This document shows positions 1 to 34,182 of a DNA stretch of 34,182 bases, in pieces. The DNA comes from Bacteroidetes bacterium CG12_big_fil_rev_8_21_14_0_65_60_17 (GTDB taxonomy: Bacteria; Bacteroidota; Rhodothermia; Rhodothermales; UBA10348). Within the stretch, counting starts at the first letter, position 1. Each line of letters starts with the position of its first letter. Below the pieces are notes generated by a model. The model saw nothing but the letters and a program-made list of their open reading frames with translations, had not been told where the DNA came from and did not search any database. Both the position numbers and the translations under genes were made by a program. The stretch is taken from positions 1 to 34,182 of the forward strand of contig PCUY01000028.1 of assembly GCA_002787815.1 (NCBI GenBank). Direction: 5' to 3'.

Positions 1-20
1 AGACGGTAGGCTAAAAGACC

Positions 21-332
21 CTAAGGCACCATCGCGTTGACCGCTTCCACACGTGAGATGACAGGAACGGACCGCTTGACGGCCTGCTCAATGCCCGCGC
101 GGAGCGTCATCATACTCATTGGGCACGTTCCGCACGCACCAAGCAACTCCAACTCCACAACCATATCCGGAGTGATGTCCAGGAGCCGAACTTCTCCACC
201 GTCTGCCCTGAGATAGGGCCGCAACGAATCGAGTGCCGATTCTACCTGGTCTACGAGCGTAGTATCTATGTCTGGTCGAAGTGTCATGGGGCTGTCCAAC
301 GCACGTGGATCCGTGCTGGTTCTGTACGGCAT
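21..332 (-). CDS. NifU-like C-terminal domain protein (Fe-S scaffold/carrier)
   Basis: The 103-residue protein is essentially one NifU C-terminal (Nfu) domain. It shows the typical opening helix, a LRADGGEV stretch at about residues 39-46 and the cluster-binding motif GACGTCP with its CxxC. Nfu proteins hold a [4Fe-4S] cluster between two subunits and pass it to target enzymes in the cytoplasm. The gene lies 12 nt downstream of an Mrp/ApbC ATPase, another Fe-S cluster carrier, so the two probably act together. The start is uncertain: the ATG at 332 is used here, but a second ATG at 287 would give 88 residues and still contain the whole domain. Confidence 0.88.
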   Translation of the reverse strand: MPYRTSTDPRALDSPMTLRPDIDTTLVDQVESALDSLRPYLRADGGEVRLLDITPDMVVELELLGACGTCPMSMMTLRAGIEQAVKRSVPVISRVEAVNAMVP

Positions 333-344
333 CCAATCAGCGGG

Positions 345-1451
345 TCAGCGCCGAAGGATTTCCACTTTCTGTGTGGCCGGTCTTGTAGCGTTTCGACGCC
401 AGGTCTCTTCAGTTACACGCTGAGCCAGTGCATCGAATGCTGTGGCAGCGGTCGTGCCTTCGAATGTGGCCGCCGGCGTTCCATCATCACAGTTGCGACG
501 AACGCCTTCATCAATCGGAAGCTCTCCAAGAAGCGGCACATTCAATTCCTCAGCCAGAGCCCTCGCGCCTCCCTCACCGAAAATGTGGTACCTGCGCCCC
601 GGCATATCAGGTGGCTCGAACCAGGCCATGTTTTCAACCAGTCCCAGAACCGGTACGTGGACCTGCTCAAACATGGCGACGCCCTTGCGCGCATCGGCCA
701 GGGCAACGCGCTGGGGCGTCGACACGACCACGGCGCCATTCAGAGGTACGGTCTGAACAATGGTCAGTTGGATGTCGCCCGTACCCGGAGGCAGATCCAG
801 AATCAGGAAGTCGAGTTCTCCCCACTCCGTATCTGACAGGAACTGCTTGATGGCACTCGTAACCATCGGACCCCGCCAGACGACCGCTTTTTCAGGGTCG
901 ACCAGGAATCCCATGGAAAGCAGTTTGACGCCATAGCGTTCAAGAGGCACGATGCGCCTGTTTTCGGCCACTTTGGGCTTTGCATTCTCGACACCGAACA
1001 TGACGGGAATGGATGGGCCGTAGATGTCCGTATCGACGAGGCCTACTGAATATCCCTGCCTTGCGAGAGCGACAGCCAGATTCACCGATACTGTACTTTT
1101 TCCTACACCACCTTTCCCGGAGGCGACTGCGATGATATTGCGGGCACCGGAAAAGCCATCCGACTGCGTGTCGCCATCGACCGTCAACTCATCACCGAGT
1201 CCGATCATGTCATTGTCTACCGATATTCGGATATCGGATGGCGATGATACGAGCGGTAACAACACCTCTCGACATGCATCTTCCACCGTCATGGCGAAAG
1301 AGGACATGGGATCATGTATCTGGACCGTGAGATGAATGTTGCCGTTTTCAACCCTGAGGTCGCGAATCATGTCCATTCGCAGGACATGTTTTCCGGTCAC
1401 GGGATCCAACACGTTCTTCAGAGCGGAAAGGGCAGATTCTGTTTCGGACAT
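345..1451 (-). CDS. Mrp/ApbC/NBP35-family iron-sulfur cluster carrier ATPase
   Basis: This 368-residue protein has an N-terminal MIP18/DUF59-like domain (about residues 1-90) and then a ParA/MinD-type P-loop ATPase. The deviant Walker A GKGGVGKST lies at 112-120, the DTDIYGPS motif at 140-147 and LDLPPGTGD at 219-227. The family binds and transfers Fe-S clusters in the cytoplasm. The CxxC that binds the cluster in E. coli-type Mrp is missing: the equivalent region, about residues 274-295, reads NMAWFEPPDMPGRRYHIFG with no cysteine. From memory, Bacteroidota relatives share this change. The next gene encodes an Nfu scaffold carrying its own CxxC. The ppx-like gene ends 66 nt upstream. Confidence 0.93.
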   Translation of the reverse strand: MSETESALSALKNVLDPVTGKHVLRMDMIRDLRVENGNIHLTVQIHDPMSSFAMTVEDACREVLLPLVSSPSDIRISVDNDMIGLGDELTVDGDTQSDGFSGARNIIAVASGKGGVGKSTVSVNLAVALARQGYSVGLVDTDIYGPSIPVMFGVENAKPKVAENRRIVPLERYGVKLLSMGFLVDPEKAVVWRGPMVTSAIKQFLSDTEWGELDFLILDLPPGTGDIQLTIVQTVPLNGAVVVSTPQRVALADARKGVAMFEQVHVPVLGLVENMAWFEPPDMPGRRYHIFGEGGARALAEELNVPLLGELPIDEGVRRNCDDGTPAATFEGTTAATAFDALAQRVTEETWRRNATRPATQKVEILRR

Positions 1452-1517
1452 GAGCCGGCCTCTGTTGGTGTGCTCTCCTTTACGTCATCGCCCCCGAGGA
1501 CTGTTCCGTGACCCTGT

Positions 1518-2447
1518 TCAGCCAATCTGCAATTCCCGGAAATATCGTAGAGCCATACCGTGCCGGACACCGTATTCGGAGATGTGGAACTCGGACGCGT
1601 CCAACGAGCGGAACGCTTCCTTGAGAACCATCACTCCTGCCGGAAATACATCCGCGCGGCCAGCCATCCGGGACGGTGCCAACGCATGGATGTCTTCCTT
1701 CGTCTTTATAAGCAATTCGGTCGCCCAATAATCCAGATCTACCCATTTCATGTTGCCAGAGGCCTCACGGTGCGTGCGGTGCAGGTGAAACAGCACGTGC
1801 GCCGTTCCGGATGCACCCACCAGAGGCACACACTTCAGGAAGTCTCCCAGTGCTGCATCCATCATACCGGCAATCCATGCGCGGCACTGGTGAACTTCAT
1901 GGGCCTGCGCCGGCTGTGCAGTAAAAAAATTTTCGGTCAGCCTGACGGTACCGATGTTCAGGCTGACGGCCGATGTGCGCTCGGCCTTGCCTTTGTGCCA
2001 CATCCCCTGGGCGAGTTCGGTTGACCCGCCTCCTACATCCACAACGGTAACCGGGCCATCGTAGGTGCGTCCATCGAGCCATCCCGCCAGCGCTCCCTCG
2101 AAAGTCACGTTGGCCTCCTCTTCCCCGGAGAGTACCTGGTAGTCTGCGCCCGTCTCTTCGAGCACCATTTTGCGGATTTCGTCCCTGTTCTCGGCATCGC
2201 GCGAGGCACTCGTACCCGTCACGATGATGTGCTCCGCCCGCCAGGAGCGTGCGGCTTCCCGGTGGGCCTGCAGAACTCCTCTGAGGCGCCCCATTGCCGC
2301 ATCGGACACGCGCCCGCTCGTTCCCAGGCCCTCACCCAGTCGCACATATCCGCCTGCCTGGTGCACAACACGCAGCCCCTCCGGCGTCCACTCCGAGATC
2401 AGCAGCAATGCTGTATTGGTACCAACGTCAATGGTCGCCAGTCTCAT
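1518..2447 (-). CDS. Ppx/GppA family phosphatase (exopolyphosphatase or pppGpp phosphohydrolase)
   Basis: This 309-residue protein has the ASKHA fold of the Ppx/GppA family, which removes terminal phosphates from polyphosphate or converts pppGpp to ppGpp. Visible motifs are phosphate loop 1 (IDVGTNTALLLI, 6-17), the catalytic SGEEEA region (107-112), phosphate loop 2 (VVDVGGGSTEL, 135-145) and GASGTAHVL (211-219). It is the short, roughly 300-residue form and lacks the C-terminal HD domain of E. coli Ppx. The frame is open upstream to 2567, but the ATG at 2447 is chosen because phosphate loop 1 starts six residues later. This start overlaps the end of prmA by 20 nt, which suggests translational coupling. 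Sequence alone does not separate the two activities. Confidence 0.9.
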   Translation of the reverse strand: MRLATIDVGTNTALLLISEWTPEGLRVVHQAGGYVRLGEGLGTSGRVSDAAMGRLRGVLQAHREAARSWRAEHIIVTGTSASRDAENRDEIRKMVLEETGADYQVLSGEEEANVTFEGALAGWLDGRTYDGPVTVVDVGGGSTELAQGMWHKGKAERTSAVSLNIGTVRLTENFFTAQPAQAHEVHQCRAWIAGMMDAALGDFLKCVPLVGASGTAHVLFHLHRTHREASGNMKWVDLDYWATELLIKTKEDIHALAPSRMAGRADVFPAGVMVLKEAFRSLDASEFHISEYGVRHGMALRYFRELQIG

Positions 2448-3276
2448 TTCGTATCCAGACAGTCCACCACTCGCCCTCGGTATCTTCATAAATCGATGTT
2501 GAAGGCAATGCCGCCCGAACCGCAGACTTGTCCGAGACCAGCAGTCCGGACAGGCCCAGCAGGCCACCGGGGCTCAAACGGGCCAACAACGACGGTATCA
2601 TGGCCAACAACGCCTCACGGTTAATGTTCGCAAGTACCACGTCAAACATCTCGTCCGGCAGAACGCGTTCATCTCCTTCCGCGACAACGAAAGTGTCTTC
2701 CACACCGTTCAATACCGCATTTTCCCGGGCATTGACAACACACAACGCATCAAAGTCAAATGCAAAACAGGACGCCGCTCCGATCCTGAGGGCGGCAATT
2801 CCCAATATGCCCGTACCCGTCCCGGCATCGACCACACGATCTCCGGTTGCTACCAACTTCGCCAGCGCCCGAAGCATGAGCCGGGTGGTCTCGTGGTATC
2901 CGGTCCCGAAGCTCATCTTAGGATCGATTATGATGTCGATGGCATCCCCGGGGATGGGGCCGTCATGCCAGGACGCGCGCACATGGAATGGCGCAACATG
3001 TATGGGAGTGATGGACGCTTCCCACTCGGCGTTCCAGTTCCGGTCGGCGATTTCAGCGGGGACACCCTGCAGCGTACCACCCCACTGTGACACCAGCACC
3101 GCCCAGTCATCGGGAAGCGCCTCGAACGCATGGGGCGAGAAAAAAACCTCCAGGCACACACCCGGATCCACAGTGCTCGCCTCGTGAAAGCCCTCTGCAC
3201 CCAACTCACCCAGCTCGGCAACCAGGCGTTCGACATCCGTCTCGTCGCACGCCAGACACACACGGAACATGCTCAC
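2428..3276 (-). CDS. prmA: Ribosomal protein L11 methyltransferase
   Basis: PrmA is an S-adenosylmethionine-dependent enzyme that trimethylates ribosomal protein L11 in the cytoplasm. The 282-residue sequence has a small N-terminal domain for L11 recognition (about 1-65). A linker carries the PrmA signature DPKMSFGTGYHETT (118-131), followed by a Rossmann methyltransferase domain with the SAM loop VVDAGTGTGILG (148-159) and the catalytic-region motif VVLANINREALL (213-224). The start is a GTG at 3276 whose last bases form the TGA stop of the preceding gene (GTGA overlap). An ATG at 3270, two codons later, is an equally plausible start. The ppx-like gene begins before this one ends. Confidence 0.92.
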   Translation of the reverse strand: MSMFRVCLACDETDVERLVAELGELGAEGFHEASTVDPGVCLEVFFSPHAFEALPDDWAVLVSQWGGTLQGVPAEIADRNWNAEWEASITPIHVAPFHVRASWHDGPIPGDAIDIIIDPKMSFGTGYHETTRLMLRALAKLVATGDRVVDAGTGTGILGIAALRIGAASCFAFDFDALCVVNARENAVLNGVEDTFVVAEGDERVLPDEMFDVVLANINREALLAMIPSLLARLSPGGLLGLSGLLVSDKSAVRAALPSTSIYEDTEGEWWTVWIRNETGDH

Positions 3277-4997
3277 TTGAGGGTCACCGTTATGCCCCAG
3301 GCATCCGGGTATTTCGGGGGCGCCGTATCGAAATCGCCCCAGGCGTAGTCGAAGTCGGTAACAAAGTGTACCCTGTACGTCCCCTCTGGCAGTTGCATGG
3401 AACCGTCATAAATCCTGTTCCGATCATCACCGCCGGCATGAACCGTGTTGTCGAGCGTCATCTCCCATACCCGTTCTCCGCTCGCTGCACTTTCGATCCA
3501 TCCAAAGTCATAGCGCCCCTGTCTGGATATTTCGCCTGAAGCCCGTATGTGTATGGTAGATGCAGCGTCCAACGTGAATTCTTCCATGATCTGCACGTCG
3601 TTCGTCAGTCGCTCCGCGCGCACGAGTACCGTCCCGGATGACTGCACCGATTCCGCCGCCGTATTGGGAGCCGTTGAATCGTCCAGAACCGTGATGCCAC
3701 CCTCTCCTTCCTGGTCCAGAATGAACAGTGCCACACCCCAACGCTCAGGATGCCGGGGCCGTGCCTTCCTCCAGTCATTCCAGGCGTGGCTGTCGTCCGT
3801 TTCAAAGGATAGCCGGTACGTGCCCGGCTCCAGATGCAATACGCCCGACTGGGACCGGTTCGTACTGTGTCCGCCGCCAGGCTCACTGCTTTCCCTCGAC
3901 ATGGACCACAGTACGGTACCTGATTCAGCCTGTGAAACCGTAGCGTGGTCGTACAGGGTACCATCGCTGCCAATCTCGCCGAGTGCGTGTACGAGGATCA
4001 TCATGCGGCGCTCCAATTGAAACAGCTTCGATTCCTTAACGCCGGACGACACCTCAAGCAGCGATACGGCCGGGGCTCCCAATGCATCGGACCACGGATT
4101 GACCACAGTTACATCCGGTTCATCTGTCCTCAGACTCATGCCCCATTTTGCCGGTACCCAGGGCGGATTGGCAATCCAACGGCCAGCATCGTGCCGACGG
4201 TCTGTCCTGAACTCAGCCTGGAACACGCCCGGCTCCAGCATGACTACGCCATTGAACAGCCTGTTTGCTTCCCAACCACCTGCCGGCTCCGAATTTTCCC
4301 GGGTCAATTCCCACACATCCCGTCCTGTTTCCAGATCCGTGATTTTTGCCACATCACATTCCGTCGAGCACCACTCGGCAGTAGCCTGGACGTATATGGG
4401 CGTCGTGGAGAGTGTTCGCAGGAACACCGTTTCACGCATCCGATCACCGACGCCATGGACGGACCAGAGCAGATTTTCATGGTCATCCAGCTGCACCGTC
4501 CTGTCAGCCGATTCGGAGGCATTGCCGTCCGTATCCAGGACCATATGGAATTTGTCCCTGTAGTGCTTCCAGTGCGGCGAGAGACCAAGAAAGCTGTCGT
4601 CATCCCAGGATTCCGGATTCGGCCCGAGCGCCGTGAAATAGGCAACATAGCGGCCAGGAGCGATGTCAATCTGGTCCTGGACCGTGGTCAGGATATCCTG
4701 CGGGTGCGCCCGTGTGTCGGGCATGGTCCAGACAGGCTCACCGGTCAATGCGTCGACGATCCACCCGTAGGCTGCAAGCGGTGCGTCGGTGGCATCATTC
4801 TCGAAGGCTCCCCGTACGTCAATTCGTAGTGACGTGGCTTCCTTCACCTCGAACGCCTTTGCGTACAGCTGCTTGTTGTCCAGGTCCGTCATTTGGAGAA
4901 AACCCGGGGGAGTCGGGTCCGGCGTGGTCATACGCCAGACGACAAGGACGGCGAGTATGGCCAACAGAATCAGTTGTATTCTGGTCAATGGGGTCAT
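3273..4997 (-). CDS. Single-pass membrane protein with four tandem repeats, function unknown
   Basis: I do not recognise a characterised function. The 574-residue protein has one N-terminal hydrophobic helix (about 5-22) and no lipobox. It is probably anchored in the inner membrane, with the rest in the periplasm. The rest consists of four diverged copies of a domain of roughly 105 residues, near 41-152, 187-290, 322-426 and 466-573. Each copy shows an SGE-V-W-M strand, usually an NT-AGG-NR turn, a PGTYR-strand, a TD-hAW segment and a closing P-P-W-G motif. The pattern suggests beta-sandwich modules. Copy 1 is the most decayed, having lost the AGG-NR turn. The gene is first in a run with prmA, ppx, mrp and nfu, and its stop overlaps the prmA start. 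The divergent STAS gene begins 156 nt away. Confidence 0.85.
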   Translation of the reverse strand: MTPLTRIQLILLAILAVLVVWRMTTPDPTPPGFLQMTDLDNKQLYAKAFEVKEATSLRIDVRGAFENDATDAPLAAYGWIVDALTGEPVWTMPDTRAHPQDILTTVQDQIDIAPGRYVAYFTALGPNPESWDDDSFLGLSPHWKHYRDKFHMVLDTDGNASESADRTVQLDDHENLLWSVHGVGDRMRETVFLRTLSTTPIYVQATAEWCSTECDVAKITDLETGRDVWELTRENSEPAGGWEANRLFNGVVMLEPGVFQAEFRTDRRHDAGRWIANPPWVPAKWGMSLRTDEPDVTVVNPWSDALGAPAVSLLEVSSGVKESKLFQLERRMMILVHALGEIGSDGTLYDHATVSQAESGTVLWSMSRESSEPGGGHSTNRSQSGVLHLEPGTYRLSFETDDSHAWNDWRKARPRHPERWGVALFILDQEGEGGITVLDDSTAPNTAAESVQSSGTVLVRAERLTNDVQIMEEFTLDAASTIHIRASGEISRQGRYDFGWIESAASGERVWEMTLDNTVHAGGDDRNRIYDGSMQLPEGTYRVHFVTDFDYAWGDFDTAPPKYPDAWGITVTLK

Positions 4998-5153
4998 CTG
5001 CTGATTTGATCTACCCCCACCGATACGAAGTCAGCGGGTGAAAGTTACCAGCGGCCTGGCGGAACGGATAGGAACAGGCGCGCTATATTCCCCGGGCCGT
5101 GCACCCAACACGACAATCGTCCGTAGACCCATCAACAACCGAAAGTGTGTGTC

Positions 5154-5513
5154 ATGAGTGATTTTTCTGTGTCGTTTCGATCTAACGGAGACGTTCGCAT
5201 CCTTGACCTGAACGGGGAACTCGATGCCCATACGGCTTCGGAGTTGGAATCTGCAATTGAAAAATGCCGGGAAGAGGGCTCTGTGCAGATCATTGTCAAC
5301 GGGAAGCAACTCGTTTACATATCAAGCGCGGGCCTCGGCGTGTTCATGGCCTTCATTGAGGAATTGCGTGAGCGCGGAGGCGACATCAAAATTGCCTCAC
5401 TCCGCCCGAAGGTCTACAACGTATTCGATCTGCTCGGATTCCCCATGCTGTTCGACATCACCGACACGGAAGAAGAAGCTGTAAGTCGCTTTTCGACTAC
5501 CGTGTCAGACTGA
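5154..5513 (+). CDS. STAS-domain anti-sigma factor antagonist (SpoIIAA/RsbV-like)
   Basis: The 119-residue protein is a single STAS domain. It shows the conserved VRILDLNGELDAHTA strand-turn near residues 14-28 and a phosphorylation loop YISSAGLGVF near 56-65. In this family a serine in the SS-x-G loop is phosphorylated by a partner RsbW-type kinase. Dephosphorylated protein binds the kinase and frees its target. The ATG at 5154 is preferred over a GTG at 5145 that would add three residues. An RsbW-like kinase follows 15 nt downstream, so the two form a partner-switching pair. Neither a sigma factor nor a PP2C phosphatase is encoded nearby. Confidence 0.9.
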   Translation: MSDFSVSFRSNGDVRILDLNGELDAHTASELESAIEKCREEGSVQIIVNGKQLVYISSAGLGVFMAFIEELRERGGDIKIASLRPKVYNVFDLLGFPMLFDITDTEEEAVSRFSTTVSD

Positions 5514-5528
5514 GCCGGTATTTATCGC

Positions 5529-5954
5529 GTGTCCTTGACTGAACATAGCCTTCTCATCCGCAGCACGACGGACAATCTGGACAAGGTTCGGGCGTTCGTG
5601 GAAAAGCATGCCGCAGCAGCCTCTTTTCCGCCTGCAGCTGTCGAGAACGTGAAGATGGCTGTTGACGAGGCCTGTGCCAACGTCATAGAGCATGCCTACG
5701 GCAATGAAACCGGACACGTGATTGAAATTTCCATCCTGACGTTCGATGACCGTTTGGTCGTCAGACTGCGTGACCAGGGCAAAAAATTCGATCAGACCAC
5801 GTACGAAGAACCTGACCTGGCGACATTCGTACGGCAGAAAAAATCAGGCGGATTCGGCGTTCACCTGATGCGGAAATTAATGGATGAAGTCGAATATCGG
5901 CATCTCGATGGCCAGAATGAGACGTTGCTCATTAAATACCGGGATGCCTCCTGA
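5529..5954 (+). CDS. RsbW-like anti-sigma factor serine kinase (GHKL ATPase)
   Basis: The 141-residue protein is a GHKL/HATPase_c_2 domain. Its N-box is VDEACANVIEHAYG (about 45-58), followed by the G1-like RLRDQGKKFD (about 79-88) and the G2-like GGFGVHLM (about 107-114). Such kinases bind and inhibit a sigma factor or other target and phosphorylate the STAS antagonist, which here is encoded just upstream. The start is a GTG at 5529; no ATG fits better. The stop lies 3 nt from the stop of the convergent menG, leaving no room for a separate terminator. The target is not encoded in the window. Confidence 0.88.
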   Translation: MSLTEHSLLIRSTTDNLDKVRAFVEKHAAAASFPPAAVENVKMAVDEACANVIEHAYGNETGHVIEISILTFDDRLVVRLRDQGKKFDQTTYEEPDLATFVRQKKSGGFGVHLMRKLMDEVEYRHLDGQNETLLIKYRDAS

Positions 5955-5957
5955 AGC

Positions 5958-6707
5958 TTACTCGGATGACCCTGTCTGATGCTTCGTCCCGACGTAGTGC
6001 GATGCTACCCCGAAGGTCAGACGCGTTGCGCGGGTCCCGGAAAACCCGGCCTCGCGCAGGTGTTCCAAAAACATCTCTCCTTCCGGAAAGACAGCTATCG
6101 ACTCCGGCAGATACGTGTATGCGCCCGCATCTCCCGAGACTGCGCGCCCTATAGCGGGAAGGACGAATCTGTTATAGAAGCCGTATACCTGCTTCACGGG
6201 AAAAGCAGATGGCCTGCTGAATTCAAGCACATGCAGTTGCCCACCAGGCCTGAGTACGCGGAATATCTGGGACAGTCCTTCGTCCAGGTTCTCGAAATTG
6301 CGCACCCCGAAAGAAACCATCACGGCATCGAACTGATTGTCCGAAAAGGGCAGCTTCTCGGCGTCGCCACGTTGCAGGACAACGCGATCCTGCAAATCTG
6401 CCCGTGCGACTTTGTCGCGACCAACGGCCAACATGTCCTCAGCAATATCCACACCAACCACGTTCACCGGCCCTTTACGAGCCGCCATGATTGCCAGGTC
6501 TGCCGTACCCGTGGCCACATCGAGAATGCGCGACGGCGACGTGGAAAGGACATCTCCAACCACCCTTCTGCGCCAACGCTGATCAATGCCGCCACTGAGT
6601 ATGCGGTTGAGCAGGTCATACCGCGATGCAATCGTATTGAACATGGCTTCGACGGCCGGTTTCTTGCCATCGACCGTACCGACAGGCGGCGCGTTGCGTG
6701 TCGTCAT
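5958..6707 (-). CDS. menG: Demethylmenaquinone methyltransferase (MenG/UbiE family)
   Basis: This 249-residue class I methyltransferase catalyses the final C-methylation of demethylmenaquinone (or the UbiE step for ubiquinone) at the membrane surface, using S-adenosylmethionine. It shows the family N-terminus AMFNTIASRYDLLNRI (20-35), the SAM loop LDVATGTADLA (about 62-72), the acidic VVGVDIAEDM strand, and the signature FGVRNFENLDEGL with RVLRPGGQLHVLEFS. These match the UbiE/MenG signatures closely. In this taxonomic group menaquinone is the expected quinone, so MenG is preferred. The gene starts one base after the pfkA stop and is probably co-transcribed with it. Confidence 0.92.
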   Translation of the reverse strand: MTTRNAPPVGTVDGKKPAVEAMFNTIASRYDLLNRILSGGIDQRWRRRVVGDVLSTSPSRILDVATGTADLAIMAARKGPVNVVGVDIAEDMLAVGRDKVARADLQDRVVLQRGDAEKLPFSDNQFDAVMVSFGVRNFENLDEGLSQIFRVLRPGGQLHVLEFSRPSAFPVKQVYGFYNRFVLPAIGRAVSGDAGAYTYLPESIAVFPEGEMFLEHLREAGFSGTRATRLTFGVASHYVGTKHQTGSSE

Positions 6708-6708
6708 G

Positions 6709-7692
6709 TCAACTCAGCAGTTGGGTGAGCTTGAGCAGTTCGTAATTGATGTTTTTCTTGCGACTCCACACGTTGCGGGACGGGGTCAGGCGCACATCCC
6801 CGTTGATGATGCCGACCATTACATTGTTGTGTCCTTCCATAAGTGCATCGACGGCCGCCACGCCGAGCCGGCTGGCCAGAACGCGATCTCTCGCCGTCGG
6901 TGACCCTCCCCGCTGGGTATGTCCGAGTATGCATACACGAAGATCTATGCGATCAAATTGCGCATCTTTCCGAAGGGCTTCGGCAATTTCAGTTGCCCCA
7001 CCCAGTTCGTCGCCTTCGGCCACGACGACAATCGAACTCCTGTGCTGAGCCGACATGAGTGAATGGATGTGACTCTTGAAGTCATCAATACCCGTCAAGG
7101 TCTCGGGAATGAGGACCATCTCGGCACCCCCTCCGATTCCTGAGTGAAGGGCAATAAATCCTGCATCGCGTCCCATTACCTCCACAAGAAACAAGCGGTC
7201 ATGGGCATCGGCCGTGTCTCGGATCCTGTCTATGTTTTCAATCGCCGTATTCAGCGCGGTATCGAATCCTATGGTCTCATCCGTGCCGAACAAATCGTTG
7301 TCGATCGTTCCGGGACAGCCGACAAGCGGGACCTGGTACTCATCGTAGAAGAGTGATGCACCGTGCAACGTTCCGTCACCTCCGATGGCGACCAGTCCAT
7401 CAATACCATTGGCTGACAGTTGCCTGGCCGCCTCAGCCCGACCTTCCGGGGTACGAAATGCCTCAGAACGGGCACTCTTCAGAATGGTCCCTCCTTTCTG
7501 CAGGATGTTGGATACGGATTTACGATCCATCTCCACCATGTCCCCCTCAATCATGCCCTGGTATCCCCGGCGGATCCCCATAACCTCCACATCGTGCCCG
7601 ACAGCCGCACGCACCACGGCCCTGACACACGCATTCATACCCGGCGCATCGCCACCTGATGTGAAGACTCCTATTCGACGGATGGTATCCAT
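6709..7692 (-). CDS. pfkA: ATP-dependent 6-phosphofructokinase
   Basis: This enzyme phosphorylates fructose 6-phosphate to fructose 1,6-bisphosphate, the committed step of glycolysis. The 327-residue protein matches the usual bacterial length. It shows the ATP loop TSGGDAPGMNA (11-21), IGGDGTLHGA (103-112), the active site PGTIDND (127-133, catalytic Asp131), EVMGRDAGFIAL (171-182) and GHTQRGGSP (257-265). Glycines in GGDGT and PGTIDND indicate the ATP-using rather than the pyrophosphate-using type. The frame is open upstream to 7815, but the ATG at 7692 places the first glycine loop where the family has it. It is followed after one base by menG and is divergent from the biotin carrier gene. 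Confidence 0.95.
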   Translation of the reverse strand: MDTIRRIGVFTSGGDAPGMNACVRAVVRAAVGHDVEVMGIRRGYQGMIEGDMVEMDRKSVSNILQKGGTILKSARSEAFRTPEGRAEAARQLSANGIDGLVAIGGDGTLHGASLFYDEYQVPLVGCPGTIDNDLFGTDETIGFDTALNTAIENIDRIRDTADAHDRLFLVEVMGRDAGFIALHSGIGGGAEMVLIPETLTGIDDFKSHIHSLMSAQHRSSIVVVAEGDELGGATEIAEALRKDAQFDRIDLRVCILGHTQRGGSPTARDRVLASRLGVAAVDALMEGHNNVMVGIINGDVRLTPSRNVWSRKKNINYELLKLTQLLS

Positions 7693-7782
7693 AGTGGTAT
7701 TGTGACTCGTTTGAGCGGCTCCAATGCCGCGGCGCGGACACATGTTCTTGCCCACCGTTGAATATATGGCGTATCTTGCCGT

Positions 7783-8280
7783 ATGGAAAAAAACAGGACT
7801 CCGTATACCATCCACATGGGCCTTGAGGCCCCACTGCCCGTGGACCCTGCGAGCGCATCGCCCAATGCGACCTCCCTGCGACGCATCTCCGGTTCGTCAT
7901 TCATTTTTCGCCACAAGGGCACGTGCTACCCCATGACCATATCGGAGCATGGCGCAAATAAATTGCGGATATGGGCACGACACCATGCGGTGGACGCCCT
8001 TGTGCGGGATGAAAAAGACCAGCTGCTGGAGTCCTGGGGATACGACCCTTCCGCCTCCGCTGCCGAGCGCGAACTGCTGGCACCCATGCCGGGACTCGTC
8101 CTGTCTGTTGCCGTCGCACCTGGTCAACACGTGTCGGCCGGAGATCCGCTTCTGGTCCTGGAAGCCATGAAGATGGAAAATGAGCTGCGCGCGGAGACGG
8201 ACTGCGTCGTCGAGGCCGTTCACGTGGAGCCAGGAGAAGCGGTTGGCAAAAAGCAGGTGCTTCTGGAGTTCGCTTCATGA
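7783..8280 (+). CDS. Biotin carboxyl carrier protein, stand-alone Bacteroidota type
   Basis: The C-terminal 70 residues form a biotinyl domain: APMPGLVLSVAVAPGQ near 100-115, then EAMKMEN with the biotin-accepting Lys130, closing with VLLEF. About 95 N-terminal residues form a helper domain like that of Bacteroidota carriers annotated as acetyl-/propionyl-CoA carboxylase biotin subunits (recognition from memory). The protein would carry carboxybiotin between a biotin carboxylase and a carboxyltransferase, neither of which is encoded in this window, so its partner is unknown. The stop overlaps the epimerase start by 4 nt (ATGA). The gene is therefore the head of the chain that continues into the metal transporter. 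Confidence 0.88.
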   Translation: MEKNRTPYTIHMGLEAPLPVDPASASPNATSLRRISGSSFIFRHKGTCYPMTISEHGANKLRIWARHHAVDALVRDEKDQLLESWGYDPSASAAERELLAPMPGLVLSVAVAPGQHVSAGDPLLVLEAMKMENELRAETDCVVEAVHVEPGEAVGKKQVLLEFAS

Positions 8281-9254
8281 TCTGTTTTGTAACGGGTGGT
8301 ACCGGTTTTCTTGGTTCGCACCTGGTTCGGCGACTCGCGGGTGAAGGCCATGACGTACGCGTCCTGAAGCGCTCCACATCCAGGACCGACCTGCTGTCCG
8401 ATGTAACAGACAGCGTAGCATGGATCCCGGGCGACCTGTTTGACCCTGTAGCACTCCGCACGGGAATGGATGGTGCAGGTGCCGTATTCCATGCTGCGGC
8501 GTTCGTCGGTTTCAACGGAAAGCGATCGCACAATGCACTCTACAGAATAAATGTCGACGGCACGCGTCACACGCTCAACGCAGCACTCGAGATGGATGTA
8601 CCCCGATTCGTACATGTATCGAGCATTTCAGCCCTTGGACGAAGCCTGACGCCTGGTGACTGCAAGGATGAAAACGCATCATGGTCGGATACGGGTATTT
8701 TTACCGGGTACGCCCACTCCAAATACCTGGCTGAGCTGGAGGTGCACCGGGCGGTTGCGGAAGGGCTCCAGGCGGTCATGGTGAATCCGTCACTGATCAT
8801 GGGTCCCGGTCGTTCGGGAGAGAATACGACACAGCTTGTGGAGCAGGTCCGTGCGGGAAAACTACCGTTCTATCCCCCCGGAAGCACGAATGTGGTCGAT
8901 GTGGATGATGTGGTCTCGGGTATCATGGCTGCTCGCAGCCGGGGTGCTGCGGGTGAACGGTATATACTTGGAGGACACAACCTCACGTGGAAAAACCTGA
9001 TTGACACATTGGCGGACGCTCTCGGCGTCGATCCACCCGGTCTTTCCATTTCGCCCCGCCTTCTGATGGCCGTAGCCACGGTGTCGGAAGCCATTGGCTG
9101 GTTGCTCCGGTACCAACCTCTCATTACCCGTGAGTCGGCACGTATTTCCACGTCCACGTCATGCTTTGACAACACCAGGGCCAAAGCGGAACTCGGCTTC
9201 TCGCCTCGACCATTCGAAGAGACAGCGGGACGGATAGCCAATGCACTGTCATGA
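8277..9254 (+). CDS. NAD(P)-dependent epimerase/dehydratase (extended SDR family)
   Basis: The 325-residue protein is an extended short-chain dehydrogenase/reductase. It has the dinucleotide loop TGGTGFLGSHLVRRL (6-20), a catalytic serine region HVSSISALG (113-121) and the YAHSK catalytic motif (Tyr145, Lys149). It resembles HpnA/dihydroflavonol-reductase-like members (DFR/HpnA type) that act on sugars, steroids or hopanoid intermediates. The substrate cannot be read from sequence. It overlaps the biotin carrier upstream by ATGA and the metal-binding lipoprotein downstream by ATGA, so it is translationally coupled on both sides. Its role in a metal-uptake context is unclear. Confidence 0.88.
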   Translation: MICFVTGGTGFLGSHLVRRLAGEGHDVRVLKRSTSRTDLLSDVTDSVAWIPGDLFDPVALRTGMDGAGAVFHAAAFVGFNGKRSHNALYRINVDGTRHTLNAALEMDVPRFVHVSSISALGRSLTPGDCKDENASWSDTGIFTGYAHSKYLAELEVHRAVAEGLQAVMVNPSLIMGPGRSGENTTQLVEQVRAGKLPFYPPGSTNVVDVDDVVSGIMAARSRGAAGERYILGGHNLTWKNLIDTLADALGVDPPGLSISPRLLMAVATVSEAIGWLLRYQPLITRESARISTSTSCFDNTRAKAELGFSPRPFEETAGRIANALS

Positions 9255-10132
9255 CCCGCTTTGGCCGCAATCTCCACTGTGTACTGTTGATGTGCTCATC
9301 AGTACTCATTTCGTGTCGGATCGCAGAAAACCCACCCGTCCCCGATGACGGGCCGAACGGTATACATATTGTCGTCAGCCTGCCTGTCGTAGGATTGATT
9401 ACGGAACCCCTGTTGCCGGACGGCATGTCCTGGTCGGCCGTGCTGCCCGCCGGGGGTTCACCCCACGCATTCGAGCCAAGCCCATCGCACGGTGTTCTCG
9501 TCTCTCGAAGTCCCGTTCTGATAGCCGTCCACCCACATGTCGATGGGTGGGCGTCTCGACTGACGCGTGGTGCTACCATTCATCTCGAAAGCGGAGAGCG
9601 CCACGCGCACGGTGACCATGAGCACGAGAATGGACATATCTGGATGGATCCGGTGCATGTACGCGCCATTATCGGGGAGCTGGGGCGTGAGTTGTGCATG
9701 GCCGTCCCGGAAACATGTCCTGACATGCATGACCGCGTGGCCGCTTTCAGTGACACACTCCATGCGCTTGACCGGGAACTGGTTGAATTGCTCAGCACGG
9801 CATCTCCATCTTCTCCCCGCAGACCCCTGCTTACAGCGCTTCCGTTCATCCACCCGTTGCTGGACCGCTACGATGTGGCCTACGAAGGTCCCGTTCAGCG
9901 CGTGCCGGGTGACATGGTTGCGCCCTCGGAATTGGCCCGTCTGCTGCGGGCGTCGCGGGATCAAGGAACCCGGGCATTCGTCTCACAGCAGTCCATGATG
10001 TCGTCCGCCCTCGGCCAGATTGCTTCTGACGCCGGGCTGGAGCTCGTCATGGTGGAGCCAACGGGCCACGGATTCGACTCCTACACGGCATTCATCAGGG
10101 AAACCGCACGAAAAATCCATGCTGCACGTTGA
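9251..10132 (+). CDS. Metal ABC transporter substrate-binding lipoprotein (ZnuA-like)
   Basis: This 293-residue protein is a cluster A-I metal-binding protein, which captures Zn2+ or Mn2+ in the periplasm for the ABC permease. A signal peptide ends in the lipobox LISC with Cys22, indicating a lipoprotein. Likely ligands are His72 (GGSPHAFEPSP), His129 (GHIWMDP) and possibly His201 (PFIHPLLDRY). A His/Asp/Glu-rich loop at about 117-129 precedes HIWMDP and is typical of zinc-specific members. It overlaps the epimerase by 4 nt, and the ATPase gene begins inside its last 14 nt. Zinc is favoured over manganese because of the His-rich loop, but that is inference. Confidence 0.9.
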   Translation: MTRFGRNLHCVLLMCSSVLISCRIAENPPVPDDGPNGIHIVVSLPVVGLITEPLLPDGMSWSAVLPAGGSPHAFEPSPSHGVLVSRSPVLIAVHPHVDGWASRLTRGATIHLESGERHAHGDHEHENGHIWMDPVHVRAIIGELGRELCMAVPETCPDMHDRVAAFSDTLHALDRELVELLSTASPSSPRRPLLTALPFIHPLLDRYDVAYEGPVQRVPGDMVAPSELARLLRASRDQGTRAFVSQQSMMSSALGQIASDAGLELVMVEPTGHGFDSYTAFIRETARKIHAAR

Positions 10133-10844
10133 CCACATGTCCGTGACACTGGGCAGGAGATGTGTCCTGAGGGATGTATCCCTTCACGCCGGTCCCGGAG
10201 ATTTCGCCGCGGTGATGGGTCCGAACGGCGGGGGCAAGTCCACTCTGATCAGAGCCATCCTCGGGCTCATCCCTATCTCAAGCGGAACGGTTCGCGTAAC
10301 ACCTGGCGTTTCCCGTATCGGGTATATCCCGCAGACAAAAACGCTCGACAGGACGTTCCCTGCAACACCGGTAGACCTGGTGGCATCGGGCCTCCAGGGT
10401 CGATGGCCCTGGCTCCTGTCACGTCAGGATCGCAAACCCGTGTTGGAGGCCCTTTCGATTGTCGGGGCGAACCACCTTGCCGGCTCCCGGCTGGCGGACC
10501 TCTCGGGCGGAGAATTGCAACGCGTCTACCTGGCACGGGCACTCGTGAGTGACCCTCCGCTCGTCATTCTTGATGAACCCGAGGCGGGCGTCGACCAAAC
10601 AGGCACAACCGACCTTTATGACGTCCTCGACTCGTGCCGCAAGTCGCGCAACATGGCAATAGTCATGGTAACCCATGACTGGGATGTGGCCTATCACCAC
10701 GCGACGAAAATCCTTCTGATCAATGGGCATACGATTGCTTCCGGGGTTCCGTCTGAAGCCCTGACCGATCAGGCGGTCCGCGAGGCATTTGGACATGTGG
10801 GACATTCCCACGACGTAATAGGCCGGGGGCACGCTCATGACTGA
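10119..10844 (+). CDS. Metal ABC transporter ATP-binding protein (ZnuC-like)
   Basis: The 241-residue nucleotide-binding subunit drives metal import. It shows Walker A GPNGGGKST (34-42), a Q-loop near GYIPQTKTLD (68-77), the ABC signature LSGGELQRV (128-136), Walker B LVILDEPEAGVD (148-159) and the switch histidine in MVTHD (183-187). The ATG at 10119 is chosen because it starts the usual family N-terminus; the upstream open frame is the overlap with the binding-protein gene. The C-terminus is rich in histidine (last 16 residues, ending HAHD), a possible metal-sensing or storage tail. It overlaps the permease gene by 8 nt. Confidence 0.92.
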   Translation: MLHVDHMSVTLGRRCVLRDVSLHAGPGDFAAVMGPNGGGKSTLIRAILGLIPISSGTVRVTPGVSRIGYIPQTKTLDRTFPATPVDLVASGLQGRWPWLLSRQDRKPVLEALSIVGANHLAGSRLADLSGGELQRVYLARALVSDPPLVILDEPEAGVDQTGTTDLYDVLDSCRKSRNMAIVMVTHDWDVAYHHATKILLINGHTIASGVPSEALTDQAVREAFGHVGHSHDVIGRGHAHD

Positions 10845-11643
10845 CTTCTGGTTGAGCTACCCCTTCATGCAGCGGGCCGTCCTGGCCGGCCTTCTGTTGT
10901 CTGTCGTGGCCGGCTACTATGGTTCTTTTGTGGTACAGCGGCGCATGAGCTTTCTGGGGGCCGGACTCGCGCACGCCGCATTCGGAGGCATTGCCCTCGG
11001 ACTGCTGCTTGGAGCCGAGCCGTTGTGGGTGGCACTGCCGTTCACCGCCGTGGTAGCCACGCTCATCCATGTTCTGCGCAGTACCCGGCAGATCTCGTCC
11101 GATACGGCCATCGGAATTCTGTTTTCCGTCTCCGTCGCGCTTGGCCTGCTCTTTCTGTCCATGCGGGAGGGATCGCCGGTCGACGCATTCTCCTACCTTT
11201 TTGGCTCCATTCTCGGGCTCGGCTGGCTTGACGTCTGGTTGTCGGTCGGACTTCTGGCTGTCGCTCTCGCAACACTACCGCGGCTCTGGGGCCGATGGGC
11301 GTACGCGTCGTTCGACGAAGAGGCCGCCAGGGCCCAGGGTGTCGCGACGGGTCGCGACAGTTTCCTGCTGACATTGTGCGTAGCCCTCACGCTGGTTGTG
11401 TCCATCAAGATGGTGGGCATTCTGCTGGTGTCCGCCTGGCTTGTCATCCCGGCTGCGGCAGCGCGCCTCGTTGCCGGCAGCTTTGGTGCAATGACGGCCG
11501 GTGCCGTCCTGATTTCCACCGCGTCGACACTTGCAGGACTGTACATCTCGTGGCTGGCAGACCTTCCGTCCGGAGCGGCCGTCGTGCTCCTGCAGGCGCT
11601 GATGTTCCTGTTCGCGTGGATTATACACCGGACGATCTGTTGA
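10837..11643 (+). CDS. Metal ABC transporter permease (ZnuB-like)
   Basis: This 268-residue, strongly hydrophobic protein has about eight predicted membrane helices and belongs to the ABC-3 family of Zn/Mn/Fe permeases. The conserved opening FMQRAVLAGLLLS (10-22), the RRMSFLGAGLAHAAFGG segment (35-51) and the AWLVIPAAAARLVAG region (about 206-220) fit the family. It forms the inner-membrane channel for the adjacent ATPase and lipoprotein, all overlapping in one transcription unit that starts at the biotin carrier. Immediately after the stop lies an imperfect hairpin that may end or attenuate the operon. Confidence 0.92.
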   Translation: MTDFWLSYPFMQRAVLAGLLLSVVAGYYGSFVVQRRMSFLGAGLAHAAFGGIALGLLLGAEPLWVALPFTAVVATLIHVLRSTRQISSDTAIGILFSVSVALGLLFLSMREGSPVDAFSYLFGSILGLGWLDVWLSVGLLAVALATLPRLWGRWAYASFDEEAARAQGVATGRDSFLLTLCVALTLVVSIKMVGILLVSAWLVIPAAAARLVAGSFGAMTAGAVLISTASTLAGLYISWLADLPSGAAVVLLQALMFLFAWIIHRTIC

Positions 11644-11644
11644 A

Positions 11645-11683
11645 CTGCACAAATGAGCGCCTCTCTCCGGAACATCTGTGCAG
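11645..11683 (+). other. Imperfect hairpin after the permease gene, possible terminator or attenuator
   Basis: A 7-bp perfect stem (11645-11651 with 11677-11683) extends by one mismatch and three more pairs around a 17-nt loop. It begins one base after the permease stop. A short T-rich stretch follows about nine bases later, so a weak intrinsic terminator is possible, but there is no proper U-tract. Confidence 0.3.
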
Positions 11684-11726
11684 CGACGTGCATTTTCATG
11701 CTTCCCATTTCGTGACGACACGGACC

Positions 11727-12080
11727 ATGCACATCTTCAGATCCAAAAGAATTTCCATTGGCATCAGCCTGATGCTGTCATGGCTTGTTCTTTTTGGTGG
11801 AAGTATTGCGCCGCATGTGCACAGTCTGTTGCATCACGAGCTGGCCAATGCGTCACACTGTAGGTACGCCGAGCAAGGACCTGCATTCGAGCCGCACCAT
11901 TCCACGTTGCACAGTTCAGACTGCGTTTTCCAGCACCGAACACCGGAGACGATTTCCGCTTCCGGACTTGAAGAAACGATTCCGCAATGGAAGAGAGCCG
12001 AACGACAGCCTCGTTTTCACTGCCTTCCCGCACAGCAGTCCGTGCGCGCACACCTGTGCCGCGGCCCCCCGCTTGCCTGA
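11727..12080 (+). CDS. Small secreted His/Cys-rich protein, function unknown
   Basis: I do not recognise a named function. The 117-residue product has a positively charged start, a hydrophobic signal or anchor helix (about 11-28) and then a histidine-rich stretch: 11 of its 12 histidines lie after residue 29, including PHVHSLLHHE. Cysteines lie at 45, 66, 99 and 111, and the protein ends in CRGPPLA. Small proteins of this style, ending in R-x-PP, occur near metal-linked TonB receptors in Bacteroidota and resemble DUF2946-like proteins (from memory, not tested). It sits between the metal ABC importer and a TonB-dependent receptor, so a periplasmic metal-binding role is a reasonable guess. The start is the ATG at 11727. 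Confidence 0.65.
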   Translation: MHIFRSKRISIGISLMLSWLVLFGGSIAPHVHSLLHHELANASHCRYAEQGPAFEPHHSTLHSSDCVFQHRTPETISASGLEETIPQWKRAERQPRFHCLPAQQSVRAHLCRGPPLA

Positions 12081-12131
12081 CCGATCCCCAGCCACGTTTC
12101 CGGTTCTGCAAGTCTACTCACGGTTCATTCT

Positions 12132-14501
12132 GTGCTTCGTTCGTTTCCCTTTGGATGCGCACTGTGTCGCTGTTCAACAGTGTGCGCATGTTGCTTTCTC
12201 CTCATTCTCACGGCTCCTGTAGCGCGCTCACAAACGCTGTCGGGTACGGTCACCACGTCAGGTGGTGATCCAGTCGAGATGGTCCAGGTAGTCCTTCCGG
12301 ACCTTGGTAGAGGCACGCTCACAAACCATGAAGGATTCTACCGGATGACGGGGCTTCCCCTGGGCTCTGTACTCGTGGAATACCGGTTCATCGGATACGA
12401 ACCGGTACAGCGGAAAATCCTTGTCGAGGGAGGCGAGAACGAGCTCAACGTGGTTCTCTCCGAGACGAGATATGGCCTCAATGAAGCGGTCGTTTCTGCA
12501 GAGTCGCAGGCCGATGTCATGCTGACACGGTCCACCCGTTCCATCGCCGTTCTCGATACACGCGAGTTGGAAGACCTGCGCGGACAAACGCTTGGAGGCA
12601 TGTTGGCTGAACTACCGGGCGTGACCACACTCACGACAGGACCGTCGATCTCCAAACCGGTCATTCGCGGACTTCACAGTCAGCGGATTGTCGTCGTGAA
12701 TGCAGGCGTTCAGCAGGAAGGGCAACAGTGGGGCGGAGAACATGCCCCGGAAATAGATCCTTTTTCTGCTGGCCGTGTTGAGGTCATCCGCGGTGCTGCA
12801 GGAGTTGAGTACGGTGTGGGTGCCATAGGCGGTGTTGTTCGGATTGAACCCGAAGAGCTACCGTTCGAGGAGCCTGTTACCGGTTCCGTCTCGGCAAATG
12901 CGTTTTCCAACAACCGACACGGCGCCCTGTCGGCCGCTGTCGGACGTGGGCAGGGACAGCACTGGGCCTGGCGTGTGCAGGGAAGTGCACGCAAGGCTGG
13001 CGACTCCCGCACACCCGACCACGTGATTGGCAACTCCGGTTTCCAGGAAACCGATCTTGCCGGGACCCTGGGTTGGCGGCATGGACAATCCGGCTTCAGG
13101 TTGCACGCGTCCCACTTCGGTACGACGCTCGGTCTGTTTTCAGGAGCTCACATTGGAAACTTCGACGACCTCGTACGCGCAATCGAACGAGGCGAACCTG
13201 CCGTGGATTTCGAATTCACATACGACATCGATGCCCCGAAGCAGGAAATACGTCATGATCTGGTGTCTTTGAGCGCCCACACAGGGTTGCCCACCGGAGA
13301 TTGGATCGAGGTCCAGGCTGGATTTCAGTCCAATCGCCGCGCGGAGTTCGACGCCCACAGACGGTTTGGCGATCCGGACAAAGATCCTGCGTTCTCGCTG
13401 GATTTGCGTACCTGGTCACTTGACACGCGTGTTCGGCAGCGACCGCGCAGCAACGTAACGGGCAACGTCGGAGCTTCGGTTACTACACAGGGCAACAAAA
13501 ACGGTGAGTCCGGATTCCTCATTCCGAACTTCCGGTCGACCACAGTCAGCGCATTTGCCCACGAAATGTGGGTGACTGACAGACTGACCATTGACACCGG
13601 TATTCGGTATGACTATCGCTGGCAACGGGCGTTTCCAAAGGAAAACCTGTCGTCGGGCCCGTTCGTACGGCGGACGACAACGTATTCCGATGTATCCGCG
13701 GTTCTTGGTATCATCTGGCGTCCCCTGGACCACTGGTCTTTCGCTTCGAATCTGGGGCGCGCATGGCGCCCACCCGGCATCAATGAACTCTATAACTTCG
13801 GGGTCCATCACGGTACGGCACAGTTCGAATCCGGAAACCCCGACCTCCGCAAGGAACGCAGCCTGAACTTCGATGCCACTCTGCGCCATGTCAGTCAGCG
13901 TCTTACGCTGGAGTTCAGTGCTTACCGCAATGCCATGAACGGATTTATTTTCCTTTTCCCGGAGAGTGAACCGCGCGTTACCATCCGGGGCACATTTCCT
14001 GCGTTCCGGTATGTCCAACGCGATGTCGTGCTCCGTGGGTTGGATGGTTTTGTGGATGCGCAGCTCGTCGGCCGCCTTCGCGGACACGCCTCGGCATCCA
14101 TTGTCAGAGGTCGTGAGACGGACACGGATCTTGACCTCATTGACATGCCATCCGACCGGATACGTACTGGACTGGAATTCGAAATGCGGGAAAGGTCCTG
14201 GCTTTCGGATATGTCCCTGCATGCTGATGTGGAGGCCGTTGCGCGCCAGGATCGCTTTCCCGAAGGGGTGGATTTCGCACCTCCACCGGACGGGTACACA
14301 CTCGTACACGTCGGGGCATCGGGTACATGGACCAGGGGATCGGTCCCCGTCACATTCTCCCTCGATATCAACAACCTGTTTGATGTCTCTTACCGCGACT
14401 ATCTGAGTCGCTTTCGCTACTTCATAGACGACCCCGGACGTAATGTCAGTGTGCGCATGTACATTCCATTCGGTCCGGATCGCAATGGAAACAATACGTG
14501 A
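12132..14501 (+). CDS. TonB-dependent outer-membrane receptor, probably metal uptake
   Basis: This 789-residue receptor imports a scarce ligand across the outer membrane using TonB energy. A signal peptide ends near ARS-Q (31-34). A carboxypeptidase-regulatory-like beta domain follows (about 35-110), then a plug (about 125-245) containing PVIRGLHSQRIVVVNAGVQQ and the VEVIRGAAGVEYGVGAIGGVV motif. The beta-barrel closes with the SLDINNLFDVSYRDYLSRF motif typical of TonB receptor C-termini. The start is a GTG at 12132. The signal peptide is odd in holding six cysteines (9, 12, 14, 18, 20, 21). Position next to a ZnuABC-like importer suggests a zinc or related metal ligand, comparable to ZnuD, but the substrate is not proven. 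It overlaps the lipoprotein gene or precedes it by 2 nt. Confidence 0.9.
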   Translation: MLRSFPFGCALCRCSTVCACCFLLILTAPVARSQTLSGTVTTSGGDPVEMVQVVLPDLGRGTLTNHEGFYRMTGLPLGSVLVEYRFIGYEPVQRKILVEGGENELNVVLSETRYGLNEAVVSAESQADVMLTRSTRSIAVLDTRELEDLRGQTLGGMLAELPGVTTLTTGPSISKPVIRGLHSQRIVVVNAGVQQEGQQWGGEHAPEIDPFSAGRVEVIRGAAGVEYGVGAIGGVVRIEPEELPFEEPVTGSVSANAFSNNRHGALSAAVGRGQGQHWAWRVQGSARKAGDSRTPDHVIGNSGFQETDLAGTLGWRHGQSGFRLHASHFGTTLGLFSGAHIGNFDDLVRAIERGEPAVDFEFTYDIDAPKQEIRHDLVSLSAHTGLPTGDWIEVQAGFQSNRRAEFDAHRRFGDPDKDPAFSLDLRTWSLDTRVRQRPRSNVTGNVGASVTTQGNKNGESGFLIPNFRSTTVSAFAHEMWVTDRLTIDTGIRYDYRWQRAFPKENLSSGPFVRRTTTYSDVSAVLGIIWRPLDHWSFASNLGRAWRPPGINELYNFGVHHGTAQFESGNPDLRKERSLNFDATLRHVSQRLTLEFSAYRNAMNGFIFLFPESEPRVTIRGTFPAFRYVQRDVVLRGLDGFVDAQLVGRLRGHASASIVRGRETDTDLDLIDMPSDRIRTGLEFEMRERSWLSDMSLHADVEAVARQDRFPEGVDFAPPPDGYTLVHVGASGTWTRGSVPVTFSLDINNLFDVSYRDYLSRFRYFIDDPGRNVSVRMYIPFGPDRNGNNT

Positions 14502-14503
14502 AC

Positions 14504-15055
14504 ATGAAATACTTAGACACCCGCATTTTCGTTCTACCTCTCCTCTTTATTGTCCTTCTCGCCGGTTGCGACTCGACGGATCCCGATCCGGAAGGAGTCG
14601 GTGAAGAAGAACTCATTACTCGGTTGGCCGTGACTCTATCGGCAAACGGTCAATCCGTTACGTATGAAGCCAATGATCCCGATGGCGACGGCACGAACTT
14701 GCAGATTGAGACCATGGTGCTGCAATCCGGGACGACTTATTCGGGAAGCATCGCTGTCTTTGACGACGTCAACGGTGAAGACGTAGGGGAAGAAATTGCC
14801 GACGAAGACGACGAACATCAGTTCTTCTTCATTCCTGGCGGTCCGGCCGCTGCACGCCTGAGTGTGGTTGCCACCGATCAGGATGAGAACGGGCTGCCGG
14901 TCGGGCTGTCCTTCCAACTGACTGTCGCGGGCGGAGGTAGTGGAACCGCCTCGCTGCAGATCATCCTGAGTCACTTCGACGATGCGCCAAAGGATGGCGT
15001 GAACAGAAGTGATGAAACGGACATCGATGTAACCTTTCCCGTAACCATTCAATAG
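14504..15055 (+). CDS. Acidic lipoprotein accompanying the TonB receptor, function unknown
   Basis: This 183-residue protein has a type II signal peptide with lipobox LLAGC (Cys22). A strongly acidic mature part of immunoglobulin-like beta character follows. Notable segments are DPDGDGTN (about 60-67), a DEDDEHQFFFIPGG stretch in the middle and the ending TDIDVTFPVTIQ. I recall similar uncharacterised lipoproteins next to TonB receptors in Bacteroidota. The repeated Asp suggests Ca2+ or other metal binding. A GTG at 14498 overlapping the receptor stop (GTGA) could be the start, but the ATG at 14504 gives the better signal peptide. It would be lipid-anchored, probably at the outer membrane, as a receptor accessory. 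Confidence 0.75.
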   Translation: MKYLDTRIFVLPLLFIVLLAGCDSTDPDPEGVGEEELITRLAVTLSANGQSVTYEANDPDGDGTNLQIETMVLQSGTTYSGSIAVFDDVNGEDVGEEIADEDDEHQFFFIPGGPAAARLSVVATDQDENGLPVGLSFQLTVAGGGSGTASLQIILSHFDDAPKDGVNRSDETDIDVTFPVTIQ

Positions 15056-15059
15056 CGGG

Positions 15060-15656
15060 TCATGCGTCGGGGTCGGCCTCAATGAGGCCGACCCCGTCTG
15101 CATACAGGGAGTAGGATGCACTGACTCGTCCCTCCCGTATGTCGGCCAATGTGCGCCGCAGAAGCCTTCGCCGGAGACCACTCAGATGATCCACAAACAG
15201 GACGCCGTCGACGTGGTCATATTCATGCTGAATGACCCGGGCGAGTATCCCATTGAACTGTTCGGTGTGTTCTTTGAACGACCGATCACGGTATCGAAGG
15301 TGGATGCGCTCCGGTCGGATGACAGTCTCATGCACGTCAGGAATGGAGAGGCATCCTTCTTCAAAGTCGGTCTCTGATTCGGAGGCCTCCGCCAGGTCGG
15401 CATTCACGAAAACCATGGGTTGTGGCGGCATTTCACCGCCTGCGTCCCGGATGTCCTGTTCCATATGGGAAACGTCCACGACAAAAAGTCGCTCCGTACG
15501 ACCAATCTGGGGGGCTGCCAGTCCAATTCCCTGCGCGGCGTACATGGTTTCAAGCATGTCGTCCACCAGTTGCTGGAATTCGGGAGAGTCGGCCTCCACG
15601 TCCTCACAAACGGTTCTCAGCGCAGGAGAACCCAATACATGGATGGGGTGAATCAT
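15060..15656 (-). CDS. def: Peptide deformylase
   Basis: Def removes the formyl group from N-terminal formyl-methionine of new proteins, using a metal ion (usually Fe2+) at its active site. The 198-residue protein carries all three family motifs: GIGLAAPQIG (43-52), EGCLSIP with metal ligand Cys102, and HEYDHVDGVLFVD with His144, Glu145 and His148. It overlaps ruvX by 4 nt, so the two are translationally coupled. Its last codons include a perfect 13-bp inverted repeat, and its stop is 4 nt from the stop of the convergent lipoprotein gene. The map gene, which acts next in methionine removal, is about 7 kb upstream in the same block. Confidence 0.96.
   Translation of the reverse strand: MIHPIHVLGSPALRTVCEDVEADSPEFQQLVDDMLETMYAAQGIGLAAPQIGRTERLFVVDVSHMEQDIRDAGGEMPPQPMVFVNADLAEASESETDFEEGCLSIPDVHETVIRPERIHLRYRDRSFKEHTEQFNGILARVIQHEYDHVDGVLFVDHLSGLRRRLLRRTLADIREGRVSASYSLYADGVGLIEADPDA
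15068..15096. terminator. Perfect 13-bp hairpin inside the def 3' end, likely bidirectional terminator
   Basis: Arms 15068-15080 and 15084-15096 are perfectly complementary around a 3-nt loop, with 10 of 13 pairs being G-C. It lies at the junction of two convergent genes: 12 nt after the lipoprotein stop on the plus strand and within the last codons of def on the minus strand. No U-tract follows on either side, so it may need a factor or serve mainly as a 3'-end stabiliser. Confidence 0.55.
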
Positions 15657-16081
15657 CGGTCCTGACCTTCTTGTTCATCGAGGTATTCCTGCAGGATGAG
15701 TCCGGCCGCGGCCGTATCAATACGGCCGCGGCCGGACTTGCGAAGGGACGGATTGCCGGACAATTTTATCATCTCTTTCGCACGATGTGTTGTGTATCGT
15801 TCGTCCCAACGGACAACCTCCGCCTGTGGAGCGACTTTCCTGAGTCTTCGTATATACTCCGCAACACGTTTTACGGCATCTCCGGACGACCCATCCTCCA
15901 GAAGTGGCCATCCCACGACAAATACATCAATGCCGCTCTCGCCCTGGAGTGCACGCAGTTGCACTATGGCGTTGTTCGGCGTGAAGGTACCAAGCGGTTG
16001 GGCAAACAGCCAAAGGGGATCCGTTACCGAAAGACCGACACGCTTTGTTCCAAAATCCACGCCGACGGCACGCCCTTTCAC
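15653..16081 (-). CDS. ruvX: Putative pre-16S rRNA nuclease / Holliday junction resolvase-like (YqgF)
   Basis: RuvX/YqgF family proteins have an RNase H-like fold and are implicated in maturing the 5' end of 16S rRNA. This product is 142 residues, the usual length. Visible motifs are AVGVDFGTKRVGLSVTD at the N-terminus, VVGWPLLEDGSSGD in the middle (normally VVGLP), RWDERYTT and the closing GRGRIDTAAAGLIL. The start is taken as the GTG at 16081, one base after the stop of the HU-like gene. An ATG at 16129 would overlap that gene by 47 nt and add a tail foreign to the family. A perfect 18-bp inverted repeat lies within its 3' part. It overlaps def by 4 nt. Confidence 0.9.
   Translation of the reverse strand: MKGRAVGVDFGTKRVGLSVTDPLWLFAQPLGTFTPNNAIVQLRALQGESGIDVFVVGWPLLEDGSSGDAVKRVAEYIRRLRKVAPQAEVVRWDERYTTHRAKEMIKLSGNPSLRKSGRGRIDTAAAGLILQEYLDEQEGQDR
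15699..15738. repeat. Perfect 18-bp inverted repeat with 4-nt loop inside ruvX
   Basis: Arms 15699-15716 and 15721-15738 pair without mismatch around the loop tcaa. The core of each arm is a CGGCCGCGGCCG block. It falls in the codons for the GRGRIDTAAAG segment of RuvX. As RNA it would be among the most stable hairpins in the window and lies about 45 nt before the overlapping def start region. Confidence 0.85.
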
Positions 16082-16082
16082 G

Positions 16083-16454
16083 TCAGGACAACTCCTCCAC
16101 GAAGTCGGCGCTCCCCTCCGGAACTTCATAATTCAGCTCGGCAAGCGGCTGCTGCAGGACCTGCCGAACTTTCTTGCTCGGCTTGAAGTGCGTCTTGCGG
16201 CGGCTCGGAATGAACACCGTTTCATTCGTCTTGGGATTTCTCGCCTTGGGCTTGGCCTTCGTCTTCTTGACCTCGAAGACGCCAAAATCACGCAATTCAA
16301 TACGGACTTCGGGATCGGCCTCCATCATGAGTTCTCCCAGGGACTCCAGAACGGTAGATACCCATGGTTCGCACTTGTAAACAGGCATCCCGTATTTCTC
16401 CGACACGCGGCGGGCAAGGTCTTTCTTTGTAAGAGTACTTATTCTTTCGGACAT
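16083..16454 (-). CDS. HU/IHF-family DNA-binding protein
   Basis: The 123-residue protein matches the HU/IHF fold, which binds and bends DNA as a dimer on the nucleoid. It starts with TLTKKDLARRVSEKYG, continues with RIELRDFGVFEVKKTKAKPKA and the arm region RNPKTNETVFIPSRRKTHFKPSKKVR. About 25 extra residues follow the usual end (near residue 98) and include an acidic tail. The ATG at 16454 is used; a TTG at 16475 would add seven residues. A possible promoter with a 22-nt leader lies just upstream. It is the first of three closely packed genes with ruvX and def. Confidence 0.9.
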   Translation of the reverse strand: MSERISTLTKKDLARRVSEKYGMPVYKCEPWVSTVLESLGELMMEADPEVRIELRDFGVFEVKKTKAKPKARNPKTNETVFIPSRRKTHFKPSKKVRQVLQQPLAELNYEVPEGSADFVEELS

Positions 16455-16483
16455 CGAAACAGATTCATTGTTCAAAGCTCATG

Positions 16484-16513
16484 AATGTACACCACCACGC
16501 GTTCCAAAATCAA
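16484..16513 (-). promoter_or_regulatory. Possible sigma-70-like promoter for the HU-like gene
   Basis: On the minus strand TTGATT (16513-16508) and TACATT (16489-16484) are separated by 18 nt. Each matches the -35 and -10 consensus at four of six positions. A start near 16477 would give a leader of about 22 nt. The element sits in the 77-nt gap between the rel stop and this gene. The call is weak because Bacteroidota promoters differ from the E. coli consensus. Confidence 0.3.
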
Positions 16514-16531
16514 GGTTTCCACGCCTTTCCA

Positions 16532-18787
16532 TCAAAGCTGAACATCATCTTCGAACTGCTGCTCGAATCTGTATACTCCATGTACACCATCAATGCGTTT
16601 GATCCGTTCAATGAGGCGTCTGAGGTGATCAAGGTCGCTGACGAGAAGGACGATCGTACCTTCAAACACACCATCATCCGTAGAAATGGTGAGCGACCGG
16701 ATATTGGTTTTGAGATTCTTTGAAATGACCGTGGTGACATCGTTGAGCATACCGACCCGATCCTCTCCCATGACGCGCAAACCCGACACGAAGCGGACAT
16801 CTTTCTGCCTGCTCCAGTCGACCGGAATAATCCGATCTGCCTGGTTCAGTATCAGATTCGGCGCATTTTTACATCCCACCCGGTGAATCTTGACCGCTCC
16901 CGCCCTGGACAAAAAGCCGAAGACCTCATCTCCGGGAATAGGGTTACAACAGGACGCATATGACGTCACCAGATCCGTTTGTACTTCCCCGTCAATGAGC
17001 AGGGCGGGCGACCCTGACTCCTGCGCCGTATCCACAAATTGATCGAAGTGGAGCTTCAGTCTGTTTTCCGATCCCTCTTCCGGCTCGCCCTTGGAATGCT
17101 GAATGGCGAGTTTCAGGGCCTCCGACACATCGAAAAGTCCCGCACCGATCTCATAGAACATCTGATCGACACCCGGGAATTTAAGCCGGTTGGCAAGTTG
17201 GGCGAGCTCCTGCTTCGAAAGGGTGATTTTTTTTCGCGACGCTCTCCTTTCCCAGATTTCACGACCCGTCTCTTCGGCCCTGCGGCGGCGTTCATTAATG
17301 GCCTGACGAACCCGCGAGCGCGCCTTCTGTGTAACTACAAACTTGATCCAGTCGGCACTCGGAGATTGTTTCTTCGATGTGATTATTTCGACCTGGTCAC
17401 CACTTCCCAGCTCGTAGGACAACGGAACCATTTTACCGTTCACCTTGGCACCTATGCAATGGTAGCCAACCTCCGTATGTACCATGAAAGCGAAGTCCAC
17501 AGGCGTAGCTCCTCGCGGCAGGGTCATCAGGTCCCCTTTCGGGCTGAAGACGTAGATTTCCTCATCGTAGAGGTTCAGACTGAAATCCTTCACGAAGTCA
17601 GTCGCCTTCTCCGGCTCGGGATTTTCCAACAGATCGCGTACCCAGGTCAGGAAGCGTTCCATCTCGGTATCGGCCTCATCCACCGACTCCTTGTACTTCC
17701 AGTGAGCCGCCACCCCCTTCTCGGCAATCTCATGCATTTCCCGGGTGCGAATCTGGATTTCCACTTTCCGTCCACCTGGTCCCACGACTGTCGTATGCAG
17801 GCTCTGATAGCCATTTGACTTGGGGACAGAAACGAAGTCCCGGAACCTTTCAGGCAGCGGCTTGAAAAGGTCAGTTACCACGGAGTATACGCGCCAGCAG
17901 TCCTCTTTCCCTCTAGACTCCTCACTGTTGAGAACAATGCGTATGGCAAAAATATCATACACTTCGTCCAGGGGCTTTCCCTGACGCTTCATTTTTCGAA
18001 AAATGCTGTACAGGTTCTTGGAGCGACCGTATATCTCGAAGTCAAACTCATGATCACGAAGCCTTTTCTCCAGGGGTTCGATCACCTCGTTGATATAGGA
18101 CTCCCGCTCCTGCCGCCCTTCCTGCAGGCCAACCGTGATCTGCTCGTATTCGTCCGGATGCAGGTATTTGAGTGAGAGATCCTCATACTCACTTTTTATC
18201 GCGAAGAACCCGAATCGGTGTGCCAACGGAGCGAACAGTGCAATGGTCTCATTCGCAATACGATGACGCTTGTGAAGGGGCATCGAGTCAAGCGTCCGCA
18301 TGTTGTGGAGCCTGTCGGCAAACTTGACAAAGATGACCCGGATATCCGATGCCATCGACAGCATGAGCTTTCGCACATTCTCAGCCTGAGTAATGTCCCG
18401 GGACTCGAATGCACCACTGATCTTGGTCAGCCCATCGATGATCCGCGCCAGCGTCTCGCCAAACGAGTCCCGAATGAACTCGATTGACAATTCCGTATCC
18501 TCCACCACATCATGGAGGAGAGCAGCCGCCACACCTACATCGTCAAAACCGATCTGCTCGACATAGATACGGGCGACCGCCAAGGGATGTGCAATATATG
18601 GCTCGCCAGACCTCCTGATGTCGTCTTTGTGCGCCCAGAAGCTGATTCTGAACGCACGACGAATCATCTCCTCGTCGACCGTGTCGAGATGCTGCCGACA
18701 CAGGTCAATGAGGTCGTCGAGCTCCTTGACAAAGCGCTCGTCTACGTCAAGTCGTGTGGAGCCGGGTATGAGGGAAGATTCGAACAT
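16532..18787 (-). CDS. Bifunctional (p)ppGpp synthetase/hydrolase (Rel/SpoT family)
   Basis: This enzyme makes and degrades the alarmone (p)ppGpp, controlling the stringent response from the ribosome. The 751 residues hold the full long-RSH layout. The HD hydrolase domain has HDVVEDT with His92-Asp93 and ADRLHNMRTL. The synthetase domain has RSKNLYSIFRKM (255-266), SNGYQSLHTT (324-333) and EIQIRT (343-348). A TGS domain follows (about 405-470), then a helical and zinc-finger region (Cys613, Cys614, His635, Cys639) and a C-terminal ACT domain (about 670-745). Both catalytic halves look intact, so it should be bifunctional. It lies directly downstream of the ribosomal protein block (74 nt after rplQ), so it may share its transcription. 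Confidence 0.95.
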   Translation of the reverse strand: MFESSLIPGSTRLDVDERFVKELDDLIDLCRQHLDTVDEEMIRRAFRISFWAHKDDIRRSGEPYIAHPLAVARIYVEQIGFDDVGVAAALLHDVVEDTELSIEFIRDSFGETLARIIDGLTKISGAFESRDITQAENVRKLMLSMASDIRVIFVKFADRLHNMRTLDSMPLHKRHRIANETIALFAPLAHRFGFFAIKSEYEDLSLKYLHPDEYEQITVGLQEGRQERESYINEVIEPLEKRLRDHEFDFEIYGRSKNLYSIFRKMKRQGKPLDEVYDIFAIRIVLNSEESRGKEDCWRVYSVVTDLFKPLPERFRDFVSVPKSNGYQSLHTTVVGPGGRKVEIQIRTREMHEIAEKGVAAHWKYKESVDEADTEMERFLTWVRDLLENPEPEKATDFVKDFSLNLYDEEIYVFSPKGDLMTLPRGATPVDFAFMVHTEVGYHCIGAKVNGKMVPLSYELGSGDQVEIITSKKQSPSADWIKFVVTQKARSRVRQAINERRRRAEETGREIWERRASRKKITLSKQELAQLANRLKFPGVDQMFYEIGAGLFDVSEALKLAIQHSKGEPEEGSENRLKLHFDQFVDTAQESGSPALLIDGEVQTDLVTSYASCCNPIPGDEVFGFLSRAGAVKIHRVGCKNAPNLILNQADRIIPVDWSRQKDVRFVSGLRVMGEDRVGMLNDVTTVISKNLKTNIRSLTISTDDGVFEGTIVLLVSDLDHLRRLIERIKRIDGVHGVYRFEQQFEDDVQL

Positions 18788-18861
18788 CCATGTTTATACC
18801 CCGCCGCGTCCACCTGTTCCATATGCAGGAGCCAGGCGCCGCTTACGCACTCGGGAGCCGG

Positions 18862-19569
18862 TCAGGCATCCTTCTTCTTCCCGCTTTCAGACCCGTCGTC
18901 AACAACATCCGATTTCGGGTCGTCGGCGACAGCCGACTTCGCATCGTCCTCATCGGACTCATCGATCCCGGTCGCTTTCTCTGCCACCTCTTCGACGGTA
19001 CTCACGACCGCGTCGGCAGTGTCCTCCACGACATCAGCGACAGCATCGGCGGCCGTATTGACTGCGTCCTCTACCGTGTCCACGGCTGACTCGACCGTAT
19101 CTTCCACCGTCTTTGCCGCTCCAGATGACGTTGCACCACCGCTGCTGCGGCGACGACCTGCACGACGCGTCTTTTTGGTCCGCCCCCCCGACGAGCCTTC
19201 AGGGCGGACATCATTGTAGTCCACGAGCTCAATCATGGCCATTTCTGCCGAGTCGCCTGCACGTTGGCCAAGCTTGACAATGCGACAGTAGCCACCTGGA
19301 CGGTCAGCAATCCTGGAAGAGACATTCTCGAACAGTTCCGTAACGGCGTGTTTGTCACGCAGGTAACGGAATGCCTGTCGGCGGTTGTGCGTAGAGTCTT
19401 CCTTGGCTTTGTTGATGATGGGCTCCACGAAAATGCGGAGCGCTTTTGCCTTTGGAAGCGTCGTCGTAATGCGTTTGTGCGTTATCAGCGCAACCGACAT
19501 GGATGCCATGGTCGCCTTCCGATGGGCACTCGTACGTCCCAGCTTGAATCCTTTGTGTTGATGTCTCAT
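18862..19569 (-). CDS. rplQ: Ribosomal protein L17 with a long C-terminal tail
   Basis: Residues 1-120 are a standard bacterial L17: MRHQHKGFKLGRTSAHR at the start, then THKRITTTLPKAKALR and NRRQAFRYLRDK. It is a 50S protein near the peptide exit region. A further 115 residues follow that have no place in the usual protein: a basic linker (about 129-141), a Val/Ala/Glu/Asp-rich segment with helical 3-4 periodicity (about 153-199) and an acidic end (about 202-228) with a KKK near the terminus. Bacteroidota L17 proteins often carry tails, but this one is long and amphipathic. The gene starts 5 nt after rpoA and precedes rel. Confidence 0.93.
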   Translation of the reverse strand: MRHQHKGFKLGRTSAHRKATMASMSVALITHKRITTTLPKAKALRIFVEPIINKAKEDSTHNRRQAFRYLRDKHAVTELFENVSSRIADRPGGYCRIVKLGQRAGDSAEMAMIELVDYNDVRPEGSSGGRTKKTRRAGRRRSSGGATSSGAAKTVEDTVESAVDTVEDAVNTAADAVADVVEDTADAVVSTVEEVAEKATGIDESDEDDAKSAVADDPKSDVVDDGSESGKKKDA

Positions 19570-19574
19570 CGGAA

Positions 19575-20558
19575 TCAGTTGTTAATTTCTTCGAGATACT
19601 TGTCCACTTCCATTCCGAACGTCAGATTCCGCTCCTCGATCACCTGCATCAATTCCTGCAGGGACTTGCGGCCGAAATTCCTGAATTTCAGCATCTCAGC
19701 CTCTTCGCGCCGGACAAGATCACCGATGGTTTTGATATTGGCGGCCTTGAGACAGTTGTGTGCCCGAACCGACAAGTCGAGCTCGTCGACTGATTGCCCC
19801 AGGAGTTCCCTGATCCTCTGAACTTCTGCGTCAACCTCTTTCTCTTCTTCTGTCGGCTGAGGTTCACTGTCCATCTTGATGAACAGGTTCACGTGATCCC
19901 GAAGAATCGTTGCCGCCTCGGCGAGCGCATCTTCCGGAACAATCGAACCATCGGTTTCAAGCTCGATCGTCAGCGATTCGTAATCGATCTTTTCGCCAAC
20001 ACGTGTCGGGTTGACCGTATAACGCACATTCTTGATCGGCGTATAGATCGAGTCTATGGCAATAACACCGATAGGATCGTCAGCATGCTTGTTCTCTTCA
20101 GACGAGACGTAGCCACGCCCCCGGCCCATTCGTAGCTCGACCGCAAAGTTGGCAGATTTATCCAGGGTAGCGATATGATAATCAGGATTCAGGATCTCAT
20201 AATCCCCTGTATTGTCAGCGATATCCTTTGCCGTCCAGGCACCAGGCCCCTTGACAATGAACTGAATGTTTCCGTCGCCCACCTCGTTGGAGCGAAAGCG
20301 GACGCCTTTCAGGTTCAGGATGATATCCGCAACATCTTCCGATACACCGTCGATCGTAGAGAATTCGTGCTGAACCCCATCGATCTTGATGGCGGAGATG
20401 GCAACTCCGGTCAGGGATGACAGGAGGACACGGCGCAGGGCATTACCGATGGTAACACCGAAGCCACGCTCCAGAGGCTGGATAGTAAAGCGTCCGAATG
20501 TATTGGTGGTCTCTTCGAGATCGACACCGTCGGGCATTTGAATCGAGTTCGTGCTCAT
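19575..20558 (-). CDS. rpoA: RNA polymerase alpha subunit
   Basis: RpoA nucleates RNA polymerase assembly through its N-terminal dimer domain and binds promoters and activators through its C-terminal domain. This 327-residue protein has the N-domain signature FTIQPLERGFGVTIGNALRR near the start. The C-terminal helix-hairpin-helix domain (about 245-315) includes LDLSVRAHNCLKAANIKTIGDL and FRNFGRKSLQEL. The ATG at 20558 is used rather than a TTG at 20573. It sits between rpsD and rplQ, the conserved alpha-operon order. Confidence 0.97.
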   Translation of the reverse strand: MSTNSIQMPDGVDLEETTNTFGRFTIQPLERGFGVTIGNALRRVLLSSLTGVAISAIKIDGVQHEFSTIDGVSEDVADIILNLKGVRFRSNEVGDGNIQFIVKGPGAWTAKDIADNTGDYEILNPDYHIATLDKSANFAVELRMGRGRGYVSSEENKHADDPIGVIAIDSIYTPIKNVRYTVNPTRVGEKIDYESLTIELETDGSIVPEDALAEAATILRDHVNLFIKMDSEPQPTEEEKEVDAEVQRIRELLGQSVDELDLSVRAHNCLKAANIKTIGDLVRREEAEMLKFRNFGRKSLQELMQVIEERNLTFGMEVDKYLEEINN

Positions 20559-20627
20559 GTCAGCTTGCTGCAAATTGTGTGTATTGAATGCACCTGTTAC
20601 GAGTGGCGCAATTCTACGGGCTGAGGG

Positions 20628-21230
20628 CTACTTGGAATACAGCTCGACGATGAGCTGTTCTTTGATGTTTTCCGGGATATCCTCTCGATTCGGCATATCC
20701 AGGAATTTGCCCTGAAGGAGGTTCCGATCCACCTCCAACCATGGAAAGCTGCGACGCGAAGTACTGGTTGCGTCACGGACAACCTCCAGATTCCTGCTCT
20801 TGGGACGGATGCCCACAATATCTCCACTGCGCAACATGGCCGACGGAATATCCAGAACGGCGCCATTGACAGTAACGTGGCCATGGTTCACCAGCTGCCT
20901 CGCCTGACGCCGCGTACGCGCAAATCCGAGGCGAAAAACGGTATTATCGAGCCGGGATTCGAGGAATTTGAGCAGGTTCTCGCCCGTAACGCCTTTCTTG
21001 CGCGCGGCCTTCTCGAACACGTTCCGGAATTGCTTCTCCAGAACGCCGTAGGTGTACTTGGCCTTCTGTTTTTCCTTCAGCTGAATGGCGTACTCGCTTT
21101 CCTTGCGGCGCCGCGAGCGGCCGTGCTGACCTGGTGGGTGTGGCTTTCGCTCGAGCGCCTTGCTGGGGCCGAAGATCGGTTCCTTGAACCGGCGCGCGAT
21201 CTTCTGTTTGGGGCCTCTGTATCGGGCCAT
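20628..21230 (-). CDS. rpsD: Ribosomal protein S4
   Basis: S4 is a primary 16S rRNA-binding protein that starts assembly of the 30S body. The 200-residue sequence has the MARYRGPKQKIARRF start, a basic PPGQHGRSRRRKESEYAIQLKEKQK-type segment split across residues 32-56, and the S4 RNA-binding motif ESRLDNTVFRLGFARTRRQA (about 90-109) with VNHGHVTVNG. The N-terminal zinc-binding cysteines found in many S4 proteins are absent, so this is the zinc-free form. A 106-nt gap with a clear hairpin separates it from rpsK; in E. coli S4 represses this operon, so the gap may be regulatory. Confidence 0.96.
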   Translation of the reverse strand: MARYRGPKQKIARRFKEPIFGPSKALERKPHPPGQHGRSRRRKESEYAIQLKEKQKAKYTYGVLEKQFRNVFEKAARKKGVTGENLLKFLESRLDNTVFRLGFARTRRQARQLVNHGHVTVNGAVLDIPSAMLRSGDIVGIRPKSRNLEVVRDATSTSRRSFPWLEVDRNLLQGKFLDMPNREDIPENIKEQLIVELYSK

Positions 21231-21306
21231 GGTTTTTTAACTCCTCGTCTGTTGAATGATCAAACGTACAACACGCCCTTGCGACGCATTGTAACCGGGC
21301 TTATCG

Positions 21307-21328
21307 GGAGTGCTGTAGACAGCACTCC
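21307..21328 (-). promoter_or_regulatory. Hairpin between rpsK and rpsD
   Basis: A perfect 9-bp stem (21307-21315 with 21320-21328) around a 4-nt loop begins 8 nt after the rpsK stop, in the longest gap inside the ribosomal block (106 nt). No U-run follows on the minus strand, so it is unlikely to be a simple terminator. It could be a processing site, attenuator or S4 target. Confidence 0.4.
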
Positions 21329-21336
21329 ACAAAGCA

Positions 21337-21735
21337 TCACACGCGGCGACGCTTTGGTGGCCGGCAGCCATTGTGGGGAACCGGGGTAACGTCCCTGATG
21401 GACGCGATTTCAAAACCCGCAGCTGAAAGTGCCCGGATGGCGGATTCACGTCCAGAGCCGGGGCCTTTGACATAGACCTCGACGCGACGCAGTCCCAGGT
21501 CATAGGCTTCTTTGCCGGCAGCCGATGCAGCCACCTGAGCTGCGTACGGCGTGTTCTTCCGGCTTCCTTTGAAACCCATTTTTCCGGAACTGGCCCAGGA
21601 AATGGTATTCCCGTACTGGTCCGTAACCGTAATCTGCACGTTGTTGAAGGTCGCTTTGATGTGGGCCTGTCCGTTGGACTCCACCACGACGCTCTTCTTG
21701 CGCGGCTTGGCACTTCCCCGTTGTCTTTTTGCCAT
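21337..21735 (-). CDS. rpsK: Ribosomal protein S11
   Basis: S11 lies in the platform of the 30S subunit and contacts mRNA near the E site. The 132-residue protein shows the family core [19 protein letters not shown], then [21 protein letters not shown] and the C-terminal [18 protein letters not shown], as expected. Length is normal. It follows rpsM by 19 nt, and the next gene, rpsD, is 106 nt away across a hairpin. Confidence 0.97.
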
Positions 21736-21754
21736 AATTCCTGTTCGTTATGGA

Positions 21755-22135
21755 TTACTTGCGTGGCGCGGCCTTCTTGCCTGCCACAGTTTTCTTCTTG
21801 CCCTTGCGTGTCCTGGCATTGGTTTGCGTACGCTGGCCCCGTACCGGCAAGCCGCGACGATGCCGGAGGCCACGGTAGCAACCCACGTCCATGAGACGCT
21901 TGATGTTGAGTTGGACCTCGGTACGCAACTGGCCTTCGACCAGCGATTCGTCTTCAATGAGACGCCGCACCTCCTTCGTCTGGTCTTCCGTCCAGTTTTC
22001 CGGGTGTTCGTTCGGATCCACTCCAACCTGCGTCAGGATCTGGATGGCTTTGGGGCGACCAATACCGAAGATGGAGGTAAGCGCGATTTCACCGCGCTTG
22101 TGCGTAGGTACGTCTACTCCTGCAATTCGAGGCAT
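21755..22135 (-). CDS. rpsM: Ribosomal protein S13
   Basis: S13 sits in the head of the 30S subunit and forms the bridge to the 50S subunit and contacts to P-site tRNA. The 126 residues include [19 protein letters not shown] at the start, [14 protein letters not shown], and the basic C-terminal tail with [20 protein letters not shown]. The length is ordinary, with a Lys-rich tail. It follows rpmJ by 27 nt and starts the alpha cluster. Confidence 0.97.
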
Positions 22136-22162
22136 AGTTTACAATGTTTGACGGCGCGGGCC

Positions 22163-22279
22163 TCAACCCTGGCGCTGTTTGTGTTTCGGGTTCTTCTTGT
22201 TGATGACATAGATACGTCCTTTACGTCGAACGATCTTGTCCTCTGAGGAACGCTTTTTCACGCTGGCACGAACTTTCAT
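22163..22279 (-). CDS. rpmJ: Ribosomal protein L36, zinc-free form
   Basis: This 38-residue protein reads [20 protein letters not shown] and continues to NPKHKQRQG, matching L36 from end to end. L36 is a small 50S protein near the base of the L7/L12 stalk. The three cysteines and the usual zinc-ligand pattern are replaced, so it cannot bind zinc as the common form does. The gene lies between map and rpsM. The usual infA neighbour is missing: only 84 nt separate it from map, and this gap holds only a 5-bp hairpin (GGGTA with TACCC, 22319-22331). No Shine-Dalgarno sequence is visible. Confidence 0.92.
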
Positions 22280-22363
22280 GTCAACTCAATACTTTTTTGG
22301 TTGGAGCCGGTACGTTACGGGTATTTTACCCATTGGTTCTCCTGGCTTCTGTGAATCTTGGGT

Positions 22364-23185
22364 TTAACTGTCATTCAAACCGGCAACAGCGCCGTATGGC
22401 ACATAAGAGAGGGCAGCCTCTATGATGCTGAAGTCCGTGAGCACTTCAGGCCGATCCTGCCTCACAACAACAGTCTTCTCATAGTGTGCTGACGGAAGGG
22501 AGTCGGCTGTCCTGATGGTCCACCCATCGGACTCGGTCCGGACCGCTGCTCCCCCACGGTTGATCATGGGCTCAATGCAGATTGTCAGACCTGACTTGAG
22601 TTTCCGGCCCGTTCCCCGGCGCCCAAAGTTTGGGATCTGGGGATCCTCGTGCAGATTCCGACCCACGCCATGGCCAACGAGATCTTTGACGACTCCATAT
22701 CCCCGCGCCTCACACAGCGACTGGACGGCAAACCCTATGTCACCCGTCCGATTTCCTGCGACCGCTTGAGCGACTCCTGCCTCAAGAGCCTGATACGTTG
22801 TTGTGCACAATTGGCGATCGTCCTCTGACAACTCTCCCACAGCAAATGTATAGGCAGAGTCTCCCACATACCCATCCAATACGACACCGCAGTCCACCGA
22901 GAGCAGATCACATTCCTTCAGGGGCTGATCGTCTGGAATACCGTGGACGACGGCATCATTGACAGATGTACACAGCGTCGCCGGAAAGACTACGGATCCC
23001 ACCTTGTATCCCTTGAACGCCGGCACTGCACCGTGGTCCCTGATGAACTCCTCGGCAATGCTATCCAGCTCGCGCGTTGTCGCACCGGGCTGAACCCGTG
23101 CAGCCACCACCGCCAGTGTCCTGCTTACAAGTAATGCTGCCTCCCTGAGCAGATCTACTTCGCGTTCACTCTTGAGATGCACCAT
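22364..23185 (-). CDS. map: Methionine aminopeptidase, type I
   Basis: Map removes the N-terminal methionine from nascent proteins after deformylation. The 273-residue protein carries the pita-bread fold's five metal ligands: Asp in SVDCGVVLDGY, Asp in GDSAYTFAVG, His in GHGVGRNLHE, Glu in CIEPMI and Glu in HYEKTVVV. The C-terminus extends about 20 residues beyond the usual end. It follows secY by 4 nt in the conserved spc order. The peptide deformylase that acts before it is encoded at the far end of the same block. Confidence 0.96.
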   Translation of the reverse strand: MVHLKSEREVDLLREAALLVSRTLAVVAARVQPGATTRELDSIAEEFIRDHGAVPAFKGYKVGSVVFPATLCTSVNDAVVHGIPDDQPLKECDLLSVDCGVVLDGYVGDSAYTFAVGELSEDDRQLCTTTYQALEAGVAQAVAGNRTGDIGFAVQSLCEARGYGVVKDLVGHGVGRNLHEDPQIPNFGRRGTGRKLKSGLTICIEPMINRGGAAVRTESDGWTIRTADSLPSAHYEKTVVVRQDRPEVLTDFSIIEAALSYVPYGAVAGLNDS

Positions 23186-23189
23186 GGGA

Positions 23190-24506
23190 TCAACTACGGC
23201 CGCGAATGCGCCCTGACTTCATGAAACCATCGTAATGACGCATGAGCAGATGGCTTTCCACCTGTTTCAATGTATCGAGTGTTACACCTACGATAATCAG
23301 GAGGCTCGTTCCACCGAAGAACTGCGCAAAACCCTGGGTCACACCGAACATGATCGCAAATGCCGGCAGAATGGCCACGAAGCCAAGGAAAACTGAACCG
23401 GGAAGCGTGATCCTGGTCAGAATATTGTCAATGAACTCGCTCGTCTGCTTTCCTGGCCGGATTCCCGGAATGAATCCTCCCTGACGTTTCATGGTGTCTG
23501 CCATTTCCCTGGGGTTTACAGCAATGGCCGTATAGAAATACGTAAAGAACACGCAAATCACGAAAAAGACCGAGGAGTACCCCCAGCTGGAGATGTCAGT
23601 GAAAAACAATCCCAGCTGCTGCATGAATGGCGATCCAGGAAACAGGGTCGCGAACGTAGCCGGGACGAACATGATTGACTGAGCAAAGATGATGGGCATG
23701 ACGCCTGCGGCATTGACTTTGATCGGCAGGTACTGCGTAGAACCACCGTAAACCTTACGTCCAACCACACGCTTTGCATACTGCACAGGAATGCGCCGCA
23801 TCCCCTGTGTGACCAGTACCACCCCTGCCGTGACAAGACCGAACACGGCGATCTCCAGCAGGAAGATGAACATGTTGCCGGAGAGCTCAAGCTCGTTGAA
23901 GAGCGACTGCGGCAGGAATGCGATGATACCGATCATGATGATCAGCGAAATACCATTGCCAATCCCGTTTTCAGTGATACGTTCGCCGAGCCACATCACA
24001 AACATGGTACCCGACGTCAGAACGATGACCGTCGAGACCATGAAGAAGGTCGACCCTATGACAATGGCCGAACCCGTCGCTCCGTATTGGAGATTGATGG
24101 CGTATCCGATGCTCTGGAGTGCCGTCACGAGGATCGTGCCGTAACGGGTCAACTGGGTAATTTTCCGACGTCCCTCTTCCCCCTCTCGCTGGAGCTTCTG
24201 AAAGTAGGGCACCACAGCTCCCATGAGCTGAATGATGATCGATGCCGTGATATACGGCATGATTCCGAGCGCAAAGATACCAGCAGCACTGAAGGCACCT
24301 CCAACAAACATGTCCAACATCCCCAGCAGGTTGTTGGACGAGTCTGATTGCGCATTGATCGCTGCCAATTGGCTGGCATCGACGCCCGGCAAGGTGACGA
24401 ACGCACCAAGCCTGTAGATAAGCAGAAGGCCAATCGTATACAAGATTCGGCGCCGCAGCTCCTCAATTTTCCAGATGTTGCGAACGCTCTCTGCTAGACC
24501 TGCCAT
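23190..24506 (-). CDS. secY: Protein translocase subunit SecY
   Basis: SecY is the ten-helix channel of the Sec translocon in the inner membrane. The 438-residue product has the family N-terminus KIEELRRRILYTIGLLLIYRLGAFV, split across residues 13-37. The plug-helix region DMFVGGAFSAAGIFALGIMP and the ITASIIIQL helix follow. The late loop QGGFIPGIRPGKQTSEFI and the C-terminal MRHYDGFMKSGRIRGR complete the match. It lies between rplO and map, as in the usual spc operon. An AT-rich leader without a Shine-Dalgarno sequence precedes it. Confidence 0.97.
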   Translation of the reverse strand: MAGLAESVRNIWKIEELRRRILYTIGLLLIYRLGAFVTLPGVDASQLAAINAQSDSSNNLLGMLDMFVGGAFSAAGIFALGIMPYITASIIIQLMGAVVPYFQKLQREGEEGRRKITQLTRYGTILVTALQSIGYAINLQYGATGSAIVIGSTFFMVSTVIVLTSGTMFVMWLGERITENGIGNGISLIIMIGIIAFLPQSLFNELELSGNMFIFLLEIAVFGLVTAGVVLVTQGMRRIPVQYAKRVVGRKVYGGSTQYLPIKVNAAGVMPIIFAQSIMFVPATFATLFPGSPFMQQLGLFFTDISSWGYSSVFFVICVFFTYFYTAIAVNPREMADTMKRQGGFIPGIRPGKQTSEFIDNILTRITLPGSVFLGFVAILPAFAIMFGVTQGFAQFFGGTSLLIIVGVTLDTLKQVESHLLMRHYDGFMKSGRIRGRS

Positions 24507-24537
24507 AATAGTATTTTATTGTAGACGTGAGCGTCGA

Positions 24538-24996
24538 TTACAATTCCGTGACACTGCCACCGGCATCTTCGATTTTCTTCCGGGCAGATGCACTGAAGGC
24601 ATTGGCCGACACCTGCAGTGCCGACGTCAATTCCCCGCTTCCAAGAACCTTGACCAGATCTCCCTTGCCAATCTGACCGGCGCCGCGAAGCAACTCCGGA
24701 GTCACGGGTACAGCCGGATCGAGGCTTCCGTCGTCAACCATCTGTTGAAGACGAGCCACGTTCACGGCCTTGTACTCCACACGGAAACGGTTCTTGAATC
24801 CGAACTTGGGGAGGCGACGCTGAAGGGGCATTTGACCACCTTCGAACCAGACCGGAATGCTGGCCCCGGCCCTGCTTTTCTGCCCCTTGTTGCCTTTCGT
24901 GGAGGAGTGTCCACCGTACCCGGAACCAACGCCCCGGCCAATGCGCTTACGCGATTTCGTAGAACCCTTGGCGGGTTTGAGATTACTTAAATCCAT
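24538..24996 (-). CDS. rplO: Ribosomal protein L15
   Basis: L15 is a late-assembly 50S protein that threads into 23S rRNA. The 152 residues start with MDLSNLKPAKGSTKSRKRIG and the glycine-rich RGVGSGYGGHSSTKGNKGQK region, typical of its extended N-terminal arm. The globular C-terminal part contains LGSGELTSALQVSANAFSASA. It lies 44 nt after rpmD and 31 nt before secY. Confidence 0.96.
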   Translation of the reverse strand: MDLSNLKPAKGSTKSRKRIGRGVGSGYGGHSSTKGNKGQKSRAGASIPVWFEGGQMPLQRRLPKFGFKNRFRVEYKAVNVARLQQMVDDGSLDPAVPVTPELLRGAGQIGKGDLVKVLGSGELTSALQVSANAFSASARKKIEDAGGSVTEL

Positions 24997-25040
24997 GGTG
25001 CTGTAACGCTCCGGACCAGCCGGAACTCGCTTGGTTGATA

Positions 25041-25220
25041 TTATTCCGTTTCTAGACGTACGAGATGATTCACCTGTGCGACCATCCCGCGGAGTTGGGG
25101 CGTATCCTCATGTACGACAGTCTGATGCATACGCCGAAGGCCAAGAGCTATCATTGTCCGTTTCTGCGTACCGGGACGCCGGATTACGCTCTTGGTCTGT
25201 GTGATTTTAAGTTTTGCCAT
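25041..25220 (-). CDS. rpmD: Ribosomal protein L30
   Basis: This 59-residue protein starts at the ATG 25220 with MAKLKITQTKSVIRRPGTQK and has the L30 core TMIALGLRRMHQTVVHEDTP, matching the small bacterial L30 of the 50S subunit. The frame is open much further upstream (to 25460), but that part overlaps rpsE and is not related to L30. It starts 4 nt after the rpsE stop, which supports the chosen start. Confidence 0.95.
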   Translation of the reverse strand: MAKLKITQTKSVIRRPGTQKRTMIALGLRRMHQTVVHEDTPQLRGMVAQVNHLVRLETE

Positions 25221-25224
25221 GATC

Positions 25225-25764
25225 TTATCCTTCGAAAACACGTGAGAGTGGAAGTCCACGTCGCCTGGCCACTTCCAATGGATCCTCAAGATTTGCGAGA
25301 GCATCCATGGTGGCACCGACCTGGTTGTGGGGATTACTGGACCCGAGCGACTTGGACAGGATATCCGTATATCCAGCGCACTCCAGCACAGCGCGTACAC
25401 CACCACCTGCAATGACTCCCGTACCATGAGACGCCGGCTTGAGGAGGACGCGCCCTGCATCCTGGTTTCCTATTACCGGGTGCGGAACCGTACCCTTGGC
25501 CATCGGAACACGGACCAGCCTTTTCTTCGCGTCCTCGGTTCCTTTTGCAATGGCGCTGGCCACCTCATTGGCTTTTCCAAGACCCGTTCCCACTTGCCCC
25601 TGACCGTCACCTACAACAACGACGGCGTTGAACGAGAAGCGGCGGCCACCCTTTACAACCTTTGAAACACGCTTGACAGATACCAGGCGTTCGACCCAGT
25701 CTATCTGCGAATCTACCGAACGGTCACGGTCGCTGTCCTGACGACGATTTCTACCCTTTGCCAT
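25225..25764 (-). CDS. rpsE: Ribosomal protein S5
   Basis: S5 lines the mRNA entry site of the 30S subunit and affects decoding accuracy. The 179-residue protein shows the double-stranded RNA-binding domain with [19 protein letters not shown] and [19 protein letters not shown], followed by the C-terminal domain with [20 protein letters not shown] and [18 protein letters not shown]. It lies between rplR and rpmD, 21 and 4 nt away. Confidence 0.97.
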
Positions 25765-25785
25765 GATAATGCAGTTTGAAAATGT

Positions 25786-26133
25786 TTAAACCTTTAGACC
25801 GCCTTCGCGCACACCATCGGCCAGCGCTTTAACGCGACCGTGGTAACGGTATCCGTTTCGATCGAAGACAGCAGCTTCAATGCCTGCCTCTCTGGCATGC
25901 TCCGCCAGTTTCGTTCCGACCGCCTTGCTCTTCTCAACGGGCTTGCCGGAAACTCCTTCGGCATTCGAAGATGCAGCAGCAAGTGTTAATCCACGCTCGT
26001 CATCTATCAGTTGAGCGTAGATGTGACTGTTCGAGCGGAAGATGGTCAGACGGGGACGCACTGCCGTTCCGAATACCTTCTTTCGAATTCCGCGTTTGAC
26101 GCGTGTTCTTCTTTTCAGTTTGCTGTAGGCCAT
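25786..26133 (-). CDS. rplR: Ribosomal protein L18
   Basis: L18 binds 5S rRNA with L5 and L25 and places it on the 50S subunit. The 115-residue sequence has [19 protein letters not shown] and [18 protein letters not shown], then [20 protein letters not shown] near the end, which is the typical L18 C-terminal signature. It lies 60 nt after rplF and 21 nt before rpsE. Confidence 0.96.
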
Positions 26134-26193
26134 CGCTTTTATCCTTGTACCGAAAGATTTCCGACCCTTCGGCTTATGTGTATGATCATGTAC

Positions 26194-26748
26194 CTATCGG
26201 GCAGCCGTCTTGCCAGCCTTGCGCCGTACATACTCGTCCGAATACCGGACCCCTTTTCCCTTGTAGGGCTCTGGCGGGCGTAATGCGCGGATCTTGGCAG
26301 CTACCTGTCCCACCATCTGTTTGTCGGCACCTTCGACAATGATGAAGGTGCTTTTGCCCCGCTTCGTATCTACGTCAATGTTGACACCTTCAGGTGGCAG
26401 GAAGTAGATGGGGTGTGAAAATCCCAGTGCAAGCTCCAGGACCCCGTTCGTCATGACCGCCCTGAATCCCACCCCGATAACCTCAAGTTCCTTCTTGAAA
26501 CCGTCAGTGACACCCAACACCATGTTATTCAGCAAGGAACGGTACAAGCCGTGCATGGCTTTGTGGCGCTTCTGCTCCGTTGGTCGTTCCACCGTGATGA
26601 CGCCGTCTTCGAGCTTGATGGAGAGATCGGGATCGACCTGAACCGACAACTCACCCTTGGGCCCCTTCACGGTCACAAAGTTATTGGATCCCACATCGAC
26701 CTTGACCTGGTCTCCTACGGGGATCACTGCATTTCCCACTCGTGACAT
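26194..26748 (-). CDS. rplF: Ribosomal protein L6
   Basis: L6 is a two-domain 50S protein near the sarcin-ricin loop and the factor-binding site. The 184 residues include MSRVGNAVIPVGDQVKVDV at the start, VTVKGPKGELSV, the mid-linker VIGVGFRAVMTNGVLELALG and the C-terminal signature RALRPPEPYKGKGVRYSDE. The protein has normal length. It lies between rpsH and rplR. Confidence 0.97.
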   Translation of the reverse strand: MSRVGNAVIPVGDQVKVDVGSNNFVTVKGPKGELSVQVDPDLSIKLEDGVITVERPTEQKRHKAMHGLYRSLLNNMVLGVTDGFKKELEVIGVGFRAVMTNGVLELALGFSHPIYFLPPEGVNIDVDTKRGKSTFIIVEGADKQMVGQVAAKIRALRPPEPYKGKGVRYSDEYVRRKAGKTAAR

Positions 26749-26775
26749 GATTACACTCGCTTCGTTTAATTGGTC

Positions 26776-27174
26776 TCAGTAGATGTACGCCAACACTTCA
26801 CCACCAATGTGGTGCAAGCGTGCTTCCTTGTCTGTCATCACACCACGCGAAGTGGAAATGACGGCCACACCGAGCCCGTTGCGAACCCGCGGCAACGCGT
26901 CAGCTCCAACGTACTGGCGAAGTCCCGGCGTCGACACGCGCTTCAGGCTGCGGATAACCGGTTCGCCACCTTTACTGTATTTCAGATATACACGGATAAG
27001 ACCCTGCTTACCGTCATCAATGTTGATGAAACGCCGGACGTACCCCTTGTCAAGAAGAATCTGGACAATGGCACGCTTGAGCTTGGAAGCAGGAATATCT
27101 ACGTGTCTATGCGCTGCCTGCTGTCCATTGCGGATGCGGGTCAACAGGTCAGCTACGGGATCTACTACACTCAT
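26776..27174 (-). CDS. rpsH: Ribosomal protein S8
   Basis: S8 is a primary 16S rRNA-binding protein of the 30S body; in E. coli it also represses the spc operon. The ATG at 27174 starts a 132-residue protein [20 protein letters not shown] with the closing [20 protein letters not shown]. An alternative start at 27225 would add 17 residues foreign to the family. It lies 67 nt after rpsN and 27 nt before rplF. Confidence 0.96.
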
Positions 27175-27241
27175 TCGTTTTCGTATCGTGTTGCGACCGG
27201 TTCGCACGTCTGTGCGCCTGGTCACGTGAACGGATTGGATT

Positions 27242-27511
27242 TTACCAGCTTGCCTTGCGCACTCCGGGAATCAGCCCGGCACGGGCCATATCACGGAATG
27301 CGATGCGGCTCAGACCAAACCGGCGAAGGTAACCTCTCGATCGTCCCGACAGGCGGCAACGGTTGCGCATACGAACGGGACTCGCATCGCGTGGCAGCTT
27401 CTGAAGCCCTTCCCAGTCTCCTGCCGCTTTCAGTGCGGCTCGACGGTCTGCGTACTTGGCTACCGTGCGCGCTCTTTTTTTCTCTCTGGCAATCCAGCTT
27501 TTCTTGGCCAT
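27242..27511 (-). CDS. rpsN: Ribosomal protein S14, zinc-free long form
   Basis: S14 completes the head of the 30S subunit. The 89-residue product begins [20 protein letters not shown] and contains [20 protein letters not shown] and [20 protein letters not shown], matching the E. coli-like long (C-minus) type. Only one cysteine remains in the region where the short zinc-ribbon type has two CxxC pairs. It lies between rplE (16 nt) and rpsH (67 nt). Confidence 0.96.
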
Positions 27512-27527
27512 AGTGTTTTTTCTGTTC

Positions 27528-28094
27528 TTAAGCCGCTTCTCCGCGGCGCATGAATGGCATTCCGAAGGCCTTCAGCAGTGCAAACGCCTCTTCATCCGTG
27601 TTGGCCGTCGTGACAAACGTCACGTCGAGTCCGGAAATCCGATCCGTCTTGTCGACATTGATTTCCGGAAAAATGATCTGCTCCCTTACACCAAGCGTAT
27701 AATTGCCACGGCCATCAAAGCTCTTGTCCGGTATACCCCGGAAGTCACGAACGCGCGGAAGTGCCAACGTGACGAGACGATCCAGGAACTCATACATCCT
27801 GTCGCCACGCAACGTCACCGACACACCAATCGGCATGCCCTCACGGAGCTTGAAGTTTGAGACTGCCTTGCGAGCCTTGCGGATCACCGGCTGTTGCCCG
27901 GTTATCGTCCGAAGCTCCTCAACAGCGTCGTCGAGGACCTTTTTCGTCTGTGAAGCTTCACCAACACCCTTGTTGATACTGATCTTGACCAGCTTCGGTA
28001 TCTCCATGACATTGTCATAGCCGAACTCTTCTTTCAGCGCGGCAGCAATCTCCTGCTGATACTTCTGCTTGAATCTGGGTACGTATCCGTCCAT
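27528..28094 (-). CDS. rplE: Ribosomal protein L5
   Basis: L5 binds 5S rRNA in the central protuberance of the 50S subunit and contacts P-site tRNA. The 188 residues include [60 protein letters not shown] and the C-terminal [20 protein letters not shown]. Each is characteristic of L5. It lies 12 nt after rplX and 16 nt before rpsN. Confidence 0.97.
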
Positions 28095-28106
28095 TGGAAT
28101 ATAGAT

Positions 28107-28463
28107 TTAGTTGTCCAGCTCCTGGCCGGTCGTTTTCGCATAGCGGATCCACCGGCCGCGACCGGTCTCTGCATCTTCAATCCTCTTCCGACCAACACGC
28201 GTGGGTTCACCGCTTGAATCGAGAGGCATACAGTTCGATGCGTGGATGGGCATCTCCTTTTCAATCCGCCCACCCTGTGGATACATCTGATTCGGACGCG
28301 TATGGCGAATCCGCACATTAACGCCCTCAATGATGACGCGCTCCTTGGCCGGGAACACACGAAGGACCTTGCCCTCCTTGCCCCGGTCGTTTCCGGATAA
28401 TACGCGCACCATGTCTCCTTTACGGATGTGGAGCTTTTTCTGCTTGTTGTTGGTCCGTGGCAT
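28107..28463 (-). CDS. rplX: Ribosomal protein L24
   Basis: L24 is an early-assembly initiator for the 50S subunit and lies near the exit of the peptide tunnel. The 118-residue sequence begins with a KOW motif: KLHIRKGDMVRVLSGNDRGK followed by EGKVLRVFPAKERVIIEGVN. It continues with IEKEMPIHASNCMPLDSSGE. It is about 14 residues longer than E. coli L24. It lies 12 nt from both rplN and rplE. Confidence 0.96.
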   Translation of the reverse strand: MPRTNNKQKKLHIRKGDMVRVLSGNDRGKEGKVLRVFPAKERVIIEGVNVRIRHTRPNQMYPQGGRIEKEMPIHASNCMPLDSSGEPTRVGRKRIEDAETGRGRWIRYAKTTGQELDN

Positions 28464-28475
28464 GACGTTGACTGG

Positions 28476-28844
28476 TTACAGGACTTCAGGAGCCAATGAG
28501 ACGATTCGCATGTACTGGCGCTCGCGCAACTCACGCGCTACAGGGCCAAAAATGCGGGTGCCCCTGGGCTCGCCCTGGGGGTTGAGAAGGACTGCGGCGT
28601 TTTCATCGAATCGGATATACGTTCCGTCTGGACGACGAAATTCCTTCTTCGTGCGGACTATTACCGCCTTGGACACATCGCCTTTCTTGACGTTTCCGCC
28701 CGGAATAGCGGATTTGACCGAGACGACAATCTGATCACCGACGCGTGCGTAACGACGTCCACTTCCGCCAAGAACGCGTATACAGAGCACTTCTTTTGCC
28801 CCGCTGTTGTCCGCGACTTTAAGTCTGGATTCTTGCTGAATCAT
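28476..28844 (-). CDS. rplN: Ribosomal protein L14
   Basis: L14 forms part of the subunit interface and binds ribosome-silencing factor RsfS in other bacteria. The 122 residues have the standard beginning [20 protein letters not shown] and the later signatures [20 protein letters not shown], then [20 protein letters not shown] and [20 protein letters not shown]. Length is exactly typical. It lies 29 nt after rpsQ. Confidence 0.97.
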
Positions 28845-28873
28845 TGCGCTTTACTGGGATTGGGTGGATGGTC

Positions 28874-29140
28874 CTACTTGGCACGCTCGATAATCTCGAC
28901 CAGGCGCCAGCGCTTCCGCTTGCTCAGTGGCCGAACCTCCATGACGCGTACTGTATCTCCCTCACCGGCGTCATTGGACTCATCGTGAGCCATGATCCGT
29001 GAGGTTTTCTTGACGAACTTGCCGTAGATGGGGTGCTTCATTCGCCGCTCAATGGCAACGGTGATGGTTTTATCCATCTTGTCACTCACGACGAGTCCAA
29101 CCCTTTCCTTCCGGGCGTTTCTTGTAATATCTGTTTCCAT
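28874..29140 (-). CDS. rpsQ: Ribosomal protein S17
   Basis: S17 is an early-binding protein of the 30S body. The ATG at 29140 starts an 88-residue protein, [20 protein letters not shown], with the OB-fold signature [20 protein letters not shown] and the ending [18 protein letters not shown] frame extending upstream to 29182 would add 14 residues not found in S17, so the shorter start is preferred. It lies between rpmC (59 nt) and rplN (29 nt). Confidence 0.95.
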
Positions 29141-29199
29141 ATTGCTTGTGGCTTGGTGAGCCGTAAACCGTTTCCCCACCAACTACCTTTATGATTTTA

Positions 29200-29394
29200 T
29201 CAGGACAGATCCTGCCGCTCACGACGGATGGTCCTGAGCTGAGCCAGGAACCGTCGTTTATGACGCAGGACGAGGGGGTTGGGAAGATCGGCAATCGCAT
29301 GCTGAAACTGGAGCTGACTGATCTGTTCCTGTTCCTCCTTGATGCGTGTGTCGAGTTCTTCCGACGTCATTTCTCGAATTTCTTTTGCCTTCAT
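29200..29394 (-). CDS. rpmC: Ribosomal protein L29
   Basis: L29 is a small helical 50S protein at the tunnel exit, part of the docking site for trigger factor and SRP. The ATG at 29394 begins a 64-residue product, MKAKEIREMTSEELDTRIKE, with the conserved LRHKRRFLAQLRTIRRERQ end. The open frame continues upstream to 29544 but overlaps rplP and has no L29 similarity. It starts 7 nt after the rplP stop. Confidence 0.95.
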   Translation of the reverse strand: MKAKEIREMTSEELDTRIKEEQEQISQLQFQHAIADLPNPLVLRHKRRFLAQLRTIRRERQDLS

Positions 29395-29401
29395 GAGAGC
29401 C

Positions 29402-29824
29402 TCAAGCTTTATAATCAGGTCGCGTGACCTGCTTCGTCTTGATGGGAAGTTTCTGCTGGGCACGACGCATGGCCTCTGAAGCCAGGTCGGGAGCAATACC
29501 TCCTCCGACCTCGAAAAGAATACGTCCTGGCCGCACAACCGCAACCCAGAACTCGGGAGATCCTTTTCCTTTACCCATGCGGGTCTCAGCGGGCTTTTTG
29601 GTCATGGGTTTGTCCGGAAAAATCCGAATCCACACCTTGCCCTGCCGTTTCATGTGACGCGTCATCGATATACGGGCGGCCTCAATCTGGCGGCTCGTGA
29701 TTCTGCCGATTTCAAGGGCTTTGATTCCAAAGTCTCCGAAATCTATACGGGTACCGCGTTGGGCATTCCCCTTGATGCGCCCTTTCTGCACGCGACGGCG
29801 CTTTACGCGCTTTGGCATTAGCAT
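29402..29824 (-). CDS. rplP: Ribosomal protein L16
   Basis: L16 lies near the peptidyl transferase centre and the A site of the 50S subunit. The 140 residues include [20 protein letters not shown] and the later signatures [40 protein letters not shown] and ILFEVGGG. The arginine that YcfD hydroxylates in E. coli lies in this last region. The ATG at 29824 is used because L16 normally starts with ML-x-PKR; another ATG is at 29818. It lies 34 nt after rpsC. Confidence 0.96.
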
Positions 29825-29858
29825 GACTGATCCTCGCTACTGAGTTGAGTCTTGAATT

Positions 29859-30611
29859 TCAATTGTTGCCGCGCGAAGTACGTCCTTCATCGCGACGGCG
29901 ACGACCACGGCCACCCCGGCGTCGATCGGGCTCCATCTGCTGGAGTTGCTGGCGCTGCGCCTGGACGTTCGGACTGAGATCGGGACGACCCAGGATTTCA
30001 CCCCGGTATATCCAGACCTTCACCCCGTTTGTACCATAAATGGTATAGGCCGTTGCCTCGGCGTAGTCTATGTCTGCCCGAATGGTATGCAACGGTACAC
30101 GGCCTTCCAGGTACTGTTCGGTCCGACCCATTTCAGCACCTCCAAGCCGCCCGCTGACCCGGATACGGATACCTTCCGCACCCATACGCATGGCTGCCGT
30201 AATGGACTGCTTCATGGCGCGTCTGAACGACACGCGACCTTCGAGCTGCTGGGCAATATTCTGTGCAACCAGACTGGCATCCAGTTCGGGCCGTTTGATC
30301 TCGTTGATATTGATCTGAATATCCTTGCTCGTGAGCTTTTTGATCTCTTCCCGAAGCTTTTCGACCTCTGCTCCGCCACGACCAATCACAACTCCCGGCC
30401 GGCTTGTATGCAGCGTCAGAATAACCCGCTTGGGCGTACGCTCAATCACCACGCGGCTCAGACCGGCACGCTTGAGACGGGCAGCCAAATATTGCCGAAT
30501 CTCTTCATCTTCAACCAGTTTGTCGGCAAAATCACCGCCGGCATACCAGTTTGAATCCCAGCCACGAATGATTCCGAGACGGAAACCGATTGGATTTGTC
30601 TTTTGACCCAT
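29859..30611 (-). CDS. rpsC: Ribosomal protein S3
   Basis: S3 forms part of the mRNA entry tunnel of the 30S subunit and has helicase-related function. The 250-residue protein starts [20 protein letters not shown], has the KH domain [19 protein letters not shown], and the C-domain signatures [20 protein letters not shown] and [12 protein letters not shown]. The last 30 or so residues form an arginine/glycine-rich tail ([15 protein letters not shown]) beyond the folded domain, longer than in E. coli. It lies 12 nt after rplV. Confidence 0.97.
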
Positions 30612-30623
30612 AATATTTCTTGT

Positions 30624-30995
30624 TTAGGCTTCCTCTACGGGAATTTCTACAGCTGTCGGGTTTGCCACCACGACAGTCAGATGACAGGTTCTCTTGAGAA
30701 TGGGGTGCGCCCTGCCCCGCGAAACGGGACGGAATCTCTTGAACGCCGGTCCCTGATCGACCCGGATCTCCTTGATGAGCAGTTCCTGCTCATCAATCCG
30801 CTCATCCTGGTTCTGGTCCAACATGTTGTGAACCGCTGACAGGATGGTCAATTTGACGATTCTTGTGACCTTCTGCGGCAGGAAGTTGAGCGCATCGAGT
30901 GCTTCCGGGACGGTTTTGCCCCGTACCACGTTGACAACCGGGCGCATTTTCTTGGCCGAGCTTCGAATATGTTTGCGTACTGCTCTGGATTCCAT
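30624..30995 (-). CDS. rplV: Ribosomal protein L22
   Basis: L22 has a long beta-hairpin that lines the narrow part of the peptide exit tunnel. The 123-residue sequence from the ATG at 30995 begins MESRAVRKHIRSSAKKMRPV and includes LLIKEIRVDQGPAFKRFRPV and SRGRAHPILKRTCHLTVVV, the hairpin segment typical of L22. A GTG at 31004 would add three residues. It lies 29 nt after rpsS and 12 nt before rpsC. Confidence 0.96.
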   Translation of the reverse strand: MESRAVRKHIRSSAKKMRPVVNVVRGKTVPEALDALNFLPQKVTRIVKLTILSAVHNMLDQNQDERIDEQELLIKEIRVDQGPAFKRFRPVSRGRAHPILKRTCHLTVVVANPTAVEIPVEEA

Positions 30996-31024
30996 TGTCT
31001 TCACTTATTAGGCGGCAGCCATCG

Positions 31025-31309
31025 TTACTTCTTGCCCTTGCGATCCTTGGCCGTTCCGGCGTGACCACGATAGGCCCGGGTTGGAGAGAACTCACCCAGC
31101 TTGTGACCTACCATATTTTCCGTCACGTAAACAGGAACGAACTGCTTGCCGTTGTGCACGGCAAACGTATGACCTACGAATTCAGGCGTAATCATGGAGG
31201 CGCGTGACCACGTCTTCACAACTTTCTTCTTGCCTGATGTATTCAACTCGTCCACCTTCTTCTGGAGCTTGAAATGGACGAAAGGACCTTTCTTCAGAGA
31301 GCGAGCCAT
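31025..31309 (-). CDS. rpsS: Ribosomal protein S19
   Basis: S19 is in the head of the 30S subunit, pairs with S13 and contacts the 50S bridge. The 94-residue protein has [20 protein letters not shown], then [40 protein letters not shown] and [13 protein letters not shown], all conserved in the family. It starts 2 nt after rplB. Confidence 0.97.
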
Positions 31310-31311
31310 AC

Positions 31312-32139
31312 TTACTTGCGTTTACGACTACGTACGATGTACTTGTCTGACTGATGTTTTCCCTTACGCGTCTTGTACCCCTTGGCCGGCACGCCGGTAG
31401 GAGACTTGGGGTGACCGCCCGAGGCCTTGCCTTCGCCACCACCCATCGGGTGGTCAATCGGGTTCATGGCCACGCCACGGGTTTTGGGGCGAATCCCGAG
31501 CCAGCGGCTTCGTCCCGCTTTGCCCAGGTCAATGTTCATGTGATCCGGATTACTGGTCGTTCCTATCGTGGCCATACACGTGGCCTGCACCATGCGCGTC
31601 TCACCTGAGGGAAGCTTCAGGTTGGCATACTTGCCCTCCCGTGCCGTCAGCTGAGCATATGTACCGGCAGAACGAGCCATCTGCGCCCCTTTTCCAGGCC
31701 GCATTTCGATGGCATGCACAAAAGATCCTACCGGTATTTTACCAAGCGGCAGACAGTTGCCGGGCTCGGGTGGCGCATCGGGGCCGTTCTGCAGCGTCAT
31801 ACCTACAGAAACCTCGTTGGGCGCAATGATATACCGCTTGTCACCATCGGCGTAGACCAGAAGCGCAATACGGGCCGTGCGGTTCGGATCGTATTCTATT
31901 GATGCAACGCGTGCGGGAACACCGAACTTGTTGCGCTTGAAGTCAATGATCCGGTATCTGCGTTTATGCCCACCGCCCTGGTGGCGCACCGTAATACGAC
32001 CGTTGTTGTTTCGTCCACCCTTCTTTTTGATGGGCGACAACAGGCTTCTCTCCGGCGTTCCCTTCGTAATCGTCTCGAAGCCGGAGACGGAACGTTGCCG
32101 CTGGGCAGGTGTGTTGGGCTTGAGTTTTTTGATAGCCAT
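31312..32139 (-). CDS. rplB: Ribosomal protein L2
   Basis: L2 is a primary 23S rRNA-binding protein needed for subunit association and peptidyl transfer. The 275 residues show the N-terminal [20 protein letters not shown], the central [20 protein letters not shown] and the C-terminal signature [20 protein letters not shown] with the conserved histidine in DHPMGGG. Length is typical. This start has one of the few clear Shine-Dalgarno sequences of the block (AAAGGAC). It lies 29 nt after rplW. Confidence 0.97.
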
Positions 32140-32168
32140 TGTATTGTCCTTTCTGGGCGTTCAGGCCC

Positions 32169-32468
32169 CTACACTTCCTCGAAAAAGTCGATTTGTTCGC
32201 TGTCCGCGTGCAGGGTAACCAGAGCCTTTTTGTAGCTGGCTTTGCGACCTTCAACACGTCCCCTGCGAGTCATTTGCGTACGTCGTTTGCCACGTACAAT
32301 CATGGTTCGCACTTCCTTGATCCGCACGCCGGGATAGCGCTCCTCAACGGCCTTGCGAACCTCAAGCTTGTTTGCGCCGTCTGCAACCTGGAAAGCGTAA
32401 TGGTGCCCTTCCATAAGCTGGGTCAACTTTTCAGTCACAAGGGGTTTGATAAGAATGTTCTGGCTCAT
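32169..32468 (-). CDS. rplW: Ribosomal protein L23
   Basis: L23 sits at the tunnel exit of the 50S subunit and anchors trigger factor and SRP. The ATG at 32468 starts a 99-residue protein MSQNILIKPLVTEKLTQLME with YAFQVADGANKLEVRKAVEE and the later VRGKRRTQMTRRGRVEGRKA loop. The open frame upstream to 32567 overlaps rplD and is unrelated. It starts 4 nt after rplD. Confidence 0.95.
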   Translation of the reverse strand: MSQNILIKPLVTEKLTQLMEGHHYAFQVADGANKLEVRKAVEERYPGVRIKEVRTMIVRGKRRTQMTRRGRVEGRKASYKKALVTLHADSEQIDFFEEV

Positions 32469-32472
32469 GGTA

Positions 32473-33099
32473 CTATCCGAGATGCTTTTCAATGGATGCA
32501 AGCGCACTTGCCTGGAACAGAACGACATCCGCCGACACGACATCCAACGTGGAAAGCTCTGACGCAACGCGCACCATCACTTTCGAGAGGTTCGTGCCGG
32601 AACGAACAACCGGGGGCGCGACGTCGCTGGTAAGCACCAGCACGCGGCGATCTGCCAGCTCCATGGCCGACAACATGGATTGTAGCGACCGGCTGCTGGG
32701 CGATTCGAACGAAAAGTCCTCAACGACACGAACAGCGTCACCCTGTGCCTTGTACGTCAACGCACTCCTGCGCGCGAGTCGCTGTGTTTTCCTGTTGACC
32801 TTGATGCCGTACGTCCGCGGCCGTGGGCCGAACATGATCCCACCAGACTTGCGTAGCGGCGACTTGGCCGACCCCGCACGTGCATTTCCGGTGCCTTTTT
32901 GCCTGTACAGCTTGCGCGTACTGCCAGCAACCTCACTCCGCTCCTTAGCCTTGTGCGTTCCCTGACGGGCATTGGCCTGGATACGCCGAACATCGAGCCA
33001 GATGGCATGGTCATTGGGCTCCACACCGAAGATCGCCTCATTGAGGTCGACACTCTTTTTCGTGGCAGACCCGTCCTGTTTGTGGATTTTGAGTTTCAT
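32473..33099 (-). CDS. rplD: Ribosomal protein L4
   Basis: L4 extends a loop into the exit tunnel; in E. coli it also represses the S10 operon. The ATG at 33099 gives 208 residues with the conserved RQGTHKAKERSEVAGSTRKL and YRQKGTGNARAGSAKSPLRK loop, followed by GGIMFGPRPRTYGIKVNRKT. A GTG at 33117 forms a GTGA overlap with the rplC stop and would add six residues; it may allow coupling, but MKLKI is the usual L4 start. Confidence 0.96.
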   Translation of the reverse strand: MKLKIHKQDGSATKKSVDLNEAIFGVEPNDHAIWLDVRRIQANARQGTHKAKERSEVAGSTRKLYRQKGTGNARAGSAKSPLRKSGGIMFGPRPRTYGIKVNRKTQRLARRSALTYKAQGDAVRVVEDFSFESPSSRSLQSMLSAMELADRRVLVLTSDVAPPVVRSGTNLSKVMVRVASELSTLDVVSADVVLFQASALASIEKHLG

Positions 33100-33113
33100 C
33101 GTCTGTCCAGGTC

Positions 33114-33743
33114 TCACTTTTTCTTTTTGATTTCGACCAGCGAGTTCTTGGCTCCAGGTACAGCACCGTGGACGAGAACTGCATTCTGATCTTCAAGAAT
33201 GCGTACAATCTGAAGATTTTTCATGGTGACCCGGTCACCACCCGTCCGTCCTGCCATTCTCATGCCTTTGAAAACGCGGGATGGCCAGGAAGAGGCACCG
33301 ATGGAACCGGGCGCACGCTGGCGGTTGTGCTGGCCGTGGGTTGCGTCGCCCACACCGGCAAAACCATGACGCTTGACGACGCCCTGGAAACCCTTCCCTT
33401 TCGAGGTACCGGTTACATCCACGGTTTCACCTTCGATGAAGACGTCGGCAACGCGAATCTCATCACCGGTTGTGACGTCAAGATCCCCCTTCGAGAACTC
33501 CCTGACGTAACGTTTTGGAGACGTGCCGGCGGCCTTGAAGTGACCCTGCATGGCCGACGAAGTATGTTTTTCCTTCCTCTCCTGCGAGGCAAGCTGGACG
33601 GCCTCATAACCGTCCCTCTCCGCTGTGCGGACCTGTGTCACAACGTTCGGGGTCACCTCGATAACCGTACAGGCTACGTGATCACCCTGCGGTGTGAACC
33701 AACTCGTCATTCCGAGTTTCTTTCCCAATATTCCTTTGCTCAT
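33114..33743 (-). CDS. rplC: Ribosomal protein L3
   Basis: L3 is one of the first proteins to bind 23S rRNA and reaches towards the peptidyl transferase centre. The 209-residue protein begins MSKGILGKKLGMTSWFTPQG and has the family signature FQGVVKRHGFAGVGDATHGQ, then HNRQRAPGSIGASSWPSRVF and GMRMAGRTGGDRVTMKNLQI. The glutamine within the GVGDATHGQ-HNRQRA region is the usual methylation site. It lies 57 nt after rpsJ, and a small 6-bp hairpin (33761-33780) lies in that gap. Confidence 0.97.
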   Translation of the reverse strand: MSKGILGKKLGMTSWFTPQGDHVACTVIEVTPNVVTQVRTAERDGYEAVQLASQERKEKHTSSAMQGHFKAAGTSPKRYVREFSKGDLDVTTGDEIRVADVFIEGETVDVTGTSKGKGFQGVVKRHGFAGVGDATHGQHNRQRAPGSIGASSWPSRVFKGMRMAGRTGGDRVTMKNLQIVRILEDQNAVLVHGAVPGAKNSLVEIKKKK

Positions 33744-33800
33744 AGCAATCCCTGTTTATACGATCACTTCAACATGATCGGATTGGTAAGCCCGTTCGGG

Positions 33801-34112
33801 TCAAACTTTGATTTCAACGTCGACACCACTTGGAAGCTCAAGCTTCATGAGTGCGTCGACGGTCTTGCTGCTCGTCGACAAAATGTCGATAAGACGTTTG
33901 TGACTGCGGGTCTCAAACTGCTCGCGACTTTTCTTGTTGACGTGGGGAGATCTCAAAACGGTATAGATCGTCTTTCGTGTCGGCAGTGGTATGGGTCCAC
34001 TTACAACCGCGCCTGTAGACTTGACCGTTTTGATGATTTTCTCCGAGCTCTTGTCGATCAGCGTGTGATCATACGACTTGAGCTTGATACGTATTTTTTG
34101 ACTTGCAGCCAT
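33801..34112 (-). CDS. rpsJ: Ribosomal protein S10
   Basis: S10 belongs to the 30S head and is also the NusE transcription antitermination factor. The 103 residues start [20 protein letters not shown], contain [20 protein letters not shown] and [20 protein letters not shown], and end with [14 protein letters not shown]. Length is exactly typical. It begins 5 nt after the tuf stop and no Shine-Dalgarno sequence is seen, which suggests coupling to tuf translation. Confidence 0.97.
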
Positions 34113-34117
34113 GATAA

Positions 34118-34182
34118 TCAGTCAAGAATTTTGGAGACGACACCGGCACCCACCGTGCGACCGCCTTCACGAATGGCAAAAC
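34118..34182 (-). CDS. tuf: Elongation factor Tu, C-terminal fragment (cut by window edge)
   Basis: Only the last 20 residues and the stop are present: [20 protein letters not shown]. This is the highly conserved C-terminus of EF-Tu, which delivers aminoacyl-tRNA to the ribosome. The rest lies beyond the window edge. The order tuf then rpsJ is the usual junction of the str and S10 operons. Confidence 0.95.

Follow-up and report, generated by a model that had tools for sequence, protein, structure and literature searches.

A zinc-type metal-acquisition locus in a Rhodothermales bacterium with a predicted CruR-like leader peptide ahead of its outer-membrane genes

The window analysed here, a stretch of 34,182 nucleotides from Bacteroidetes bacterium CG12_big_fil_rev_8_21_14_0_65_60_17, contains a metal-acquisition locus for which zinc is the best-supported metal. 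The locus is read as a zinc-uptake operon in which a CruR-like leader peptide would control the outer-membrane half, consisting of a TonB-dependent receptor and a lipoprotein. We assign this reading a probability of about 0.6; the stalling of the ribosome, the ligand and the polarity of the switch are its inferred parts. The features of the locus are as follows.

8277..9254, + strand: NAD-dependent epimerase, HpnA-like but below the cut-off; heads the overlapping run
9251..10132, + strand: ZnuA-like periplasmic metal-binding protein with a His-rich loop (PF01297)
10119..10844, + strand: ZnuC-like ABC ATPase with a His-rich C-terminal tail (ABC_tran)
10837..11643, + strand: ZnuB-like ABC-3 permease (PF00950, 223 bits in Pfam)
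11727..12080, + strand: small ORF of 117 aa, predicted CruR-like RGPP arrest-peptide uORF with a His/Cys site (alignment A1, dN/dS)
11922..11924, + strand: Cys66 codon, the first Cys of the CxxC position of most relatives (alignment)
12000..12149, + strand: C-rich, G-poor stretch that spans the 3' part of the uORF and the spacer before the receptor; may be a Rho loading region
12060..12071, + strand: Arg-Gly-Pro-Pro codons, predicted ribosome arrest motif 2 residues before the stop (motif function: PMC12992588, PMC9426467)
12132..14501, + strand: ZnuD-like TonB-dependent receptor with CarbopepD_reg_2, Plug and barrel (Pfam; nearest solved relative ZnuD, 4rdr)
14498..15055 or 14504..15055, + strand: acidic lipoprotein, the receptor partner, predicted Ig-like beta-sandwich; start at GTG 14498 or ATG 14504

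The six genes from the ZnuA-like protein to the lipoprotein lie on the + strand. The initial annotation had described a complete, overlapping ZnuABC-like importer followed on one strand by a small protein, a receptor and a lipoprotein, and its genes, coordinates and overlaps were confirmed. The overlaps are 4 nt between the epimerase and the binding protein, 14 nt between the binding protein and the ATPase, 8 nt between the ATPase and the permease, and 4 nt between the receptor and the lipoprotein if the latter starts at GTG 14498. The epimerase, which is likewise 5' of the binding protein in the related loci L046 and L047, is a neighbour of the locus and only a putative member. The uORF begins 83 nt after the znuB stop on the same strand and is thus not the first of the gene run; it may have a separate promoter. 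In the region 7900-15300, a promoter scan found one promoter-like site, on the opposite strand, against 3.0 expected, and a terminator scan found 8 terminator-like sites against 6.3 expected. The gap from the uORF to the receptor is 51 nt.

To judge from its substitution pattern, the small ORF is translated and its coding frame is under selection: dN/dS against L046 is 0.213 in frame, and 1.28 and 2.48 in the shifted frames. The protein ends in RGPP, 2 residues before its C terminus. Residues H32, C66, R112, P114 and P115 are invariant among the 30 relatives aligned in A1, and the remainder of the sequence diverges (20% mean column identity). By eye, the alignment also has an N-terminal hydrophobic segment after a basic start, and many His. 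A CxxC motif is present in 24 of the first 34 uORFs and in 74 of 100 further ones. The distance from its second Cys to the Arg is 41-45 residues in all 24 CxxC-bearing members of the first set and 38-46 in 73 of 74 of the second; in both sets, 2-10 residues separate the arrest motif from the C terminus. In the window the motif reads C66-V-F-Q, the second Cys being absent, as in L046 and L047, and the spacing counted from the missing-Cys position (69 to 112) is 42. Of 56 receptors, 34 are preceded by an ORF with R[GAS]PP at its end; among all ORFs of 60-220 aa at the same loci, 49 of 4971 have this ending, most of the uORFs being among them.

The invariant R-x-P-P, the fixed Cys spacing and the position before metal-uptake genes together indicate a regulatory arrest peptide, and the small ORF probably encodes a leader peptide that arrests the ribosome translating it, rather than a metal carrier. 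The initial annotation had taken it for a periplasmic metal handler. A version of that view, in which the protein is an exported chaperone that passes zinc from the receptor to ZnuA and has no part in regulation, fits the hydrophobic segment with its many His, the selected coding frame and the location 5' of metal genes. It is unlikely, since the invariant positions are the extreme C-terminal R-x-P-P and the Cys spacing in an otherwise diverging sequence, and a chaperone has no use for a proline arrest motif. The related CruR and CutF are, moreover, reported as not detected in stable form (PMC9426467, PMC9973294).

The uORF family is widespread. The A1 profile matches 155 of 394 genomes of the phylum, and Pfam DUF2946 matches 11; in the window's genome the sole A1 match is the small ORF itself. 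The window protein does not match DUF2946 (PF11162) even at E 1, and 10 of 30 relatives do so with E values no higher than 1, the lowest being 2.4e-8. Among the matches listed by the A1 search, 100 further uORFs (40 + 60 fetched, representatives checked with Pfam) were classified by the genes that follow. These are ZnuD-like TonB-dependent receptors in 73 cases, a share biased upward because A1 was built from receptor-linked uORFs. The remaining classes, of which the ZnuA, COG0523 and ABC ones are free of this bias, are ABC systems (12, mixing ABC-2 type with split MacB/FtsX-like sets at L303 and L307), ZnuA loci or operons (7), COG0523 GTPases (5), a weak receptor match (1) and others (2). 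L314 is classed by its receptor alone, and L046 and L108 are one contig. Control by this uORF type probably extends to zinc genes elsewhere in the phylum: ZnuD-like receptors, ZnuABC, COG0523 GTPases and ABC systems. Of the 80 named receptor loci only 33 carry the uORF, and the receptor and lipoprotein therefore function in many lineages that lack it.

The peptide might instead be a true relative of CruR that senses copper, with the receptor and lipoprotein importing that metal. CruR, CutF and BfrG/CrtA are copper systems (PMC9426467, PMC9973294, PMC12914433), the CxxC of most relatives is a copper motif, and the copper receptor OprC was also found by the receptor profile at 94 bits. That score is 75 bits below ZnuD, however, and 97 of the 100 loci continue with zinc-type (ZnuA, COG0523, ZnuD-like) or ABC genes in a scoring that had no separate copper families. 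On the N-terminal side of the Cys site there are invariant His residues, and Cu-related RAPP uORFs are reported to be absent from Bacteroidota in the part of PMC12992588 consulted. Copper sensing is accordingly given a low probability.

In the preferred zinc reading, a ribosome translating the 117-aa uORF at low zinc would stall with Pro114 of R-G-P-P in the P site, 2 residues before the stop. We infer this stalling from CruR and the RAPP/RGPP peptides; the motif itself is present. Sitting over the C-rich 3' part of the uORF and the gap, the stalled ribosome would keep Rho off or hold the receptor start open, so that receptor and lipoprotein are made. At that moment the His/Cys site, some 43 residues away from the arrest motif, would have just emerged from the exit tunnel. 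Binding of zinc to it would relieve the stall, and expression of receptor and lipoprotein would fall, if the polarity is that of CruR. By homology, the receptor would use a ZnuD-like site to bring zinc through the outer membrane, with the lipoprotein capturing or gating the ligand and ZnuABC completing import. The zinc-switch reading is weakened by the missing second Cys (C-V-F-Q), since CruR needs its CxxC for the copper response, and also by the lack of a DUF2946 match, the position of the uORF behind other genes, the 51-nt gap and an ordinary RNA fold.

That fold, at the uORF-receptor junction, has a z of -0.94, with no conspicuous stem-loop where the receptor gene begins. Rho is encoded in the genome. 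The C>G bubble at 12000..12149 is equalled by 26 of 3404 stretches of 150 nt and 57 of 3409 of 100 nt; uORF-bearing and uORF-free loci differ weakly in C>G (Mann-Whitney p 0.04), and the bubble was dropped as a family trait. Only one FUR-family gene was found in the genome. The Zur box check proposed initially gave no support: a scan of the window with a proteobacterial consensus found 2 matches with 3 mismatches, neither in the locus, against 5.25 expected by shuffling. A Riemerella zinc paper was set aside as an expression link, its loci not being mapped to those studied here. The same switch could also operate with the opposite polarity, metal promoting the stall and turning the receptor on, as in CutF, which has a proline motif, and probably an export signal, in common with the uORF (PMC9973294); the short 51-nt gap would suit such a translational effect. 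This is quite improbable, as uptake genes are expected to be expressed under metal shortage and the receptor start has no outstanding stem-loop.

By profile scores, the receptor belongs with ZnuD rather than with cobalamin or siderophore receptors. A PDB profile search gave ZnuD (4rdr) 169 bits, the heme receptor PhuR 101 and BtuB about 51, and the siderophore or cobalamin affinity that would have spoken against the initial proposal was not found. The NCBIfam ZnuD model NF038289 reaches 106 of 950 bits, far below its cut-off. The zinc ligands of ZnuD are D99, H100, H499 and E340 (PMC4557270). Three of the four are matched, D99 by E203 (Glu for Asp), H100 by H204 and H499 by H559; among the 55 receptors of at least 500 aa, an acidic residue is found at E203 in 52, H204 in 53 and H559 in 54. 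The fourth ligand, E340, falls outside both aligned stretches, and the invariant E405 and D407 are nearby in the receptors. The window receptor thus keeps the acidic-His pair of the plug and the extracellular His of the zinc site of its nearest solved relative, and differs from ZnuD in its carboxypeptidase-like N-terminal domain and its lipoprotein partner. COG0523 (4 of 141 loci) and MerC (7 of 141) are suggestive, not general, neighbours of the receptors. ZnuD was itself once mistaken for a member of the heme receptor class (PMC4557270), and a heme receptor with a hemophore-like lipoprotein is very unlikely here: the top NCBIfam score is TIGR01785 TonB-hemin (184 bits, under the 317 cut-off), but ZnuD outscores PhuR, the plug His follows an acidic residue as in the ligand pair of ZnuD, and ZnuABC, COG0523 and MerC are the neighbours.

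The importer genes match the ZnuA, ABC-3 and ABC ATPase families of Pfam (binding protein, PF01297, 100 bits against a cut-off of 29). The His-rich loop of the binding protein, HAHGDHEHENGH, and the His-rich ATPase tail, GHVGHSHDVIGRGHAHD, are present as first described, and zinc, which the initial annotation had favoured from them, is the best-supported metal. The importer resembles ZnuABC in having a binding protein with such a loop, an ATPase and an ABC-3 permease, encoded by genes overlapping in order. It differs from it in the weak binding-protein score, in missing the NCBIfam zinc equivalog cut-offs with all three genes (AztC 58/350, ZnuB 145/284 and ZnuC 165/306 bits), and in being joined to a receptor in its genus only. 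There, the importer-receptor unit is kept, with the uORF inside the znuABC run. Purifying selection in frame, measured against L046, acts also on the receptor, the lipoprotein, ZnuA and ZnuB. A second, Tro-like binding-protein locus lies elsewhere in the genome.

Of the linkage expected by the initial annotation, the part between receptor and lipoprotein is conserved across the phylum and the part with ZnuABC was found only in the genus. The lipoprotein occurs in 82 of 394 genomes; a same-strand receptor accompanies it at 54 of 60 lipoprotein loci, and it is found within 3.5 kb at 67 of 80 receptor loci. Its 183 residues include 34 D+E and 6 K+R, and C22, H105, D173 and H157 are conserved. Family searches, Pfam and NCBIfam included, gave no convincing match. 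The structure model (pLDDT 88.7) predicts an Ig-like sandwich; its best fold match, a nuclear pore chain at Z 8.6 with all others <8, allowed no assignment of function.

Bacteroidota zinc sensing is poorly described in the literature searched, where CruR (copper) and TonB-related RGPP uORFs are published and a zinc case was not found. The CruR authors point out that copper and zinc both lack a known riboswitch, a role that protein-based leaders may take over (PMC9426467). We give even odds to a wider scheme for Bacteroidota and their relatives, in which zinc-sensing nascent peptides would each arrest the ribosome at RAPP/RGPP under zinc shortage and together control a scattered zinc-starvation regulon, alongside Zur or replacing it. 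The regulon would comprise the ZnuD-like receptor with its lipoprotein, ZnuABC, ABC systems and COG0523, its peptides being largely missed by Pfam DUF2946. If true, a zinc-type counterpart that occurs in 155 of 394 genomes and stands ahead of several unrelated systems for zinc uptake would turn an in-silico class into a testable regulon. It would also explain what many small 'hypothetical secreted' genes do and suggest the likely metal for a receptor-lipoprotein pair widespread in Bacteroidota.

Pairs of a TonB receptor and a surface lipoprotein are familiar in Bacteroidota from HmuY, BtuG and SusD. Like the present pair, they combine a receptor with an adjacent conserved lipoprotein that is acidic after the lipid Cys; family and fold searches gave no sequence or clear fold relation to them. 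The closest regulatory parallel is CruR-BfrG/CrtA of Bordetella pertussis. There too, a small exported-type uORF, of DUF2946, directly precedes a TonB receptor, and the receptor gene is followed by a third gene. A C-terminal RAPP/RGPP comes about 41-46 residues after a Cys site (in CruR, CxxC and RAPP are 45 residues apart, PMC9426467), and in vitro the translation of CruR stalls at its RAPP (PMC12992588). The Bordetella system is copper-responsive, its CruR genes are first in their operon (PMC9426467), the uORF-receptor gap is 162 nt and the third gene encodes PepSY_TM; the window has zinc-type genes, an invariant His, a 51-nt gap, a lipoprotein gene third, no second Cys and no DUF2946 match. 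More broadly, RAPP/RGPP uORFs are over-represented 5' of TonB genes (PMC12992588, EMBO J 2025). They share with the window uORF their short length, C-terminal RAPP/RGPP and following TonB gene, and probably their N-terminal localisation signal, across Gram-negative bacteria. The part of PMC12992588 consulted gives this class; the Bacteroidota family, its zinc partners and the fixed spacing from Cys to arrest motif are added to it here.

The window, contig C63 of a 2.9 Mb genome in 90 contigs, carries the following genes in order on one strand:

epimerase
ZnuA-like protein
ZnuC-like protein
ZnuB-like protein
11727-12080, + strand, small ORF (uORF)
12132-14501, + strand, TonB-dependent receptor
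14498/14504-15055, + strand, lipoprotein

The gene overlaps described in the initial annotation are borne out by the gene coordinates. The ZnuA-like protein scores 100 bits against PF01297 in the Pfam search; another homologue, with a higher score (245 bits), sits on contig C35 beside genes for one ATPase and two permeases, a Tro-like arrangement. A single FUR-family gene was detected in the genome (G000:C74:45140-45499), so that a Zur devoted to zinc may be lacking.

The small His/Cys ORF, initially taken for a secreted metal handler, is better read as a predicted zinc-responsive arrest-peptide leader ending in RGPP. Comparison of the ORFs upstream of receptors across related loci from other genomes (L-numbers) established a recurrent C-terminal R(G/A)PP. 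A systematic count placed an ORF with this motif upstream of 34 of 56 receptors; among all 4971 ORFs of 60-220 aa at these loci, 49 have that ending, a number that includes most of the uORFs. H32, C66, R112, P114 and P115 are invariant in an alignment of 30 such uORFs, 10 of which match Pfam DUF2946 with E values no higher than 1 (best 2.4e-8). No match to that family was obtained for the window ORF. CxxC occurs in 24 of the 34 uORFs, 41-45 residues before RxPP, and in 74 of 100 further uORFs, with a spacing of 38-46 in 73 of the 74. Selection on the reading frame of the window ORF is evident against L046 (dN/dS 0.213; two shifted frames, 1.28 and 2.48).

The profile of the 30 aligned uORFs matches in 155 of 394 genomes and Pfam DUF2946 in 11; the window ORF is the only profile match in its own genome. 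The 100 further places, taken among the matches listed, were classed by the genes that follow: ZnuD-like receptor 73 (a share biased upward, the profile being receptor-linked), ABC-transporter sets 12, ZnuA loci 7, COG0523 GTPase 5, weak receptor match 1 and other 2. Pfam-confirmed representatives are L251 (ZnuA and ABC-3), L255 and L221 (cobW/CobW_C) and L228 (ABC_tran and DUF3526/ABC2). Several of these types are reported in zinc regulons of other organisms: a TonB receptor with the ABC-2 set znuGHI in the Caulobacter Zur regulon (PMC4176598), the Zur-regulated split MacB PA4064-4065 of Pseudomonas (PMC11481552), whose gene content is similar to that of L303 and L307, and COG0523 genes preceded by Zur sites in many genomes (PMC2770081). 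The range of downstream genes argues for zinc independently of the receptor.

Six loci (L225, L228, L233, L236, L237 and L265) have the uORF followed by an ABC-2 ATPase, a divergent TonB receptor and ABC-2 (DUF3526-type) permeases, a content similar to Caulobacter znuK-znuGHI. A recurrent neighbour of the uORF-COG0523 and uORF-MacB sets (L221, L235, L302, L303, L307) is a Rossmann-type (FAD/NAD-like) protein that begins with a VGGGVHGT-like sequence. At six of the seven ZnuA loci, a barrel-like secreted protein of 381-392 aa lies between the uORF and ZnuA:

L290, 902-2068
L292, 4308-5474
L299, 940-2106
L316, 958-2124
L313, 4234-5409
L251, 3468-4610

FGKLNTVHPHAW is conserved in these proteins, as is GPHKAHPF at the C terminus, which takes a variant form in L251; Pfam gave no match for the L251 copy. 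The protein is a candidate outer-membrane zinc channel working without TonB.

The receptor also points to zinc, the metal initially favoured. ZnuD ranked first in a single-sequence PDB search, and a 38-sequence profile scored 169 bits against ZnuD, 101 against the heme receptor PhuR and 94 against the copper receptor OprC. The zinc ligands reported for ZnuD are D99, H100, E340 and H499 (PMC4557270). With a numbering offset of 14, D99/H100 align to receptor E203/H204 (acidic residue in 52 of 55, His in 53 of 55) and H499 to H559 (54 of 55); E340 falls outside the aligned stretches. The top NCBIfam score is to a heme subfamily, below that family's cut-off; ZnuD itself was reportedly first annotated as a heme receptor (PMC4557270).

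The lipoprotein is acidic and 183 aa long, and was found in 82 of the 394 genomes searched from the phylum. Across 46 sequences, C22, H105 and D173 never vary, and H157 is at least 90% conserved. The predicted structure is an Ig-like sandwich (pLDDT 88.7), for which structure comparison found no clear relative. Other Bacteroidota receptor-lipoprotein pairs are the model for a role in surface ligand capture, and by analogy this lipoprotein may capture its ligand at the cell surface, beside the receptor.

Of the linkage initially proposed for importer, receptor and lipoprotein, gene neighbourhoods upheld the last two partners. A same-strand receptor is found at 54 of 60 lipoprotein places examined, and a same-strand lipoprotein within 3.5 kb at 67 of 80 named receptor loci (the best 80 of 580), drawn from Bacteroidota and records labelled Calditrichia, Gemmatimonadetes and Ignavibacteria. 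Linkage to ZnuABC did not hold outside one genus: ZnuA and ZnuB accompany this gene pair in the window, L046 (the same contig as L108) and L047 alone. A MerC-family gene is nearby in 7 of 141 loci and a COG0523 GTPase in 4. In L060, L063, L075 and L089 the MerC-family membrane protein gene immediately precedes the receptor or the uORF, taking the position that ZnuB has in the window; its product is possibly an alternative inner-membrane importer. Cytophagales loci L119, L123-L126 and L136-L139 have receptor and lipoprotein without an RxPP uORF. Both partner and gene order seem to have been exchanged in L246, L249, L253, L254 and L257, where the uORF and the receptor are separated by a small lipoprotein of another kind (about 158-178 aa).

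Among the closest known systems is CruR of Bordetella pertussis, a DUF2946 protein encoded by a uORF, whose nascent CxxC is described as the copper sensor and whose C-terminal RAPP stalls the ribosome and so keeps Rho away from the receptor gene that follows (PMC9426467). For the present uORF, the motif with its spacing and position, the selection on the frame and the partner genes are observed, and stalling, zinc binding and the polarity of the response are predicted. In the window, a switch of this kind would control the receptor and the lipoprotein, sparing the upstream ZnuABC. Positions 12000-12149 are C-rich and G-poor (26 of 3404 stretches are as extreme) and a Rho gene is present in the genome, both in agreement with the CruR model; the short uORF-receptor gap of 51 nt leaves room for a translational variant.

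Arrest in vitro is reported for CruR, as are over-representation of RAPP/RGPP uORFs ahead of TonB genes and absence of Cu-related uORFs from Bacteroidota (PMC12992588). No zinc-responsive case of the arrest-peptide, CruR or DUF2946 type was found in the openly accessible papers searched. CutF, a related copper sensor of polarity opposite to CruR, is reported to have many counterparts in Bacteroidota, for some of which nickel or cobalt has been proposed (PMC9973294). The 45 residues from CxxC to RAPP in CruR compare with the 41-45 and 38-46 of the two uORF sets; the window ORF differs from CruR in lacking the second Cys and in not being first in its gene run.
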